Below are positions 1 through 64,000 of a stretch of 64,000 nucleotides of DNA, one piece after another (within the stretch, counting starts at the first letter, position 1; every line of letters begins with the position of its first letter). The position numbers and the translations under genes are program-made. The DNA is from Pseudomonadota bacterium (GTDB taxonomy: Bacteria; Pseudomonadota; Alphaproteobacteria; Acetobacterales; Acetobacteraceae): positions 86,375 through 150,374 of the forward strand of contig JAJZBV010000003.1 in the NCBI GenBank assembly GCA_021851785.1, given 5' to 3'. Below the pieces are notes generated by a model. It did no database searches. It was not told the DNA's origin and worked only from the letters and a program-made list of their open reading frames with translations.

Positions 1-251
1 CCCTCGGTCGCGATATGGAGCGAATCGGGGGCGAAAGCGGCGAGCAGGGCTGCGAGCCGGCGGCGCGGCCAGAGGGCGAGGCGGATTTCGGGATAGATCG
101 GGCAGGGGAGGGTCCGGAACCGGTCCGGCCCGATCACCAGCACCCGGTGTCCCGCGAAGCGAAGCTCGTCCGCGACCATGGCGAGGGTGCGGACGACGCC
201 GTTGATCTGCGGATGCCAGGCGTCGCTGACGATCGCGATTCGCCGCGGCAT
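1..251 (-). CDS. Glycosyltransferase family 4 protein, N-terminal part (runs off the window)
   Basis: Only the first 83 codons are present; the gene continues past base 1. The N-terminus reads MPRRIAIVSDAWHPQINGVV, a typical GT4/GT-B opening with a glycine-rich loop after the first strand (QINGVV). It is followed by a second strand, HRVLVIGPD. Proteins of this kind, paired with an LpxH-like phosphoesterase as here, are usually annotated as sugar or glycolipid alpha-glycosyltransferases acting on membrane lipids. The start ATG lies 10 bases after the stop of the upstream phosphoesterase gene, so the two are probably co-transcribed. Acceptor and donor cannot be told from this fragment. The family call is fairly safe; the substrate is unknown. 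Confidence 0.75.
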   Translation of the reverse strand, partial: MPRRIAIVSDAWHPQINGVVRTLAMVADELRFAGHRVLVIGPDRFRTLPCPIYPEIRLALWPRRRLAALLAAFAPDSLHIATE

Positions 252-261
252 GCGGGTTTCC

Positions 262-1074
262 TCAGGCGGTCGCGACATTCAGCGCGGTGCCCGGCGGGGC
301 GAGGAAGGAGAGGCCACGGAGCGCCGCCCAGTCGAGCAGTTCCAGCCGTCCGTCGCGATGCTCGACCAGCGCGGTGCAGCTTTCCACCCAGTCCCCGGCG
401 TTGAGATAGAGCTTGCCGCCGACCTCGCGCATCTCGGCGTGGTGGATATGGCCGCAGACCACGCCGTCGAAGCCGCGCCGTGCAGCATCAGCGGCGAGCG
501 CGACCTCGAAGCGGTCGATCGCCTTCACCGCTTCCTTGACCCGGCGCTTGAGATAGGCCGAGAGCGACCAGTAAGGATAGCCGAGCCGGGCGCGGATCAG
601 GTTGAAATAGCGGTTGAGCCGGAGTGCCAGGCTATAGGCGCCGTCGCCGAGCAGGGCGAGGAAGCGGGCATAGCACACCACCGAATCGAACTGATCGCCA
701 TGCAGCACGAGGAGGCGGCGGCCATCGGCGGTGACATGCGCGGCCTCGTCGGCGAGGGTGACGCCGACGATCTCGAGCCCGAGCGGCAGAAAGCGCCGGA
801 GCGCCTCGTCGTGATTGCCGGCGATATAGGTGACCTTGGCGCCTGAGCGGGCATGGCGGAGGATCTGGGTGAGCACCGCGTCATGATGCCGGTCCCAGTG
901 CCAGCCGCGCCGGAGCCGCCAGCCATCGATGATGTCACCCACCAGATAGAAATGCTCGGCGGAAACGCGGGCGAGGAAGTCGGCGAGGAAATCGGCACGG
1001 CATTCCTTGGTGCCGAGATGGGTGTCGGAGAGGAAGACGCTGCGATAGGCCGGGAGCGCCATGATGCTTGTCAT
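262..1074 (-). CDS. UDP-2,3-diacylglucosamine diphosphatase-like metallophosphoesterase
   Basis: A 270-residue calcineurin-like phosphoesterase. The metal-binding motifs appear in order: SDTHLG with Asp17 and His19, VGDIIDG with Asp47, GNHDE near residue 87, LHGDQFD near 124 and GHIHH near 210. This is the LpxH-type pattern for pyrophosphate cleavage of UDP-2,3-diacylglucosamine in lipid A synthesis. The length and the neighbouring GT4 gene fit the LpxH-like group common in alphaproteobacteria rather than the classical 240-residue E. coli enzyme, so the exact substrate is inferred. It has its own 120-bp upstream gap from moeA. A second Met at residue 5 is an alternative start. Confidence 0.8.
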   Translation of the reverse strand: MTSIMALPAYRSVFLSDTHLGTKECRADFLADFLARVSAEHFYLVGDIIDGWRLRRGWHWDRHHDAVLTQILRHARSGAKVTYIAGNHDEALRRFLPLGLEIVGVTLADEAAHVTADGRRLLVLHGDQFDSVVCYARFLALLGDGAYSLALRLNRYFNLIRARLGYPYWSLSAYLKRRVKEAVKAIDRFEVALAADAARRGFDGVVCGHIHHAEMREVGGKLYLNAGDWVESCTALVEHRDGRLELLDWAALRGLSFLAPPGTALNVATA

Positions 1075-1194
1075 GGCGGCAGCGTTACGCCATGCCGGGC
1101 GAGTCTCTCTAATGAAGGTATGATGACTTCAGAGAAACTCTGATGACAGAGATGGGATTCTTACCAATCCATGACACTGATGTTACGGGCCGGA

Positions 1195-2400
1195 TCAAAG
1201 ACCGAGCCGATCGAAGCGGACGATCTCGACCGCGGCACCCGCCGCGACCGCCGGGGCGTGCGGCGGACGGAGGATGAGCGCATCGGCGCGGGCGAGAACC
1301 GCCTGCATCGCCGAATCCTGGATCGCGAACGCCGCCGCGACGAGCCGGCCCGCCGCGTCTTCTTCGAGGCGGGCGCGGAGGAAAGCGAAGCGCCGGTCAT
1401 TGGCGCCGAGCGCCGTCGCGGTCTCCGCCCGCGAGATCGGGAGCGGCGCGGCCGCAAGCCCGGCCAGCCGCAGCAAGGCCGGGCGGGCGAATAACAGCGC
1501 ACAGACGAAGGCCGCGACCGGGTTGCCGGGCAGGCCGAGCACCGGCATCTCGCCGAGCCGCCCGAACATCAGCGGCTTGCCCGGCCGCATCGCGATCTTC
1601 CAGAAATCGACCGCAAGGCCACGCCGCGCCAGCCCCTCTTGCACCAGATCATGGGCGCCGACACTGATGCCGCCGGTGGTGAGCAGAAGATCGAAGCCGC
1701 GCGCGGCATCGGCGGCGCGGCCGATGGCCTCGGTGTCATCGGCGGCGATCGGCAAGACGCTCGGCGCGCCGCCGAGGGCGGCCACCATCGCTGCGAGTGC
1801 GTGGGCGTTGGAGCTGACGATGCCGCCCGGCGGGATCGGCTCGCCAGGGAGGGCGATTTCGTCCCCGGTCGCGAGCACCGCGACGCGGGGGCGGCGATGG
1901 ACCAGCAGCCAGGGATGATCGGCCGCGGCGGCAAGGCCGATATCGCGGGGCGAAAGCCGCCGCCCGGCGGCGATGACCGCCTCCCCGGCGGCGAAATCCT
2001 GGCCCTGGCGGCGGATATGCTGGCCGGGGCGGACGGTTTCGCGAACCCGCACCCCCCCCTCTTCGGCGTCGGCGTCTTCTTGCAGCAGAACCGCATCGGC
2101 GCCGGCGGGAATGAAACTGCCGGTGAAAATCCGCACGGTTTCGCCCGCGCCGACGGAACCGGCGAAGGGATGGCCGGCCGGGGCGCTGCCGATCAGGCGG
2201 AGCGCGGCGCCATCCCGCGCCTCCTCGGCGCGGACGGCGAAGCCGTCCATCGCCGAGACATCCGCCGGCGGCTGTGTCGTCCGGGCGATCACCGGCGCGG
2301 CGCTGATCCGCCCCGCGGCCTCGGCCAGCGCCACCGTCTCGGCGCCGACCGGGGTGAAGGTGGCAAGGATGCGCGCGCTTGCTTCCTCGACGCTGATCAT
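1195..2400 (-). CDS. moeA: Molybdopterin molybdenumtransferase MoeA
   Basis: A 401-residue protein that inserts molybdate into adenylated molybdopterin in the last step of molybdenum cofactor synthesis. The sequence shows the MoeA layout: an N-terminal region with DVSAMDGFAVR, the linker/beta domain with IFTGSFIPAGADAV and EDAD, then the MoaB-like domain with STGDE-type VLATGDEI, TTGGISVG and LGLPGNPVA, and a C-terminal beta domain. The start ATG at 2400 (MISVEEAS) was chosen over an upstream in-frame extension because this is the family N-terminus and it lies 7 bases after the moaC stop. It is the last gene of a trpGDC-moaC-moeA run. In many alphaproteobacteria lexA follows; here an LpxH-like gene does. 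Confidence 0.95.
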   Translation of the reverse strand: MISVEEASARILATFTPVGAETVALAEAAGRISAAPVIARTTQPPADVSAMDGFAVRAEEARDGAALRLIGSAPAGHPFAGSVGAGETVRIFTGSFIPAGADAVLLQEDADAEEGGVRVRETVRPGQHIRRQGQDFAAGEAVIAAGRRLSPRDIGLAAAADHPWLLVHRRPRVAVLATGDEIALPGEPIPPGGIVSSNAHALAAMVAALGGAPSVLPIAADDTEAIGRAADAARGFDLLLTTGGISVGAHDLVQEGLARRGLAVDFWKIAMRPGKPLMFGRLGEMPVLGLPGNPVAAFVCALLFARPALLRLAGLAAAPLPISRAETATALGANDRRFAFLRARLEEDAAGRLVAAAFAIQDSAMQAVLARADALILRPPHAPAVAAGAAVEIVRFDRLGL

Positions 2401-2407
2401 CTGCGCC

Positions 2408-2884
2408 TCACTCCTGCCGGAAATCGCCGGATTTGCCGCCGGATTTGGCGACCAGACGCAGCCCCTCGACGCGCATGCCGCGATCGACCGCCTTGCACAT
2501 GTCATAGACGGTGAGGGCTGCGATGCTGGCCGCCGTCAGTGCCTCCATCTCGACCCCGGTGCGCCCGGTGGTGCGCACCGTCGCGGTGATGTCCACCGCC
2601 TCCGGCGGCGCCGGGACCAGATCCACCGCGACCGAATCGAGCGGCAGCGGGTGGCAGAGCGGAATCAGATCGGCGGTGCGTTTGGCGGCCATGATGCCGG
2701 CGAGCCGCGCGACCCCGAGCACGTCGCCTTTCTTCGCCCCGCCGGCCAGGATCAGATCGAGGGTCGCCCGCTGCATCACCACCCGGGCGCGGGCGGTCGC
2801 ACTGCGCGCGGTGACCGGTTTGGCCGCGACATCGACCATCACCGCCTGGCCGCTTTCGTCGAAATGGCTTAATCCGGCGCTCAT
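2408..2884 (-). CDS. moaC: Cyclic pyranopterin monophosphate synthase MoaC
   Basis: 158 residues, the normal MoaC length. MoaC converts the MoaA product to cyclic pyranopterin monophosphate, the first committed intermediate of molybdenum cofactor synthesis. Visible signature stretches are [14 protein letters not shown]-like at the N-terminus, [20 protein letters not shown], the [10 protein letters not shown] substrate loop, and [27 protein letters not shown]. The start ATG overlaps the trpC stop as ATGA at 2881-2884, so translation is coupled to trpC. An upstream in-frame extension of 26 codons was rejected because it lies entirely inside trpC. Confidence 0.95.
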
Positions 2885-3714
2885 CTCGGTGCGCCGAGCA
2901 ATGCCCTGGTCGCGGCGGTGACGTCTTTCTGGCGCATCAGATGCTCGCCGACGAGAAAGCAATGGACGCCGGCGTCCTTCGCGAGACGGACGAGATCGGC
3001 ATGGCTCCGGATGCCGCTTTCGGCGAGCGGGAAACGATCCGGAGGGATGCGGGGCGCGAGCGCGACGGAGGTGTCGAGCGTGGTCGCGAGCGTCTTGAGG
3101 TTGCGGTTGTTGATGCCGATCAGATTGGTCTCCAGCCCGAGCGCGCGGTCGAGTTCGGCCTCGTCATGGACCTCGGCGAGGACGTCCATGTCGAGCCAGC
3201 GGGCGAGGGCTTCGAGATCGCGCGCTTCCTGGTCGCCGAGCGCGGCCATGATGAGGAGGATGCAATCCGCCCCCATCGCCCGGCTTTCATGCACCTGCCA
3301 GGGGTCGAGGATGAAATCCTTGCGCAGGACGGGAAGATCGACCGCCGCGCGGGCGGCGATGAGATGCTCGGGCGCGCCCTGGAAATGGGGGCCATCGGTG
3401 AGGACGGAAAGGCAGGTCGCACCCCCTTCGGCATAGGCGCGGGCGAGGTCGGCAGGCGAGAAATCGGCGCGGATCAGCCCGCCGGAGGGCGAGGCCTTCT
3501 TGATTTCGGTGATCAGGCCGAAGGCGCCGCGCGCGATTTTTTCCTTGAGCGCGCGGCCGAAGCCGCGCGTCGGCCCGGCGGCGGCGATACGCGATTTCAG
3601 CGCCTCCACCGGCGTCGCCTCGCGCCGGCGGGCGGTTTCGGCGCGGGTTTCGGCGCAGATCAGCGCCAGGACATCGGCGCCATTGGGGGTGCCAGAGGTG
3701 GGATCAGCGGTCAT
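2881..3714 (-). CDS. trpC: Indole-3-glycerol phosphate synthase TrpC
   Basis: 277 residues. Catalyses ring closure of carboxyphenylamino-deoxyribulose phosphate to indole-3-glycerol phosphate in tryptophan synthesis. TIM-barrel landmarks are visible: [12 protein letters not shown] near residue 70, [56 protein letters not shown] and FLVGEHLMR. The start ATG at 3714 follows a GAGGAG ribosome-binding site, which decides against the 16-codon-longer reading. It sits 44 bases after the trpD stop and overlaps moaC by four bases. Confidence 0.96.
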
Positions 3715-3758
3715 GAAATCTCCTCGCTCGGCATCCGTCGCAAAGCCTTGCACCATGG

Positions 3759-4778
3759 TCAAGCGTCTTCGTTGCTCGCGCGTCTGAGCCGCAGGAGTGC
3801 GGCGAGCGCGCGCCCGTCATCGATCGCCGCCGCGGCATGCGCAACCCCGGCGGTGAGTGCGGTTTCGCGCCCGGCGACGATCAGGGCGGCGGCGGTGTTG
3901 AACAGCACGGTGTCGCGATAGGCGCTCGCCGCGCCCTGCAACAGCGTCTCCAGGGCGGCGGCGTTGGCTGCGGCGTCTCCCCCCCGGATGGCATCGATCG
4001 GGGCCGGCATCAGGCCGGCGTCCGTGGCGGTGAGGGTGAATTCGCGCAGCGTGCCGCCCTCGTAGGCGGCGACGCGGTTTTCCCCGGCCAGGGTCAATTC
4101 GTCGAGCCCGGCGCCATGCACCACCCAGACCCGCTCGGCGCCGAGCCCGGCGAGGGCCTCGGCCATCGGCCGCGTCCAGAGGGGATCGTAGACACCGATC
4201 AATTGCCGCCGCACCGAGGCGGGATTGGCCATCGGGCCGAGCAGGTTGAAGAGGGTGCGGATGCCAAGCTCGACGCGCGGCCCGGCGGCGTGGCGGAGTG
4301 CCGCGTGATGGTTCGGCGCGAACAGGAACATGCAGCCGGCGTCCCGCAGGATCTCGGGCTGGCGGGCGGGGGCGACATCGACATTGACGCCGAGCGCGGC
4401 CAGCACATCGGCGCCGCCGCTTTTCGAACTCAGCGCGCGGTTGCCGTGTTTGGCGACCGGAACCCCGAGCCCGGCGAGCACCAGCGTCACCGCCGTCGAG
4501 ACATTGAGCGTGCCGGCGCCATCGCCGCCGGTGCCGCAGACATCGATGGCCTCGGCGGGGGCGGGGACGCGCAGCATCCGCGCCCGCATCGCCCGCGCCG
4601 CCCCCCGCAATTCCGCCACCGTCTCGCCGCGCACCCGCATCGCCATCAACAGACCGGCGATCTGCGCCGGGGTCGCCTCGCCGGCCATGATGAGGCCGAA
4701 CGCGGCTTCGGTTTCGGCCTCCGACAGCGTCTCGCCGCGCGCGAGGCGGGCGAGCACGGGTTTCAGATCGGCGCTCAT
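3759..4778 (-). CDS. trpD: Anthranilate phosphoribosyltransferase TrpD
   Basis: 339 residues. Transfers phosphoribose from PRPP to anthranilate. Clear family motifs are [16 protein letters not shown] (PRPP-binding glycine loop), [21 protein letters not shown] and [31 protein letters not shown]. The stop is directly followed by trpC. On the 5' side the trpG stop and trpD start form a TGAATG junction that occurs twice, 15 bases apart (4776-4783 and 4791-4798), so a tandem copy separates the two genes. Probably translationally coupled to trpG. Confidence 0.96.
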
Positions 4779-4798
4779 TCAGGTGGGGGGCATTCAGG
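4776..4798 (-). repeat. 15-base tandem copy of the trpG-stop/trpD-start junction
   Basis: On the minus strand CCTGAATG appears twice with a 15-base period. In the first copy the TGA ends trpG; in the second the ATG starts trpD. Both TGAs are in the trpG frame. This looks like a small slippage duplication of an original TGAATG junction and belongs with the other border duplications in this window. Confidence 0.7.
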
Positions 4799-5390
4799 CG
4801 GCGCGCGCCGGCGCGCCACGGTTTTTCGCGATGGCGAGGAAATTGCCGAGGATCTCGTGGCCGCCTTCGCTGGCGATGCTCTCGGGATGGAATTGCACCC
4901 CGAAAATCGGCCGCTCGCGGTGGCGGAGGCCCATGAGCACCCCGTCCTCGCCATGGGCGGTCGCGATCAGGGCCGGCGGCAGGGTATCCTCGGCCACCGT
5001 CAGGCTGTGATAGCGGGTCGCGGCGAAGGGGTTGGGGAGGCCGGCGAAAACAGCGCGCCCGTCATGGGAAATCCGGCTGGTCTTGCCATGCATCGGCACC
5101 GGCGCGCGGGTGACCGTCGCGCCAAACGCCTGCCCGATCGCCTGATGGCCGAGGCAGACGCCGAGAATGGGCAGATCCGGCGGCGCGGCGCGGATCAGAT
5201 CGACGCAGATCCCGGCCTCGTTCGGGGTGCAGGGCCCGGGCGAGATCACCACCGCCTCCGGCGCCAGCGCCAGCGCCGCAGCGACGCTGAGCGTGTCGTT
5301 GCGGCGGACGTCGCACACGGCCCCGAGATCGCCGAGGAAATGGACGAGGTTGAAGGTGAAGCTGTCGTAATTGTCGATGAGCAGGATCAT
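4794..5390 (-). CDS. trpG: Anthranilate synthase glutamine amidotransferase subunit TrpG
   Basis: 198 residues, the usual size of a class I glutamine amidotransferase subunit that supplies ammonia to TrpE. It shows MILLIDNYDSFTFNL at the N-terminus, VISPGPCTPNEAG, the nucleophile elbow LGVCLGHQAIGQ and the FGVQFHPESIASEGG His-Glu pair. It may also serve aminodeoxychorismate synthase. trpE is not in the window; trpG instead follows an orphan DNA methyltransferase gene. The start codon is the last of five ATGs in a 14-base tandem repeat (5379-5446). No Shine-Dalgarno sequence is seen, so translation probably depends on coupling from upstream. Confidence 0.95.
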   Translation of the reverse strand: MILLIDNYDSFTFNLVHFLGDLGAVCDVRRNDTLSVAAALALAPEAVVISPGPCTPNEAGICVDLIRAAPPDLPILGVCLGHQAIGQAFGATVTRAPVPMHGKTSRISHDGRAVFAGLPNPFAATRYHSLTVAEDTLPPALIATAHGEDGVLMGLRHRERPIFGVQFHPESIASEGGHEILGNFLAIAKNRGAPARAA

Positions 5391-5446
5391 GGGAGCAGGA
5401 TCATGGGAGCAGGATCATGGGAGCAGGATCATGGGAGCAGGATCAT
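5379..5446 (-). repeat. 14-base tandem repeat forming four mini-ORFs in front of trpG
   Basis: Four full copies plus a 12-base fifth copy of the minus-strand unit ATGATCCTGCTCCC. Because 14 is not a multiple of three, each ATG opens a five-codon ORF (Met-Ile-Leu-Leu-Pro) read as ATGATCCTGCTCCCATGA, and its TGA overlaps the next ATG. Starts are at 5446, 5432, 5418 and 5404, then trpG at 5390. The methyltransferase gene upstream also ends in an ATGA overlap with the first mini-ORF. The unit is a copy of the first codons of trpG. Whether the mini-ORFs are translated is unknown. Confidence 0.9.
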
Positions 5447-6102
5447 GGCATGCCTCTTTCCGCCTCCATACTCCCGAATGCCGGCGCTGTCGAAGCCTGT
5501 TTCCGCGAAACCTTGCCGTCGCCCGCCCGCGCCAGGCGCCGGAAGATCGTCATCACCCGGAAGCGATGGTTGGTGGATTTCACGATGCCGACCACCGCCT
5601 CGATCACCCATTCGTCGCGGCGATACATCGGCAGCACCTGATCGAGCCAGACCACCCGCGCGCCCGCGGCGATGCCGGCCGCCAAGGAGCGCATCACGAC
5701 GTTGCGCTTGACCATGGTGGTCCGATAGCGCTCGGCGTCCTCGACGCTGTACGGCGGATCGGCGAGGATCAGGTCGTACTCCGCGAGCGGCACCGGCGAG
5801 AGATCATGGGCGTCCGCGACCCAGGTCGGGGCGACGGCGGGGTTGCAGTCCACCGTGTCGCCCGGCATCGCGCCGAGATCGACCCGGCCGGAAAACACGT
5901 GCAAAACCTTGCGGCGATCCGGAAACAATGCCGCGACGCGCCGCAGATAGCCGGCCGGATAACCGCCATAATAGCCGGATTTGACGCGATAATCGTTGCC
6001 CATGATCCAGGTGCCGACGACGCGCCCGTCCTCGGCGATGAAAAGACTGCGTGGAAACTTGGTCAGACGCACGTAGCTCTCGATGCGAGCCGGCCAGTCC
6101 AT
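5443..6102 (-). CDS. Orphan DPPY-type (N6-adenine-like) DNA methyltransferase-like protein
   Basis: 219 residues with the two core motifs of amino-methyltransferases. VLHVFSGRV resembles motif I (FxG, AdoMet binding), and ILADPPYS near residue 135 is the catalytic DPPY motif IV. The order, motif I before motif IV, and the lack of a separate long target-recognition domain suggest a small gamma-like or phage-type enzyme. No restriction endonuclease lies beside it. It sits between an SDR gene and trpG on the same strand, which is not a usual place for it, and its stop overlaps the first mini-ORF of the trpG leader as ATGA. The biological target is unknown; a role on nucleic acid is inferred from DPPY only. 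Confidence 0.7.
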   Translation of the reverse strand: MDWPARIESYVRLTKFPRSLFIAEDGRVVGTWIMGNDYRVKSGYYGGYPAGYLRRVAALFPDRRKVLHVFSGRVDLGAMPGDTVDCNPAVAPTWVADAHDLSPVPLAEYDLILADPPYSVEDAERYRTTMVKRNVVMRSLAAGIAAGARVVWLDQVLPMYRRDEWVIEAVVGIVKSTNHRFRVMTIFRRLARAGDGKVSRKQASTAPAFGSMEAERGMP

Positions 6103-6117
6103 GCGGTTCAGCGTCCG

Positions 6118-6900
6118 TCAGCCGAGCGTCGCATTGAAAGCGCCGCCATCGATGAGAAGATTCTGCCCGACGATGAAACCCGCTTGCACGCCGCACAGAA
6201 ACGCGCAAGCGGCGCCGAATTCCGCCGGATCGCCGACCCGCCCGGTGGGATTGGCCTTGGCGCGGAGGGCGATTTCCTCATCGACGCTGCGTTTGGCGCT
6301 GGCGGCGGCGGCGCGCATGTTGTCGCGCAGCCGGTCGGTGAGGAACGGGCCGGGGAGAAGATTGTTGATGGTGACATTGTCGCGCGCGACCTCGCGGGCG
6401 ACGCCGGCGACGAAGCCGGTGAGGCCGGCGCGGGCGCCGTTGCTGAGGCCGAGCGTCGGGATCGGCGATTTCACCGAAGCCGAGGTGATGTTGACGATGC
6501 GCCCGAAGCGCCGCGCGCGCATGCCCGCGATCACCGCCTGGATCAGCGCGATCGGCGTCAGCATGTTGGCTTCCAGCGCCGCGTGCCATTGTTCTGGCGT
6601 CAGCGTCGCGAAATTTCCCGCCGGCGGGCCGCCGGCGTTGTTGATCAGGATATCGGGCGCGGGCGCGGCCTCGAGCACGGCGGCGCGGCCGGAAGCGGTC
6701 GTGATGTCGGCGGCGATCGCCTGCACATCGACGCCGGTCGCGGCGCGGATGTCATCGGCGGTAGCGGCGAGGGCGTCTTTCCCGCGCGCGTTGATGACCA
6801 GCGCCACACCTTCGCGCGCCAGCGCCATGGCGGAGGCGCGCCCCAGCCCCTTGCTCGCCGCGCACACGATGGCGGTCTTGCCGCGCAATCCGAGATCCAT
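6118..6900 (-). CDS. Short-chain dehydrogenase/reductase family protein with SxxxR in place of YxxxK
   Basis: 260 residues with a Rossmann fold of the classical SDR type: TAIVCAASKGLGRASA (glycine-rich loop), ILINNAGGP (NNAG), IVNITSASV (catalytic Ser region). At the expected distance (13 and 17 residues after that Ser) the usual Tyr and Lys are Ser and Arg in LGLSNGARAGL. The usual proton-relay pair is therefore absent, and reductase activity is doubtful or works differently. The ATG at 6900 was chosen because GGAGGA stands 6 bases upstream; a TTG two codons earlier is less likely. It lies in the minus-strand block between a thioesterase and the methyltransferase. Confidence 0.85.
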   Translation of the reverse strand: MDLGLRGKTAIVCAASKGLGRASAMALAREGVALVINARGKDALAATADDIRAATGVDVQAIAADITTASGRAAVLEAAPAPDILINNAGGPPAGNFATLTPEQWHAALEANMLTPIALIQAVIAGMRARRFGRIVNITSASVKSPIPTLGLSNGARAGLTGFVAGVAREVARDNVTINNLLPGPFLTDRLRDNMRAAAASAKRSVDEEIALRAKANPTGRVGDPAEFGAACAFLCGVQAGFIVGQNLLIDGGAFNATLG

Positions 6901-6917
6901 GGACAATCCTCCGCTTT

Positions 6918-7358
6918 TCAGGTTTTTACGATGAGATCGGCGAGTGCCGCGCGCACCCCCGCCGGCATCGCGACCGGCCGCATGGTCGCGCGATCGACAT
7001 AGACATGCACGAAATGCCCCTCCGCCGCGGCGCCTTCACCGCCGGCGCGGAAAACGCCGAGTTCGTAACGAACCGCGCTGGTGCCGAGATGGGCGACGCG
7101 GAGGCCGACCGCAACCCGCTCGGGAAAACTGATCGACGCATGATAGCGGCAGGCATTTTCCGCGACGATGCCGATGATCGGACTCTCCGCGAGCGAGAGC
7201 AGGCCGCGCCGGACGAGAAACGCATTCACCGCGGTATCGAACCACGCATGATAGACCACGTTGTTGACATGGCCGTAGATGTCGTTGTCGTGCCAGCGCG
7301 TGGTGATCTCGTCAAAGGCCCGATAATCGGCGCGGCGTCCGGGTGGTATGCGGCTCAT
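6918..7358 (-). CDS. Acyl-CoA thioesterase, hotdog fold (4-hydroxybenzoyl-CoA thioesterase/YbgC type)
   Basis: 146 residues, a usual size for single-domain hotdog thioesterases. WHDNDIYGHVNNVVYHAWFDTAV carries the family pattern around the active-site Asp (DxxxHVNN). The rest fits the beta sheet wrapped around one helix. It probably hydrolyses an acyl-CoA in the cytosol; the natural substrate cannot be read from the sequence. The start at 7358 overlaps the moaB stop as ATGA (7355-7358), so it is translationally coupled to moaB. A 21-codon longer frame lies inside moaB and was rejected. Confidence 0.88.
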   Translation of the reverse strand: MSRIPPGRRADYRAFDEITTRWHDNDIYGHVNNVVYHAWFDTAVNAFLVRRGLLSLAESPIIGIVAENACRYHASISFPERVAVGLRVAHLGTSAVRYELGVFRAGGEGAAAEGHFVHVYVDRATMRPVAMPAGVRAALADLIVKT

Positions 7359-7909
7359 GTCCGGGCCGCGGCACCGGCGACGTGTTCCATGAGACGCGGC
7401 ATCAGCTCGACGAGATTGCACGGCCGGTGCCGCGCATCGAGCTGCCAGCGCAGGATGTCGTCCCAGGCATCCTTGACCGCGCCGGGGCTGCCGGGCAAGG
7501 CAAAAAGATAGGTGCCATGGGCAACGCCGCCGATGGCGCGCGACTGCATCGTCGAGGTGCCGATCTTCTGATAGCTCAGCATGCGGAACAATTCGCCGAA
7601 GCCTTCGATGCGTTTTTCGAGCACGCGCTCGAACGCTTCCGGCGTCACGTCGCGCCCGGTCAGACCCGTGCCGCCAGTGGTGATGACGACATCGATTTCC
7701 GGCGCCGCGATCCAGGCGCTGAGCTTCGCCGCGATCAGTCCGGCATCATCGCGCACCAGGTCGCGCGCGACGAGCATATGCCCGGCCTCGATGATGCGCG
7801 CGGCCAGCGTGTCACCGGAGGTGTCGTCGGCCCGCGTGCGGCTGTCCGAGACGGTGAGGACGGCGATGTTGACGGCGAGAAAGGCTCGGGCTTCGTCGAT
7901 GCGCGCCAT
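7355..7909 (-). CDS. moaB: Molybdenum cofactor biosynthesis protein MoaB (molybdopterin adenylyltransferase type)
   Basis: 184 residues of the MoaB/Mog fold, which adenylates molybdopterin before MoeA inserts the metal. Visible motifs are AVLTVSDSRTRADDTSGD, VVITTGGTGLTGRDVTPEA and the C-terminal LFALPGSPGAVKDAWDDIL. The ATG at 7909 is preceded by GGAGAG, which fixes the start. moaC and moeA lie in the same transcriptional direction a few kilobases downstream, so three molybdenum cofactor genes share this block. It could function as MogA; no other adenylyltransferase is in view. Confidence 0.93.
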   Translation of the reverse strand: MARIDEARAFLAVNIAVLTVSDSRTRADDTSGDTLAARIIEAGHMLVARDLVRDDAGLIAAKLSAWIAAPEIDVVITTGGTGLTGRDVTPEAFERVLEKRIEGFGELFRMLSYQKIGTSTMQSRAIGGVAHGTYLFALPGSPGAVKDAWDDILRWQLDARHRPCNLVELMPRLMEHVAGAAART

Positions 7910-7999
7910 GGCGGCTCTCCACGATCGGAATTGACCAAACCGCGCGGGGAAGAAGCCGCCCGACCACCGGCCGGCGGGTGGCCGTTGGCCGGACACCGC

Positions 8000-9859
8000 T
8001 CAGTGGAGCAGAAGCGAGCGCGTCTCCTCGGCGCGTGCGGGCATGGTATCGAAACTCCGCACGCGAGGAAAGCGGCCTTCGGCGAGTGCCGCGAGACCCG
8101 GCGGCGGGGCATCGAGCCGCGCCGCGTAGAGCCAGGCATAAGCGAGGGTGCGATGCAGATAGCTGCGCGTCTCATGGCTCGGCACCGCCTCGATGAAGAG
8201 CAGCGGATCGCCGCCGTCCCGCAGCGCGCCCTCCCACGTCCCGACATTCCCCGGCCCGGCGTTATAGGCGCAAAGCAGGCGCAGCAGATCACCATCCACC
8301 GCGCCCTGGCGCGCGAGATACAGCAGATAGCGCTGGCCGATATCGAGATTGACGGCGGGATCGTGCAGACGCTTCTGATGCGGTCCGGCGAGCGATGGGT
8401 CGTTGACGAGATAGCCCGCCGTCACCGGCATGATCTGCATCAGCCCGCGCGCCCCGGTCGGCGAGATGGCGGCGGGATCGAAATGCGATTCGATGCGGGC
8501 GAGCGCGTAAACCAGCGCCGGCGCGACCTGGAACCCGCCGCGCGGCGAAAGCTGCGGGATCGGCCCGGCGCCGAGGGCGTCGTCGTCGCGGAAGGTCGCG
8601 GCGATGTCGTCGGCAAGGCGGGTGAGCCCGGCCTGGCGCGCGATCAGGGCAACGGCGTGGCGGAGATCGGGCGAGGTGTCGGATTTGGCCGCGAGCCGGC
8701 GCAATTCCGCGTCCGCCCAGCGCATCTGCCCGACCTGCAGGAGCGCGAAGGCACGCAGGCCCTCGGCGGTTCCCGCCACCGCGGCGATATCGGCCTCGCC
8801 CAGGATTTCGTCGGCGAAGAACCCGTCCTGGATCAGCGGTAGGCCAAGCCGGCGGCGGGCGAGCAGGCCATAGAACGTATTGGCCTCGGCGCTCGCGCGC
8901 TGGAGCCAGAGATGGCCGCCCTCGGCGTCGCCGGCCGCGAAATGGGCGCGCGCGGCCCAGAACAGGGCGGCGGCGCGGAGACCCGGCGCGCCGATCGGCG
9001 CCACTGCCGCGGCCTCGAAAAACCGTATCGCCTCCGCCATCCGTTCGAGCCGCCAGGCGGCGAGGCCGGCGGTGAAGCCGGCGAGCGCGACCCGTCCGCC
9101 GCTGTCATGCAGCGCGGCCACGGCGAGATCGCGGGCGGCGTGATCGCGATTGGCGGCGAACAGCGCCTGCGCGACCTCGGCCCGCAGCCAGGCGCCGTAA
9201 TCCCGGCTGAGCCCGCTGGTGTGGGCGATCAGACGAAGGGCGGCATCGACGCGGCCGCTCTCGGCGCGCGTGAGGATTTCGCGCTCCAGCGCCGGGTTGC
9301 GGCGGATGTCGGGGAGATCGGGGGCGGTGTCCTCGGGCGCGCTGAGGGCGGCGAGGCTGGGCGGCGGCGACACGTGGCGGCCGGCCGGGCAATCCGCGGC
9401 GCGCTGACGGCAGAGCGCCGCGATGTCGCTCGCCACGGCGAGCGCGGAGTGGCGGGAAAGCCAGGCCGAGAGCGCGGCAAGCGGGGTGCGGCCGGCGCTG
9501 CGGAGATAGCGGCTGGCGAAAACATAGCCGCGGAGATCGGCGCGGAGGGATGACCGCTCTAGCGCGTCGCGGCTGCCATCATCCACGGCGAGCGCGGCCA
9601 GCAGGCGGTCGGCGGCGGCGATATCGCCGGCGGCTTGGGCGGTGAAAACGGCGCGAAACTGCTCCGCCTCGACCGTGTCGAGCGGTTGCGGCAAAACCAC
9701 TTCCATGGCACCGAGCGGTGCCAGGCGCGGCACTGCCATCGCGGTTTCGTCGGATTGCGCCACCGCCTTGCTTGTCGCCGCGCTGGCGAACAAGGCCGCC
9801 CCGGCGAGCATCGCCCGGGCGGCGGGAAGGCGGGAGAGCGTTGAACCGGTCCCTCGCAT
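8000..9859 (-). CDS. Soluble lytic murein transglycosylase
   Basis: 619 residues. An N-terminal signal-like segment (Arg residues followed by LPAARAMLAGAALFASAA) points to export to the periplasm. A long alpha-helical, Ala/Arg-rich superhelical region follows, then a C-terminal SLT domain. The catalytic glutamate is Glu457 in LARIESHFDP, followed by GARGLMQIMPVTA and the AYNAGPGNV motif. The enzyme would cleave the MurNAc-GlcNAc bond with anhydro-ring formation during peptidoglycan turnover. The length matches the Slt70 class. It is the first gene of the minus-strand block; a 140-bp AT-rich gap separates it from the next gene upstream, a likely place for a promoter. Confidence 0.9.
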   Translation of the reverse strand: MRGTGSTLSRLPAARAMLAGAALFASAATSKAVAQSDETAMAVPRLAPLGAMEVVLPQPLDTVEAEQFRAVFTAQAAGDIAAADRLLAALAVDDGSRDALERSSLRADLRGYVFASRYLRSAGRTPLAALSAWLSRHSALAVASDIAALCRQRAADCPAGRHVSPPPSLAALSAPEDTAPDLPDIRRNPALEREILTRAESGRVDAALRLIAHTSGLSRDYGAWLRAEVAQALFAANRDHAARDLAVAALHDSGGRVALAGFTAGLAAWRLERMAEAIRFFEAAAVAPIGAPGLRAAALFWAARAHFAAGDAEGGHLWLQRASAEANTFYGLLARRRLGLPLIQDGFFADEILGEADIAAVAGTAEGLRAFALLQVGQMRWADAELRRLAAKSDTSPDLRHAVALIARQAGLTRLADDIAATFRDDDALGAGPIPQLSPRGGFQVAPALVYALARIESHFDPAAISPTGARGLMQIMPVTAGYLVNDPSLAGPHQKRLHDPAVNLDIGQRYLLYLARQGAVDGDLLRLLCAYNAGPGNVGTWEGALRDGGDPLLFIEAVPSHETRSYLHRTLAYAWLYAARLDAPPPGLAALAEGRFPRVRSFDTMPARAEETRSLLLH

Positions 9860-9969
9860 GCCCCCGCCCTACACGGGCAATCTATGAGACGCAACCCGTA
9901 TTTCTGAGACTTACCTCATTAATTTTACCAACGATTAAGATTTCAAGCGCTTACGGGCATTCCTTGTAT

Positions 9970-10006
9970 AAAAAAATCGTGATTCTATTGCGTTGCACAA
10001 TCACGA
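9970..10006 (-). terminator. Rho-independent terminator of the AidB-like gene
   Basis: On the minus strand an 8-bp perfect stem TCGTGATT/AATCACGA with a 14-base loop is followed by seven T residues (9970-9976). The 5' arm overlaps the stop codon of the AidB-like gene at 10001-10003, so the hairpin starts inside the coding sequence. The stem is AT-rich for this genome. Confidence 0.8.
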
Positions 10007-11755
10007 AAGGGTGGGCGCGAAGGTGGCGTGCGCGAGGGTGGCGGGGTTGGGGAGCAAAGCCGCCATCGCGGCGCTTTCGGTGTCGTCCTCGGTCTCCGCC
10101 AGCGGATCCTGCGGCAGAACGCGGTGGCGGAGCACGAGGTCGGCGAGGGTTTGCCGGCTCGTCTCGCCGAGTTCGGCGGCCTCGCAGGCGAAGGCGCTGG
10201 CGCTGGCGAGATGGTAGAGCGCGCCGGCGGCGCGCCGCGCGAGATGGGCGCCGCTCGGGGCCATCGCCTGCTCGGCGAGGCGGATCGCGCCGGCGAGCGG
10301 GGGGAGAAGCGCGGTCATGCCCGAACGCGCGACCTGCGCCGTGATGTGACGCCGCAAGGCGGTGAGCGCGCCCTCGCGCCGGGCGGCGCGCATGACGTCG
10401 AGGGCGACGATATTGCTCGTCCCCTCCCAGATCGAGCCGAGATGGGCATCGCGCACCAGCCGCGGCTCCGGCCATTCCTCGATATAGCCGGCGCCGCCGC
10501 GCACCTCCATCGCATCCCCGGTCACCCGGCGGGCATCGCGGCAGGCACGGAATTTGATCAGCGGCGTCAGGATGCGGAGCAGGGCATAGGCTTCCGCCTC
10601 CCCGGCATCGGCGCGGGCGAGCGCCTCGGCGGTGGTGAACATCATGCTGCGTGCCTGTTCGGTGGGCACGAGGATTTTCAAAAGCTGGCGCCGCATCAGG
10701 GGAAGTTCGATCAGGCGGCGGCCGAAGGCGCGGCGGTGATGGGCAACGAAAAGGGCCTCGGTCACCGCCCGGCGCATCATGCCGGCGGCGCGCACGCCGT
10801 TGGAGAGGCGGGAATTGTTGATCATGTCGGTCATCTGGCGGAATCCGGCGCCGGGTTCGCCGACCAGGAACGCCTCCGCCCCTTCGAGGCGGATTTCGCC
10901 GCTCGCCATATCGCGTGTGCCGAGCTTGTCTTTCAGCCGCACGATGCGATAGGCGTTGGGCGTGCCATCGCCGCGCAGGCGGGGGAGCAGAAAGAGCGAG
11001 AGCCCCTTGGTTCCGGCCGCCGCCCCCTCCGGTCGCGCCAAGACCATCGCCAGCGCCGCGTCGGCGTTCGAGCAGAACCATTTGTCGCCGAAAAGCTGCC
11101 ATGAGCCGTTGTTTTTCGCGACCGCATGCACCGCCGTCGCGCCGACATCCGAGCCCGCCCCCTGCTCGGTCATGAACATCGCGCCCTGCGCGAGGGTCTC
11201 GAGATCCTGGCTCAGCAATTGCTGCAGATAATGTTCGACCAAGGCGGGGTCGCCGAATTTGCGCAAGGTCCGGGTCAGGCTGTCGGTCATGCTGACCGGG
11301 CACAAGAGGCCGAACTCGGCCTGCGCGAACAGATAGGTGAGAACATATTTCGCCGCCGGCGGCAGCGGCGTCGGCCAGCCGAAAACGCCGGCGCGATGGG
11401 ACATTGCCGCAAGCCCGAATTCGCCGAACGCGATCCGTTCCATCTCGCGATAGCTCGGGTGTTTCTCGATGCTCTGGCGATCCTCGCCGGTGCGGGTGCG
11501 CGGGTGCAGGCGCGGCGGATGGCGATCGGCCTCGGCGGCGAGTTCATCGAGCCTGCCGCCGGCGAGCGCCCCGAGACGGTCGCAATACGGCGCGAGATGG
11601 GCGCAAAGCGCGGCCGGGAGATAGAGCGGCATCAGCCGCGCGAGCATCGGATCGGCGCGATAGAGGTTGAGCCCGCGCGCATCCGGCACCGCGTCCGCGC
11701 CGCTGGGTGCGGCGTCCGCTGACGGGAACGTGCTTGCCGCCGATTTTTCCGCCAT
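10001..11755 (-). CDS. AidB-like acyl-CoA dehydrogenase family protein
   Basis: 584 residues, longer than ordinary acyl-CoA dehydrogenases (about 380) and close to the AidB group. The N-terminal 180 residues include HPSYREMERIAFGEFGLAAMSHR. The FAD-binding core shows MFMTEQGAGSDVGA and GDKWFCSNADA, and the C-terminal helical domain shows VRGGAGYIEEWPEPRLVRDAHLGSIWEGTSNIVALD. AidB proteins bind FAD and DNA and are tied to alkylation stress; the enzymatic substrate is uncertain. It is monocistronic, with a terminator at its 3' end and a tandem 20-base repeat upstream. A GGAGG-like stretch stands shortly before the ATG at 11755. Confidence 0.88.
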   Translation of the reverse strand: MAEKSAASTFPSADAAPSGADAVPDARGLNLYRADPMLARLMPLYLPAALCAHLAPYCDRLGALAGGRLDELAAEADRHPPRLHPRTRTGEDRQSIEKHPSYREMERIAFGEFGLAAMSHRAGVFGWPTPLPPAAKYVLTYLFAQAEFGLLCPVSMTDSLTRTLRKFGDPALVEHYLQQLLSQDLETLAQGAMFMTEQGAGSDVGATAVHAVAKNNGSWQLFGDKWFCSNADAALAMVLARPEGAAAGTKGLSLFLLPRLRGDGTPNAYRIVRLKDKLGTRDMASGEIRLEGAEAFLVGEPGAGFRQMTDMINNSRLSNGVRAAGMMRRAVTEALFVAHHRRAFGRRLIELPLMRRQLLKILVPTEQARSMMFTTAEALARADAGEAEAYALLRILTPLIKFRACRDARRVTGDAMEVRGGAGYIEEWPEPRLVRDAHLGSIWEGTSNIVALDVMRAARREGALTALRRHITAQVARSGMTALLPPLAGAIRLAEQAMAPSGAHLARRAAGALYHLASASAFACEAAELGETSRQTLADLVLRHRVLPQDPLAETEDDTESAAMAALLPNPATLAHATFAPTLS

Positions 11756-11776
11756 CCGTGCCTCCTCCCGCTTCGC

Positions 11777-11816
11777 CCCCAGCTTCGCGCGCTAGGCCCC
11801 AGCTTCGCGCGCTAGG
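11777..11816. repeat. 20-base perfect tandem duplication upstream of the AidB-like gene
   Basis: Two adjacent identical copies of a 20-base unit beginning CCCCAGCTTCGC (11777-11796 and 11797-11816). It lies 21 bases upstream of the AidB-like start, within its leader or promoter region. One of several short tandem copies at gene borders in this window. Confidence 0.85.
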
Positions 11817-11821
11817 ATTAT

Positions 11822-11882
11822 GCCGGCAAGGGTCTGCCGGCCGTCACCGGGCCGGCAGGATTGGCTTGCCAGCCTTGCCGGC
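11822..11882. other. Nested inverted repeats in the divergent AidB-like/ABC transporter region
   Basis: An outer 10-base inverted repeat GCCGGCAAGG (11822-11831) pairs with CCTTGCCGGC (11873-11882). Inside it CTGCCGGCC (11834-11842) pairs with GGCCGGCAG (11850-11858) over a 7-base loop. It has no T tract, so an intrinsic terminator is unlikely. It could be an operator between the divergent genes or a folded leader of the transporter mRNA. This is inferred from symmetry only. Confidence 0.5.
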
Positions 11883-11964
11883 GCGGGGGATAACAGGGGC
11901 CAAAGCAAAAACCCCGCGCTCCGAGACGATCCGGGCGCGGCAAGATGACGCGAGGGAGGAAACC

Positions 11965-13170
11965 ATGGCGGCGGAAAAAAACGGCTCGGCGATGAGTGGC
12001 ACGGTGATGGGCGGGGCGCGTCGGCGTCCGGGTCTCGCGCTGCTCGCCGGCATCGCGGCGTTGCTCGCCGGCTTGCCTGGCGCCGCCCCCGCATGGGCCG
12101 ACGAGGCGGCGCCGATCGAGATCGGCATGGTGACGCCGCTCACCGGCGCCGCCGCCGAATCCGGGCGCTACGGCGAATGGGGCGCGGAGATGGCGATCGC
12201 CGAGGTCAATGCCGGAGGCGGCGTGCTCGGCCGGCCGCTGAAGCTCGTCGTCGAGGATGATCAGACCACCAATCCCGGCGTCGTTTCCGCTTTCAACCGG
12301 CTCGCCAATGAGTCTGCGATCGTCGCGTTTCTCGGCTCCATCCGCTCGACGCAGGTGCATGCGATGGATCCCGATGTGCGCCGGATCGCGAAGCCGGTGT
12401 TTTTCGGCGGCACCGATCCCAATCTCACCCATGCCGGCGATCCCTGGCTGTTCCGCTGCCGGCCCAATGACACGTTCTCCGCCAAGGTGATCGCGGCGTT
12501 TGGCGTGCAAACGCTGAACCTCAGGAAATGGGCGCTGGTGACCTCGACCGATGCCTTCGGCACCAGCGGCGCGCGGCTGCTGACCGCGGAGTTGCAGGCG
12601 CTTGGCGCGAGCGTCGTGACCGCGCAGGGCTATGCCAATCAGACGCCGGATTTCACCCCCGTCGTGCTCGCGGTCAAGGGCTCGGGCGCCGAGGTGATCG
12701 GGAGTTACTTCACTTTCGAGCAGGATCTGGCGATTTTCGCCCGCCAATTGCGCCAGCTCGGCGTCCGCTCGCCCTGGGTCGGCTCGCCCTCGATCACCGA
12801 CACCGCGGCGCTGCACCTCGCCGGCCCCGCCCTCTATGGCACCTACGGGGTCGCCGATTTCAATGCCGATTCCAGCCCCGAAGCCAAAAGCTACGCCCAG
12901 GCCTATCAGAAATTGCACAAGGCGTCGGCCGATCAATTCTCCGCCTGGACCTATGACGCGATCAAAATCGCGGCGCTCGCCATGAACACCGCGAAATCGA
13001 CCGAACCCGCCGCCTTCCGCGCCGCGATCCTCGCCATCCGCGGCTACAAGGGCACCGAGGGGGTCTATGATTTCGATGCCAACGGCGATGGCCTGCATGG
13101 CTACAATGTCGTCCGCAACGACGCCGGCAAGCTCGTCTTCGTCAAGCGTGTCGATTTCCCCGCGCAATAA
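11965..13170 (+). CDS. Branched-chain amino acid-type ABC transporter substrate-binding protein
   Basis: 401 residues. A Sec signal peptide is visible (RRRPGLALLAGIAALLAG, probable cleavage after APAWA). The mature part is a type I periplasmic binding protein with IEIGMVTPLTGAAAESGRYG at its start and EVNAGGGVLGRPLKLVVEDDQT, the LivK/HAAT pattern. The ATG at 11965 has GGGAGGA 4 bases upstream, fixing the start. It heads an operon with livH, fused livMG, livF and a crotonase. The ligand may be a branched-chain amino acid or an organic/aromatic acid; the crotonase at the end favours a carboxylic acid. Confidence 0.92.
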   Translation: MAAEKNGSAMSGTVMGGARRRPGLALLAGIAALLAGLPGAAPAWADEAAPIEIGMVTPLTGAAAESGRYGEWGAEMAIAEVNAGGGVLGRPLKLVVEDDQTTNPGVVSAFNRLANESAIVAFLGSIRSTQVHAMDPDVRRIAKPVFFGGTDPNLTHAGDPWLFRCRPNDTFSAKVIAAFGVQTLNLRKWALVTSTDAFGTSGARLLTAELQALGASVVTAQGYANQTPDFTPVVLAVKGSGAEVIGSYFTFEQDLAIFARQLRQLGVRSPWVGSPSITDTAALHLAGPALYGTYGVADFNADSSPEAKSYAQAYQKLHKASADQFSAWTYDAIKIAALAMNTAKSTEPAAFRAAILAIRGYKGTEGVYDFDANGDGLHGYNVVRNDAGKLVFVKRVDFPAQ

Positions 13171-13179
13171 CACAAAATC

Positions 13180-14055
13180 ATGGCGATCATTCTGCAATTG
13201 CTGTTCACCGGGCTTGGCATCGGCGCCGTCTACGCGCTGGTCGCGCTCGGCTTCGTGCTGATTTATCGCGCGACCAACGTGGTCAATTTCGCGCAAGGCC
13301 AGTTCGCCATGCTCGGCGGCTATTGCATGGTCATCACCACCGTCGATCTCGGCCTCCCCTATTGGCTCGGGGTTGTCATCAGCCTGGTGGTGATGGCGCT
13401 GTTCGGCGCCCTCTTCAATCTCGGCGTCTATTATCCGCTCCGCCATCGTTCGTTCTTGCCGGTGGTGATCTCGACCATCGGCGCCTCGATCCTGATCACC
13501 AATCTCGTGCTCGCGATCTACGGCCCGGAGCCGACGACGCTCCCCGGCATGACCGACTATCCCGGGATCAGCTTCGGCGCGGTGTTTCTCGATGCGCAGT
13601 ATCTGGTCATCATCGCGACCACGCTCGCGCTGGTCATCCTGCAATACATCTTTTTCGAACACACCATGGTCGGCAAGAAGATGCAGGCGGTGTCTCAGGA
13701 CAAGGAGATGGCGAGCCTGCTCGGCATCAACGTCACCGGCATGATCATGCTCACCTTCACCTATTCGGCGGTGCTCGGCGGCATCGCCGGCATTTTGGTC
13801 GCGCCGATCCTGTTCGTCTCGGTCGGGCTCGGCGCGCAGATCGCCCTCAAGGCCTTCGCCGCCTCGATCATCGGCGGTTTCGGCGACGTGCCGGGGGCCA
13901 TCGTCGGCGGGCTTTTGATCGGCGTCGCCGAGACGCTGGGCGCTTTTTATATCTCGGTTCCCTACAAGGATGCCTTCGCCTTCATCCTGTTGTTCGCCTT
14001 CCTGCTGATCCGGCCGCAGGGCATTTTCGGCGAGAAAATCGCCCAGAAAGCGTGA
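13180..14055 (+). CDS. livH: Branched-chain amino acid ABC transporter permease LivH
   Basis: 291 residues, highly hydrophobic with about eight membrane segments. The N-terminal LLFTGLGIGAVYALVALGFVLIYRATNVVNFAQGQFAMLGGY is the LivH signature, and GLGAQIALKAFAASIIGGFGDVPGAIVGG near the C-terminus is the conserved loop that contacts the ATPase. It forms the inner-membrane channel together with the LivM half of the next gene. Nine bases separate it from the binding-protein gene; ten separate it from livMG. Confidence 0.95.
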   Translation: MAIILQLLFTGLGIGAVYALVALGFVLIYRATNVVNFAQGQFAMLGGYCMVITTVDLGLPYWLGVVISLVVMALFGALFNLGVYYPLRHRSFLPVVISTIGASILITNLVLAIYGPEPTTLPGMTDYPGISFGAVFLDAQYLVIIATTLALVILQYIFFEHTMVGKKMQAVSQDKEMASLLGINVTGMIMLTFTYSAVLGGIAGILVAPILFVSVGLGAQIALKAFAASIIGGFGDVPGAIVGGLLIGVAETLGAFYISVPYKDAFAFILLFAFLLIRPQGIFGEKIAQKA

Positions 14056-14065
14056 GGCGACAGAT

Positions 14066-15802
14066 ATGAAAAACGCCGCCGGATTCCTGCTCTGGCTTCT
14101 CGCCCTGGTCATCGCGGTGGCTTTTGCCTTGATCTTGCCGATCAACGGCTATCTGATGAATCTGCTGATGCAGGCGAGCACCTATGCGATCGCGGTGCTC
14201 GGGATGACGGTGGTGCTCGGCTATGCCGGGCAGATCAACATCGCCCAGGCGGCGTTTTTCGGCATCGGCGCCTACGGCGTCGCGATCGGCACGACGACAC
14301 TCGGCATGGCGTTCTTTGCCGCTTTGGCCCTCGGCGCGGTGGTCGCGCTCGGCTTCGGGATCGTGCTCGGCGGCTCGACGTTGAAACTCGGCGGGCATTA
14401 CCTCGCCATGGTGACGATCAGCTTTCAGGAGATCGTGACGCTGGTTTTGACCAACTGGATCGGGGTCAGCCACGGGCCGGACGGGATTTCGAATATTCCG
14501 CGGCCGCATCTCGGTTTTCTGGCGCTCGATCAATCGCGGCATTATCTCGCGCTGTGCCTTTTCTTTCTGTTCGTCACCGCGGGCCTGGTGGCCTGGCTGA
14601 AATCGAGCCGGCTCGGGCTTTCCATGCAGGCGGTGCGCGACAATGAACTCGCCGCCGGCGTCGCTGGGATCGATACCTACCGCATCAAGATCATCGCGTT
14701 CGCCGCCAGCGCCTGTCTCGGCGGTCTCGGCGGCGGCCTTTTCGCCGGCGCCTTTCGCTACATCAGCCCCGATCAATTCGCCTTCGACGATTCGGTGGTT
14801 CTGCTCACCATGGCGCTCCTCGGCGGGGTGGACGCCGCGATCGGCGCGGTGATCGGCACCGCCCTCCTCATTCTTCTGCCCGAGTGGCTGCGCTTTCTCA
14901 AGCAATTCTACCTCGCCGTCTATGGCCTCGCCGTCATCCTGATCATGGTGTTCATGCCGCAGGGAATCTTTGGTTATTTCGCGCGGTTGTTTCGCCGCGC
15001 GCCCGATTTGCCGCGCGGAGAGGTGGCGCCGCTCACCCTCGGCGCCAGCGCGGGGACGGGCCGGCCAATTCTGGAAATTTCAGGTCTTTCCAAGCATTTT
15101 GGCGGCCTCCGCGCCGTCGATGAGGTCGATCTCGCGATCGAAAGCGGCTCCGTCCACGCCCTGATCGGCCCCAATGGTTCGGGCAAGACGACGACGCTGA
15201 ACCTGCTTTCCGGCATCTATCGGCCGACGGCGGGACGCATCCGGCTTGGCGGGCGCGATGTCGCCGGACTCGCGCCGCATCTCCTCGCCGCCGCCGGCAT
15301 CGGCCGAACGTTTCAGAATATTCGTCTGTTTCACTCGCTGACCGCGTTCGAGAACGTGCTGATCGGAAGCTTTCGCGTGGGCAGCGGCGAGCACGATGCG
15401 CAAAGCCGGCGCGAGCGGGCGCTGGCGGCGCTCGATTTCGTCGGCATGGCGGCGCGCGCGCCTGTGCTGGTGTCGAGCCTTCCCTACGGCCATCAGCGCC
15501 TGGTCGAGATCGCCCGCGCGCTCGCGGCCAACCCGACGCTGCTTTTACTCGATGAGCCGGCGGCCGGCCTCAATCTCACCGAAAAACAGAATCTCGTTGC
15601 CCTGCTGCGCCGTTTGCGCGGCCACGGCCTGACCATTCTGCTGATCGAGCACGACATGGATCTCGTCGAGCAGATTTCCGACCGCATCACCGTGCTCAAT
15701 TTCGGCCGCCGCATCGCCGATGGCACGCCGGCCGAAGTGTTGCGCCATCCCGATGTCGTCGCCGCCTATCTCGGGGAGGTGGCCGAAGATGTCACTGCTT
15801 GA
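14066..15802 (+). CDS. Fused LivM permease and LivG ATP-binding protein
   Basis: 578 residues combining two subunits that are separate in E. coli. Residues 1-310 are a LivM-type permease with YAGQINIAQAAFFGIGAYG and about ten hydrophobic segments. After a linker containing FRRAPDLPRGE, residues 330-578 form a LivG-type ATPase: Walker A GPNGSGKT at 368-375, an EAA-type contact region around RTFQNIRLF, a signature region near LPYGHQRLVEIARALA and Walker B LLLLDEPAAGLN. The typical LSGGQ is replaced by LPYGHQR, as is common in LivG. The reading frame is uninterrupted through the junction. The gene overlaps livF by 14 bases. Confidence 0.94.
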   Translation: MKNAAGFLLWLLALVIAVAFALILPINGYLMNLLMQASTYAIAVLGMTVVLGYAGQINIAQAAFFGIGAYGVAIGTTTLGMAFFAALALGAVVALGFGIVLGGSTLKLGGHYLAMVTISFQEIVTLVLTNWIGVSHGPDGISNIPRPHLGFLALDQSRHYLALCLFFLFVTAGLVAWLKSSRLGLSMQAVRDNELAAGVAGIDTYRIKIIAFAASACLGGLGGGLFAGAFRYISPDQFAFDDSVVLLTMALLGGVDAAIGAVIGTALLILLPEWLRFLKQFYLAVYGLAVILIMVFMPQGIFGYFARLFRRAPDLPRGEVAPLTLGASAGTGRPILEISGLSKHFGGLRAVDEVDLAIESGSVHALIGPNGSGKTTTLNLLSGIYRPTAGRIRLGGRDVAGLAPHLLAAAGIGRTFQNIRLFHSLTAFENVLIGSFRVGSGEHDAQSRRERALAALDFVGMAARAPVLVSSLPYGHQRLVEIARALAANPTLLLLDEPAAGLNLTEKQNLVALLRRLRGHGLTILLIEHDMDLVEQISDRITVLNFGRRIADGTPAEVLRHPDVVAAYLGEVAEDVTA

Positions 15803-16532
15803 ACTTTCCGGTCTCACCGCCGCCTACGGCGCGGTCGCGGCGCTTTCCGGGCTCGATCTCGCCGTCGAGGAAGGCGAGATCGTCACCTTGCTCGGCGCCA
15901 ATGGCGCCGGAAAATCGACGACGCTCCGCTGCATCTCCGGCCTTCTGCCCCCGACGGGTGGCGAAATCCGCTTTGCAGGGGCGGCGATTGCGGGATTGAG
16001 CGCCGAGCGCGTGGTGCGGCTCGGCATCGCGCATGTGCCCGAGGGGCGGCGGATTTTTCCCGGCCTCACGGTGCGCGAAAACATCCTGCTCGGCGCCTCC
16101 AATCGCCGCATTGCACGGGCGGCGCTGCGGCGTGACGCGGACGAGATGTTCGCGTTGTTTCCCGATCTCGCGCGGTTCGCCGACACGCTCGGCTGGATGC
16201 TCTCCGGCGGCCAGCAGCAGATGGTGGCGCTGGCGCGCGGGTTGATGGCGCGGCCGCGGCTTCTCCTTCTCGATGAGCCCTCGCTCGGCCTCGCGCCGCT
16301 GATCGTGCAGCAGGTGTTTCGCATCATCGCGCGAATTCGTGAGACCGGGACGACGGTTCTGCTGGTCGAGCAGAATGCCCGCCTCGCGCTCGCCATCGCC
16401 GATCGCGGCTATGTTCTGGAAACCGGGCGCCTCGTGGTCGCGGGCAAGCCGGATGCGCTGTGGAACAACGAGGATGTGCGCGCCGCCTATCTCGGTGGCA
16501 AGCGCCTGAGCGAGGAGAGCGGTGCGCGATGA
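15789..16532 (+). CDS. livF: Branched-chain amino acid ABC transporter ATP-binding protein LivF
   Basis: 247 residues. Walker A LGANGAGKST lies at residues 35-44, the signature LSGGQQQMVALARGLMARP and Walker B LLLLDEPSLGLAPLIV follow, then the H-loop region. GIAHVPEGRRIFPGLTVREN is characteristic of LivF. It pairs with the LivG half of the preceding fusion to energise uptake. The start ATG lies inside the end of the previous gene, and the stop overlaps the crotonase start as ATGA, so these genes are tightly coupled. Confidence 0.95.
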   Translation: MSLLELSGLTAAYGAVAALSGLDLAVEEGEIVTLLGANGAGKSTTLRCISGLLPPTGGEIRFAGAAIAGLSAERVVRLGIAHVPEGRRIFPGLTVRENILLGASNRRIARAALRRDADEMFALFPDLARFADTLGWMLSGGQQQMVALARGLMARPRLLLLDEPSLGLAPLIVQQVFRIIARIRETGTTVLLVEQNARLALAIADRGYVLETGRLVVAGKPDALWNNEDVRAAYLGGKRLSEESGAR

Positions 16533-17311
16533 ACGAGGTGGTGCGTGGTGATGTCGCGGCGTGGCGGGAGGGGAGGGTCGGCGTCGTCGAAATCCGCCGC
16601 CCGCCCAATAATTTTTTTGATAACACGCTGATCGCCGATATCGGCGCGAGCTTCGAGGCGTTCGACGCCGATCCCGCTTGCCGCGCCATCGTGCTCGCCG
16701 CCGCCGGCAAGAATTTCTGCGCCGGCGCCGATTTCGCGGGCCGCCCGGCGACCGGCCTCGCCGAGGAGGGCGGCGTCAAGCATCTCTACAAGGAGGCCAT
16801 TCGCCTTTTTCGCACGCGCAAGCCGATCATCGCCGCGGTGCAGGGCGCGGCGGTGGGCGGCGGGCTCGGCCTCGCTTTGGTCGCGGATTTTCGCGTCGCC
16901 TGCCCCGAGGCGCGGTTCTGCGCCAATTTCACCCGGCTCGGCTTTCATCCCGGCTTCGGCCTCACCGCGACGCTCCCTAGGCTCGTCGGCGCCCAGCGCG
17001 CGGCGCTGATGTTCTATACCGGCCGGCGCATCCCCGGCGAGGAAGCGGCGGCGATCGGCCTTGCCGATGGTCTCGTCCCGCAAGCGGAATTGCGCGCGGC
17101 GGCGCTTTCGCTCGCGCAGGAGATCGCGGTTTCGGCGCCGCTCGCCGTCATGTCGGCGCGTGAGACGCTCCGCCGCGGCTTCATCGACGCGATCGAGGCG
17201 GCGACCGAGCGCGAATTGGTCGAACAGGAATGGCAGCGGCGGACAGCGGATTTTCGCGAAGGGGTGGCGGCGATGGCGGCGCGGCGGGAGCCGGCGTTCG
17301 AGGGACGCTGA
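16529..17311 (+). CDS. Enoyl-CoA hydratase/isomerase (crotonase) family protein lacking both usual catalytic glutamates
   Basis: 260 residues with the crotonase fold: GKNFCAGADF forms the first half of the oxyanion hole and AAVQGAAVGGGLGLAL the second. Where classical hydratases carry the two catalytic Glu residues, this protein has Gly (GGGLGLA) and a non-acidic residue (FCANFTRLGFHPGFG). It is therefore probably not a simple hydratase; an isomerase, hydrolase or other crotonase chemistry is possible. The overlap with livF (ATGA at 16529-16532) ties it to the transporter operon, suggesting it acts on the CoA ester of the imported compound. The 5' extension of 23 codons is within livF and was rejected. 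Confidence 0.85.
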   Translation: MNEVVRGDVAAWREGRVGVVEIRRPPNNFFDNTLIADIGASFEAFDADPACRAIVLAAAGKNFCAGADFAGRPATGLAEEGGVKHLYKEAIRLFRTRKPIIAAVQGAAVGGGLGLALVADFRVACPEARFCANFTRLGFHPGFGLTATLPRLVGAQRAALMFYTGRRIPGEEAAAIGLADGLVPQAELRAAALSLAQEIAVSAPLAVMSARETLRRGFIDAIEAATERELVEQEWQRRTADFREGVAAMAARREPAFEGR

Positions 17312-17337
17312 TCAGACGCAAGACGCAAAAGAAAACG

Positions 17338-17380
17338 GGAAAAAGTCTTTTTGCTTCTTTTTCTTCAGAAAAAGAAGGCT
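17338..17380 (-). repeat. AT-rich 3' hairpin element, copy A (after galE)
   Basis: An 11-bp perfect inverted repeat with a 2-base loop, CTTCTTTTTCT/AGAAAAAGAAG (17354-17377). On the minus strand it is followed by the arm CAAAAAGACTTTTTC. It lies about 29 bases after the galE stop, read in the galE direction, between the convergent crotonase and galE genes. Two related copies are at 23466-23520 and 53062-53106. It may act as a terminator or mRNA 3'-end structure. Confidence 0.7.
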
Positions 17381-17405
17381 TTCCTCATCCTGATCCGATC
17401 TCGCG

Positions 17406-18392
17406 CTAGCGATAGCCGTCGGGATGCGCGAGCCGCCATTCGTAGGCGGTGCGCACGATCTCGCGCAGCTCCGGCAAGCGTGGCCGCCAGCCGGTCTCGT
17501 GCTGGATGCGGGCGGAGGAGGCGACCAGGGTCGGCGGGTCGCCGGCGCGCGGCGGCCCGAGGCGATGGGGCACGCGCCGGCCGCTGACCGCTTCCACCAT
17601 GGCGATGACCTCGCGCACCGAATGCCCGGCGCCGTTGCCGAGATTATAGGCGACGGAGCCGCGATCGAGCCGGGCGAGGGCGGCGAGATGGGCGCTGGCG
17701 AGGTCGGTCACGTGGATGTAGTCGCGGACACAGGTGCCATCCGGGGTCGGATGGTCGGTGCCGAACACCACCAGTTCCGGCGCCCGGCCGAGGGCGGCGT
17801 CGATCGCGCGCGGGATCAGATGCGTCTCCGGATCATGGTCCTCGCCGAGCCGCCCGCCGGGGTCGGCGCCGGCGGCGTTGAAATAGCGGAGACAGGCGCT
17901 TTTCAGGCCATGCACCCGATCGGCCCAGAACAGCGCCCGCTCGAGCATGAATTTGCTCTCGCCGTAGGGCGAGGAGGGGGCCAGCGCCGCGGCCTCGGTG
18001 ATCGGGATTTCGACCTCGCCGCCGAACAGATTGGCGGTCGAGGAGAGCACGAAGCGGCTGACGCCGTGGCTGATCGCGTCCCCGATCAGGGCGATCCCGT
18101 TGCCGACGTTCTCGCGGAAATAGCGCAGCGGATCCTGCATGCTCTCGCCGACCAGGGAGAGGGCGGCGAAATGGAACACGGCGGCGAAGGGGCCACGCGC
18201 GAAGGCGGCGGCGCGCGCCGCCGGATCGGCGAGATCGCCGAGGATCAGCTCGGCCGGCGCGGTGATCGCGGCGCGATGGCCCTGGCGGAGGTCATCGATC
18301 ACCACCACGTCGGCGCCTTCCGCGACCAAGGCCGCGACGAGATGGCTTCCGACATAGCCGGCGCCGCCGGTGACCAGGAAACGCTGCGTCAT
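17406..18392 (-). CDS. galE: UDP-glucose 4-epimerase GalE
   Basis: 328 residues, an extended SDR. FLVTGGAGYVGSHLVAAL at residues 5-22 is the NAD-binding glycine loop. The catalytic pair is in PYGESKFMLE (YxxxK), with the SSTANLFG serine region before it. KSACLRYFNAAGADPGGRLGEDHDPETHLIP and the C-terminal YNLGNG block match GalE. It interconverts UDP-glucose and UDP-galactose for surface polysaccharides. Monocistronic as far as can be seen; tRNA-Gln lies divergently upstream and an AT-rich hairpin element directly downstream. Confidence 0.93.
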   Translation of the reverse strand: MTQRFLVTGGAGYVGSHLVAALVAEGADVVVIDDLRQGHRAAITAPAELILGDLADPAARAAAFARGPFAAVFHFAALSLVGESMQDPLRYFRENVGNGIALIGDAISHGVSRFVLSSTANLFGGEVEIPITEAAALAPSSPYGESKFMLERALFWADRVHGLKSACLRYFNAAGADPGGRLGEDHDPETHLIPRAIDAALGRAPELVVFGTDHPTPDGTCVRDYIHVTDLASAHLAALARLDRGSVAYNLGNGAGHSVREVIAMVEAVSGRRVPHRLGPPRAGDPPTLVASSARIQHETGWRPRLPELREIVRTAYEWRLAHPDGYR

Positions 18393-18487
18393 GGGTTTTT
18401 CCTGAGCAGGGGAAGTGTAACGACATTGCGGGCTGGACCGCCGGCGCTGGGCTCAGTATCAGGTGCGGGTCCGGCGGCCGGCGGCGA

Positions 18488-18562
18488 TGGGGCGTAGCCA
18501 AGCGGTAAGGCAGCGGATTTTGATTCCGCCATGCGGAGGTTCGAATCCTCCCGCCCCAGCCA
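18488..18562 (+). tRNA. tRNA-Gln (TTG anticodon)
   Basis: A 75-base cloverleaf including an encoded CCA end. The acceptor stem TGGGGCG pairs with CGCCCCA, the D arm is GCC-AAGCGGTAA-GGC, the anticodon stem GCGGA/TCCGC encloses the loop TTTTGAT giving anticodon TTG, and the T arm contains GGAGG-TTCGAAT-CCTCC. Discriminator base G precedes CCA at 18560-18562. The only RNA gene seen in the window. Confidence 0.95.
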
Positions 18563-18580
18563 GGCGCCGCCTCCCGGTGG

Positions 18581-18630
18581 TCTCAATCCCTGGGGTCTCA
18601 ATCCCTGGGGTCTCAATCCCGGGGGTCTCA
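18581..18630 (-). repeat. 15-base tandem repeat carrying in-frame copies of the pssA stop codon
   Basis: On the minus strand the unit TGAGACCCCAGGGAT is repeated three times plus a partial, beginning with the TGA stop of pssA. The period is 15 bases, so every copy puts a TGA in the pssA frame (four stops in a row). It fills most of the space between pssA and the convergent tRNA-Gln. Confidence 0.9.
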
Positions 18631-19449
18631 CGTCGCGGGCTCCGTCTCCGGCCCCTCGGCCTCGCGCCGCAAGTGGCGGAAACTGCGGGCGCTGAACGGC
18701 AGCATCCCGAGATAGATCAGCCCGGCGACCGCGAGCCCCGCCCAGGGGTCGGCGATCAGGAACGCGGCATAAAGCCCGGTGCCGAGCAGCATCGGCAGCA
18801 CCATCGCGGTCGGCACCTTGAAATTCTTGAAGCTCCAGACCGGCAGCGTGGAGACCAGGAGCAGCGCGGCGCCGATCAACACGGCGGCGTCGAACAGGGG
18901 AAACCGGGCGAGGGCGCCGAGCCATACCCAGCCCATGTCGCGTGCCTCGAGGCCGATGAACAGCGGCAGCAGCGCCAGCAGCGCGCCGGCCGGGGCGGGG
19001 ACACCGGTGAAGAAATTATAGGTGTAGGCGGGGGCGACGGAATCGAGATTGGCGTTGAAGCGCGCGAGCCGAAGCGCCATGCACACGGCGAAAATCAGCG
19101 CCGGGACGAAGCCGTAGCCATGCATGGTGTGCAGCGACCAGAGATAGATCACGAAGGCCGGGGCGACCCCGAAGCAGAGAAAATCGGCGAGGCTGTCGAA
19201 CTCGGCGCCGAACCTCGTCACCGCCTTGAGGAGACGCGCGAGGCGCCCGTCCAGCCCGTCGATGAAGCCGGCGAGGATGATCGCCTTGGCGGCGCCGCCG
19301 AAATGCCCCTCGATGCCGAACCGGATCGCGGTGAGCCCGGCGCAGAGGCCGAGCAGCGTCATCAGATTGGGGATCAGGCGGTTGAAGGAGAGCCCGGCGA
19401 AGCGCGGCCGCACGCGCCGGCGCAGGCGCGAAATGGGGCGCGCGGCCAT
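18628..19449 (-). CDS. pssA: CDP-diacylglycerol-serine O-phosphatidyltransferase PssA
   Basis: 273 residues with seven or eight predicted membrane segments. The CDP-alcohol phosphotransferase signature is complete: DG-x2-AR-x8-G-x3-D-x3-D spans DGRLARLLKAVTRF, GAEFD and SLAD near residues 69-91. It makes phosphatidylserine from CDP-diacylglycerol and serine in the inner membrane. The start overlaps the psd stop by one base (TGATG), so the two consecutive enzymes of phosphatidylethanolamine synthesis are coupled. The stop codon is repeated in a 15-base tandem array. Confidence 0.94.
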   Translation of the reverse strand: MAARPISRLRRRVRPRFAGLSFNRLIPNLMTLLGLCAGLTAIRFGIEGHFGGAAKAIILAGFIDGLDGRLARLLKAVTRFGAEFDSLADFLCFGVAPAFVIYLWSLHTMHGYGFVPALIFAVCMALRLARFNANLDSVAPAYTYNFFTGVPAPAGALLALLPLFIGLEARDMGWVWLGALARFPLFDAAVLIGAALLLVSTLPVWSFKNFKVPTAMVLPMLLGTGLYAAFLIADPWAGLAVAGLIYLGMLPFSARSFRHLRREAEGPETEPAT

Positions 19450-20114
19450 CAGCCGAGCTCGGCGATGACGGTTTCGCCGCCGATCATCCGCTGCCCCTCG
19501 GCGATCAGCGGGCGCACCCCCTCGGGGAGATAGAGGTCGGTGCGGCTGCCGAAGCGGATGATGCCGAAACGCGCCCCGGTGCTGACCGCGTCGCCCTCGC
19601 GCACCGAACAGAGGATGCGCCGCGCGATCAGCCCGGCGATCTGCACGACGGCGATCTCGCGCCCGTCCGGGAGGCGGATGGCGAGGGCGTTGCGTTCATT
19701 TTCGTCGCTCGCCTTGTCGAGGCTGGCATTGAGGAATTTGCCGTGCCGATAGGCGATGCGGGTCACCGTGCCGGCGGCGGGCACGCGGTTGACATGGACA
19801 TCGAGCACCGAGAGAAAGATCGCGACCCGCCAGCGCGGCGCGGGGCCGAGGCCGAGTTCGCCCGGCGGGGTCGCCGGCGCGACCGAGACGACGCGGCCAT
19901 CGGCGGGGGCCAGGATGACGCCCGGCCGCGCCGGCGGGACACGTTCCGGGTCGCGGAAGAAGTAGAGGCAGAACAGCACGAAGAGGACGCCGAGCCAGAA
20001 CAGCCAGGCGCCGAGCGCAAGCCCGAGCACGATCGCGACCAGGCCGCCGGCCAGGAACGGCCGGGCGGCGGGGTGGGGGGGGGCGAGAACCATGAAGATC
20101 GTATCGAGGGCCAT
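19449..20114 (-). CDS. psd: Phosphatidylserine decarboxylase proenzyme (short form)
   Basis: 221 residues, the short archaeal/alphaproteobacterial type. Two N-terminal membrane segments ([22 protein letters not shown]) are followed by FFRDPER and [11 protein letters not shown]. The autocleavage site is Gly189-Ser190 within [15 protein letters not shown], where Ser190 would become the pyruvoyl group. It converts phosphatidylserine to phosphatidylethanolamine. It is upstream of and coupled to pssA. A run of nine C residues on the coding strand (20085-20093) lies within the first 15 codons and could be a slippage site. The ribosome-binding site is weak. Confidence 0.94.
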
Positions 20115-20240
20115 GCCGGGACGGATTCCAAACCAGAGGAAAGCTTGCGGCGGTCGTGCCTGCGCGGTTTATGAAAGCTTCATGGATTGGGGGCAAGATC
20201 GGATCAACGGAGAGAGATCTCCCCGAACAGGAACCGCGTG

Positions 20241-20702
20241 ATGCCGATCGATGCCCCCTTGACGCTTGGTCCCTTCATGATCGATGGCCATGGCCATATC
20301 GCCCCGCGTCTGCCCGGACAGCGGGCGAGATTTTCCTTTTCCTTCCGCGCCCGCCCGCTGCTGGCGCGGCTATCGGGCAGCGAACTCGAACTCGAGGCGG
20401 TCGCCGGGCGGGTGCCGAGCACCGGGCAGGCGGCGACGGAGCGCCGTGAACGGTCGCTGATCTTCGGCTTCCTGCCGCGCCTGCCGGCGCTTTTGCCGCC
20501 GGAATGGCGGGTGATCCTGGCCCCGGACCATCGTCTCCTGATGCTGTCGAAGATCGCCCTCACCGAGCCGCCGGTGATCACCGATCTGCTCGCCGCGATC
20601 ACGCTCCGGCTGCTGTCGCTCGCCCCCTATCTCGACGTGTTGGAGGAAGCCGGGCTCCGCTCCGGCGCCACGCCGGGTGCTGGCGGCACGATCAGGGTCT
20701 GA
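20241..20702 (+). CDS. Hypothetical protein
   Basis: 153 residues, not recognised. The ATG at 20241 has AGGAAC upstream and the sequence reads like a real protein: an N-terminal part with MIDGHGHIAP, a basic amphipathic stretch with SFSFRARPLLARL, then hydrophobic and proline-containing segments (LPRLPALLPPEWRVILAP). No signal peptide or membrane segment is obvious. It is divergent from psd and its last 76 bases overlap the convergent LysM gene. No homologue could be named. The main doubt is whether it is expressed, because of the antisense overlap. Confidence 0.55.
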   Translation: MPIDAPLTLGPFMIDGHGHIAPRLPGQRARFSFSFRARPLLARLSGSELELEAVAGRVPSTGQAATERRERSLIFGFLPRLPALLPPEWRVILAPDHRLLMLSKIALTEPPVITDLLAAITLRLLSLAPYLDVLEEAGLRSGATPGAGGTIRV

Positions 20703-21766
20703 CCCGGATAGATGATGCCGGGCCGCTGGATATGGTCGCGATTGGCGGCGAAAATGATCGTGTAGCGGATGCCGCTGCCATAGACCTCACGGGCGATGCG
20801 CCAGAGATTCTGCCCCGGCTGGACCACCATCATGCCGGGCTTGAGGCTGCCGGGGGCGAGTTTTTCGCGCAAGAACGGCAGCGAGAGCGTGCCGGTCACC
20901 GTCTTGTCGGCGCCGCGCGCAACCAGCGTGAGGCGATGATGGCCGGGTGAGACCGCTTGCGGCGGCGCCATGGCCCAATGCCCGCCCTGGTCCGCCGCCG
21001 CCTCCCCCGCCGCGTGACCGTCGATCGCGAGGCTGACGGCGTTGCCGGGCGCCGCGTGGCCGGAGAGGCGGAGATGGCCGGCCTGATCGTAATCCAGCAC
21101 CTCGATCCGCGGTGACGGCGCCGCGTTCGCGGCCATCGCCTCCGGCGTCTTGGCGGCCGCGGCGGGCGGCGCTTGCAGGAGCTTGGGCATGTCGGGGCTC
21201 GCCGGTCCGTTCGGCGCCAGGGTCGCGAGCGCGCCCGCCGGCGCGGTCTCGCCCGGCTGCTTGCCCGCGACAACCACCAGGACATCGCTGCTGCTGTGCG
21301 CAACGGCGCCGGATTCGGTTTTGGCCGCGAGGCTGATCGCGTGCGGGCCGGCTACGAAGGGGGCATCCGGGGTGAAGACGAATTCCCCGGCGGCATCGGC
21401 GGTGACGTGGCCGATGGCGTTGCCGTCCGCGAGGATGGTGACATCGGCGCCGGGCGCGGCGCGGCCGGCGATCACCGCGGTACCCTCCGGGGTGACGCGG
21501 ACGATGTCAAAGCGCGGCGTCGCGTCTGTCTCGGTGATGGCTGGTGACGGTGGGGGGGGGGAGGGGGCCGCGGGGGCAGGGGAGGCCGGCGGCGCGGCGA
21601 CCGACGCCGCCATCTCCGGGGCGGTGGGGTGCGGCCGCTCGCGCCACAGCAGGGCGGCGCCGAGGCCGGCGCCGAGCACGATGATCGCGGCGGCGACGAG
21701 GCGCGGCGGGGTCAAAACCCCCCGGGACGCGGGCGCCGGGTCGGGCGGGGGAGAAGTTTCCATCAT
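20627..21766 (-). CDS. LysM domain protein with N-terminal membrane anchor
   Basis: 379 residues. One membrane segment lies near the N-terminus (LVAAAIIVLGAGLGAALLW), then a Pro/Ala-rich linker, two bacterial Ig-like repeats (FDIVRVTPEGTAVIAGRAAPGADVTIL and IEVLDYDQAGHLRLSGHAAPGNAVSL), and a C-terminal LysM motif (VQPGQNLWRIAREVYGSG through IIYPGQTLIVPP) expected to bind peptidoglycan in the periplasm. The start at 21766 (MMETS) was chosen because the frame upstream runs into the neighbouring membrane-protein gene. A run of ten C residues on the coding strand (21552-21561) encodes part of the proline linker. The C-terminus overlaps a convergent hypothetical gene. Confidence 0.82.
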   Translation of the reverse strand: MMETSPPPDPAPASRGVLTPPRLVAAAIIVLGAGLGAALLWRERPHPTAPEMAASVAAPPASPAPAAPSPPPPSPAITETDATPRFDIVRVTPEGTAVIAGRAAPGADVTILADGNAIGHVTADAAGEFVFTPDAPFVAGPHAISLAAKTESGAVAHSSSDVLVVVAGKQPGETAPAGALATLAPNGPASPDMPKLLQAPPAAAAKTPEAMAANAAPSPRIEVLDYDQAGHLRLSGHAAPGNAVSLAIDGHAAGEAAADQGGHWAMAPPQAVSPGHHRLTLVARGADKTVTGTLSLPFLREKLAPGSLKPGMMVVQPGQNLWRIAREVYGSGIRYTIIFAANRDHIQRPGIIYPGQTLIVPPAPGVAPERSPASSNTSR

Positions 21767-21824
21767 AAGAGCGTCATGTTGCGGCAAATCCGGACCTGTC
21801 GCAATCGTGATCGCGAGCGAGGGC

Positions 21825-22742
21825 TCAGCGGAGGCCGGCGATCGCCGCGGCGCTGAAGGCGAGCAGGCTGACAAGGGCGAGGGGGAGCAGGCTCGCGAGC
21901 GCGACCCCGCCGAGCCGCCGCGCCAGCGGGCCGGACAACCGTGGCGTAAGACGCCGGAAGAGCCAAAGCGTTGCCAGCGGCGCGAGCGCGGCGGCCCAAA
22001 CCGGGGCCGGCCGGGCATGCATGGCCCGGCCATCGGCGAGAATGGCGCCGCCGGCGAGGAGCGCGAGGGCGGCGACCACGCCGATGGCGGTGGCTTGGCC
22101 CTGCCGCCAATGGCCTTGGCCACCGCCGATCCCCGCCCCCAGCACGGTGCCGGCGAGCGCCAGCGCGAGCGGGACTGTGCTGCCGCCGGCACCGATCGCG
22201 ACGAACGCGGCGGCGAGGGCGGCAGAGAGGGCGGCGAGCGGCCAATGGGTGGGCGGCGGCACGGCGCGAAGCCCGGCGAGCAGCGGGAACCCGATCAGCG
22301 CCGCGGCGAGCGCGACCACCGATTCGCCGCGCCAGGCGGCGGCGATGGCGCCGAGGCTCCGCCCCGCGCCGCCGAGCCACCAGGCCCCGGCAAGCACGGC
22401 GAGGCCGAGCAGGAGCGGTGGGGGCAGGAGGGGCGAGGAAAGGTGCCGCGCCGCGCCGCGCTTGCCCGCCCGCAGCATAGCGAGCCCGCCGAGCAGCATC
22501 GCCGCCGCCGCGATCACCGCGATCCCGAGCCGGCGGGAATCATGCCCCGCATGGCCGAGTTGCGTGAGCCAGCCGGCCAGCAGGCCGACCGCCGCGGCGA
22601 CGGCGGCAAGATGGCGAAACCGTCTCCGGCGGCCGAGCCCGGCGAGGCTGGCGGCGACAAAAAACCCTATGGCGGGACCACGCCATTGGCTGGCAAAAAG
22701 CAGTTCGATCGCGGGGCGCCAGGCGGTCATGCCGCGCGGCAT
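21825..22742 (-). CDS. Integral membrane protein of unknown function
   Basis: 305 residues with about nine hydrophobic segments and very high Ala/Leu/Gly content. No motif allows a family call. The N-terminus MPRGMTAWRPAIELLFASQW followed by a first membrane span was taken as the start; a longer reading frame to 22925 would run through the cytochrome gene on the other strand and is not credible. It lies 58 bases upstream of the LysM gene on the same strand and may share its transcript. It is divergent from the cytochrome gene with a 60-bp gap that contains a 15-base tandem copy. Confidence 0.65.
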   Translation of the reverse strand: MPRGMTAWRPAIELLFASQWRGPAIGFFVAASLAGLGRRRRFRHLAAVAAAVGLLAGWLTQLGHAGHDSRRLGIAVIAAAAMLLGGLAMLRAGKRGAARHLSSPLLPPPLLLGLAVLAGAWWLGGAGRSLGAIAAAWRGESVVALAAALIGFPLLAGLRAVPPPTHWPLAALSAALAAAFVAIGAGGSTVPLALALAGTVLGAGIGGGQGHWRQGQATAIGVVAALALLAGGAILADGRAMHARPAPVWAAALAPLATLWLFRRLTPRLSGPLARRLGGVALASLLPLALVSLLAFSAAAIAGLR

Positions 22743-22757
22743 GGCGGCGTCTCGTGG

Positions 22758-22787
22758 TGGCGTCAAGATTGATGGCGTCAAGATGGG
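22758..22787. repeat. 15-base tandem duplication between divergent membrane-protein and cytochrome genes
   Basis: TGGCGTCAAGATTGA at 22758-22772 is followed by TGGCGTCAAGATGGG at 22773-22787. The 12-base core is identical. It lies in the short divergent spacer directly before the ribosome-binding region of the cytochrome gene. Confidence 0.7.
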
Positions 22788-22802
22788 GAGCAAAAGGCGC
22801 GG

Positions 22803-23462
22803 ATGAGCGGCATCAAGCTTTCGATACGGATCTGGGACGCGCCGGTGCGGCTGTTTCACTGGCTGCTGGCGGCGCTGATCGTGGCGCTCTATGTGAGCCG
22901 GTTCCTCGATCTCATGTGGCTGCATTACCGGCTTGGCGAAGTGACCCTGAGCCTGCTGATTTTCCGTCTGTCATGGGGATTTTTCGGCAGCGAGACGGCG
23001 CGCTTCGCGACCTTCCTCAAGCCGCCGCGCTCAGCCCTCGCCCATCTCGCCTCCTTTCGCCTGGGCACGAAAGGCGAGAGCGTCGGGCATAATCCGGCCG
23101 GCGGCTGGATGGTTCTGCTGCTGCTCGCGCTTTTGTTCGCGCAAGCGTTGAGCGGCCTCTTTGCCCGCGCCGATCGCAACAGCGCAGGCCCCCTCAATCA
23201 TCTCCTCGCCAAGCCCTCCTCCGACCTCGTCTCGGCGTTTCATACCTGGAATTTCTACGTCCTGCTCGCCGCGATCATCGTGCATCTGCTGGCGATCCTC
23301 GCTTATGCCGTGATCCGCCGGGAAAATCTGCTGCGGCCGATGATCAGCGGCAAGAAACGCCTGCCCGCCACGACCCGGGCGCCGCGCCTCGCCTCGCCGC
23401 TGCTCGCGCTCGCGCTCTATCTCCTCGCCGCCGCGGCCGTCGCCGTGATCGTCACGCTATAG
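22803..23462 (+). CDS. Cytochrome b561-type (di-haem) membrane protein
   Basis: 219 residues with four or five membrane segments. It resembles the bacterial cytochrome b561/Ni-hydrogenase b-type family: VRLFHWLLAALIVALY, then VGHNPAGGWMVLLLLALLFAQALSG, then AFHTWNFYVLLAAIIVHLLAILAYAVIR. The His residues in those segments would ligate two haems b. It probably passes electrons between quinones and a periplasmic or cytosolic partner that is not encoded nearby. GGGGAGC lies upstream of the ATG. Its stop is followed 21 bases later by an AT-rich hairpin element. Confidence 0.85.
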   Translation: MSGIKLSIRIWDAPVRLFHWLLAALIVALYVSRFLDLMWLHYRLGEVTLSLLIFRLSWGFFGSETARFATFLKPPRSALAHLASFRLGTKGESVGHNPAGGWMVLLLLALLFAQALSGLFARADRNSAGPLNHLLAKPSSDLVSAFHTWNFYVLLAAIIVHLLAILAYAVIRRENLLRPMISGKKRLPATTRAPRLASPLLALALYLLAAAAVAVIVTL

Positions 23463-23465
23463 AGG

Positions 23466-23520
23466 TGAAAAAAGAAAAAAATTGTTCTTTTTTGGAAAAA
23501 AGAACCAAAAAACTTTTGGC
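23466..23520 (+). repeat. AT-rich 3' hairpin element, copy B (after the cytochrome gene)
   Basis: A 10-bp perfect inverted repeat GTTCTTTTTT/AAAAAAGAAC with a 2-base loop (23484-23505), followed by the arm CAAAAAACTTTTGG. It starts just after the cytochrome stop and is in that gene's sense orientation. Related to copies at 17338-17380 and 53062-53106. Confidence 0.75.
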
Positions 23521-23603
23521 CCAAAGCGTATCGCCGCCGGAGCGGTTGACTGGCCGGCTGCGGTCGGGCTGCAATGATGCGAACCGGCATATCGGAGGAA
23601 ATC

Positions 23604-24122
23604 ATGGACCAAGCCGGCCTGCGCGCCCGCCAGGCGCCGCTCAAGGAACGCTACCGCGCCGATCCGGCGGCGGCGGTCAGCGCGTCACGCGCCGAGGCGC
23701 GACTGGTCGCGGGCGAGGTCGCTTGCCGGGTCGCAACCCATGGCGGCGAAATCCAGGCCGGGCTGCACCAGGCGACCGGCGGCGACGGGTCGGAGGCGTG
23801 TTCGGGGGATATGCTGCTCGAAGCCCTGGTCGCCTGCGCCGGGGTGACGCTGGCCGCCGTCGCCATGGCGAGCGGGGTCACGCTGCGGGCCGCGCGGGTG
23901 ATCGCCGAGGGCAGTTGGGACGCGCGCGGCACCCTCGGCATCGATCGCGCGGCGCCGGTCGGGCTCAAGGACATCGCGCTCCGCTTCGAGATCGATACCG
24001 ACGCCGATGAGCGCACGCTCGCCCGCCTGATCGAGACCACCGAGCGCTATTGCGTGGTGTTCCAGACGCTCCGCCAGCCGCCGGTGCTCAGTTGCAGCTA
24101 TCATCGTAGGGAGGGCGGCTGA
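23604..24122 (+). CDS. OsmC family protein
   Basis: 172 residues with an OsmC/Ohr-like layout: LLEALVACAGVTLAAVAM holds the first family cysteine on the central helix, and TTERYCVVFQTLRQPP the second. Members reduce organic hydroperoxides using this cysteine pair; the protein could instead be one of the many OsmC-like proteins without a known substrate. CGGAGGAAATC directly precedes the ATG at 23604 and decides the start. Its stop overlaps the quinone oxidoreductase start by one base (TGATG), so the two redox genes form an operon. Confidence 0.87.
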   Translation: MDQAGLRARQAPLKERYRADPAAAVSASRAEARLVAGEVACRVATHGGEIQAGLHQATGGDGSEACSGDMLLEALVACAGVTLAAVAMASGVTLRAARVIAEGSWDARGTLGIDRAAPVGLKDIALRFEIDTDADERTLARLIETTERYCVVFQTLRQPPVLSCSYHRREGG

Positions 24123-25096
24123 TGCGGGCAGTGCGCTGCGTCGCGTGGGGCGGGCCGGAGACGCTCCGGCTCGAGGACATCCCCGAGCCCAAGCCGGGGC
24201 CGGGCGAGGTGCGGCTTCGTGTCCACGCCGCCGGGGTCAATTTTCCCGACTATCTGATCATCCAGCGCAAATACCAGATGCGGCCGGAACTCCCCTTCAC
24301 CCCCGGCGCCGAGGTCTCGGGCACCGTGGTCGAGGTCGGCCCCGGCGTCACCCGGCTGCGACCCGGCGATCGTGTCGCCGCCTTCGTCAGCCTGGGCGGG
24401 TTTGCCGAGCAGGCGATCGCCCGCGAGGGGGCCTGTTTCCCGCTCCCCGAAAGCGTCGATGATGCCGTCGGCGCGGCTTTTCTGCTCACCTACGGCACCA
24501 CCTGGCACGCGCTCGCCGACCGCGCGGCGCTCAAACCCGGCGAGCGGCTGCTGGTGCTGGGGGCGGCCGGCGGCGTCGGTCTCGCCGCGTGCGATATCGG
24601 CCGGCATCTCGGTGCCGAGGTCATCGCCGCCGCGTCGTCGGCCGAGAAACTGGCGCTCTGCCAGGAATACGGCGCCAGCGCGACGATCGATTACACGCGC
24701 GAGGATTTGCGCGCCGGCATCGCGCGGGCGACCGGCGGCGCCGGTGCCGATGTGATCTATGACCCGGTCGGCGGCGATCTCGCCGAACCGGCGTTCCGTT
24801 CCATCGCCTGGCGCGGGCGCTATCTGGTGATCGGTTTCGCCGCCGGCACGATTCCGGCGCTGCCGCTCAATCTTCCGTTACTGAAGGGCGCAGCCCTGGT
24901 CGGTGTGTTCTGGGGCGACCATATGCGCCGCGAGCCCGATCTCTATGCCGAGGAAACCGCTTCCCTGCTTGCCGCGATCGCCGCGGGAAAGCTCAAGCCG
25001 CTGGTTTCCCACCGCTATCGGCTGGAGGAGGCGGCCGCGGCGCTGACCGACATGGCCGGGCGCAAGGTGCGCGGCAAGATCGTCATCGTGCCCTGA
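24122..25096 (+). CDS. Zinc-independent NADPH:quinone oxidoreductase family protein
   Basis: 324 residues of the medium-chain dehydrogenase/reductase family without the structural-zinc cysteines. VHAAGVNFPDYLIIQRKYQ and PGAEVSGTVVEVG mark the GroES-like domain; LLVLGAAGGVGLAACDIGRHLGAEVIAAASS is the NADPH-binding Rossmann loop. Members reduce quinones or enones. It follows OsmC in the same operon, consistent with a role against oxidative or electrophile stress (inference). The stop codon is copied in frame by a 15-base tandem duplication. Confidence 0.9.
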   Translation: MRAVRCVAWGGPETLRLEDIPEPKPGPGEVRLRVHAAGVNFPDYLIIQRKYQMRPELPFTPGAEVSGTVVEVGPGVTRLRPGDRVAAFVSLGGFAEQAIAREGACFPLPESVDDAVGAAFLLTYGTTWHALADRAALKPGERLLVLGAAGGVGLAACDIGRHLGAEVIAAASSAEKLALCQEYGASATIDYTREDLRAGIARATGGAGADVIYDPVGGDLAEPAFRSIAWRGRYLVIGFAAGTIPALPLNLPLLKGAALVGVFWGDHMRREPDLYAEETASLLAAIAAGKLKPLVSHRYRLEEAAAALTDMAGRKVRGKIVIVP

Positions 25097-25120
25097 GGCG
25101 GCGGGCCCTGAGGCGGCGGG
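25091..25120 (+). repeat. 15-base tandem duplication copying the quinone-oxidoreductase stop codon
   Basis: CCCTGAGGCGGCGGG occurs twice in a row (25091-25105, 25106-25120). The first TGA (25094-25096) ends the gene; the second (25109-25111) is in the same frame. Confidence 0.9.
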
Positions 25121-25188
25121 AGGCGATGCGGCGCGACGACGGCGTTGAAGGCTTGCCAAAGCCCGGCCCCGGCGTCACATCCCTGGTT

Positions 25189-26040
25189 ATGATTCGCGCC
25201 CTCCTGGTTTCGTTCCTCGGCCTCACCACCACCGCCACCCTGCTCGTCCGCGCCGCTCCGGCCGCCGCCCAGGCCGCGGCTGAGGCCGTGGGCGAGAGCG
25301 CGGTCGATGCCGATTATGCCTTCTATACCGCCGGGCTGAACACCGGCACTCTCGGCACCAGCGTCGATCTCGGCCCGGATGGCTATCGGGTGAAATTCGC
25401 CTTCCAGACCGCCGGTCTGTTCAGCGCCTTCGTGCATGGCCAGAACGAGAGCCTCGCCGAAGGGCGCTGGGAGGGAGCGGACGCGGTGCCCGAGCGCTAC
25501 GTCTCGACCGGGCTCTGGAGCGGCGAGAAATGGCAGACCCTGATCAGCTACGCCGATCAGGAGCCGTTCGTGCGCACCCTGACCCCGCCGCGTGAGCCGG
25601 ATCGCGACGCGGTGACGCCCGAAGAGGCGCGCCAGAGCATCGATTCGCTGAGCGCCATGGCGCTGCTCGTCCATCGCGTGCAGCAGAACGGCCGCTGCGA
25701 TGGCACCGCGAGCCTCTATGACGGGCGCCGCCTGATGCGCCTCACCGCGCGCACCGTCGGCACCGAACTGGTGCCGCGATCGTCCCGCTCCCCCTATTAT
25801 GGCAATGCCGAGCGCTGTGACTTCGAGGGCCTCCTGATCGGCGGCATCGAACACGACAAGGAGGAAGCCAGCACGCGGCGTCCGAAACGTGGCAGCGCCT
25901 GGTTCGCGGTGGCCGCGCCGGGGATGCCGCCGTTGCCGATCCGGATGGATTTCGAGACCATCTGGTTTGGCACCGCCTCGATGTATCTGACCAATCTCCG
26001 CCCCCGCAAGGCGGCGCTCGCGGCCGGCGCGGCGCACTGA
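25189..26040 (+). CDS. DUF3108 domain-containing exported protein
   Basis: 283 residues. An N-terminal signal peptide (MIRALLVSFLGLTTTATLLV, likely cut after AAPAAAQA) sends it to the periplasm. The rest resembles DUF3108 proteins: ADYAFYTAGLNTGTLGTSVDL, a beta-rich body with ISYADQEPFVRTLTPPREPDR, then the DSLSAMALLVHRVQQNGRCDGTASLYDGRRLMRL block, and an end with MPPLPIRMDFETIWFGTASMYL. The function of the family is unknown. The start at 25189 was preferred to an upstream ATG at 25126 because it begins directly with the signal peptide. It lies 92 bases after the quinone oxidoreductase. Confidence 0.82.
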   Translation: MIRALLVSFLGLTTTATLLVRAAPAAAQAAAEAVGESAVDADYAFYTAGLNTGTLGTSVDLGPDGYRVKFAFQTAGLFSAFVHGQNESLAEGRWEGADAVPERYVSTGLWSGEKWQTLISYADQEPFVRTLTPPREPDRDAVTPEEARQSIDSLSAMALLVHRVQQNGRCDGTASLYDGRRLMRLTARTVGTELVPRSSRSPYYGNAERCDFEGLLIGGIEHDKEEASTRRPKRGSAWFAVAAPGMPPLPIRMDFETIWFGTASMYLTNLRPRKAALAAGAAH

Positions 26041-26147
26041 GCCCGAGCGGCGCCGGGGTGGCTGGTCAAGCCGCTTGAAAAGCGCGATACTGCCGCCAAA
26101 ATCCCCCCCTGAGAGGGCATTCCGCCCGCAAGGAGAACGAACCGACC

Positions 26148-26924
26148 ATGGCCTTCAGTCCCAATTACCGGACCTATTCCGGCGCAACGGGCGCGGCCGC
26201 CAGTACGGCCGTCCTGGATGCGGGCCTCCGCGCTTATATGTTGCGCGTCTATAACTGGATGGCGTCCGGTCTTCTGCTGACCGGCATCGTCGCCTACGGG
26301 ATCGCCAATACCAGCCTGCTCGATCTCTTCTACCCGGTCGCGATGACCGCCTACGGGCCGCATCGGGTGGCGTCCGGCCTGGCCATTCTCTCGATGTTCG
26401 CGCCGCTGGCGTTCGTCCTGGTGCTCAGCTTCGGCGTCAACCGGCTGTCCAAAACCGCGGCACAGACGCTGTACTGGCTGTTCTGCGTCGCCATGGGGGC
26501 GAGCCTCACCAATATTTTCCTGCAATACACCGGGCAATCGGTGACGCGGGTGTTCTTCATCACCGCCGCCACCTTCGCCTTCATGAGCCTCTGGGGCTAC
26601 ACCACGCGGAGCGATCTCTCCCGCATGGGGAGCTTCCTGTTCATGGGGCTGATCGGTGTCGTCATCGCCAGTCTCGTGAACATGTTCGTTCGCAGCTCGG
26701 CGCTGCAATTCGCGCTCAGCGTCATCGGTGTCCTGGTGTTCACCGGCCTGATCGCCTATGACACCCAGCGCATCAAGGCGAGCTATGTGCAATTCGCCTA
26801 TGCCGACAGCCCGGATGCCGCCGCCAAGCGCAGCGTCTATGACGCGCTCCAGCTTTTCCTCAACTTCATCAACCTGTTCATTCTTCTGCTGCAATTGACC
26901 GGGGTGCGCAGCAACAACAACTGA
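26148..26924 (+). CDS. Bax inhibitor-1/YccA family membrane protein
   Basis: 258 residues with seven predicted membrane segments and a soluble N-terminus. The family opening RAYMLRVYNWMASGLLLTGIVAYG and the closing YDTQRIKASYVQ...ALQLFLNFINLFILLLQL are both present, with the conserved Asp pair region (AYDTQ) in the last segments. Such proteins are inner-membrane channels or leaks and interact with FtsH in E. coli. AAGGAG stands ahead of the ATG. It is followed by a strong terminator, so the transcript is probably monocistronic. Confidence 0.92.
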   Translation: MAFSPNYRTYSGATGAAASTAVLDAGLRAYMLRVYNWMASGLLLTGIVAYGIANTSLLDLFYPVAMTAYGPHRVASGLAILSMFAPLAFVLVLSFGVNRLSKTAAQTLYWLFCVAMGASLTNIFLQYTGQSVTRVFFITAATFAFMSLWGYTTRSDLSRMGSFLFMGLIGVVIASLVNMFVRSSALQFALSVIGVLVFTGLIAYDTQRIKASYVQFAYADSPDAAAKRSVYDALQLFLNFINLFILLLQLTGVRSNNN

Positions 26925-26956
26925 GCGTCGCCACGCGCGCGATAAAACGGCAAGAG

Positions 26957-26991
26957 CCTCCCGGACACGCCGTGCCCGGGAGGTTTTTTTT
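26957..26991 (+). terminator. Rho-independent terminator after the Bax inhibitor-1 gene
   Basis: An 8-bp perfect stem CCTCCCGG/CCGGGAGG (26957-26964 and 26976-26983) with an 11-base loop is followed by eight T residues. It is 32 bases after the stop codon. Confidence 0.93.
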
Positions 26992-27044
26992 GGTCTTCGC
27001 GCCTCGCCGGCGGGCGTCGGGAATTCTGCCCGCCGGGGGGTCTC

Positions 27045-27314
27045 TCAGACCGATTTCTTCAAGGTCGGCGAGGCTTTGAAGCGCACGGTCTTGCCGGCCT
27101 TCACCTTGATCTGCTCGCCGGTGCGCGGGTTGAGACCCTTGCGCGCCTTGGTCTTGCGGACGGTGAAGGTGCCGAAGCTCGGCAGCGTGAATTTGCCGTT
27201 CTTCTTCAGCTCCTGCACGATCGCCGCCATGAGGTCACCAGCGGCGCGGTTGGCGGCAACGCCCGTGAGTTCGGCGGAGTCCTGGATAACCTGGGCGATG
27301 AAAGCTTTGGACAT
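27045..27314 (-). CDS. HU family DNA-binding protein
   Basis: 89 residues, the normal HU length. MSKAFIAQVIQDSAELTG forms the dimerising helices, FTLPSFGTFTVRKTKARKGLNPRTGEQIKV is the beta-ribbon arm with the conserved Gly-Thr-Phe and Asn-Pro, and KAGKTVRFKASPTLKKSV ends the protein. It binds and bends DNA without strong sequence preference. AAGGAAT precedes the ATG at 27314. The frame continues 76 codons upstream but that part has no family similarity and was rejected. It is divergent from dinB across a 250-bp gap. Confidence 0.95.
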   Translation of the reverse strand: MSKAFIAQVIQDSAELTGVAANRAAGDLMAAIVQELKKNGKFTLPSFGTFTVRKTKARKGLNPRTGEQIKVKAGKTVRFKASPTLKKSV

Positions 27315-27430
27315 GAGTATTCCTTGCACATAGAGCCCGCCGGCCTGGCGCCGTTTCGCGGGCGGATGAACCGGCCCCCGCACCCGAATCACGCAAATAA
27401 CGGTGGCGCCGCAGTTTTTAGGTGAGGGCT

Positions 27431-27471
27431 GAAGATTTGACCAGCCTCTAAATCTTCTTTGTCGCATTATA
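27431..27471 (-). promoter_or_regulatory. Possible HU promoter -10 box and leader hairpin
   Basis: On the minus strand a perfect TATAAT (27466-27471) stands about 150 bases upstream of the HU start; no good -35 box is seen at 17 bases. Shortly downstream an 8-bp inverted repeat GAAGATTT/AAATCTTC (27431-27457, 11-base loop) would sit near the 5' end of the transcript. The gap 27315-27565 is AT-richer than the genome and no LexA-type GTTC-N7-GTTC box was found in it. Confidence 0.3.
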
Positions 27472-27565
27472 GAGGGTTGAGTGGCGCCGATGCGGCGCAG
27501 CATGGCACGATGTCCTTGATTTGTTCTTTTCGTCCCTGGCATCGGCGGCTAAACTCGCGCCCGGC

Positions 27566-28657
27566 ATGGCGCAGCGCACCGAACCGCCCCTCTCTCTTCG
27601 CCGCATCCTCCATATCGACATGGATGCGTTTTTCGCCTCTGTCGAGCAGCGCGACACCCCGGCGCTGCGCGGCAAGCCGATCGCGGTGGGCAGGGCGGGG
27701 GCGCGCGGCGTGGTCGCCGCGGCGAGCTATGAAGCGCGCCGCTTTGGCGTCCATTCGGCGATGCCGTCCCAGTTGGCGGCGCGCAAATGTCCCGAGCTGA
27801 TCTTCGTTGCGCCGCGATTCGAGGTCTACAAAGCGGTTTCGGCCGCGATCGCCGCGATTTTCGCCCGCTACACCCCGCTCATTCAGCCGCTCTCGCTCGA
27901 TGAAGCCTATCTCGACGTCACCGCGGAGATGGGCCGGCATGGTTCGGCGCGCGCGATCGCCGAGGCGATCCGGGCGGCGATCCGGGCCGAAACCGGGCTG
28001 ACCGCCTCGGCCGGCGTCTCCTACAACAAGTTCCTGGCGAAACTGGCCTCCGACCATCGCAAGCCGGACGGGCTTTTCGTCATCCCGCCGCGCCTCGGGC
28101 CGGATTTCGTCGCCGCCCTCGCGGTCGGGAAATTCCACGGCATCGGCCCGGTGACGGCGGCAAGGATGAACGCCCTCGGGATCATGACCGGCGCCGATCT
28201 CCGCCGCTGCGAACCCGGCTTTCTCACCGCCCATTTCGGCAAGGCGGGCGCGGTCTATTACCGCCTGGCGCGGGCCGAGGACGATCGCCCGGTGGAGGTC
28301 GCGCGGGTGCGGAAATCGATCGGCGCCGAGACCACGTTCGCCCAGGATCTGCACGCCTGGGAGGAAGTGGCGGCGCCGCTGGCGGCGCTCGCCGCCAAGG
28401 TCGCTGAGGTGGCGGCGCGCCATCGCCTCGCCGGGCGAACCGCGACGGTGAAGGTGAAATACGCCGATTTCCGGCAGATCACCCGCGCCCGCAGCCTGCC
28501 CGAAGCGATCGCCGAGGCCGGCATGATCACCGCGACCGGGCGGGACTTGCTGCGTCCGCTGTTTCCGCCTCGGCTCGGGATCCGCCTCCTCGGGGTTGCG
28601 CTGTCGCAGCTCGAGGACGAGGGCGCGGGACGACAGCTTGCCCTCGCCCTCGGCTGA
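27566..28657 (+). CDS. dinB: DNA polymerase IV (Y-family) DinB
   Basis: 363 residues. RILHIDMDAFFASVEQRDTP carries the first metal-binding Asp, LSLDEAYLDVT the catalytic Asp-Glu pair, and SAGVSYNKFLAKLASDHRKPDG the Y-family lysine region. HGIGPVTAARMNALGI is the helix-hairpin-helix, and the C-terminal part is the little-finger domain. It performs translesion synthesis. The C-terminus lacks an obvious beta-clamp pentapeptide in the last residues. The ATG at 27566 gives the family N-terminus; 15 extra upstream codons were rejected. Confidence 0.95.
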   Translation: MAQRTEPPLSLRRILHIDMDAFFASVEQRDTPALRGKPIAVGRAGARGVVAAASYEARRFGVHSAMPSQLAARKCPELIFVAPRFEVYKAVSAAIAAIFARYTPLIQPLSLDEAYLDVTAEMGRHGSARAIAEAIRAAIRAETGLTASAGVSYNKFLAKLASDHRKPDGLFVIPPRLGPDFVAALAVGKFHGIGPVTAARMNALGIMTGADLRRCEPGFLTAHFGKAGAVYYRLARAEDDRPVEVARVRKSIGAETTFAQDLHAWEEVAAPLAALAAKVAEVAARHRLAGRTATVKVKYADFRQITRARSLPEAIAEAGMITATGRDLLRPLFPPRLGIRLLGVALSQLEDEGAGRQLALALG

Positions 28658-28752
28658 CGGCGGCACAGCCGGGCGCTTTTCCCGCCGCCGCCGTCATGCC
28701 ACAGTTTCCCCCGGCGCCCGCCCGGATGACGCGGGCAGTGGGGAGGCAAAGC

Positions 28753-29358
28753 ATGATGCGCGAGATCGATTATTTCCTGTCGCTGAATTCGCCATGGACG
28801 CATCTCGGGGCGGCGCGGTTCGCCGCGCTCGCGGCCCGCCATCATGCCCGCGTGCGGATTTTTCCGGTCGATTTCGGGGTGATTTTCGCGGCAACCGGCG
28901 GCTTGCCGCTGCCCCGGCGCTCGCCCCAGCGCCAGGCCTATCGGCTACAGGAACTGGCCCGCTGGCGCGATCATCTCGGCCTCCCGATCCATATCAGGCC
29001 GCGCTATTTCCCGGCCAACGAGACCCTCGCCGCGCAGGCCGTCATCGCGCTCCGCGAGAGCGGGGAGGATGAGAAGGCGCTGGCGCTCGCCCATCGCGTC
29101 TTGCAAGCCTTGTGGGAGGAGGCGCGCGATACCGCCGATCCCGCGGTGCTCGCCGAATTGGCCGGCGAGGTCGGCGCCGATGGCGATGCCTTGATCGCGC
29201 GCGCCGAGGATCCGCGCTGGGCGGAGCAACGGGCGCGCGATACCGAGGCGGCCATTGCCCGTGGCGTGTTCGGCGCGCCGTCCTATGTCCTCGGCGAGGA
29301 GATTTTCTGGGGCCAGGATCGGCTCGATTTCCTCGCCCGGCGCCTGGATGCGGGCTGA
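28753..29358 (+). CDS. 2-hydroxychromene-2-carboxylate isomerase/DsbA-like thioredoxin-fold protein
   Basis: 201 residues. The N-terminus EIDYFLSLNSPWTHLGAARFAAL matches HCCA isomerases (kappa-class GST fold), where the Ser in SLNSPW is the glutathione-contacting residue and no CxxC is present. The C-terminus GVFGAPSYVLGEEIFWGQDRLDFLARRL is the conserved cis-Pro end (GAPSYV, FWGQDR). It probably carries out a glutathione-dependent isomerisation in aromatic breakdown; the substrate is unknown. GGGAGG lies before the first of two adjacent ATGs. The next gene starts 4 bases after the stop. Confidence 0.9.
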   Translation: MMREIDYFLSLNSPWTHLGAARFAALAARHHARVRIFPVDFGVIFAATGGLPLPRRSPQRQAYRLQELARWRDHLGLPIHIRPRYFPANETLAAQAVIALRESGEDEKALALAHRVLQALWEEARDTADPAVLAELAGEVGADGDALIARAEDPRWAEQRARDTEAAIARGVFGAPSYVLGEEIFWGQDRLDFLARRLDAG

Positions 29359-29362
29359 GCCG

Positions 29363-30493
29363 ATGGTGCCCGCGCGCGCCGACCCGCCGCCGCTCGCGCG
29401 CGCGGTTTTGCCAGACGGCATCGGCGCCCGCTTCGTCGATAACGGCAATGGTCTCCGGATGCATCTCCTGGAGGCCGGCGCCGGCACCGGTCGTCCGCTG
29501 CTTTTGCTGCTGCACGGGTTTCCCGAACTCGCCTATTCCTGGCGCAAGATCATGCCGCCGCTGGCATCCGCCGGCTATCACGTGGTCGCGCCGGATCAGC
29601 GCGGCTATGGCCGCACCACCGGCGGGGAGGGCGCTGATGGCGGCGATCCCGCCGATTTCCGGATGTTGCGTCTGGTGCGCGACGTCATCGGGCTTTTGCC
29701 GGCGCTCGGCCAGCGCGCGGCGGCGGCGGTGATCGGCCATGATTTCGGCGCCCCGGTCGCCGCCTGGTGCGCGCTGTTGCGCCCCGATCTGTTCCCCGCC
29801 CTGGTCCTGATGAGCGCGCCCTTCGCCGGCCCGCCGACGCTCGCCACCACCCCGGGGATGGCGGCCCTCGATGCCGCCCTCGCCGCCCTCGTGCCGCCGC
29901 GCAAGCATTACCAGTGGTATTATTCCAGCCCGGCGGCGGCGGCCGAGATGGAAGCGCCCGCCGAGGGGATGGCGGCGTTCCTGCGCGCCTATTATCACAT
30001 GAAAAGCGCCGATTGGCCGGGCAACCGGCCGGCTCGGCTCGCCTCCTCCGAGGCCGCGGAGCTGGCCAGGATGCCGCGCTATTACATCATGGACCGCGGC
30101 GCCAGCATGCCCGCGACGGTCGCCGCCGCGCGGCCCTCGCCGGCCGAGATCGCCGCCTGCCGCTGGCTTCCCGAGCACGAACTCGCGGTCTATGCCGGCG
30201 AATTCGCCCGCACCGGGTTCCAGGGCGGGCTGCACTGGTATCGCTGTGCGACCGCCGGCATCGGGCGCGAGGAGATGCAGATTTTCGCCGGCCGCGCGAT
30301 CACGGTGAAAACCCTGTTCATCGCCGGCGCCGCCGATTGGGGGGTCTATCAGGCGCCGGGCGGCTTCGAGCGCATGCAAACCATCGCCTGCGCCGATTTT
30401 CGCGGCGCGCATCTGATCGCAGGCGCAGGACACTGGGTGCAGCAGGAACAGCCGGACGCGGTGGTTGCGCGCCTGCGGGATTTTCTTGGCTAA
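29363..30493 (+). CDS. Alpha/beta hydrolase, epoxide hydrolase-like
   Basis: 376 residues. LLLLHGFPELAYSWRKIMPPLASAGYHVVAPDQRGYGRT contains the HGFPE oxyanion motif and the epoxide-hydrolase opening. VIGHDFGAPVAAWCALLRPD carries the nucleophilic Asp (GHDFG), and GAGHWVQQEQPDAV the catalytic His. An Asp nucleophile makes an epoxide hydrolase or haloacid-type dehalogenase likely. A second in-frame ATG at 29348 overlaps the upstream isomerase and is an alternative start. Adjacent HCCA isomerase suggests both act on aromatic or epoxide compounds. The stop codon is repeated in frame by an 18-base tandem copy. Confidence 0.9.
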   Translation: MVPARADPPPLARAVLPDGIGARFVDNGNGLRMHLLEAGAGTGRPLLLLLHGFPELAYSWRKIMPPLASAGYHVVAPDQRGYGRTTGGEGADGGDPADFRMLRLVRDVIGLLPALGQRAAAAVIGHDFGAPVAAWCALLRPDLFPALVLMSAPFAGPPTLATTPGMAALDAALAALVPPRKHYQWYYSSPAAAAEMEAPAEGMAAFLRAYYHMKSADWPGNRPARLASSEAAELARMPRYYIMDRGASMPATVAAARPSPAEIAACRWLPEHELAVYAGEFARTGFQGGLHWYRCATAGIGREEMQIFAGRAITVKTLFIAGAADWGVYQAPGGFERMQTIACADFRGAHLIAGAGHWVQQEQPDAVVARLRDFLG

Positions 30494-30535
30494 GCGACAA
30501 GCCGGGGCTAAGCGACAAGCCGGGGCTGAGCGATC
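30491..30535 (+). repeat. 18-base tandem repeat copying the hydrolase stop codon
   Basis: TAAGCGACAAGCCGGGGC occurs twice (30491-30508, 30509-30526), then a decayed third copy begins TGAGCGA. The period is a multiple of three, so three in-frame stops follow each other at 30491, 30509 and 30527. Confidence 0.88.
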
Positions 30536-30545
30536 CGCGCGGCGT

Positions 30546-31322
30546 TCAATAGCCAAATGTCGTGATGAAATCGCCGAGCGTCTCGGTCAACGCGGCGCTC
30601 TCGGGGGCGGAAAGGCGCTCTTTCCATTTGCCGATCATGCCATCGCCGATATGATTGCGGTGGATATGCGTCACGCGGTCGAAGAGATCGGCGGGGTTGC
30701 CGTCCAGCCGCCCGGGCGGGAGATGGGCGACATCGGCGGCGAATTTCCGCACCGAGGCGGTCTGGTAGCCGGCGAAAATCGCCGCCTTGATCTCGTCGCG
30801 CAGGGTGACGCCGAGCCGGGCGGCGATGGCATCGAGGGTTTCGGGTCTGGTGAAGAAATCGTCCTCGTAACGCAAGACCGGATGACCGGCGGCGGCGAAG
30901 AACAGGATGCGGCGCGCGCTTTGCACCACACGGGACGCGGCTTTCTCGAAATCCTGTCCGAAGCGCTGCATCAGCGAGACCACGGCATCGCGCGGGTCGC
31001 GCACGCTGAGCAAAAGCAAGGGCTGCGCGAGATGCACGAAGCCCGCGAGCGAGGCATCGCCGACATGCATCTTGACGACGACGAAACGGCCCGGGATCGC
31101 CCCGTCCTGGAGAATGAGCGTGATCGCGTCGGCGTAATAGGCGCAGACCCGCTCGGCGCCGTGGGCGGCGTTCAGGGTTTCGCGGACGACATTGAATAGC
31201 CAGGTCGAGGCGCTGCCATAGAGCCCGAGCGTGACCACGAGGCGCGGGGCGGGAACCTGTCTGTCGCTTGGCCTATCCGTCGAAATCCGCGCCAAAGCCG
31301 CCACGCTTGCCTCAATCCCCAC
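30546..31322 (-). CDS. Sulfotransferase-like protein
   Basis: 258 residues. LGLYGSASTWLFNVVRETL resembles the 5'-phosphosulfate loop of PAPS-dependent sulfotransferases, and LSVRDPRDAVVSLMQRFG the 3'-phosphate-binding RDPRD...S motif. Late in the protein, RVTHIHRNHIGDGMIGKWKERLS matches the family C-terminus (RxGxxGxWK-like). It could transfer sulfate to a lipid, saccharide or protein; the acceptor is unknown. The start is a GTG at 31322 with no clear ribosome-binding site, so the N-terminus is uncertain. It stands alone between a convergent hydrolase and the acyl-CoA dehydrogenase gene upstream. Confidence 0.75.
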   Translation of the reverse strand: MGIEASVAALARISTDRPSDRQVPAPRLVVTLGLYGSASTWLFNVVRETLNAAHGAERVCAYYADAITLILQDGAIPGRFVVVKMHVGDASLAGFVHLAQPLLLLSVRDPRDAVVSLMQRFGQDFEKAASRVVQSARRILFFAAAGHPVLRYEDDFFTRPETLDAIAARLGVTLRDEIKAAIFAGYQTASVRKFAADVAHLPPGRLDGNPADLFDRVTHIHRNHIGDGMIGKWKERLSAPESAALTETLGDFITTFGY

Positions 31323-31440
31323 GTCTGCGCATCCCCATTCCCATTCCTGCCTTTATCCAACGCAACGCCGCGATCCTGCGCGCGGAGGGTTAATATCGGC
31401 TTGCGATCCGGCGCGCGCGCCGCGGTATCGGCGGCGCCCT

Positions 31441-32577
31441 TCAGCCCTCCGCGAGGGCGCGGCCGATGACGAGGCGCTGGATGTCGTTGGTGCCCTCATA
31501 GATCTTGGTCACGCGCACATCGCGATAGAGGCGCTCGACCTCGGATTCGGCCATATAGCCGGCGCCACCGAAGGTCTGGATCGCGTCCGAGCAGACGCGC
31601 TCGGCGGTTTCGGAGGCGAACAGCTTCGCCATCGACGCTTCCTGCGCGCAAGAGAGGCCGGCGCTTTTGCGGGCGGCGGCGTGCAGGACGAGCTGCTCCG
31701 CGGCACCGAGCGCCGCCAGCATGTCGGCGAGCCGGAACGCGACCGCCTGGTGCTCGATGATGCGCTTGCCGAACGCGACCCGCGTCTTCGCATAGGCGCG
31801 CGCACAGGCGAAGGCGGCGCGGGCGATGCCGCAGGCCTGGGCGGCGATGCCGATCCGCCCGCTCTCGAGGTTGGCGAGCGCGATCCGATACCCCTCGCCC
31901 GGCGCGCCGAGCAGCGCGTTTTCCGGGATTTCGACGTCCTCCAGCGCGATCTCGCAGGTATCGGAGGCATGCTGGCCCATTTTGCGCTCCCGCCGCGCGA
32001 CCCGCCAGCCGGGGGTCGCGGTCGGCACCAGAAAGGCGCTGATGCCGTGCTTGCCGGCCTCCGGCGCCGTCACCGCGAAGACGAGCGCGATCGCCGCGGT
32101 CGCGCCGCTGGTGATGTATTGCTTGCGTCCCGAGAGCACCCAGCCGCCATCTTTGCGGCGCGCCCGCGTCTTGATGGCGGCGGCGTCGGAGCCGCTTTCG
32201 GGCTCGGTCAGGCAGAAGCAGGAGAGCATCTCCCCGCGCGCCATCGGCCCGAGCCAGCGCGCCCGCTGGGCCTCGGTCCCGTAGTGCAAAACCGGCAGGC
32301 AGCCGACGGAATTATGCCCGCTCATCACCGTCGCCACCGCGCCATGGCCGGCGGCGATCTCCATCAGCGCGAGCGCATACGAAACGTGATCGGCGCCGGC
32401 GCCGCCCGCTTCCGCCGGCACGACCATGCCCATCAGGCCGAGCGTGCCCATGGCGCGGATCACCGCCGGCGGGATCGCGCCCGCCGCTTCCCGCGCCGCC
32501 GCGTGCGGCGCGAGTTCGCGTTGCGCGAAGGCGCGCGCGGTATCGCGGATCAGGGTCTGCTCCTCGTTCAGGATCAC
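31441..32577 (-). CDS. Acyl-CoA dehydrogenase
   Basis: 378 residues, the classic tetrameric flavoprotein size. CFCLTEPESGSDAAAIKTRA is the FAD/substrate-binding strand, GWVLSGRKQYITSGATA follows, and the C-terminal DAIQTFGGAGYMAESEVERLYRDVRVTKIYEGTNDIQRLVIGR carries the catalytic Glu region (YEGTNDIQ). It oxidises an acyl-CoA to the 2-enoyl-CoA with electron transfer flavoprotein as acceptor. The start overlaps the stop of the acyl-CoA ligase by four bases, so the two form an acid-activation and oxidation pair. Confidence 0.94.
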   Translation of the reverse strand: MILNEEQTLIRDTARAFAQRELAPHAAAREAAGAIPPAVIRAMGTLGLMGMVVPAEAGGAGADHVSYALALMEIAAGHGAVATVMSGHNSVGCLPVLHYGTEAQRARWLGPMARGEMLSCFCLTEPESGSDAAAIKTRARRKDGGWVLSGRKQYITSGATAAIALVFAVTAPEAGKHGISAFLVPTATPGWRVARRERKMGQHASDTCEIALEDVEIPENALLGAPGEGYRIALANLESGRIGIAAQACGIARAAFACARAYAKTRVAFGKRIIEHQAVAFRLADMLAALGAAEQLVLHAAARKSAGLSCAQEASMAKLFASETAERVCSDAIQTFGGAGYMAESEVERLYRDVRVTKIYEGTNDIQRLVIGRALAEG

Positions 32578-34256
32578 GCCGTCTCTCCGGGCGCCGGCGC
32601 GGCGCCGGCGAGTTCACGCGCCAGCGCGCGGAGCACGTTCTTCTGGATCTTGCCGCTCGGCGTTTTCGGCAGCGCCTCGGTGATTTCGAGCCGCTCCGGC
32701 CAGTAATTGCGCGCGAGCCCCTCCGCGCGGAGGAAGGCGGTGAGGGTCGCGAGGGTCATGGTTTCGCCCTCGCGCAGCCGCAGAAACACGCAGGCCCGCT
32801 CGCCGAGCCGCGCATCCGGCATGGCGACGATCGCGGCCTCCAGCACCGCGGGATGCCGATAGATCAGCCCCTCGACCTCGACCACCGGGATATTCTCGCC
32901 GCCGCGGATGATGACATCCTTGAGCCGGCCGGTGATGCGGACATAGCCATCGGCGTCGATGCGGGCGAGATCGCCGGTCTCGAACCAGCCCGCCGCGTCC
33001 ATCGCGTACCATTCCGGGCGCTTGAGATAGCCGAGGAAATTGGTCGCGCCGCGGGTTTGCAGCCGCCCTTCCTGGTTGGGCGCGAGCGGGGTGTCGGCGG
33101 CGTCGAGGGTGCGGATTTCCATGCCGCGGATCGGGCAGCCATCGGTTGCGAAGGTTTTTTCCGGCGGATCGCCAGGGCGTGTCGTGGTGACGGCGCCGTT
33201 TTCCGTCATCCCCCAGGCGGAAATGATGGTGGCGCCGAGAACCTCGCCGGCGCGGCGCACCAACTGGCGCGGGATCGGCGCGCCGGCCGAGAGAAAGATG
33301 CGAAGACTGCGCACCTCGTCCTGACGCGCGGCGGCTTCCTCGGTCAGATCGGCGAGGAATGGCGTTGCCGCCATGGTGAAGGTGACGCCCTCGGCGGCGA
33401 TCAGATCCACCGCCCGCGCCGGGTTCCAGATGTCTTGCAGAACGAGGGTCGCGCCGAGATGGATCGGCATCATGATGCCATAGGTGAAGCCGGTCTGATG
33501 CGCGATCGGCGAGGACATCAAAATCACGTCGTCGGCGCCGAGACCAAAGCGTTCGGCATAGGGGATCAGCGCCGCATACAGCGTGTTGGCGCTGTGCATC
33601 ACGCCTTTCGGCTCGCCGGTGGTGCCGGAGGTGTAGAGGAGCTGGATCACGTCATCCGGCGCCGGACGGCGCGCGTCAAAAAGCGGCGCGGCCTCGGCCT
33701 CATCCTCGGCGCCATCCCGCCAGAGGGCCTCGAAACTGGCCGCGCCCTCGCCGCCGATGACGAGAACATGCGACAGCGCCGGCAGTTCCGGGCGCAGCGC
33801 CGCCGCCATCGCGGCGAAATCGAAGCCGCGGAACCGGCACGGGACGACGAGCAGTTTCGATTCCGCGAGCCCGAGCATGAAGCGCAGCTCGCGCTCGCGA
33901 AAAATCGGCATCAAGGGATTGCTGATCGCGCCGATGCGGAGAGCGGCGAGATGGAGGGCAATGAACTCCCACCAATTCGGCGACTGGTAGGAGACGATGT
34001 CGCCGCGCCCGATGCCGAGGCGATGGAGGCCGAGCGCGATCCGCCGCACCCGCGCCGCGAGCCCGGCATAGGTGAGGGCGGTCCGCTCCCCGGTCAGGCT
34101 GCTGGTGCCGATCACCGCGAGGCGGGACGGCGCCACCCGCGCCCAATGATCGAGATCGTCGAGCAGGAGCCGGTCGGGCCAGAGACCGGCGTCACGCATG
34201 GCGCGGCGCCGGGCTTGCGGCGGAATGGGCGCGACCGGCGCGCTCACGCCCGACAC
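32574..34256 (-). CDS. AMP-dependent acyl-CoA synthetase, with a disturbed start region
   Basis: 560 residues of the ANL superfamily, resembling cyclohexanecarboxylate/medium-chain acyl-CoA ligases. LLYTSGTTGEPKGVMHS is the P-loop, SAWGMTENGAVTTTRPGD the A5 region, WFETGDLARIDADGYVRITGRLKDVIIRGGENI the A7-A8 hinge and LPKTPSGKIQKN the catalytic Lys. It would activate a carboxylic acid for the coupled acyl-CoA dehydrogenase. The available starts are GTGs at 34256 and 34247 without ribosome-binding sites. An ATG at 34300 with GGGAGGGG before it is out of frame because of a 20-base tandem duplication; removing one copy would restore the frame. The true N-terminus is therefore open. Confidence 0.88.
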   Translation of the reverse strand: MSGVSAPVAPIPPQARRRAMRDAGLWPDRLLLDDLDHWARVAPSRLAVIGTSSLTGERTALTYAGLAARVRRIALGLHRLGIGRGDIVSYQSPNWWEFIALHLAALRIGAISNPLMPIFRERELRFMLGLAESKLLVVPCRFRGFDFAAMAAALRPELPALSHVLVIGGEGAASFEALWRDGAEDEAEAAPLFDARRPAPDDVIQLLYTSGTTGEPKGVMHSANTLYAALIPYAERFGLGADDVILMSSPIAHQTGFTYGIMMPIHLGATLVLQDIWNPARAVDLIAAEGVTFTMAATPFLADLTEEAAARQDEVRSLRIFLSAGAPIPRQLVRRAGEVLGATIISAWGMTENGAVTTTRPGDPPEKTFATDGCPIRGMEIRTLDAADTPLAPNQEGRLQTRGATNFLGYLKRPEWYAMDAAGWFETGDLARIDADGYVRITGRLKDVIIRGGENIPVVEVEGLIYRHPAVLEAAIVAMPDARLGERACVFLRLREGETMTLATLTAFLRAEGLARNYWPERLEITEALPKTPSGKIQKNVLRALARELAGAAPAPGETA

Positions 34257-34274
34257 CGCGCACTCACGCCCGAC
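34243..34274 (-). repeat. 20-base tandem duplication at the start of the acyl-CoA ligase gene
   Basis: On the minus strand the 12-base core GTCGGGCGTGAG occurs at 34274-34263 and again at 34254-34243, in a 20-base period. The length is not a multiple of three, so it shifts the frame between the well-placed ATG at 34300 and the ligase body. Confidence 0.8.
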
Positions 34275-34448
34275 GCCGGGCGCATCTGGGCGTCTGCCAT
34301 CCTCCCCTCCCGCCGTGCCGTCCCTCGAATGAAGGTCCGTTCACCGCCGCCGATGCTGCGCTGCCGCCGCCGCGAAGTCCATGGGTTTCGTGCCGCCCGC
34401 CATGGGGGCGCGGTTTGCGGCGGGGGAAAAACCTTCTAGAAGCGGGCG

Positions 34449-35849
34449 ATGACCGTCCGCACCCGTTTCGCGCCCAGCCCGACCGGACTTTTGCATATCG
34501 GCGGCGCCCGCACCGCGCTGTTCAACTATCTCTTCAGCCGCCATCACGGCGGGCAGTTCCTGCTCCGCATCGAGGACACCGACCGCGCCCGCAGCACCGA
34601 GCAGGCGGTGCAGGTGATCCTCGAAGGCCTCGCCTGGCTCGGCCTCGATCCCGACGAGACGCCGCTGTTCCAATCGACCCGCGCCGCCCGCCACGCCGAG
34701 ATCGCCCATGCTTTGCTCGCCGCCGGGCGCGCCTATCGCTGCTATTGCACCGCCGAGGAATTGCGCGAGATGCGCGAGCGGGCCCTGAAGGAGGGCCGCC
34801 CGCCGCGCTATGACGGGCGCTGGCGCGACCGCGACCCGGCCGAGGCGCCGCCGGGCGTCGCGCCGGCGATCCGCCTCAAGGCGCCGCGCGCGGGCGAGAC
34901 CGTGGTCGAGGATCTGGTGCAGGGGCCGGTCCGGGTCGCCAATGCCGAACTCGACGACATGATCATCCTGAGGAGCGACGGCACGCCCACCTATCTCCAT
35001 GCCGTCGTCGTCGATGACCACGACATGGCGATCACCCATGTCATCCGTGGCGACGACCATCTCACCAACACCTTCCGCCAGGTGCAGGTCTATCAGGCGA
35101 TGGGCTGGGAGATGCCGCGTTTCGCCCATATCCCGCTGATCCACGGCGCCGACGGGGCCAAGCTTTCCAAGCGTCACGGCGCGGTCAGCGTGCTCGAATT
35201 CCGCGCGCAGGGGTTTCTGCCGGAGGCGCTCTGCAATTATCTTCTCCGTCTCGGCTGGGGCCATGGCGATGCCGAGATCCTCTCACGCGAGGACGCCATC
35301 CGCCTCTTCGATCTCGACGGGGTCGGGCGTGCCGCGGCGCGCATGGATTACGCCAAGCTCACCCATCTCAACGCGGTCTGGCTGCGCGCCGCCGATGACG
35401 CGCGGCTGACCGAGGACGTGATGGCGCGGCTGGCCTCCGAATCCGGTCTGGTTCTCGATGACGCGGCGCGGGCCCGGATCCTGGCGCTCATGCCGCCGCT
35501 CAAGGAACGCGCCCGCACCCTCGTCGATCTCGCCGAGAGCGCCGCCTTCCTCGCCCGCCAGCCGCCGCTGCCGATGAGCGAGAAGGCCCGCGCCCTGCTC
35601 GATGCCCCCGGCGCGCGGGCGCTGCTCGGCGAGTTGGCGCGGGCGCTCGATGCCACCGCGTTCACGCCGGAAGCGCTCCATGAGGCGCTCCGCGCCTTCG
35701 CCGAGGCGCGGGAGAAAAAACTCGGCGAGGTCGCGCAGCCGCTCCGCGCCGCCCTCACCGGGGCCGTGACCAGCCCGCCGATCGATGCGACGCTTGCCGC
35801 CCTCGGGCGCGCGGCGGCGCTGGCCCGCATCGAAGCCGCCGCCGGGTGA
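34449..35849 (+). CDS. gltX: Glutamate-tRNA ligase GltX
   Basis: 466 residues, class I aminoacyl-tRNA synthetase. [30 protein letters not shown] holds the HIGH-type signature (HIGG) and [13 protein letters not shown] the KMSKS-type loop. [10 protein letters not shown] is the glutamate-binding region. The C-terminal helical anticodon-binding domain is complete. In alphaproteobacteria without GlnRS the enzyme may also charge tRNA-Gln, which is then amidated; this cannot be judged here, although tRNA-Gln is in the window. The ATG at 34449 lacks a strong Shine-Dalgarno but starts the family N-terminus directly. Confidence 0.96.
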
Positions 35850-35930
35850 GGGGGGTTGCCTCCGGCGGGGCCATTTCCACCGTCTGGGCATTGCGGCTAT
35901 GATCGGCCATCCGGTTCGAGAGAGGACATC

Positions 35931-36479
35931 ATGGTGACGCGCCTTCGGAAGCTTTCACCGCCCGGCTTGCTCGCCACCTGCGCCGCCGTGCTCGCTCTGG
36001 CCGGCTGCCAGATGCCGCCGCCGCGGCAGGGGCCGGGGACGCCGATCGTCCATCTCGGCCTCATGCCCACCGACCCGGCGCCCTGCCTTGGTCCGGTGCG
36101 CAGCGTCAGCAACGCGCCGGTTCTGCGCGATGCCAGGCTCGCGGCGAGCAATGGCGAGGCCAAGCTCACCGGCTGCATTCTCAATCCCGGCCCGCTCGAT
36201 TATCGCGCCATCATCGTCGAGATCAGCTTCTTCGACAGCGAGGGCCATCTTCTGAGTTCGCTGACCCGCGACAGCGTCGATCTCCCGGCCTATGCCGCGA
36301 TCCCCGCCAAGCCCGCCGGGGCGCCGCGCTGGCTGATCCCGATCGATGTCGAGGCCGATCCCAACGCCGTCCAGGCCGAGGTGGTGGTGCATGCCCTGGT
36401 CTGCGCCGGGATTGGCGTGCGCGGCTGCACCGAGGAGCACGATACCGCCGTCGTCGCGGTCTCGGCGGCCAAGACCTGA
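35931..36479 (+). CDS. Lipoprotein of unknown function
   Basis: 182 residues. The N-terminus is a lipoprotein signal: two Arg, a hydrophobic run [13 protein letters not shown] and Cys in the lipobox LALAGC, followed by [10 protein letters not shown]. The rest contains [19 protein letters not shown] and a beta-sandwich-like stretch [21 protein letters not shown], with a C-terminal pair of cysteines ([13 protein letters not shown]). No known family was recognised. GAGAGGACATC precedes the ATG. It lies between gltX and pyrB with 8 bases before the pyrB start, so it may be co-transcribed with pyrimidine genes. Confidence 0.8.
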
Positions 36480-36487
36480 CCGCCTCC

Positions 36488-37429
36488 TTGGGCGAGCTTC
36501 CGCGCCATCTGCTGACGATCGAGGGGCTGGCGCCGCCGGCGATCGCGCATCTCCTCGATCTCGCCGAGAGCTACGTGCTGCTCAACCGCTCCGGCCGCAC
36601 CGAGCGCGACATGCTGCGCGGGCGGACGCTGATCAACCTGTTCTTCGAGGACAGCACCCGGACGCGCACCAGTTTCGAACTGGCGGGGAAGCGTCTCGGC
36701 GCCGATGTCATCAACATGTCGGTCGCGGCGTCCTCGGTGAACAAGGGCGAGACGCTGCTCGATACCGCGGCGACGCTGAACGCCATGCAATGCGACCTCC
36801 TGGTGGTCCGCCACGCTCAGTCCGGGGCGCCTAATCTTCTCGCCCAGAAGGTGGACGCGGCGGTGATCAATGCCGGTGACGGCACCCATGAGCACCCGAC
36901 CCAGGCGCTGCTCGATGCCCTCACCATCCGTCGCCACAAGGGAAGGCTCGCCGGCTTGGTGGTGGCGATTTGCGGCGATGTCGCGCATTCGCGGGTGGCG
37001 CGCTCGAATATCCATCTGCTGGTCACCCTTGGCGCGCGCGTGCGGGTCGTCGGCCCGCCGACGCTGATCCCGGCCGCGATCGAGGGGCTCGGCGTTGCGG
37101 TGTTTCATGACATGAAAGCCGGGCTGGCTTCGGCCGATGTGGTGATGATGCTCCGACTCCAGAAAGAGCGCATGGCGCGCGGCCTGGTGCCGAGTGCCCG
37201 CGAATATTTCCGCTTCTTCGGGCTCGATTCCGAGAAATTCGCCGAAGCCAAGCCCGATGCCCTGGTGATGCATCCCGGGCCGATGAACCGCGGCGTCGAG
37301 ATCGATAGCCGGCTCGCCGACGATCCCGCCCACAGCGTCATCCGCGAGCAGGTGGAGATGGGGGTCGCGGTGCGCATGGCGGTGCTCGATACGCTCGCCC
37401 GCGCCAGGGCCTGGCCGCGCCATGTCTGA
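36488..37429 (+). CDS. pyrB: Aspartate carbamoyltransferase catalytic subunit PyrB
   Basis: 313 residues. [20 protein letters not shown] is the carbamoyl-phosphate site (STRTRTS), and [13 protein letters not shown] and [13 protein letters not shown] are further family blocks. It makes carbamoyl-aspartate in pyrimidine synthesis. No regulatory PyrI gene is near; the overlapping pyrC' suggests the PyrB-PyrC' dodecamer type. The start appears to be a TTG at 36488 with no clear ribosome-binding site, 8 bases after the lipoprotein stop; coupled translation is likely. The 3' end overlaps pyrC' by 8 bases. Confidence 0.94.
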
Positions 37430-37445
37430 GAACATGTCCGAGAAC
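37422..37445 (+). repeat. 12-base tandem duplication of the pyrC' start codon region
   Basis: ATGTCTGAGAAC (37422-37433) is followed by ATGTCCGAGAAC (37434-37445), one mismatch. The protein therefore begins Met-Ser-Glu-Asn twice and both ATGs are usable starts in the same frame. Confidence 0.85.
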
Positions 37446-38735
37446 ACGCGCTCAGGGCCGCTGCCCGATCTTCTGTTCCGCAATGTCCGCCTGATCGACC
37501 CGGCGAGCGGGCGCGATGGCGCCGGCGAGCTTCTGGTGCGCAATGGCTGCATCGCCGATATCGCCGAGCGGATCGAGGCGCCGGAGGGGGCGGCGGTGAT
37601 CGCTGGCGGCGGCGCGGTTCTTTGCCCCGGCCTCGTCGACATGCGCGCCGCCCTCGGCGAGCCCGGCTTCGAATATCGCGAAACCATTGCCTCCGCCGCC
37701 GCCGCGGCTTCGGCCGGCGGCATCACCACCCTCGCCGCCCTCCCCGACAGCCAGCCCGCGATCGACGATCCGGCGCTGGTCCATTTTCTCCGCGCCCGCG
37801 GCGCCGCGACCGGGCGCCTCACCATTCTTCCCTATGGCGCGGTGACGCGCGGCTGCCGTGGCGAGGAATTGGCCGAACTCGGTCTCCTGCGCGAGGCCGG
37901 GGCGGTTGCTTTCAGCGATGGCGCGCGCGCCATCCACCCGGCGCGGCTGATGCGCCTTGCGCTCTCCTATGCGCGTGGCTTCGGCGCCCGCATCGTCCAG
38001 CATCCCGAGGAGCCGTCGCTCGCCGCCGGCGGCGCCGCGACCGAGGGCGAACTCGCGACCCGGCTCGGCCTCCCCGGTATTCCCGCCTGTGCCGAGGCGA
38101 TCCTGGTCGCGCGCGATCTCCGCCTCGCCGAGCTGACCGGCGGGATGGTGCATTTCTCGCGGCTTTCGACCGCCGAGGCGCTGGCCCTGGTGCGCGCGGC
38201 GAAGGCGCGCGGGATCGCCGTCACCTGCGATACCGCGCCGCCCTATTTCGCTTTGAACGAACTCGCGATCGGGGATTTCCGCAGCTACGCCAAGCTCTCG
38301 CCACCGCTCCGCGCCGAGGCCGACCGCGCCGCCGTCGCCGAAGCCCTGGCCGATGGCACCCTCGACGCCGTGGTCTCCGATCACCAGCCGCGCGACGCCG
38401 ATGACAAGCGTCTGCCCTTCGCCGAGGCGGCGCCCGGCGGGGCGGGGCTCGCGACGCTGCTCGCGGTGACGCTCGCCGAATATCACGGCCGGCGCCTCAC
38501 CCTGTCGCGGGTCATCGAATTGCTCACCATCGCCCCCGCGCGGCTGCTGGGGGTCGAGGCCGGGCGGCTCGCCAAGGGGCTGCCGGCCGATCTCTGCCTG
38601 TTTGCGCCCGAGCGCGCCTGGCGCGTCGCCGCCGGCGCCCTGCCCGGCAAGGCCCAGAACACCCCGTTCGACGGTCGCGCGCTGGAGGGGCGGGTGCTCG
38701 GCACCTGGAAAGCCGGGCGGCGCGTGTTCGGATGA
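37422..38735 (+). CDS. Dihydroorotase-like protein PyrC' (probably without catalytic activity)
   Basis: 437 residues of the amidohydrolase fold. At the position of the metal-binding HxH (normally DxHxHxREP) it reads [14 protein letters not shown], so both histidines are absent. Another usual metal His region reads [12 protein letters not shown], while [11 protein letters not shown] keeps the late Asp-His. Such proteins are known as non-catalytic PyrC' partners needed for PyrB assembly, and the 8-base overlap with pyrB supports this. A genuine dihydroorotase would have to be encoded elsewhere. The first four codons (MSEN) are duplicated as a 12-base tandem repeat. The stop overlaps plsY as ATGA. 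Confidence 0.88.
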
Positions 38736-39334
38736 GCGCGGCGATGGGGGCCGCTTGCTTCGCGCTCGGCTATCTCCTCGGCGCGATTCCCTTCGGGTTG
38801 CTGCTGACCCGGCTCGCGGGAATCGGCGATATCCGCGCCATCGGCTCGGGCAATATCGGCGCGACCAATGTGCTCCGCACCGGCCGGCGCGGCTTGGCTG
38901 CGGCGACGCTGCTGCTGGATGCCGCCAAGGGCGCGGCGGCGGTGCTGCTCGCGCGCTTGTGGCTCGCGCCCGGCCTGCCCGCCTTCCTGTGGCTCGCCGC
39001 GCTCGGCGCGGTGATCGGCCATGTCTTTCCGCTCTGGCTCGGCTTTCGCGGCGGCAAGGGGGTGGCGACGGCGCTCGGCGTGCTGCTCGCCGCGGTCTGG
39101 CCGGCGGGGGTGCTCGCCTGTGTGATCTGGCTGCTCGCCGCCGTGATCGGCCGCCGTTCCTCGCTCGCCGCCCTGATCGCCTTGGCCGCGAGTCCGTTCC
39201 TCACCTTCGCCTTCGCCGGCGCTGGCGCCGTGGCGCCGAGCCTGGCCATCGCCGCCCTGATCTTCTGGCGCCACCGCGCCAATATCGCCCGCCTCCTCGC
39301 CGGCACCGAGCCGCGCATCGGCGCGCAGACATGA
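38732..39334 (+). CDS. plsY: Glycerol-3-phosphate acyltransferase PlsY
   Basis: 200 residues, five predicted membrane segments. The three PlsY motifs are visible: [13 protein letters not shown] and [20 protein letters not shown] (motif 1), [18 protein letters not shown] (motif 2) and [17 protein letters not shown] (motif 3). It acylates glycerol-3-phosphate from acyl-phosphate in the inner membrane, the first step of phospholipid synthesis. The ATG overlaps the pyrC' stop. The stop/start junction with dprA has been tandemly duplicated (17 bases). Confidence 0.95.
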
Positions 39335-39350
39335 TCGGCGCGCGAATATG
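39317..39350 (+). repeat. 17-base tandem duplication of the plsY-stop/dprA-start junction
   Basis: ATCGGCGCGCAGACATG (39317-39333) is followed by ATCGGCGCGCGAATATG (39334-39350). Each copy ends in ATGA: the first supplies the plsY stop, the second the dprA start. An original ATGA overlap seems to have been copied, separating the two genes by 13 bases. Confidence 0.8.
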
Positions 39351-40487
39351 ACGCCTCCGGACGCGCTGGAGCGGCTGCGGCTTGCGCGGAGCGAGGGCGT
39401 CGGGCCGATCGCCTATCGCCGGCTGATCCGCCGCTATGGCAGCGCGAGCGCGGCACTCGATGCCTTGCCTCGGCTGGCGCGTGCCGGGGGGCGGGGGGCG
39501 GCGCCGCGCGTGCCCTCCGCCCGGGCGGTTGCGCGCGAGATCGAGGCGGTCGCGGCGCGCGGCGCGCGGCATTTGTTTCTCGACACCGAAGACTATCCGC
39601 CGCTGCTCGCCTTGCTCGAGGATGCGCCGCCGGTGCTCGCCTTCGCGGGCGACCCCGATCTGTTCGCGCGCCCCGCCGTCGCCATCGTGGGCGCGCGCAA
39701 TGCCTCCCTCAATGGCCGCCGGATCGCCGCCGAACTCGCGGAGGCGCTGGCCGGCGCCGGCTATGTCGTGGTCTCCGGTCTCGCGCGCGGGATCGATGCC
39801 GCGGCGCATGAGGGGGCGCTCCGCGCCGGCACCACCCTCGCCGCCATCGCCGGCGGCCTCGACCGCCCCTATCCCCCCGAGAACGCGGCGCTTCAGGCGC
39901 GTATCAGTGCCGCCGGCGGCGTCTTCGCCGAGGCGCCGCTCGGCACCGCGCCGCAGGCGAGGCATTTCCCGCGCCGCAACCGCATCATCGCCGGGCTCGC
40001 GCTCGGCTGCGTCGTCGTGGAGGCGGCGATGCGCTCGGGCAGTCTGATCACCGCGCGGCTCGCCATCGAGGCCGGGCGGGAGATTTTCGCCACCCCCGGC
40101 TCGCCGCGCGACCCGCGTTGCCAGGGAAGCAACCACCTGATCCGCCAGGGCGCGCATCTGACCGAGACCCTGGCCGATATCCTCGACCATCTCCCGCCGA
40201 GCCCAGGCGCTGGCCGGGCTGGCCGCTGGGACGAGGCTCCGGCCTCGATCGCTGCGTTTCCGGAGGCGCCCGACGCCGATCCCGAGCTGGCGGCGGACGA
40301 TCAGGGGCGCGCTTCCATCCTCGCGCTACTCGGCCCTGCGCCGATCGCGGTTGACGATCTCCTCCGCTATTGTCAGTTGTCGCCTGCCGTTGTCATGGCG
40401 GCGCTGTTGGAGCTGGAAATCGCCGGGCGGGTGGAGACACTCCCCGGCAACCGTGTCGCGCTGATCGCCGGGCCGGCGGAGCCTTGA
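39348..40487 (+). CDS. dprA: DNA-processing protein DprA
   Basis: 379 residues. The N-terminal SAM-like part (RLARSEGVGPIAYRRLIRRYG) is followed by the Rossmann-like core with VAIVGARNASLNGRRIAAELAEAL, VVSGLARGIDAAAHEGAL, AGGLDRPYPPEN and PRRNRIIAGLA. The C-terminal winged-helix (DLLRYCQLSPAVVMAALLELEIAGRVE) is present. It loads RecA on incoming single-stranded DNA during transformation. Located between plsY and topA in the order usual for alphaproteobacteria. Confidence 0.95.
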   Translation: MTPPDALERLRLARSEGVGPIAYRRLIRRYGSASAALDALPRLARAGGRGAAPRVPSARAVAREIEAVAARGARHLFLDTEDYPPLLALLEDAPPVLAFAGDPDLFARPAVAIVGARNASLNGRRIAAELAEALAGAGYVVVSGLARGIDAAAHEGALRAGTTLAAIAGGLDRPYPPENAALQARISAAGGVFAEAPLGTAPQARHFPRRNRIIAGLALGCVVVEAAMRSGSLITARLAIEAGREIFATPGSPRDPRCQGSNHLIRQGAHLTETLADILDHLPPSPGAGRAGRWDEAPASIAAFPEAPDADPELAADDQGRASILALLGPAPIAVDDLLRYCQLSPAVVMAALLELEIAGRVETLPGNRVALIAGPAEP

Positions 40488-40518
40488 TCCCGCGCCCGCC
40501 CCACTGAGTTGGAAATAC

Positions 40519-43224
40519 ATGTCCGACGTCGTCGTTGTCGAATCTCCGGCCAAAGCCAAGACCATCAACAAGTATCTCGGCGGCGGCTATACCGTCCTCG
40601 CGAGCCTCGGCCATGTCCGCGATCTCCCGCCGAAAGACGGCAGCGTCCGCCCGGACGAGGATTTCGCCATGGACTGGGAGGCCGACGGGCGCGGCGAGAA
40701 GCAGATCGCCGCCATCGCGGCGGCGCTGAAGGGGGCGCGCCGGCTCTATCTCGCGACCGACCCCGACCGCGAGGGAGAGGCGATCTCCTGGCATGTCCGC
40801 GCCATGCTGGAGGCGCGGCGGGCGCTCAAGGGCATCGAAGTCCAGCGTATCACCTTCAACGAGATCACCAAAACCGCCATCCGCGCGGCGATGGCGCATC
40901 CGCGCGACCTCGACCAGTCGCTGATCGAGGCCTATCTCGCGCGCCGGGCGCTCGATTACCTGGTCGGCTTCACCCTCTCGCCGGTCTTGTGGCGGAAACT
41001 CCCCGGCAGCCGGAGCGCCGGGCGCGTGCAATCGGTGGCACTCCGCCTGATTTGCGAGCGCGAAGCCGAGATCGAGGCCTTCCGCGCCCGCGAATATTGG
41101 ACGGTGGAGGCGGATTTCACGACGCCGCGCGGTGATCCCTTCACCGCCCGCCTCACCCATCTCGACGGCCGCCGGCTGGAGCAGTTCGATCTCGCCGACG
41201 AACGCGCCGCGCTGGCGGCGAAAGCGGCGGTGGCCAAGGGCGGCTTCAGCATCGCCGCGGTCGAGAAAAAGCGCGTCAAGCGCCATCCGCCGCCGCCCTT
41301 CACCACCTCCACCCTGCAGCAGGAGGCGAGCCGCAAGCTCGGCTTTAGCGCGCAGCAGACCATGCGTCTCGCGCAGCAGCTTTACGAGGGGGTCGAGATC
41401 GGCGGCGAGGCGGTCGGCCTGATCACCTATATGCGCACCGACGGGGTGCAGATGGCGGGCGAGGCGATCGCCGCGATCCGCGACCATGTTCGCGCAACCT
41501 TCGGCGCCGATTACGTGCCGGCGCGGCCGCGCGAATACCAGACCAAGGCCAAGAACGCCCAGGAAGCGCATGAGGCGATCCGCCCGACCGATATCACGCT
41601 GACCCCCGAGCGCGCCGCGCCCCATCTCACGCCCGAGCAGCGCCGGCTCTACGAGCTGGTCTGGAAGCGCGCCGCCGCCGCGCAGATGCAATCGGCCGAG
41701 CTTGACCAGGTCGGCGTCGAGATCGCCGCCGGCGGGACAAGGCTCCGCGCCACCGGCTCGACCATCGCCTTCGACGGCTTCCTGAAGCTTTACCGCGAGG
41801 ATCAGGACGACGAGGATCAGGAGGAGGGCCGCATCCTGCCGGCGATGGCCGAGGGCGAGCGGCCGGCGCTCGGCGAGGCGCGCGCCGATCAGCATTTCAC
41901 CCAGCCGCCGCCGCGCTACTCCGAGGCCTCACTGGTCAAGAAGATGGAGGAACTCGGCATCGGCCGTCCCTCCACCTACGCCTCCATCCTCTCGGTGTTG
42001 CAGGAGCGCACCTATGTGCGGCTCGAAAAACGCCGCTTCATCCCCGAGGATCGCGGCCGCCTGGTCACCGCGTTCCTGGTCAGCTTCTTCAACCGCTATG
42101 TCGATACCGGCTTCACCGCCGCCCTCGAGGAGCAGCTCGACGACGTCTCCGGCGGCCGGGTCGGCTGGCAGGAGGTGATGCGGGCGTTCTGGGAGGCCTT
42201 TTCCGCCGCCGTCGAGGAGACCAGGGATCTCAAGATCTCCGACGTCATCGAGGCGCTGGACCGCGATCTCGGGCCGCATTTCTTTCCGCCCCGCGCCGAT
42301 GGCGGCGACCCGCGTGCCTGCCCCGCCTGCGGCAGCGGCCGGCTCGGCCTCCGCCTCGGCCGGCATGGCAGCTTCATCGGCTGCTCGAACTATCCCGAGT
42401 GCCGCTATACCCGCAAACTCGCGATCGAGAGCGGCGAGGGCGAGGGCGAGACGCTGCGCGAGGGGATGCGCCTCCTTGGCCAGCACCCCGAGACCGGGGA
42501 GGACATCACCGTCCGCCGCGGCCCCTACGGGCTCTATGTCCAGCAGGGCGAGGCGCCGGAGGATCCCAAATCCAAGGCACGGCCGAAGCGCGCCTCGCTG
42601 CCGCGCGGCATGGATGGCGAGCGGATCACCCTCGAACAGGCGCTCGGTCTGTTGTCGCTGCCGCGCCGCATCGGGCCGCACCCCGAAACCGGCGAGCCGA
42701 TCGAGGCCGGGCTCGGCCGTTTCGGCCCCTATATCCGCATGGGCGGCGTCTATGCTTCGCTCGACCGCGATGACGACGTGCTCGCGGTCGGGCTCAACCG
42801 CGCCGTCGATCTCCTGGCGCGGAAGCTCGCCTCCGTGCGCGCTCTCGGCCCCCACCCCAAGGACGCGGCGCCGATGACGGTACGCAAGGGCCGCTTCGGC
42901 CCCTATGTCCAGCATGGCCAGATGGTCGCCAATCTGCCGCGCGGCCTCGCCCTGGAAGAGGTGACGGCTGAGCAGGCGGTGGCGCTGCTCGCTGAAAAGG
43001 GCAAGCCACTGCGCCCGCGCGGCAAGGGGGCGGCCAAGGGGACGGCGAAGGGGACGGCCAAGGGGGCAGCCAAGGCGACAGCCGCCGCGAAGAAGCCAGC
43101 CGCCAAACCGCCAACCACGAAGAAACCGGCCGCGAAGAAACCGGTGGCGAAGCCGGCCCGCCCGGCCGCGAAAATACCGGCCGCGAAAACACCGGCGGCG
43201 GCGCGGCGCAAGGCCGCCGGCTGA
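40519..43224 (+). CDS. topA: DNA topoisomerase I TopA with a basic C-terminal tail
   Basis: 901 residues. The Toprim domain starts the protein (VVVESPAKAKTINKYLG, ATDPDREGEAISWHV). The catalytic Tyr304 is in GLITYMRTDGVQM. ELGIGRPSTYASILSVL follows. A zinc-ribbon-like block CPAC...CSNYPEC lies near residues 600-630, then several topoisomerase C-terminal repeats (GPYGLYVQ, GRFGPYIRMG, GRFGPYVQHG). The last 65 or so residues are almost only Lys, Ala, Pro and Thr, like a histone H1 tail, and probably bind DNA non-specifically. It relaxes negative supercoils. The rnr start follows after 2 bases. Confidence 0.96.
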   Translation: MSDVVVVESPAKAKTINKYLGGGYTVLASLGHVRDLPPKDGSVRPDEDFAMDWEADGRGEKQIAAIAAALKGARRLYLATDPDREGEAISWHVRAMLEARRALKGIEVQRITFNEITKTAIRAAMAHPRDLDQSLIEAYLARRALDYLVGFTLSPVLWRKLPGSRSAGRVQSVALRLICEREAEIEAFRAREYWTVEADFTTPRGDPFTARLTHLDGRRLEQFDLADERAALAAKAAVAKGGFSIAAVEKKRVKRHPPPPFTTSTLQQEASRKLGFSAQQTMRLAQQLYEGVEIGGEAVGLITYMRTDGVQMAGEAIAAIRDHVRATFGADYVPARPREYQTKAKNAQEAHEAIRPTDITLTPERAAPHLTPEQRRLYELVWKRAAAAQMQSAELDQVGVEIAAGGTRLRATGSTIAFDGFLKLYREDQDDEDQEEGRILPAMAEGERPALGEARADQHFTQPPPRYSEASLVKKMEELGIGRPSTYASILSVLQERTYVRLEKRRFIPEDRGRLVTAFLVSFFNRYVDTGFTAALEEQLDDVSGGRVGWQEVMRAFWEAFSAAVEETRDLKISDVIEALDRDLGPHFFPPRADGGDPRACPACGSGRLGLRLGRHGSFIGCSNYPECRYTRKLAIESGEGEGETLREGMRLLGQHPETGEDITVRRGPYGLYVQQGEAPEDPKSKARPKRASLPRGMDGERITLEQALGLLSLPRRIGPHPETGEPIEAGLGRFGPYIRMGGVYASLDRDDDVLAVGLNRAVDLLARKLASVRALGPHPKDAAPMTVRKGRFGPYVQHGQMVANLPRGLALEEVTAEQAVALLAEKGKPLRPRGKGAAKGTAKGTAKGAAKATAAAKKPAAKPPTTKKPAAKKPVAKPARPAAKIPAAKTPAAARRKAAG

Positions 43225-43226
43225 TC

Positions 43227-45437
43227 GTGACCCGGCGCGGCGGCTTCCTCCCGAGCCCGGCGGAACTCCGCCGCTTCCTCGCCGAGCAGCCCGGCCGCGT
43301 CCGCACACGCGACATCAGCCGTGCCTTCGGCCTCGGCCCCGAGCATCGCGCCGGCCTCCGCGATCTGCTCCAGGGACTCGCCGGGGAAGGCGAGATCGCC
43401 CCGGCCGGCCCGCGCCACACGCTCGCCCCCGGCCGCCTTGCCGAGATCCTGCCGGTCGAGGTCATCAGCCTCGATCGCGACGGCGAGGCGGTGGCGCGGC
43501 CGCTGGATTGGGCCGGGGAGGGGCCGCCGCCGGCGATCCTGATGGCGCCGGAGCCGCGCGGACGGCCGGCGCTGGCGCTCGGCGCGCGGGTGCTGGCGCG
43601 GCTCCGCCCCATAACCCACGGCCGCTATGAAGGCCGCACGGTCAAACGGCTCGATGACCGGCCGGGCCGCATCCTCGGGGTCTTTCGTGCCGGCGTCGCC
43701 GCCTCGCCGCATCCCGATGCCGGCCGGATCGTGCCCGCCGATCGCCGGGCGCGGGCGGAATGGCGGGTGCCACCGGGGGAAAGCGCCGGCGCCGAGCCGG
43801 GCGAGATCGTCGAGGCGGTGCCGCTGCCCTCGCCTGGCTACGGGCTGAAACCGGCCCGAATCATCGCCCGCCTCGGGCGCGAGGAGGAAGCGCGCGCGGT
43901 GAGCCTCCTCGCCATCGCCGCCCACGACATTCCGGTCGATTTCCCCGAAGCCGCGCTCGCCGAGGCGTCTCGCGCGCGTCGAACGCCGCTCGGCGCGCGC
44001 GAGGATCTCCGCGCCACCCCGCTGGTCACCATCGATGGCGCCGACGCCCGCGATTTCGACGACGCGGTGTTCGCCGAGCCGATTGCTGATGGCTTCCGCC
44101 TGATCGTCGCCATCGCCGATGTCGCGCATTACGTCCGCCCCGGCTCGGCGCTCGACGACGCGGCGCGGATGCGCGGCAACAGCGTCTATTTCCCCGATCG
44201 CGTGGTGCCGATGCTGCCCGAGGCGCTCTCCAATGGCTGGTGCAGCCTGCGCCCGAACGAGCCGCGCGGCTGTCTCTTCGTCGAGATGCGGATCACGGCG
44301 AACGGCGAGAAGCAGAGCCACCGCTTCGGCCGCGGCCTGATACAGAGCCATGCGCGATTGACCTATGAGGAGGTCCAGGAGGCCCATGATACCGGTCGCA
44401 TGGCGGATCTCCTCGGCCCGCTCTATGGCGCCTATCAGGCATTGCTGGCCCAGCGCGCGGCGCGTGGCACCCTTGATCTCGATTTGCCCGAGCAGGAGGT
44501 GACGCTGGATGCGGCGGGAAAAATCGCCGCGATCCGCCCACGCGCGCGGCGCGACAGCCATCGCCTGATCGAGGAATTCATGGTGCTCGCCAATGTCGCC
44601 GCCGCGGAGGAGCTGGAGGCACGGCGCGTCCCCTGCGTCTATCGCGTCCACGCCCCGCCGGCGCCGGAGAAACTCGCCGGCTTGCGCGAATTGCTGGCGA
44701 GTTTCGAGATCGGCCTCGCCGCCGCCGATCGCGTGCATCCGCGCGATCTCGATGCGGTGCTGCGCCGCGCCGCCGGCCGGCCGGAGGCGCCACTGATCAA
44801 CGAGACGGTGCTCCGCAGCCTCTCGCAAGCCGCCTATAGCCCGGAAAACATCGGCCATTTCGGCCTCGCCCTGGCGCGCTATGCGCATTTCACCAGCCCG
44901 ATCCGCCGCTATGCCGATCTCCTCGTCCATCGCGCCCTGATCCGCGCGCTCCATCTCGGCCCGGACGGGCTCGGCGCCGAGGAGGCGGCGACCCTCGACG
45001 ACACCGCGACCCACATCACCGCGACCGAGCGCCGTGCCGTCGCCGCCGAGCGGGCGGCCGGCGAGCGCTATCTCGCCGCGTTTCTCGCCGACCAGGTGGG
45101 GGAAAATTTCGTCGCCCGCATTTCCGGCGTGACGCGCGCCGTTTTATTCGTCACATTGGCGGAGACAGGCGCCAGCGGGATCGTTCCGCTCTCGTCTCTA
45201 CCTGATGATGAGTGGATGTTCGACCACGGATCGCAAATGCTTTCGGGGCGGCGGCGGCGGATCAGCTATCGGCTCGCCCAGGCGGTCACGGTGCGCCTGA
45301 TCGAGGCCAATCCGCTCACCGGCGGCATGGTGTTTCACATCCTGGGCGAGACTTCCGGCACGCCCGCGACGCCGGGCCGGCCGGCCGGCAAGCGGGCAGC
45401 GAAGGTGACGCGGCGCGCGTCATCGCGGCGAACGTGA
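43227..45437 (+). CDS. rnr: Ribonuclease R
   Basis: 736 residues, GTG start directly after topA. The N-terminal HTH-like and cold-shock domains precede the RNB domain, whose metal-binding Asp cluster is visible in TIDGADARDFDDAVFAEPIADG. ARYAHFTSPIRRYADLLVHRALIRAL is the RNB C-terminal block. An S1 domain follows (FVARISGVTRAVLFVTLAETGASGIVPL), then a short basic tail. It is a processive 3'-5' exoribonuclease. The stop overlaps the next gene as GTGA (45434-45437). Confidence 0.95.
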   Translation: MTRRGGFLPSPAELRRFLAEQPGRVRTRDISRAFGLGPEHRAGLRDLLQGLAGEGEIAPAGPRHTLAPGRLAEILPVEVISLDRDGEAVARPLDWAGEGPPPAILMAPEPRGRPALALGARVLARLRPITHGRYEGRTVKRLDDRPGRILGVFRAGVAASPHPDAGRIVPADRRARAEWRVPPGESAGAEPGEIVEAVPLPSPGYGLKPARIIARLGREEEARAVSLLAIAAHDIPVDFPEAALAEASRARRTPLGAREDLRATPLVTIDGADARDFDDAVFAEPIADGFRLIVAIADVAHYVRPGSALDDAARMRGNSVYFPDRVVPMLPEALSNGWCSLRPNEPRGCLFVEMRITANGEKQSHRFGRGLIQSHARLTYEEVQEAHDTGRMADLLGPLYGAYQALLAQRAARGTLDLDLPEQEVTLDAAGKIAAIRPRARRDSHRLIEEFMVLANVAAAEELEARRVPCVYRVHAPPAPEKLAGLRELLASFEIGLAAADRVHPRDLDAVLRRAAGRPEAPLINETVLRSLSQAAYSPENIGHFGLALARYAHFTSPIRRYADLLVHRALIRALHLGPDGLGAEEAATLDDTATHITATERRAVAAERAAGERYLAAFLADQVGENFVARISGVTRAVLFVTLAETGASGIVPLSSLPDDEWMFDHGSQMLSGRRRRISYRLAQAVTVRLIEANPLTGGMVFHILGETSGTPATPGRPAGKRAAKVTRRASSRRT

Positions 45438-46963
45438 GAGCGGCGCGATTTTTTCTTCTGCTTTTGTTTGCATGGCCGGCCCAGGCGCAGAGTGTCGCCG
45501 GGGCGGCGTTCCCGGCGCCGCTCGCGGGGCAGGTGTTCACCGCCGCCTATGCCTTCATCGCGCCGCGCAGCCTGGAGTCGGTGCCGATCCCGCGCCTGGC
45601 CCTCTGGCTCCTGCGCGGGCTCGCGGTGATGGACCCGGCGCTCGCGGTGACGGCGGAGGATGGCGAGGTGACCCTTCGCGTCGGCGGGCAGATGCGGCTG
45701 TCCCGCGCCGCCCCCGCCGCCGATGACGCCGAGGGCTGGGGGGAAGTCACCGCAGCCCTCGCCGAAAGCGGCTTCGAAGCCTCCGCCCTGGTCCGCCGCG
45801 GCGGGGCGCAAGGGCTCATCCGTGGCCTGTTCGACGAGTTGTTCACCCATCTCGACCCCTATTCGCGCTATTCCCCGCCCGGCGAGATCGAGATCGATCG
45901 CCAGGGCCGGCGCAATGACGGCGGTGTCGGGCTGATCCTCGACCAGCGTGGCGGCGACATCGCCGTCGCCGCCGTGCTCGCCGAGAGCCCGGCGGCGAAG
46001 GCCGGGATCCAGCCCGGCGCGACCATTCTCGCGCTCGATCGCGAGCCGGTCGGGCATGCCGACGCGGTCGCCGTCGCGGCGATGCTGGCCGGGCCGAGCG
46101 CGAGCCATGTCCGGCTCACGCTTCGCACCCGCGAGGGGCGGCGCCAGACCCTCGATCTCGTGCGCGCGCCGGTCGCGGCGCAGACCGTCTTCGTGAGCGC
46201 CTTGCCCGACGACATCGCCGTGCTCCGCCTCACCGGGTTTCAGCATGGCACCGACCAGCAGACGAACGCGGCGCTGAACAGCGTTTTCTCCGGGCGGGCG
46301 CGGCCGCGCGGCATCGTCGTCGATCTGCGCGGCAATCGTGGCGGCCTGTTGCAGCAATCGGTGAGCGTCGTCGGCGCGCTGCTCGGCTCCGGCCTCATCG
46401 CGACAACCGCCGGCCGCGATCCGGCCGCGAACCGGGTGCTCGACGCCGATGCCGAGCCGCGCGCCGATGACGCTCTGGTGGTCGTGCTGGTCGATGGCCG
46501 CACCGCCAGCGCCGCCGAGATCACCGCGGCGGCCTTGGCCGATAACCGCCGCGCCGTCGTGCTCGGCAGCGCGACGCTGGGCAAGGGGCTGATCCAGACG
46601 GTGACGGCGCTGCCCGATGGCGGCGAATTATATGTCACCTGGAGCCGCGTCTTGGCCCCGCTCGGCTGGCCGCTCCAGGATCTCGGCGTGATGCCGCAGA
46701 TCTGCACCAGCCTCGGCGCGGCGACGCTCGCGCGTGAGTTCGACGATCTCGCCGAGGGCAAGCGGCCGCTGGCGGCGGCGCTCGCGGCCCATCGCACCGC
46801 GCGGGCGCCGGTTCCGCCGGGCATCATCCTGGAAATCCGCGGCGCCTGTCCCGCCGCCCTCGGCACCGATACCGATCTCGACGCGGCGCATTATCTGTTG
46901 ACCCATCCGGCGGCCTACGCCAACGCCTTGCTGCCGCCGCAATTCCTGCCCGCGACACCCTGA
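45434..46963 (+). CDS. S41 family C-terminal-processing protease (CtpA-like)
   Basis: 509 residues from a GTG overlapping the rnr stop. A signal peptide (RFFLLLLFAWPAQAQ) sends it to the periplasm. A PDZ domain is visible (VGLILDQRGGDIAVAAVLAESPAAKAGIQPGATILALD). The S41 catalytic pair is Ser359 in GRTASAAEITAAAL and Lys384 in SATLGKGLIQT, 25 residues apart as in Tsp/CtpA proteases. It trims or degrades exported proteins from the C-terminus. The start at 45434 was preferred because the signal peptide begins there; the longer frame runs through rnr. The region of its stop is duplicated. Confidence 0.92.
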   Translation: MRAARFFLLLLFAWPAQAQSVAGAAFPAPLAGQVFTAAYAFIAPRSLESVPIPRLALWLLRGLAVMDPALAVTAEDGEVTLRVGGQMRLSRAAPAADDAEGWGEVTAALAESGFEASALVRRGGAQGLIRGLFDELFTHLDPYSRYSPPGEIEIDRQGRRNDGGVGLILDQRGGDIAVAAVLAESPAAKAGIQPGATILALDREPVGHADAVAVAAMLAGPSASHVRLTLRTREGRRQTLDLVRAPVAAQTVFVSALPDDIAVLRLTGFQHGTDQQTNAALNSVFSGRARPRGIVVDLRGNRGGLLQQSVSVVGALLGSGLIATTAGRDPAANRVLDADAEPRADDALVVVLVDGRTASAAEITAAALADNRRAVVLGSATLGKGLIQTVTALPDGGELYVTWSRVLAPLGWPLQDLGVMPQICTSLGAATLAREFDDLAEGKRPLAAALAAHRTARAPVPPGIILEIRGACPAALGTDTDLDAAHYLLTHPAAYANALLPPQFLPATP

Positions 46964-46984
46964 AGGCCCGCGACACCCCGGAGG
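46949..46984 (+). repeat. 18-base tandem duplication at the S41 protease stop, supplying the paiB ribosome-binding site
   Basis: CCCGCGACACCCTGAAGG (46949-46966) is followed by CCCGCGACACCCCGGAGG (46967-46984). In the second copy the stop triplet TGA reads CGG, and its end gives GGAGG as part of the Shine-Dalgarno sequence before paiB. Confidence 0.85.
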
Positions 46985-46992
46985 AGGGACGC

Positions 46993-47619
46993 ATGTACAA
47001 TCCGCCAATGTTTCGCGAAGACCGGGTCGATGTCCTGCACGCTTCGATGCGCGCGGCACCGCTCGCCAATCTCGTCATCGCCGCCAGCGACGGGTTCGAG
47101 GCGAGCCCGCTCCCTTTGCTGATCGACCCCGAGCCCGCGCCGCTCGGCACGCTTTCCGGCCATATCGCCCGCGGCAATCCGCTGGCGCGCGGCGATGGCG
47201 CGATGGCGCTCGCCATTTTCATGGGGCCGGACGCCTATGTGACGCCGTCCTGGTACGCGACCAAGCGGGAGACCGGGCGGGTGGTGCCGACCTGGAACTA
47301 CGTCACCATCCATGCCGAAGGAAGATTGCGGTTTTTCGACGACCCGGCGTCGCTGCTCGCCTTGGTCAAAAAATTGACGGGGCGCCACGAGGCCGGGCGG
47401 GCCGATCCCTGGTCGGTCGAGGACGCGCCGGCGGATTTCATCGCCGCCCAGCTCAAGGGCATCATCGGCTTCACGCTCGTGCTGACGCGCCTCGAGGGGA
47501 AGTGGAAAATGAGCCAGAACCGGCCGGCCGCCGATCGCGCCGGCGTCATCGCCGGTCTCCGGGAGTCGGGCCGCGAGGAAATCGCGGCACTGATCGGCGC
47601 CGAGGCGCCGAAAACGTAA
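46993..47619 (+). CDS. PaiB-like FMN-binding protein/transcriptional repressor
   Basis: 208 residues, the usual PaiB size. MYNPPMFREDRVDVLHASMRAAPLANLV is the family N-terminus, ARGNPLAR and WYATKRETGRVVPTWNYVTIHAEG the flavin-binding split-barrel core, and KLEGKWKMSQNRPAADRAGVIAGL-like sequence closes it. PaiB in Bacillus represses sporulation and protease genes; in proteobacteria the role is unknown, and FMN-binding is the safer prediction. GGAGGAGGG lies 6 bases before the ATG. It is convergent with the BTAD regulator, with 3 bases between the stop codons. Confidence 0.9.
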   Translation: MYNPPMFREDRVDVLHASMRAAPLANLVIAASDGFEASPLPLLIDPEPAPLGTLSGHIARGNPLARGDGAMALAIFMGPDAYVTPSWYATKRETGRVVPTWNYVTIHAEGRLRFFDDPASLLALVKKLTGRHEAGRADPWSVEDAPADFIAAQLKGIIGFTLVLTRLEGKWKMSQNRPAADRAGVIAGLRESGREEIAALIGAEAPKT

Positions 47620-47622
47620 GGG

Positions 47623-49680
47623 TCAGCTCGCGGCGAGTTCGGGGACGCCGGCGAGGCGGAGCCCGGTTGCGAGCAGATCGCGGTCGGCGGCGCGGGCGAG
47701 CGGGGTTTGGGCGAGAATGCCGGCGACGCTGTGGCCGGGATCGAGATGCGCCCATCGCGCCCGCGCCCGCGCCGCTTCCGCCGTGCGCCCGAGATGGCCG
47801 AGGGCGGCGAGATGCAGCGGGTAGATGGCGCGGAGCGCCGGCCGGATCTCGCCGATTTCGCGGGCGAGCGCGGTCGCGGTTTCGAAATCGCCGCGGAGAA
47901 ACGCGAGCAGCGCCAGCCCCTGGTCGATGACGAAGGCTCGCGGATCGAGCGGCACCAGTTCCTTATAGCGGGCGAAGCGCTGCTCGGCGCTTGCGAGATC
48001 GCCGCGACCGAGATCGATGATACCGGCCAACCCCCAGGCCATCGGGAGATTCGGGTTCAGCGCCAGCGCCCGCCGCACGAGCGCCACGGCCTCGTCATGG
48101 CGCCGCTCCAGGGTTGACTTGATATGCCCGGCGATGGCGAAGGCGCGGGCGTCCTGCGGGTCGATCGCGATCGCCTGCTGGGCGGCGGCGGTGGCGCGGG
48201 CGCGGGCCTCCTCGGGGTTGGCGGCCCAGCCCTGGGCAATCAGGAGGGCGTTCCAGGTGGCGATCTGCGCGCGCGGCATGGCGTAGTCGGGGTCGAGTTC
48301 GGCGGCGAGATCGAGGAGCGAGCCGGCGGCGAGGAATTGCGTGCGATCGAGGCGCTGCATCAGCCCGAGCGCGCGCAGCACCGCCTCATAGGCGGACATG
48401 TCGCGCTCGACGCGCCCGGCGGTGCTTGCCGCGGGCTGAGTGACGCGACGGATTTCGAGATGCTGCGCTTCGAGGTCGATCCGCGCCGCGGCGAGGGCGG
48501 CGATGCGATCCTGAAGGCCGAGGGGGTCGTCGGCGCGATGATCGAAACGCTGCACCCAGGCGATATGGTTGCCGGCGTTGAGATCGATCAGGCGGAGCGT
48601 CACGCGGTGCATCGCGCCCAGGCGCTGGAGCGTGCCGTCGACCAGGAAATCGAGGCCGAAGGCGCGGCGGAGCGCGGTTTCGTCACGGGTTTCGGTGGCA
48701 AAGCGGGCCAGCGCGGAACAGGAGACGAGGTCGAGCCAGCGGAACGGGGCGAGGGCGCTGGTGATCTCCTCGGCCAGGAGGATGGCGAGTTCGCCGGCCC
48801 CGCCGCGTCCCTGCGGGTCGTCACCGAAGCTCTGCAGCGGCAGCACGCCAAGCCGCCGGCCGCTCCGGACCAGCGGGAGCGGCGGGGTCTGGCCGCGGCT
48901 TTTGAGCGGCGGGGCGTTGCCGGAGCGGATCTCGGCGAGCAATTCGCGGGTTTCATCGGAGGGCAGCGCATCCAGCGCCTGGGCCAGCGCGGCGCGGCAG
49001 CGCCCGAAGGCCTCGATCGCCAGGCCCCGCTCGCCGCGCACGGCGTGGGCGTGGATCAGCGCCCGCCAGGCGCCCTCGTGGGTTTGATCGATGGCGAGGA
49101 GTTGCTGGGCGGCGGCGATCATGCCGTCCGGCGCCGTTTGCTCGGCGAGCAGCGCTTCGGCGACCGCGCGGGCGTGGCCCCGCACCCGGTTGCGCTCGCC
49201 GGCGAGCCAGAGATCGGCGGCGGGGTCGAGGCCGCTGAGATCGGCCAGCAATTCGCCGCCGATCAGACGCAGCGCCTGGGGGATGGCCGGGGTCGCGCGG
49301 AGCACCTCGGCGACGTCGATCCAGGTGGTGCCGGGGCGGAGCGCGATCTGTTCACGCCCGATGGCGAGCACCTCGGGGCCGAGCGGGCCGAGGCAATCGA
49401 GCAGGCGGTGGATTTCCTGGCGCAGCGAGCCGCGGGCCTGTTCCTCGGGCCGGCCGCTCCACAGCGTCTCCGCGATCCAGGCGCGGCTGACCGGGCGTGG
49501 TGCCGCGAGCGCCAGCATGGCGAGCAGGGCGCGGGTTTTGCGGCCGTTGGGGAGCGCGCTGTCGCCACTCGCGTCCGCCGCCTCCATCGCCCCGAACAGC
49601 CGCAGCCGCAGCCGCTCCTCGCCGGCGCGGGGCGCGGGGCGTCCAAGAGACGTGAGTTCGGCGGCGCGTGACATCAGCAT
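47623..49680 (-). CDS. BTAD/TPR transcriptional regulator with OmpR-like DNA-binding domain
   Basis: About 685 residues. An N-terminal OmpR/SARP-like winged helix (LRLRLFGAMEAADASG, RKTRALLAMLALAAPRPVSRAWIAETLW) is followed by a bacterial transcriptional activator domain (WIDVAEVLRATPA... through EAFGRCRAALAQALDALPSDETREL). A TolB-N-like segment (LGVLPLQSFGDD...LLAEEITSALAPFRWLDLVS) comes next, then C-terminal TPR repeats (LDPDYAMPRAQIATWNAL, ALALNPNLPMAWGLAGII). It resembles SARP/adenylate-cyclase-associated regulators. Targets are unknown. The start is uncertain: ATGs at 49719, 49680 and 49674 are in frame, none with a ribosome-binding site; 49680 lies 7 bases after a -10-like box. Confidence 0.82.
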   Translation of the reverse strand: MLMSRAAELTSLGRPAPRAGEERLRLRLFGAMEAADASGDSALPNGRKTRALLAMLALAAPRPVSRAWIAETLWSGRPEEQARGSLRQEIHRLLDCLGPLGPEVLAIGREQIALRPGTTWIDVAEVLRATPAIPQALRLIGGELLADLSGLDPAADLWLAGERNRVRGHARAVAEALLAEQTAPDGMIAAAQQLLAIDQTHEGAWRALIHAHAVRGERGLAIEAFGRCRAALAQALDALPSDETRELLAEIRSGNAPPLKSRGQTPPLPLVRSGRRLGVLPLQSFGDDPQGRGGAGELAILLAEEITSALAPFRWLDLVSCSALARFATETRDETALRRAFGLDFLVDGTLQRLGAMHRVTLRLIDLNAGNHIAWVQRFDHRADDPLGLQDRIAALAAARIDLEAQHLEIRRVTQPAASTAGRVERDMSAYEAVLRALGLMQRLDRTQFLAAGSLLDLAAELDPDYAMPRAQIATWNALLIAQGWAANPEEARARATAAAQQAIAIDPQDARAFAIAGHIKSTLERRHDEAVALVRRALALNPNLPMAWGLAGIIDLGRGDLASAEQRFARYKELVPLDPRAFVIDQGLALLAFLRGDFETATALAREIGEIRPALRAIYPLHLAALGHLGRTAEAARARARWAHLDPGHSVAGILAQTPLARAADRDLLATGLRLAGVPELAAS

Positions 49681-49687
49681 TTTTTTA

Positions 49688-49716
49688 TAGTTACAGAGTC
49701 CCGTGTGGACTGCAAG
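49688..49716 (-). promoter_or_regulatory. Possible promoter of the BTAD regulator (leaderless mRNA)
   Basis: On the minus strand CTTGCA (-35-like) and TAACTA (-10-like) are separated by 17 bases. The -10 box ends 7 bases before the ATG at 49680, so the transcript would begin at or next to the start codon. No ribosome-binding site is present, which fits. This is inference. The rest of the gap up to 49967 is AT-rich with nothing else recognisable. Confidence 0.3.
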
Positions 49717-49967
49717 CATTTCTGTTTGTCACGCCTGATCGCGCCGGCATGGGCATGGCACCGAAATGTCATTTCTGGAAAGAATCGGTGGGCAAAATCC
49801 CGATATTAACGACGTTATATATTTTTTAACCTATTAAGATTTTTAATAATCCGGCCGGCTGTGAAAAACACGAACGCCGTTGGCCTCGGCGCGAAGAAAA
49901 ATTTTCGTGATCGGCTGGCTTCGGCACCCGAATCGCCGCGGTCTCGCCGCCAGCGGTGGCGCGCCGC

Positions 49968-51356
49968 TCAAAGCCGGGATTCGCGGAAGATTTCCCGTGT
50001 CTCGCCTTGCCACGCCGTATCATAACGCGCCAGCCAGTGCTCGGCCTGGGTCGGCCCGCCGGCGACGATGTCTTCGAGCGGGGCGAGAAACTGGCGCTCG
50101 TCGACGCCATCGGCGGCGAGGCGGGCGCGGGCGCGCAGGCCATCCTTGGCGATCGCCACCACCTCCCGCGCGAGATCACGCAATGTCCCCTCCGGCCGCG
50201 CCGGAGTCGGCCACGGCGCGGCGAGGCCGCTTCGCGGCACCGCGGCACGGAGGGCGACGAAATCCTGCCACGGATGGGCGCGGATCAGCGCCGCCGCCGC
50301 CGCCAGCGCCGCGCCATCATAAAGCAGCCCGGTCCAGAGCGCGCTCTGCGCCAGCATCATCGCCGGCGTCCCGGCATCCGCGCCACGCATCTCGAGAAAC
50401 CGCTTGAGCCGCACATCGGTGAAAACGGTGGTGAGATGATCGGCGAAATCGCCGACCACCGCCCGCTCCCCGGGCACCTCGTCGAGGCCGGTTTCGAGAA
50501 AGCGGCGGAAGGAACGTCCGGCGAGATCGATGAAGCCGCCGTCCCGCTGGATGAAATACATCGGCACGTCGAGCACCCAGTCCACATACCGCTCGAAACC
50601 GAAGCCATCCTCGAAGAACACCGGCGGGATGCCGGTGCGGTCGGGGTCGGTGTCGGTCCAGATATGGGCGCGGTAGGAGAGAAATCCGTTCGGGCGGCCC
50701 TCGGTGAACGGGGAATTGGCGAACAAAGCCGTCGCCAGCGGCTGCAGCGCGAGCGCGACGCGGAGCTTTTGCACCATGTCCGCCTCCGACCCGTAGTCGA
50801 GATTGACCTGCACGGTGCAGGTGCGGAGCATCATGTCGAGGCCGAGCGCGCCGCGCGCGGGCATGTAGCGGCGCATGATGGCGTAGCGGCTTTTCGGCAT
50901 CCACGGCATTTCGTCGCGGCGCGCCAGCGGGTGAAAGCCAAGGGCCGCGAAGCCGAGGCCGAGCGCATCGGCGGCGTCGTGCATCTCGGCGAAATGCGTC
51001 GCCATTTCGCGCCCCGTGGCATGGAGGTCGGGAAGCAGGCCGCCCGAGAGTTCCAGTTGCCCGCCCGGTTCCAGCGAGATCGACGCCTCATCGCGCGCGG
51101 CGCCGCCCTTGAGCCCGATCATCCGGCCGCGATCGAGGATCGGCGCCCAGCCGGCGCGCTCGAATCCGGCGAGGACGGCGCCGATTCCCGCCGGCTCATA
51201 GGCGGGTGGCGCGAGATCGGCGAGGTGGAAGCCGAATTTTTCATGCTCGGTGCCGATCCGCCACGCTTCGCGCGGCTTGCCACCGGCCTCTAACCAGGCG
51301 GCGAGCTGGCGCCGATCGGTGATGGGGGTGGCGTCGATCTCGCCGGGATTGGACAT
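49968..51356 (-). CDS. gshA: Glutamate-cysteine ligase GshA (plant/alphaproteobacterial type)
   Basis: 462 residues of the GCS2 family. WRIGTEHEKFGFHLADLAPPAYEP is the N-terminal signature; ISLEPGGQLELSGGLLPDLH carries the Glu ligands of the ATP-grasp-like site. MPKSRYAIMRRYMPARGALGLDMMLRTCTVQVNLDYGSEADMVQKLRVALALQP and TDTDPDRTG are typical of the plant-like enzymes. It makes gamma-glutamylcysteine, the first step of glutathione synthesis, matching glutathione-using proteins in the window. The ATG at 51356 (MSNPGEIDA) gives the usual N-terminus. It lies 62 bases downstream of rsmE and is probably co-transcribed. Confidence 0.95.
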   Translation of the reverse strand: MSNPGEIDATPITDRRQLAAWLEAGGKPREAWRIGTEHEKFGFHLADLAPPAYEPAGIGAVLAGFERAGWAPILDRGRMIGLKGGAARDEASISLEPGGQLELSGGLLPDLHATGREMATHFAEMHDAADALGLGFAALGFHPLARRDEMPWMPKSRYAIMRRYMPARGALGLDMMLRTCTVQVNLDYGSEADMVQKLRVALALQPLATALFANSPFTEGRPNGFLSYRAHIWTDTDPDRTGIPPVFFEDGFGFERYVDWVLDVPMYFIQRDGGFIDLAGRSFRRFLETGLDEVPGERAVVGDFADHLTTVFTDVRLKRFLEMRGADAGTPAMMLAQSALWTGLLYDGAALAAAAALIRAHPWQDFVALRAAVPRSGLAAPWPTPARPEGTLRDLAREVVAIAKDGLRARARLAADGVDERQFLAPLEDIVAGGPTQAEHWLARYDTAWQGETREIFRESRL

Positions 51357-51418
51357 GCGGCTTTCGTGACCTTTTGGCGCGCCTCCGGAAGGGCGGCGCA
51401 GGAAAATGGCAGGCGCAG

Positions 51419-52135
51419 TCAACGCCGCCGGGGCGCGGCCTGAAGCAGGGCCAACCCGGCGATCACGGCGGTTTCGGCGCGGAGGATGCGCGGCCCGAGC
51501 GTCGCCGGCTCTACAAAGGGATGCGCGCGCAACACGTCAAGCTCCGCCGGTGCGAATCCCCCCTCCGGCCCGACGATGAGCGCCGTTGGCCCTGGTTTTG
51601 CCACCACCGGCGGCGCCTCGGCGCGCTCGATCGCGGCGACCAGACGGCGCCCGCGCGGCCAACCGGCGAGGAGGGCGGGGAGCGGTTGCGGCGCCTGGAT
51701 CGCGGGCAGCGACAGCCGCTCGCTCTGCTCCGCCGCCTCCCGCGCGATCGCTTCCAGCCGGGCGAGATTGACCCGCTCGCCGAGGCTATGCATCGTGATC
51801 ACCGGGAAAATCGCCGCAACCCCAAGCTCGGTCGCCTTCTGCACGACGAGATCGGTCGCCGGGCGCTTGAGGAGGGCGAAGGCCAGCCAGAGATCGGAGT
51901 CCTGTTCGGGCGCGGGCGGGCGAAGCCGTGCCTCGATCTCGATCTCCGCCGCGCCCCGGCGGAGGGCGCTGATCCGGCCCCGCCATTCGCCGTCCCGGGC
52001 GTTGAACAGCGCGATGACGGCGCCGGGCGCCAAGCGCATCACCGCGCCGAGATAATGCGCCTGATCGGGAGGGAGGGCGACGATGCCGCCGGCGGTGAGC
52101 GCGGCCGGCGTGTGGAGACGGATTGACCTGGCCAT
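51419..52135 (-). CDS. rsmE: 16S rRNA (uracil-1498-N3)-methyltransferase RsmE
   Basis: 238 residues of the SPOUT superfamily. The N-terminal PUA-like part (RLHTPAALTAGGIVALPPDQAHYLGAVMRL) is followed by the knotted domain with LALLKRPATDLVVQKATELG, TMHSLGERVNLARLEAIAREAAEQSERLSLPAI and the AdoMet-binding loop LIVGPEGGFAPAEL and LGPRILRAETA. It methylates U1498 of 16S rRNA. The start at 52135 (MARSIRL) was chosen as the family N-terminus. It is divergent from ubiA with only 22 bases between start codons. Confidence 0.94.
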   Translation of the reverse strand: MARSIRLHTPAALTAGGIVALPPDQAHYLGAVMRLAPGAVIALFNARDGEWRGRISALRRGAAEIEIEARLRPPAPEQDSDLWLAFALLKRPATDLVVQKATELGVAAIFPVITMHSLGERVNLARLEAIAREAAEQSERLSLPAIQAPQPLPALLAGWPRGRRLVAAIERAEAPPVVAKPGPTALIVGPEGGFAPAELDVLRAHPFVEPATLGPRILRAETAVIAGLALLQAAPRRR

Positions 52136-52157
52136 GATAGCGGTCAGACTAGCACCC

Positions 52158-53063
52158 ATGACCGCGCATACCGATATCGTTCGCGACGGCTTCCTCGCCC
52201 GCCTGCCGCCGCGCTGGCAGCCCTATCTCCTGCTCGCGCGGCTCGACCGGCCGATCGGCGCCTGGCTTTTGTTTCTCCCCGGCCTCTGGAGCATCCTGCT
52301 CGCGCGGCCGGGCGCCAAGCGCGCGCTCTGGCTGATCGCCCTGTTTGCCGTGGGCAGCGTTCTGATGCGCGCCGCCGGCTGCACCGTCAACGACATGTGG
52401 GACCGCGATCTCGACCGCCAGGTGGCGCGCACCAGTGGCCGCCCGCTCGCCGCGGGCGCCCTCGGGCTCGGCGAGGCGGCGGTTTTTCTCGCCGTCCTGC
52501 TCGCGCTCTCGCTGGTCATCCTCCTGCAATTGCCGCCGCTCGCGCAAGCGCTCGGGGTGGGCTCCTTGGCGCTGGTCGCGACCTACCCGCTCGCCAAGCG
52601 CGTCACCTGGTGGCCGCAGGTGATGCTCGGCGCCACCTTCGGCTGGGGCGCGCCGCTCGGCTACGCCGCCGCGACCGGGCGCCTCACCCCCGCCGCCGGC
52701 GTGCTCTATCTCGGGGCGATCCTCTGGATCCTCGGGTACGACACCGTTTACGCCCACCAGGACCGCGAGGACGACGCCCTCGTCGGCGTGAAATCGACGG
52801 CGCGGCTGTTCGGCGGGCGGACGCGGCCGTTTCTCGCCGTCTGCTACGCGCTCGCGCTGCTCGCCCTCCTCGCCGCAGGACGCCTGGCCGGGCTCGGGGG
52901 TGGGTTTTTCGTCGCCCTCGCCGTGCCGGCGGCCCTTCTCGCCAGGCAGGTGATCGCGCTCGACATCGACGACCCGGCGCTTTGTCTCCGCCTCTTCAAG
53001 GCCAACCGCGAGGCCGGCCTCGCCATCGCGCTCGCCATCGCGCTCGGCGGCTATGGAGTTTGA
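52158..53063 (+). CDS. ubiA: 4-hydroxybenzoate polyprenyltransferase UbiA
   Basis: 301 residues, eight or nine membrane segments. YLLLARLDRPIGAWLLFLPGLWSI is the family opening. The two Asp-rich Mg/prenyl-diphosphate motifs are NDMWDRDLDRQVART and DTVYAHQDREDDALVGVKSTA. It prenylates 4-hydroxybenzoate in ubiquinone synthesis. It is transcribed away from rsmE across a 22-bp gap. Directly after its stop begins an AT-rich hairpin element (core 53072-53095). Confidence 0.95.
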   Translation: MTAHTDIVRDGFLARLPPRWQPYLLLARLDRPIGAWLLFLPGLWSILLARPGAKRALWLIALFAVGSVLMRAAGCTVNDMWDRDLDRQVARTSGRPLAAGALGLGEAAVFLAVLLALSLVILLQLPPLAQALGVGSLALVATYPLAKRVTWWPQVMLGATFGWGAPLGYAAATGRLTPAAGVLYLGAILWILGYDTVYAHQDREDDALVGVKSTARLFGGRTRPFLAVCYALALLALLAAGRLAGLGGGFFVALAVPAALLARQVIALDIDDPALCLRLFKANREAGLAIALAIALGGYGV

Positions 53064-53106
53064 AAGAAAGAGGTTCTTTCTTGAAAGAAAGAACCAAAGA
53101 CCTTTT
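53062..53106 (+). repeat. AT-rich 3' hairpin element, copy C (after ubiA)
   Basis: An 11-bp perfect inverted repeat GGTTCTTTCTT/AAGAAAGAACC with a 2-base loop (53072-53095), followed by the arm AAAGACCTTTTAT. It starts at the ubiA stop codon and is in the ubiA sense orientation, 15 bases before the next gene's start. Confidence 0.75.
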
Positions 53107-53120
53107 ATCCTGAGGGAGGA

Positions 53121-54524
53121 ATGACCGTTTTGGACGAACCAAACGCCTGCAAGCCGGCAACCGCGCCGACGCCGGCCGATGGTCTCGACGCGCTGTCGGA
53201 GGCGCCCTGGCGGCGGTTTCATACCATCGCTGTGCTGCTGTTCGGGGTCGGCTGGGCGATGGATGCGTTCGAGGTGACATTGGTCGGCAATGTCATGGGC
53301 GCGCTCGGGGCGCGGTTTCACCTCGGCGCGCAGGCGATGTCGGTGCTGCTCGCGGCGTGGTTTTTCGGGCTGATGCTGGGCGCCGCCTGGTTCGGCCGGC
53401 TTTCCGACCGCCATGGAAGGCGGCGGGTGTTTCTCGCCAGCCTCACGCTTTACGGCCTCGCGACCCTGGCCGCCGCGTTCGCGCCCAATCTCGCCGCCCT
53501 GCTTGTGCTCCGCGCTCTCGCCGGGGTCGGGGTCGGCGCCGAATACGCGGCGATCAACGCCGCGATCACCGAATTGGTGCCGCGCCGCGCGCGCGGGCGG
53601 GCGGCGGCGATCGTGCTCAATTTCTGGCCGCTCGGCAGCCTGCTCGCCGCCCTCCTCGCCTGGCCGCTGCTCGCCGCGCTCCCGCCCGATCTCGGCTGGC
53701 GGGTGGTGTTCGCGACGGGCGGGCTGATCGCGCTGTCCACCGCCTGGCTGCGGCGCTATCTGCCCGAGAGCCCGCGCTGGCTGCTGGCGCAGGGACGGGG
53801 CGCGGAAGCCGCCGCCATCCTCGCCCGGGTGACCGGCGGCGCGCCGGCGGCGCTGGCGCCGCTCGCCGCTCCGGCCGCGAAAGCCTCGCTGATCGCGCTG
53901 CTGCGCCACGCGCCGGGGCGGCTCGCGCTCGGCGCCGCGCTCGATTTCGCCGAGGCCGCCGGGTATTATGGCCTGTTCGCGTTCCTTCCCCTGGTGGTGC
54001 TGCCCGCTTTGCATCTCGCGCCCCATGCCCTGCCGCTCTTTTATCTCGCCGGCAGTCTCGGCGCGCTGATCGGCGGGCTTGCCGCGGCGCTGGCGCTCGA
54101 TCGGTTCGGCCGTTTCGCGAGCGTGAGTTTTTTCTATGGCGCGACGGCGCTCGCCACCATCGCGCTGGCTTTCGTGACCGGCTTTGGCGCCGGCGCCATC
54201 ATGGCGGGTTTCGCGCTGACCAATCTGCTCGCGACCGCAAGCTGGATCGCCGCCTATCCGACGTTTTCCGAACTTTTCCCGACCCATTTGCGCGCGACCG
54301 GCATCGGCGCCAGCGTCGCCGTCGGGCGTATCGGGGCGATGATCGCGCCGTTCCTGGTCGCCGCCCTCGGCGCGCGGAGCATGGCCGCGGCGCTGTTTCT
54401 GCTCGCCGGATTCTGGCTGCTCGGGGCGCTGGCGATGGTGGTCTGGCGGGTCGCCGGCGGGATCGAGGGAAGCGGGATGGCGCTCGAGCGGATCGCGCCG
54501 GTGGCGGCGGCTTCCGGTGCCTGA
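53121..54524 (+). CDS. MFS transporter (metabolite:H+ symporter/NiaP-like)
   Basis: 467 residues with 12 predicted membrane segments. FGVGWAMDAFEVTLVGNVMGAL opens the protein in the manner of sugar/aromatic-acid MFS families. Motif A-like GRLSDRHGRRRVFLAS lies between segments 2 and 3, [27 protein letters not shown] in segment 4, and RRYLPESPRWLLAQGR at the central loop. The substrate is unknown. The stop lies 8 bases inside the next gene, the phosphoesterase/radical-SAM fusion, so the transporter likely handles a substrate or product of that enzyme (inference). Confidence 0.88.
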   Translation: MTVLDEPNACKPATAPTPADGLDALSEAPWRRFHTIAVLLFGVGWAMDAFEVTLVGNVMGALGARFHLGAQAMSVLLAAWFFGLMLGAAWFGRLSDRHGRRRVFLASLTLYGLATLAAAFAPNLAALLVLRALAGVGVGAEYAAINAAITELVPRRARGRAAAIVLNFWPLGSLLAALLAWPLLAALPPDLGWRVVFATGGLIALSTAWLRRYLPESPRWLLAQGRGAEAAAILARVTGGAPAALAPLAAPAAKASLIALLRHAPGRLALGAALDFAEAAGYYGLFAFLPLVVLPALHLAPHALPLFYLAGSLGALIGGLAAALALDRFGRFASVSFFYGATALATIALAFVTGFGAGAIMAGFALTNLLATASWIAAYPTFSELFPTHLRATGIGASVAVGRIGAMIAPFLVAALGARSMAAALFLLAGFWLLGALAMVVWRVAGGIEGSGMALERIAPVAAASGA

Positions 54525-56358
54525 CGGCGGACAAAGAGACATTACCGCGCCGCCGACGGTGCCGCTGCTCGTCGCCGAGGGGCCGGTTCTGGTCTTCGGC
54601 GGCTGCTATAGTAATCTCCAGGCGACCGAGGCGCTGCTCGCCGAGGCGGCCCGGCTTGGCATTCCGCCTTCGCGCATGATCTGCACCGGCGATGTCGTCG
54701 CTTATGGCGCCGATCCGGCGCCGGTGATCGCTCTCATCCGCGCCGCCGGGATCAGGACGGTGATGGGCAATTGCGAGGAACAGCTCGCCGCCGGCGCCGA
54801 GGATTGCGGCTGCGGCTTCGCCCCGGGATCGAGCTGCGAGCGGCTTTCGGCGGCCTGGTTCACCTATGCCAGCGCCCGTGTCGATCACGCGGCGCGGCGC
54901 TGGATGGCGGAATTGCCGCGCCGGCTCGATCTCCTCATCGGCGGGCGGCGCCTCGCCGTCGTCCATGGCGCGCCGAGCCGGATCAACCGCTTCGTCTTCG
55001 CCTCCCACCCCGCGGCCGAGCTTGCCGGCGAAATTGCCGAAACCGGCACCGCGGGCGTGATCGGCGGCCATTGCGGCCTGCCCTTCACCCGCGTTCTCGG
55101 CGACCGGCTCTGGCACAATGCCGGGGTGATCGGCCTGCCCGCCAATGACGCAACACCGCGCGGCTGGTTCAGCCTGCTGATCCCCGCAAAAGACGGGCCA
55201 GGGGGCGGCGGACTCGACATCCGCCATCTGCCGCTCACCTATGATCACCGCGCGGCGGCGGCGGCGATGCGGCGCGCCGGGCTGCCCGAGGATTACGCCG
55301 AGACGCTGGAGAGCGGCATCTGGCCGAATTTCGACATCCTGCCCGCCGCCGAGCAGGCGATGAGTGGCACAAGTCTCGCGCCCCCCGTGACAAGGTGGCG
55401 AAAGAACGCAGCCCCCGCGCCCGCCGCCCGCCCGGCTTTCGCCGACCCGGCGCGGACCGCCAACGGCGAGCCCCACGCGACGGTTGCGCTCACCGGCCTC
55501 GAAGCCCTGTGGTTCAATACCGGGACGTTGTGCAACATCGCCTGCGCCGATTGCTATATCGAAAGCAGCCCGCGCAATGACCGGCTGCTTTATCTCGCCC
55601 GCGCCGATTTCGACCGGTTTCTCGACGAGGCGGCGACCCGCCACCCCGAACTCGTCGAGATCGGCTTCACCGGCGGTGAGCCGTTTTTGAACCCGGAGAC
55701 GCCGGCGATGATCGCGGAGGCGCTCGCGCGCGGCTATCGCGCGCTCGTGCTGACCAACGCCATGCGCCCGATGCAGCGTCATCTCGCGCGGCTCCGCCGG
55801 CTTGCCGCGGCGCATGGCGCGCGGCTCGCGATCCGGGTGTCGCTCGACCATTACACCCGGGAGGGGCATGAGCGCTTGCGTGGCGCCGGGAGTTTCGCGC
55901 CGAGCCTCGCCGGGCTCCGCGCGCTCGCCGGGAGTGGCGCCTCGCTCTCGATCGCGGCCAGGCGGCCGCCCGAGGTCGAGGAGGCGGGCCTGCGCGCCGG
56001 CTTCGCCGCTTTGTTCGCGGAACTCGGCTTGGCACTCGATGCCTTCGATCCCGCGCGGCTGGTGTTGTTTCCCGAACTCGCGAACCAGCCCGACCCGCCG
56101 GAGGTGAGCGCGACCTGCTGGCGGACGCTCGCCCGGCGCGGGCGGCGGGTGATGTGCGAGACCTCGCGGATGGTCATCCATCGCCGGGGTGAGGCGGCGC
56201 CGCGTGTCGTTGCCTGCACCTTGCAGCCCTATGCGCCGGGTTTCGATCTCGGCGCCGATCTCCTGGCCGCGGCACGGCCGGTGACCCTCGACCACCCCTA
56301 TTGCGCGCGGTTTTGCGTCTTCGGCGCCGCTTCCTGCACGGCAATGGCGGGCCGCTGA
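54517..56358 (+). CDS. Metallophosphoesterase-like/radical SAM fusion protein
   Basis: 613 residues, GTG start overlapping the MFS gene by 8 bases. Residues 1-250 follow the metallophosphoesterase layout (CTGDVVAYGADP, VVHGAPSRINRF, GHCGLPFTRVLG), but the usual DxH is GGCYSN and GNH is GNC; a Cys-rich loop DCGCGFAPGSSCER is added. Residues 330-613 form a radical SAM domain: LCNIACADCYIESSP holds the CxxxCxxC iron-sulfur site, GFTGGEPFLNP follows, and HPYCARFCVFGAASC gives a C-terminal cysteine cluster as in SPASM-like enzymes. The product is unknown. The TGA stop is the first triplet of the adjacent IS remnant, so the natural C-terminus may have been altered slightly. Confidence 0.85.
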   Translation: MPDGGQRDITAPPTVPLLVAEGPVLVFGGCYSNLQATEALLAEAARLGIPPSRMICTGDVVAYGADPAPVIALIRAAGIRTVMGNCEEQLAAGAEDCGCGFAPGSSCERLSAAWFTYASARVDHAARRWMAELPRRLDLLIGGRRLAVVHGAPSRINRFVFASHPAAELAGEIAETGTAGVIGGHCGLPFTRVLGDRLWHNAGVIGLPANDATPRGWFSLLIPAKDGPGGGGLDIRHLPLTYDHRAAAAAMRRAGLPEDYAETLESGIWPNFDILPAAEQAMSGTSLAPPVTRWRKNAAPAPAARPAFADPARTANGEPHATVALTGLEALWFNTGTLCNIACADCYIESSPRNDRLLYLARADFDRFLDEAATRHPELVEIGFTGGEPFLNPETPAMIAEALARGYRALVLTNAMRPMQRHLARLRRLAAAHGARLAIRVSLDHYTREGHERLRGAGSFAPSLAGLRALAGSGASLSIAARRPPEVEEAGLRAGFAALFAELGLALDAFDPARLVLFPELANQPDPPEVSATCWRTLARRGRRVMCETSRMVIHRRGEAAPRVVACTLQPYAPGFDLGADLLAAARPVTLDHPYCARFCVFGAASCTAMAGR

Positions 56359-56658
56359 CCTGCCCCTGGATTTTCGGCCCACCGCAAAGTTGAGAGACTG
56401 ACTCCCTGGAGGGAGGGAGCGATGCGGAAATCGAGGTTCACGGATGAGCGGGGGGTGGGGATCATCCGGGCGGCGGATCGGGAGCCGGTGGCGGAGGTGG
56501 CCCGGCTGAAGAAGCTGGTGGCGGAACGCGATCCGGAGATCGGGGTGATGCGTGAGGTAGCGGCAAAAAACTGGTGAGCGTGTCGCCCCACCTGGGGCAA
56601 CAGCAGCAAGGAGCCGGGCTCTCAAGTTAACCGTGGTCCGAAGAAACAGGGCAGGTCA
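56356..56658 (+). mobile_element. 303-bp non-autonomous IS3-family derivative
   Basis: Both ends are preserved: TGACCTGCCCCTGGATTTTC at the left and, on the other strand, TGACCTGCCCTGTTTCTTCG at the right, clearly related inverted repeats. Between them an orfA remnant (51 codons) and an orfB remnant of 18 codons overlap as GTGA, as in intact IS3 elements. Almost the whole transposase has been lost by internal deletion. No clear target duplication was found (left flank ends CCGC, right flank begins GGCG). Right beside it is a GGCGGG/CCCGCC hairpin at 56659-56674. Confidence 0.85.
56422..56577 (+). pseudogene. Internally deleted IS3-family transposase OrfA
   Basis: 51 codons. The first 28 residues (MRKSRFTDERGVGIIRAADR then EPVAEVAR) are the N-terminus of IS3-type OrfA. 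They run in frame into its C-terminus LKKLVAERDPEIGVMREVAA ending KNW. The middle, with the helix-turn-helix and leucine zipper, is missing. Its stop overlaps a GTG that opens an 18-codon orfB remnant (56574-56630). It cannot encode a working transposase. Confidence 0.88.
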
Positions 56659-56724
56659 GGCGGGTTTGCCCGCCTCCCCGCCAAACCGCCCGGCTTTCGC
56701 CCCGATCGCTTTCGGGGCTAAAAT

Positions 56725-56753
56725 GTGCCGGCCGCCACAAAACCAGCCGGCAC
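56725..56753 (+). other. Inverted repeat upstream of the second substrate-binding protein
   Basis: GTGCCGGC (56725-56732) pairs with GCCGGCAC (56746-56753) over 13 bases. A second 7-bp hairpin, GCCCCGA/TCGGGGC, lies just before it. They are 26 bases or more upstream of the binding-protein start and could be an operator or leader structures. Function is not known. Confidence 0.4.
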
Positions 56754-56778
56754 GCCAAATTCGGGGAGATGACCAGGA

Positions 56779-58008
56779 ATGTCGATCACGCGCCGCCGCC
56801 TGCTCGCCACCAGCGCCGCCCTCGCCGCGCCGCTGGCGCGCGCCCGCGCCGCCGAGGACACCATAATCCGCATCGGCGTGCTCACCGATCTCTCCGGCCA
56901 GTACCGCGATAATTCCGGCCCCACCTCGGTGCTCGCGGCAGAGCAGGCGGTCGCGGATTTCCGGCCCGAGCAATACGGGTTCAAGGTCGAGATCCTCTCC
57001 GGCGATCATCGCCAGAAGCCGGATATCGCCTCGGCGCTCGCGCGCGAATGGTATGACCGCGACGGGGTGGACGCCATCGCCGATCTCAACAACACCGCCG
57101 TCGCGCTCGCGGTGAACACCGTTTCCACCGAAAAGGACAAGGCGCAGATCAACACCGGCGCGGCGTCGGGCGATCTCACCGGCAAGTATTGCAACCCCAA
57201 CATGGTGCATTTCGCGCCCGATACCTGGTGTTTCGCGCACTCCACCGGCGGCGCGATCGTCGAGCGCGGCGGCGATAGCTGGTTTCTCATCGTCGCCGAC
57301 TACACTTTCGGCCATGCGCTGGAGCAGAACATCTCGACGCTGGTCACCGGCAAGGGCGGCAAGGTGCTGGGTGCGGCGCGTTATCCGTTTCCCGGCACCA
57401 CCGATTTTTCCTCCTATCTGCTCGCGGCGCAGACCTCCGGCGCCAAGGTGCTCGGCCTCTGCAATACCGGCGGCGACATGGAAAACTGCGTCAAGCAGGC
57501 GCGCGAATTCGGCCTCGCCCAGCAGGGCATGAAGATCGCGGCGCTGCTCGGCTTCGTCACCGAAATCCACTCCATGGGGCTGGAGACGGCGCAGGGGCTG
57601 CTGATTTCCGACACCTTCTATTGGGACACGAACGACCGCACCCGCGCCTTCACCGCACGCTTCCTCAAGAAATCGCCGCATAATTACCCGAGCAGCCTGC
57701 ATGCGAGCTGCTATGCCGGCGTCACCCAGTATATGAAAGCGGTGGCCAAGCTCGGCGTCCCGGCGGCGCGCGGGTCCGGGCGAGCGGCGATCGCGGCGAT
57801 GAAAGCGATCCCGACCGACGATGATTGCTTCGGCCGCCAGCAAATCCGCCCCGATGGCCGCTTCATCACCCCGGTATTTCTTCTGGAGGCGAAGAAACCC
57901 GCCGAGAGCAAGATGCCGTGGGATGTGTTCAACATCCTCGCCACCACGCCGGCCGATCAGGCCTTCCGGCCGCTCGCCGAAAACGCCTGCCCGATGCTCA
58001 AAACCTGA
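56779..58008 (+). CDS. ABC transporter substrate-binding protein with Tat-like signal
   Basis: 409 residues. The N-terminus SITRRRLLATSAALAAPLARARA is a twin-arginine-like signal peptide. The mature part is a type I periplasmic binding protein (IIRIGVLTDLSGQYRDNSGP, LAAEQAVADF, VADYTFGHALEQN), related to the branched-chain/amide binding proteins. No permease or ATPase gene is adjacent, so it must use components encoded elsewhere. GGGGAGATGACCAGGA precedes the ATG. It is convergent with the 5-oxoprolinase gene, 9 bases apart. Confidence 0.9.
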   Translation: MSITRRRLLATSAALAAPLARARAAEDTIIRIGVLTDLSGQYRDNSGPTSVLAAEQAVADFRPEQYGFKVEILSGDHRQKPDIASALAREWYDRDGVDAIADLNNTAVALAVNTVSTEKDKAQINTGAASGDLTGKYCNPNMVHFAPDTWCFAHSTGGAIVERGGDSWFLIVADYTFGHALEQNISTLVTGKGGKVLGAARYPFPGTTDFSSYLLAAQTSGAKVLGLCNTGGDMENCVKQAREFGLAQQGMKIAALLGFVTEIHSMGLETAQGLLISDTFYWDTNDRTRAFTARFLKKSPHNYPSSLHASCYAGVTQYMKAVAKLGVPAARGSGRAAIAAMKAIPTDDDCFGRQQIRPDGRFITPVFLLEAKKPAESKMPWDVFNILATTPADQAFRPLAENACPMLKT

Positions 58009-58017
58009 GAGATACGC

Positions 58018-61000
58018 TCACTCCGGCGCGCCGAAGCCGCCGCCGCCCGGGGTTTCGATCACGAACGCATCGCCGGGCGCGAGTTCGGCGCGATCGACGC
58101 CGCGGAGGATGTCGCGCCGGCCATCGCCGCGCTCGACCCATTGCCGCCCGGGCGCGCCGTCCTCGCCGCCTTCGAGCCCGAACGGCGCCACCTCGCGGCG
58201 CGAGGCGACGATCACCGCCGTCATCGGCGCGAGAAAACGGAGCTTGCGCCGCGCGCCATCGCCGCCACGGTGGCGCCCCGCCCCGCCCGAGCCACGGCGG
58301 AGGGAAAATTCCTCGAGCCGCACCGGATAGCGGAGTTCAAGAATTTCGGCATCTGTCATGCGGGTATTGGTCATGTGCGTCTGCACCGCCGCGGTGCCGT
58401 CAAAATCCGGCCCGGCGCCGGTGCCGCCGCAGATCGTCTCGTAGTATTGATATTTCGCGTCACCGAACAGGAAATTGTTCATCGTCGCCTGGCTACAGGC
58501 GATCACCCCGAGCGCGCCGAAGAGCGCATTGCAGGTCGCTTGCGAGACCTCGGTATTGCCGGCAACGACGGCGCGGCCGGGCGAGGGGCTGAGGAAACTT
58601 CCTGGCGGGATCACGATCTCGATCGGTTTCAGACAGCCGTCGTTGAGCGGAATGTCGTCGCCGACGAGACAGCGGAAAACATAGAGCACGACGGCGCGGG
58701 TCACCGCCGGCGGGGCGTTGAAATTGCCATCCAACTGCTCGCCCCCGGTGCCGGTGAAATCGACGATCGCGGTGCGCTTCGCGGCATCGATACGCACCGC
58801 GACCGCCAGCGGCGCGCCGCGATCCATGCGATAGGTGAAGTGCCCGCCCGGAATGCGCGCCAGCACCCGGCGCACGCTCTCCTCGGCATTGTCCATGACA
58901 TGGCGCATATAGGCCGAAACCATGTCCCAGCCATACTGCGCGATCACCCGTTGCAATTCCCGCACCCCGCGCGCATTCGCCGCCACCTGCGCCTTGATGT
59001 CGGCGACATTGACATCGGGGCTGCGCGCCGGATAGCGCGCGGCCCCGAGCAGGGCGCGGAACTCCGTCTCGCGGAAATGCCCGCCCGAAGCATCGCCCTC
59101 GACGAGGAGAAAATCATCGATCACCACGCCCTCTTCCTCGAGCGTGGTCGAGTAGGGCGGCGTCGAACCCGGGGTCGCGCCGCCGATATCGGCGTGATGC
59201 CCGCGCGAGCCGACGAAAAAACGGATCTCGCGCCCGCTCTCGTCGAAAACCGGGGTGATGACGGTGACATCGGGGAGATGCGTGCCGCCGTTGAAGGGAT
59301 TGTTGAGGGCGATGACGTCGCCCGGTTTCAGGGTCTCGCCGCGCCGCGCGAGCACCGTGCGCACGCTTTCCCCCATCGCGCCGAGATGCACCGGCACATG
59401 CGGCGCATTGGCGACCAGCGCGCCGCTGCCATCGAAAATCGCGCAGGAGAAATCGAGCCGCTCCTTGATGTTCACGCTGAGCGAGGTGTTCTGCAAAACG
59501 GCGCCGGTCTGCTCGGCGACATTCATGAAGAGATTGTTGAAGAGTTCGAGCAGAACCGGATCGGCGCGCTCGGTGCCGGCGGCATGGCGCATCTCGCGCG
59601 CGCTCGCGCGGGTCAGCAGCAGATGGTTGCGCGCGGTGATTTCCGCCTGCCAGCCGGGCTCGATCACCGTCGTCGCATTGGCCTCGCGGATCAGCGCCGG
59701 GCCGGACAAACGATCGCCGGCGGCGAGCGCGCTGCGCTCGAACACCGGCGCGCGATGCGAAACCCCTTGGCTGAACAGCGAAACCTCGTCGATCGCCTCG
59801 GGCACGCCGACGGTTCGCGCCGCCAGCGTCTCTTCGGCGACCGCGTCGCCCGGGGCGATCGCCTCGATCGCGACCAGTTCGGCGACCAGCGCCCGCCCGG
59901 GCGGCGGCGTGAAACCGAAACGGGCGCTGTGCGCGTCGGCGAAATCGGCCACCATCGCGGCCAGCGGCCCGAACGGCACGGCGAGCGCGGCCTCGGTGCT
60001 TTCGATACGAATATGCACCGAATGATTGACGTGGATTGCCGCCCGCGCCGCCCCCTGCGCGACGAGCGCCGCGATGCCGTCGGCGGCGAGTTCGGCGAGG
60101 GTTTTTTCGAGAGTCGGAATCGCGGCGTCATCGAGCGGCGTTTCCACCGCCTGCTCGCGCATCACCACCTGATCGGCAAGCCCCATGCCATAGGCCGAGA
60201 GCACGCCGGCGAACGGATGCAAAAACACTTTGTCCATGCCGAGCGCATCGGCGACGAGACAGGCGTGCTGGCCGCCGGCGCCGCCGAAGCAGGCGAGCGT
60301 GAAGCGCGAGAGGTCATGGCCTTTTTGCACCGAAATCTGCTTGATGGCATTGGCCATGTTGGCGACCGCGATGGCGATGAACCCCTCCGCGAGACGCTCG
60401 GCGGTCTGCGCGATGCCGGTTTTCGCGCCGACCTCGGTGGCCAGGGCGGCGAATTTTTCGCGCACCAATCCGGCATCGAGCCTCTGGTCGCCACTTGCGC
60501 CGAAAATCGCCGGGAAATGCCGCGGCTGGATTTTGCCGAGACAGACATTGGCGTCCGTCACCGTGAGCGGCCCGCCATTGCGGTAGCTCGCCGGGCCGGG
60601 CACGGCGCCGGCCGAATCCGGGCCGACGCGGAGCCGCGCGCCGTCGAAATGCAGGATAGAGCCGCCGCCGGCGGCGACGGTGTTGATCGCCATCATCGGC
60701 GCGCGCAGGCGCACCCCGGCGATCTCGGTCTCGAAGGCGCGCTCGAAGGCGCCGTCATAGAGCGCGACATCGGTCGAGGTGCCGCCCATGTCGAAGCCGA
60801 TGATATGCGTTATCCCCGCCGCCTCCGCCGTGCGCGCGGCGCCGACGATGCCGCCGGCGGGGCCGGAGAGAATCGCATCCTTGCCCTGGAAATGCCGCGC
60901 CTCGGCGAGCCCGCCATGCGATTGCATGAAATAGAGCTTTGTCCCGGAAAGCGCCGCCGCCACCCGATCGACATAGCGGCGGAGAATCGGCGAGAGATAG

Positions 61001-61671
61001 GCGTCGACCACGGTGGTATCGCCGCGCGGCACCAGCCGCAGCAAGGGGCTGACCGCGTGGCTCGCCGAAACCTGCGCAAAACCGGCTTCGCGGGCGATGT
61101 CGGCGAGCCGCCGCTCGTGATCGGGGTATTTCCAGGCATGCATGCGCACGATCGCGCAGGCGGCAAACCCCTCGGCGCGGGCTTGGGCGAACGCTTCCCG
61201 CGCGCGCGCCTCATCGAGCGGGGCCAGTTCGGTGCCATCGGCGGCGATCCGGCCATCGATCTCCACCACCCCCTCGTAGAGCTGGCTCGGAAGCGTGATC
61301 GCGAGATCGAAAAGGCGCGGGCGCGCCTGGTTGCCGATGCGCAAAATATCGGCAAATCCCCGATCGACGACGAGCAGGGTGCGCTCGCCCTTGCGCTCCA
61401 GAAGCGCGTTGGTCGCGACCGTGGTGCCCATTTTCACCGCCTCGATCGCGCCGGGCGGAATTGGCGCCTCGGCGGCGAGGCCGAGCACCGCCCTGATCCC
61501 GGCGATCGCCGCGTCCGGATAGCGGGCGGGGTTTTCCGAGAGCAATTTATGGGTGAGCAAGCGCCCGTCCGGCGCCCGGGCGACGATATCGGTGAAGGTG
61601 CCGCCGCGATCGATCCAGAACTGCCAGCCGGGAGCAAGCGGGGTTTCGGGGCGCGCGGTGGCTTCGCTCAT
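58018..61671 (-). CDS. 5-oxoprolinase/hydantoinase, fused A and B subunits
   Basis: 1217 residues, the single-chain form like eukaryotic OPLAH and bacterial HyuA-HyuB fusions. The first 690 residues are HyuA-like: [21 protein letters not shown] (ATP-binding), [35 protein letters not shown]. The rest is HyuB-like: [42 protein letters not shown] and a C-terminal [23 protein letters not shown]. It hydrolyses 5-oxoproline or a related hydantoin/lactam using ATP. The ATG at 61671 (MSEATARPE) follows GAGG; an extension to 61722 is possible. Its upstream region carries a 26-bp palindrome shared with the divergent regulator. Confidence 0.92.
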
Positions 61672-61715
61672 CGAGGTTCCTCGGGCTTGGGCGGTGGTTT
61701 TTTCCAGACCCATCA

Positions 61716-61741
61716 TTGACAAATTATCGATAAATCGTCAA
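61716..61741. promoter_or_regulatory. 26-bp palindrome, likely operator for the divergent regulator
   Basis: A near-perfect palindrome with outer half-sites TTGAC/GTCAA and centre ATCGAT; the two arms differ at only a few positions. It lies 45 bases upstream of the 5-oxoprolinase start and 38 bases upstream of the MarR-like gene. It is AT-rich in a GC-rich genome. TTGACA at its left edge also resembles a -35 box for the regulator gene. Binding by the adjacent regulator is inferred. Confidence 0.65.
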
Positions 61742-61779
61742 CGATTTCCCAACCACCCATCGTCAAGGGAGTGCCTTCG

Positions 61780-62313
61780 ATGCCTGAGCCCGAGGCTGCC
61801 CCGAAGATCCGGCGTGATCCCGTGGTGTCCTCCGCCCATCTCGCTTCCGGCGGCTCGCCGGCGCTCTCGGAGGTCGAATTCGGCCTCACCCTCGCCCATC
61901 ACGCCTTTCAGCGCTGGATGATCCGCTGCGCCGCCGCCGCCGGCGCGCCCGGCCTCTCGCCGATCGAGGTTCTGATCCTGCACACCGTCCGCCATCGCGA
62001 CCGGCCGAAGCGGCGGGCCGATATCGCCCTCGTCCTCGACATCGAGGATCCGCATCTCATCACCTACGCCCTCCGCAAGCTCACCCGCGCCGGCCTCATC
62101 AGCAGCGAACGCGCCGGCAAGGAGGCGCTGGTGCGCGCAACCGCGGACGGCGCGGCGCTCTGCGCCCGCTATGCCGCGATCCGCGAGCGGCTGCTGGTCG
62201 CGGGCTTTGCCGCGACCGGCCCCGGCGAGGCGCCGCTCTCGGCGCTCGCTTCCCTGCTGCGCGCGCTCTCCGGCCATTACAACCAGGCCGCCCGCGCGGC
62301 GGCGACGCTGTAA
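61780..62313 (+). CDS. MarR-like winged-helix transcriptional regulator
   Basis: 177 residues. The central part is a winged helix: LSPIEVLILHTVRHRDRPKRRADIALVLDIEDPHLITYALRKLTRAGLISSERAGKEALVRAT, with a C-terminal helix for dimerisation. It is divergent from the 5-oxoprolinase gene and has a 26-bp palindrome upstream, so local repression by a metabolite is a reasonable guess. The ATG at 61780 is 8 bases after AAGGGAG; a GTG three codons upstream is too close to it. Confidence 0.85.
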   Translation: MPEPEAAPKIRRDPVVSSAHLASGGSPALSEVEFGLTLAHHAFQRWMIRCAAAAGAPGLSPIEVLILHTVRHRDRPKRRADIALVLDIEDPHLITYALRKLTRAGLISSERAGKEALVRATADGAALCARYAAIRERLLVAGFAATGPGEAPLSALASLLRALSGHYNQAARAAATL

Positions 62314-62340
62314 CCCCGCCAGCAAGAAAGGAATCAGGCC

Positions 62341-63615
62341 ATTTCCGAGATCGCCGCTCCCCCCGCCGAAACCGGCTTGTGGGCGTTTTTCCGCAGCATG
62401 ACCGCGCCCGAACGCGGCACGTTTGTCGCCTGCGCCACCGGCTGGGCGCTCGATGGCATGGATTTCATGATCTACCCGTTGGTGCTGGGCTCGATCATGC
62501 AGCTCTGGCAGGTCGGCGGCGGCCGCGCTGGGCTGGCCGCGACGGCGACCTTGCTCGCCTCCGCGATCGGCGGCTGGCTCGCCGGGTTTCTGTCGGACCG
62601 CATCGGCCGGGTGCGCACCTTGCAGCTCACCATTCTGTGGTTCTCGCTGTTCAGCCTGCTCTCGGCTTTCGCGCAGAGTTTCAATCAGTTGCTTCTCTTC
62701 CGCACGCTCCTCGGGTTTGGCTTCGGCGGCGAATGGGCGGTCGGCGCGGTGTTGATGGGGGAGGTGATCCGCCCGGAATTTCGCGGCCGCGCGGTGGGCT
62801 CGGTGCAGGCGGGTTGGGCGCTCGGCTGGGGTGCCGCAGTCCTTGCCCAGGCGGTCTTGTTTTCGCAGCTTTCGCCTTCGCTGGCCTGGCGCGCGATGTT
62901 CGCCCTCGGTGTCGCCCCGGCGCTGCTCACGCTCTATATCCGTCGCCACGTCGCCGAGCCGGAACTGGCGGCGGCCAACCGCCAGCGGCGCCTCGCCGCC
63001 GGCGAAAGACATCCGCCGCTCGCGCGCATTTTCGCTCCCGACATCCTGCCGACCACCCTGCTCGCCGCCTTCGCCTCGACCGGCGCCCAAGGCGGCTATT
63101 ACGCCATCACCACCTGGCTCCCGACCTTCCTCAAAACCACGCGCGGGCTGAGCGTGATCGGCTCGACGGGCTATCTCGCGACGCTGATCGCCGGCAGTTT
63201 CGCCGGCTACCTCGCCGGCGCCTGGCTCGCCGACCGGATCGGACGGCGGATGCTGTTTCTCGTCTTCTCGGCCGCGGCGATCGTCATCGTTCTCGCCTAT
63301 ACGCAAATCCCGATCCCGAATCGGGCGATGCTGGTGCTCGGCTTTCCGCTCGGCTTCTTCGCCTCGGGCTATTTTTCCGGCTTCGGCCCGTTTCTCACCG
63401 AATTATTTCCGACCGCGATGCGCGGTTCGGGCCAGGGATTCTGCTATAATTTCGGCCGCGGCGTCGGCGCCCTGTTTCCGACCCTGGTCGGCTATCTCGC
63501 GGAAATCATCCCGCTCGCCGACGCCATCGCGGTGTTCTCGGTCATCGCCTATGCGGTGTTTTTCCTCGCCGCGTTCGCCCTGCCGGAAACACGCGGGCGG
63601 GCGCTCGATCACTGA
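62341..63615 (+). CDS. MFS transporter, probable non-standard ATT start
   Basis: 424 residues if started at ATT 62341, 412 from TTG 62377. Twelve membrane segments; GWALDGMDFMIYPLVLGSIMQ, GFLSDRIGRVRT and AWLADRIGRRMLFL match the aromatic-acid/sialate MFS families. No ATG, GTG or CTG lies between the in-frame TAA at 62311 and the TTG. AAAGGA at 62327-62332 is 8 bases before the ATT, and the frame from there reads (M)SEIAAPPAETGLWAFF, a typical start for this family, so ATT is favoured. It lies 27 bases after the regulator and probably imports a substrate for the 5-oxoprolinase (inference). Confidence 0.85.
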   Translation: MSEIAAPPAETGLWAFFRSMTAPERGTFVACATGWALDGMDFMIYPLVLGSIMQLWQVGGGRAGLAATATLLASAIGGWLAGFLSDRIGRVRTLQLTILWFSLFSLLSAFAQSFNQLLLFRTLLGFGFGGEWAVGAVLMGEVIRPEFRGRAVGSVQAGWALGWGAAVLAQAVLFSQLSPSLAWRAMFALGVAPALLTLYIRRHVAEPELAAANRQRRLAAGERHPPLARIFAPDILPTTLLAAFASTGAQGGYYAITTWLPTFLKTTRGLSVIGSTGYLATLIAGSFAGYLAGAWLADRIGRRMLFLVFSAAAIVIVLAYTQIPIPNRAMLVLGFPLGFFASGYFSGFGPFLTELFPTAMRGSGQGFCYNFGRGVGALFPTLVGYLAEIIPLADAIAVFSVIAYAVFFLAAFALPETRGRALDH

Positions 63616-63783
63616 AACAGGGGGCGGCTGAAAACCAGCCGGGAGAGCGGCGCCGACACATTATCCCCATCTCGCGAAAATCCGCCGCCGCGGCCGGAAA
63701 TAGAAAGAAAAGTGATTTTTTACAGATAGTTGAATTTTAACATTGGGGTAATCTCGGAGCTTCGCGCGCATCCTCCCACAGAT

Positions 63784-64000
63784 TTACCCACATCCCGGCG
63801 GGGATAAAGGCATGGGTGCCGCGTCCCATGCCGCCTGGATGCTGGCGAGCAGCGCCGCGCGCGGCAATCCGGCCGCGAGCGGCGGGCAGACGACGATATG
63901 GATCGGCCCCGGGCGCTTGAAAAACGCATTCTTTCCCCAGCGCAGACCCGAATCGGTCGCAACCGGCAGCACCGGCAGCTTCACCGTCGCCGCCATCGCC
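63784..64000 (-). CDS. 1-acyl-sn-glycerol-3-phosphate acyltransferase PlsC, C-terminal part (runs off the window)
   Basis: About 72 C-terminal residues. KLPVLPVATDSGLRWGKNAFFKRPGPIHIVV matches the end of bacterial lysophosphatidate acyltransferases (the PV-x-x-SG...G-x-x-x-x-KRPG block after the catalytic domain). The HX4D motif would lie outside the window. Convergent with the MFS gene; the 168-bp gap between them is AT-rich with no clear terminator. Confidence 0.8.
   Translation of the reverse strand, partial: AMAATVKLPVLPVATDSGLRWGKNAFFKRPGPIHIVVCPPLAAGLPRAALLASIQAAWDAAPMPLSPPGCG

What the first reader, a model, noticed from the sequence alone, without database searches (positions are those of the whole stretch)
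54517..56358. Phosphoesterase-like domain fused to a radical SAM enzyme, with changed metal ligands
The N-terminal half keeps the metallophosphoesterase fold motifs but replaces the first metal Asp-x-His by Gly/Cys/Tyr residues and GNH by GNC, and adds a Cys-rich loop. The C-terminal half is a radical SAM domain with CxxxCxxC and an extra C-terminal cysteine cluster. The two activities in one chain, coupled by overlap to an MFS transporter, suggest a small biosynthetic or modification unit whose product is unknown. The cysteines in the first domain could bind a different metal or an iron-sulfur cluster.
Basis: partly seen in the sequence, partly recalled or inferred. Interest (0 to 1): 0.6.

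Follow-up and report, generated by a model that had tools for sequence, protein, structure and literature searches.

The report
Altered-phosphoesterase / radical SAM fusion protein
This gene makes one protein from two enzyme-like parts, a phosphoesterase whose metal-binding residues have been swapped for an invariant set that includes cysteines, and a radical enzyme; related bacteria carry the parts as separate genes, often near genes linked to organic arsenic compounds, so it is probably an uncharacterised step in such a pathway.

Summary
ORF 54517-56358 (613 aa) joins a calcineurin-like phosphoesterase (MPE) domain to a radical SAM domain. It is no sequencing error: about 50 distinct fusions exist, the fused state needs 3-6 changes on the radical SAM tree, and elsewhere the halves are separate, sometimes adjacent genes. 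The altered ligands are a family trait: in 49 MPE sequences Gly29, Tyr31 and Gly187 always replace the three site-A-only ligands, the site-B set Asp59/Asn85/His150/His185 stays in at least 48, and Cys97/99/107 (mostly Cys86 and Cys56 too) are conserved. AlphaFold2 (pLDDT 92.5) matches SapH-type phosphoesterases (Z 26) and SPASM/twitch enzymes (Z 20).

The surroundings suggest arsenosugar-type metabolism: TIGR04282/TIGR04283 glycosyltransferases, MTA-type phosphorylase, MerA-like oxidoreductase, phosphonate-type or MFS transporter. One genome without the radical SAM half has the MPE gene in a cluster with a true ArsS. Against this, the protein is not ArsS (60 bits, cut-off 300) and most carriers lack ArsM. 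Best model: the radical SAM half adenosylates an arsenic-like substrate that the MPE half binds or presents. No literature on this family was found.

The parts
54517..56358 (+). Fusion gene: MPE-like domain + radical SAM/SPASM-like domain, 613 aa
54517..55416 (+). N-terminal MPE-like half (about residues 1-300; SapH-like fold over residues 21-275)
54598..54615 (+). Motif I, GGxYSN (residues 28-33) in place of S-D-x-H-G-N: G29 for Asp, Y31 for His
54682..54693 (+). C56-T-G-D59: bridging Asp kept; Cys56 conserved in most
54769..54774 (+). N85-C86: GNH read as GNC
54805..54837 (+). Cys-rich loop C97-G-C99...C107
54964..54966 (+). H150, site-B ligand position kept
55066..55077 (+). G-H185-x-G187: first His of GHxH kept, second replaced by Gly
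55450..56355 (+). C-terminal radical SAM half (about residues 312-613)
55531..55554 (+). Radical SAM CxxxCxxC (C339, C343, C346)
56155..56217 (+). C547 ... C567, start of a SPASM/twitch-like auxiliary cysteine set
56302..56337 (+). C596-x3-C600-x6-C607, C-terminal cysteines
53121..54524 (+). MFS transporter (2A0115-like, below its cut-off), stop overlaps the fusion's annotated start by 8 nt; next to the fusion in most Acetobacteraceae relatives

Best explanation
A two-domain enzyme of an alphaproteobacterial organoarsenical (arsenosugar-type) pathway. Shown: the fold of both halves (predicted), family-wide loss of the site-A-only MPE ligands with gain of a conserved Cys set, radical SAM and auxiliary cysteines, recurrent fusion, and linkage in several lineages to TIGR04282/TIGR04283 glycosyltransferases, an MTA-type phosphorylase, a MerA-like oxidoreductase and a PhnCDE-type or MFS transporter. 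Inferred: the transporter moves an oxyanion-like substrate (for example a methylated arsenical, a phosphonate look-alike); the oxidoreductase reduces it; the MPE half binds it with its one remaining metal site and/or its cysteines and presents it to the fused or partner radical SAM half; that half adds a 5'-deoxyadenosyl group as ArsS does; the phosphorylase then removes adenine and the glycosyltransferases finish the product. The MPE half is probably not an ordinary dinuclear phosphatase.
For: Three site-A-only ligands replaced in all of 49 MPE sequences, site B kept in 48 or more. The MPE half is as conserved as the radical SAM half and under purifying selection (dN/dS 0.24-0.37 against 0.18-0.30). 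One lineage (L073) lost C86, C97, C99 and C107 together, which suggests they work as a set. The halves co-occur (11 of 13 MPE genomes have the radical SAM half, p 2e-5), and 40 of 41 radical SAM genomes carry TIGR04283 (p 1e-20). Exception G049 has no such radical SAM gene, but its MPE gene lies in a cluster with a true ArsS (446 bits, cut-off 300), MTAP, both GTs and PhnD/PhnE. MTAP or an MTA-type phosphorylase is also next to the fusion region in L069 and L070. A divergent member in G179 sits with both GTs and an ArsM-like methyltransferase. 32 of 52 MPE-bearing loci have MFS or PhnD+PhnE within 4 kb, against 1 of 26 loci with the radical SAM gene alone. The window genome has ArsM above cut-off and a TIGR04282/TIGR04283 pair elsewhere. 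ArsS adenosylates arsenic (PMC12159101).
Against: The radical SAM half is far below the ArsS cut-off (60 against 300 bits) and aligns to ArsS only over the radical SAM core. Only 10 of 41 carriers have an ArsM hit, and G049, with a true ArsS, has none in either ArsM family searched. MPE presence is not associated with ArsM (2 of 13, p 0.34). The name 'arsenosugar' of TIGR04282/TIGR04283 is annotation, not tested function. The Fisher tests ignore phylogeny. In most rSAM-only loci and many fused loci the GTs are not close by.
Confidence: 0.4

Rival explanations
1. The protein belongs to a pathway with the same logic (adenosylation, phosphorolysis, glycosyl transfer) but another substrate, such as a phosphorus or selenium oxyanion or an organic acid; arsenic is a side issue of annotation.
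For: PhnD/PhnE/PhnC-type transporter near the MPE (TIGR01098 above its cut-off); TIGR03169 'Nterm_to_SelD' oxidoreductase nearby; most carriers lack ArsM, and even the ArsS genome G049 lacks it.
Against: A true ArsS stands in the cluster in G049; an ArsM-like gene stands beside a divergent member in G179; ArsM is more frequent in carriers of the radical SAM half (10 of 13, p 2e-4). PhnD is below the PhnD and selenate-transporter cut-offs.
Confidence: 0.33
2. The MPE half is an active phosphodiesterase/phosphatase working with one metal (site B), hydrolysing a phospho-intermediate made by the partner enzymes. This concerns the first half only and is compatible with either pathway.
For: Site-B residues D59, N85, H150 and H185 are almost invariant; the nearest characterised fold relative, SapH, is an Ap4A hydrolase/phosphodiesterase and itself has GNW instead of GNH.
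Against: All three site-A-only ligands are absent in every member; the fold class also holds proteins with degenerate ligand positions (PF1291/1nnw, PH1004/2gju).
Confidence: 0.3
3. The radical SAM half is a SPASM/twitch peptide maturase (RiPP enzyme) and the MPE half a recognition or regulatory domain.
For: Structural neighbours include SkfB, SuiB and EpeE; sub-threshold NCBIfam hits to sactipeptide maturases.
Against: Best match is BlsE, a nucleoside-sugar enzyme. The linked genes are transporters, glycosyltransferases and phosphorylases. In the window the MFS and fusion genes overlap, leaving no room for a precursor gene between them.
Confidence: 0.1
4. A decaying, non-functional MPE remnant carried along with the radical SAM enzyme.
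For: Loss of site A; a frameshifted or shortened MPE copy in one metagenome-assembled genome (L078).
Against: The MPE half evolves under purifying selection and is as conserved as its partner; new cysteines are fixed; it also persists as a separate gene.
Confidence: 0.03

Closest known systems
SapH / Metallophos_2 (PF12850) phosphoesterases (PDB 3qfm, 3rqz)
   Same: Whole fold of the N-terminal half (Z 25-26, 2.8-2.9 A over 216-245 residues); bridging Asp, Asn and two His of site B
   Different: Site-A Asp, His and last His replaced by Gly, Tyr, Gly in every member; added C97/C99/C107 loop; fused or linked to a radical SAM enzyme
PF1291/PH1004 (PDB 1nnw, 2gju; structural-genomics MPE-fold proteins)
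   Same: Same fold (Z 26); metal-ligand motifs also altered in the alignment
   Different: They lack the site-B set that this family keeps and have no Cys loop
ArsS, arsenosugar biosynthesis radical SAM enzyme (TIGR04167)
   Same: Radical SAM core homology (29% over 143 columns); similar gene company; stands in the cluster instead of the radical SAM half in G049
   Different: 60 against cut-off 300 bits; alignment stops after the core; different C-terminal half
BlsE cytosylglucuronate decarboxylase (PDB 7vob)
   Same: Best solved match of the radical SAM half (Z 20.2, 3.3 A, 250 residues)
   Different: 20% identity; no sign of a blasticidin-type cluster here
Rv1681 family radical SAM protein (NF049973)
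   Same: Best NCBIfam profile of the radical SAM half (E 1.1e-23)
   Different: 84 against cut-off 380 bits

Membership tests
Calcineurin-like metallophosphoesterase (PF12850) | MPE fold and profile match | tested here: met
   28.1 bits vs 27; Z about 26 to SapH-like structures
Calcineurin-like metallophosphoesterase (PF12850) | Dinuclear metal site: D-x-H, GD, GN(H), H, GHxH | tested here: not met
   G29, Y31 and G187 replace the three site-A-only ligands; D59, N85, H150 and H185 kept
Radical SAM superfamily (PF04055) | CxxxCxxC and radical SAM fold | tested here: met
   C339/C343/C346 invariant; 49.2 bits vs 29.5; fold matches
SPASM/twitch radical SAM enzymes | Conserved C-terminal cysteines for an auxiliary Fe-S cluster | tested here: inconclusive
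   Five near-invariant cysteines C547, C567, C596, C600, C607; structural neighbours are SPASM/twitch enzymes; cluster binding itself untested
ArsS (TIGR04167) | Score above the curated cut-off (300 bits) | tested here: not met
   60.4 bits; homology limited to the core
ArsS-type arsenosugar pathway (works like) | Company of MTAP, TIGR04282 and TIGR04283 genes | tested here: met
   All three in L070 and, with ArsS instead of rSAM2, in L129; 40 of 41 rSAM2 genomes have TIGR04283. Not adjacent in the window: the GT pair is on another contig; MTAP was not searched in the window genome
ArsS-type arsenosugar pathway (works like) | ArsM methyltransferase in the genome | tested here: inconclusive
   Present in the window genome and 9 other rSAM2 genomes, absent in 31 of 41 and in the ArsS genome G049
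Rv1681 family (NF049973) | Score above the curated cut-off (380 bits) | tested here: not met
   83.7 bits
RiPP maturase | Conserved precursor peptide gene next to the enzyme | not tested
   No systematic short-ORF search; in the window MFS and fusion overlap

The most novel reading that the evidence does not exclude
A phosphoesterase fold converted into a metalloid-binding domain: site A removed, a conserved cysteine set gained, and the domain fused several times to a non-ArsS radical SAM enzyme that makes a carbon-arsenic bond on imported methylated arsenicals, giving bacteria without ArsM an organoarsenical pathway.
Probability: 0.17. Interest if true: 0.8.

Novelty: new variant of a known kind. 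Interest (0 to 1): 0.52.

Why it matters
An uncharacterised enzyme family of Alphaproteobacteria (present down to a 1.2 Mb genome) unites an altered phosphoesterase with a radical SAM enzyme. If the arsenic link holds, it adds a second, ArsS-independent route to carbon-arsenic bonds and a new way to bind the substrate, and it would help explain why 'arsenosugar' glycosyltransferases are common in bacteria that have neither ArsS nor ArsM. It also shows a metal site rebuilt inside a very common fold, which can be tested directly.

Tried and rejected
Sequencing-error fusion: rejected. Pseudo-domain drift: rejected on conservation and dN/dS. A PhnC-MPE fusion suspected in L017 (542-aa ORF): rejected, the N-terminal part matches no PhnC and looks like a shadow frame. 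Direct membership in ArsS or the Rv1681 family: rejected by cut-offs. Literature: no paper found in the held library describes an MPE-radical SAM fusion or this MPE family; the papers found concern ArsS, arsinothricin and algal arsenic genes. PhnD is not found in the window genome, compatible with the MFS doing that job, but an empty search proves little. Phage profiles give nothing specific. Relatives outside Alphaproteobacteria: none among 398 sampled genomes of the phylum, all hits being in the same class; single hits in 'Terriglobia' and 'Planctomycetota' MAGs (L040, L083) may be misbinned.
Full report
1. The gene. ORF 54517-56358 (+) encodes 613 aa starting at GTG; the upstream MFS gene (53121-54524) ends 8 nt inside it. 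An in-frame GTG at 54559 (residue 15) lies where homology begins, so the true start is uncertain. Pfam finds Metallophos_2 at 33-213 and Radical_SAM at 334-474. NCBIfam finds only sub-threshold radical SAM profiles, Rv1681 (83.7 of 380 bits) and ArsS (60.4 of 300) being best. PDB sequence search gives BlsE (cytosylglucuronate decarboxylase) for the C-terminal half and a Sphaerobacter MPE for the N-terminal half.

2. Relatives. Full-length fusions occur in the window's genus, elsewhere in its family and in other Alphaproteobacteria (Acidiphilium, Acidocella, Reyranella, Bradyrhizobium, Methylopila, Afipia, Devosia and others). In other genomes the halves are separate genes (called MPE and rSAM2 here), adjacent as rSAM2 then MPE (L024, L106, L163, L164, L166), or further apart. 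In the fusion the order is MPE then radical SAM. On a tree of 102 radical SAM sequences (56 fused, a few of them duplicates) the fused state needs 6 changes, at least 3 forced by well-supported branches (quick tree, some branches weak). Recurrent joining of two proteins is the classical sign of shared function.

3. Altered metal site. Aligned to solved relatives: SapH SDIHGN corresponds to GG-x-Y-S-N, so Asp becomes G29 and His becomes Y31; GD is kept (D59); GNH/GNW becomes GNC (N85, C86); the next His is H150; GHxH becomes GHxG (H185 kept, G187). In 49 MPE sequences, the most distant 36% identical to the window's, G29, Y31 and G187 are invariant, as are D59, H150 and H185, and N85 is lost once. 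C97 is missing in two, C99 and C107 in one, C86 in three and C56 in three. Thus the ligands exclusive to site A are gone and site B is intact. One Devosia sequence (L073) has lost C86, C97, C99 and C107 together. Two sequences (L026, L165) have Val at 86 with C97, C99 and C107 kept.

4. Structure. AlphaFold2 with 69 family sequences: mean pLDDT 92.5, pTM 0.88. MPE half: PH1004 and PF1291 (Z 26, 2.3-2.7 A) and SapH (Z 25.6, 2.8 A). Radical SAM half: BlsE (Z 20.2), SkfB (19.0), SuiB (18.5) and other SPASM/twitch enzymes. C339/C343/C346 are the SAM-cluster ligands; C547, C567, C596, C600 and C607 are near-invariant and resemble a SPASM/twitch auxiliary set (cluster binding is inference).

5. Constraint. 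The MPE half is as conserved as the radical SAM half in the same proteins (identities to the window), and dN/dS against four relatives is 0.24-0.37 for MPE and 0.18-0.30 for radical SAM. It is not a dead domain.

6. Company. Roseomonas haemaphysalidis plasmid (L109, annotated record): TIGR04282 glycosyltransferase, DUF547, radical SAM, rSAM2, PhnD, PhnE, ATP-binding (PhnC-like) and MPE genes in one run; near by MerA-like and TIGR03169 FAD oxidoreductases, a VTT protein and a TIGR04283-like glycosyltransferase. Ancylobacter (L070): MTAP, a radical SAM gene, the fusion, both GTs, PhnD/E/C, VTT and FAD oxidoreductase. Afipia (L069): an MTA-type phosphorylase directly after the fusion. Acidiphilium and Acidocella: MFS, fusion, FAD oxidoreductase, both GTs. 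G049 (L129): TIGR04282, VTT/FAD oxidoreductase, a true ArsS (445.7 bits), MTAP, TIGR04283, the MPE gene and PhnD/PhnE, while the genome has no rSAM2 at the threshold used. G179 (L186): a divergent rSAM2, alignable over its full length, between both GTs and opposite an ArsM-like methyltransferase. A transporter (MFS, or PhnD+PhnE) lies within 4 kb in 32 of 52 MPE-bearing loci and 1 of 26 rSAM2-only loci (p 4e-7, not corrected for kinship).

7. Co-occurrence in 142 alphaproteobacterial genomes (tests): MPE 13, rSAM2 41, TIGR04283 57, ArsM 13, ArsS above cut-off 1. rSAM2 with TIGR04283 40 of 41; MPE with TIGR04283 13 of 13; MPE with rSAM2 11 of 13; ArsM with rSAM2 10 of 13; ArsM with MPE 2 of 13 (no association). 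The window genome carries ArsM (337 bits, cut-off 263) and a TIGR04282/TIGR04283 pair on other contigs. The second ArsM family adds no above-cut-off hit, and G049 has neither. ArsM occurs throughout the sampled members of the window's genus but in few other fusion carriers. The MPE family was found only in the window's class among 398 genomes of the phylum.

8. Mechanism. Established knowledge: ArsS adds an adenosyl group to arsenic (review PMC12159101, citing Cheng et al. 2021). That an MTA-type phosphorylase then removes adenine is inference from the gene set. Because ArsS itself stands in the cluster in a genome that has the MPE gene but no rSAM2, the simplest reading is that rSAM2 does an ArsS-like job. 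Because ArsM is often absent and MPE goes with a transporter, I infer that a ready-made oxyanion, possibly a methylated arsenical resembling a phosphonate, is imported. The MPE half, lacking site A but keeping site B and new cysteines, would bind the substrate or hydrolyse a phospho-intermediate with one metal. These last steps are inference; the arsenic part could be wrong, as 31 of 41 carriers lack ArsM.

9. Verdict. This is a new variant of known kinds (MPE fold, radical SAM/SPASM-like), not a new kind. Interest is moderate: a well-defined, uncharacterised, testable enzyme family.

Noticed in passing
L072 / G003:C13 (close relative), UbiA 4896-5822 and fusion 6001-7779: In a relative 87-90% identical here, the fusion follows UbiA directly and the MFS gene, present between them in the window, is absent.
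   Followed up: partly
window 56422-56577: Just downstream of the fusion a short ORF-like stretch (MRKSRFTDERGVGIIRAADREPVAEVARLKKLVAERD...) resembles the first ORF of an IS3-type transposase by eye, probably a remnant; only one copy in the window.
   Followed up: no
L073:1125-2000: A Devosia fusion in which GNCEE reads GDDDE and the CGCGF loop is deleted, so four of the conserved cysteines are gone at once while the rest of the site is kept.
   Followed up: partly
L186:1722-2911 and L197:8288-8761: Methionine sulfoxide reductase-like genes (MsrB, MsrA) near TIGR04283 genes in two distant genomes, judged by eye from the sequence.
   Followed up: no
L031, L032, L033, L035, L049, L064, L077, L078: Upstream of MFS-fusion in many acidophile genomes lies a DUF692 / DUF2063 / DoxX cluster (names assigned by eye), reminiscent of metal-binding peptide (bufferin-type) operons.
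   Followed up: no
L168 and L169 (G161, 1.2 Mb genome): A very small alphaproteobacterial genome keeps both MPE (36% identity) and rSAM2 as separate distant genes, rSAM2 next to a VTT protein; suggests a useful core function.
   Followed up: partly
L078:6252-7334: Metagenome copy with the MPE half frameshifted and shortened next to MFS; assembly error or decay.
   Followed up: no
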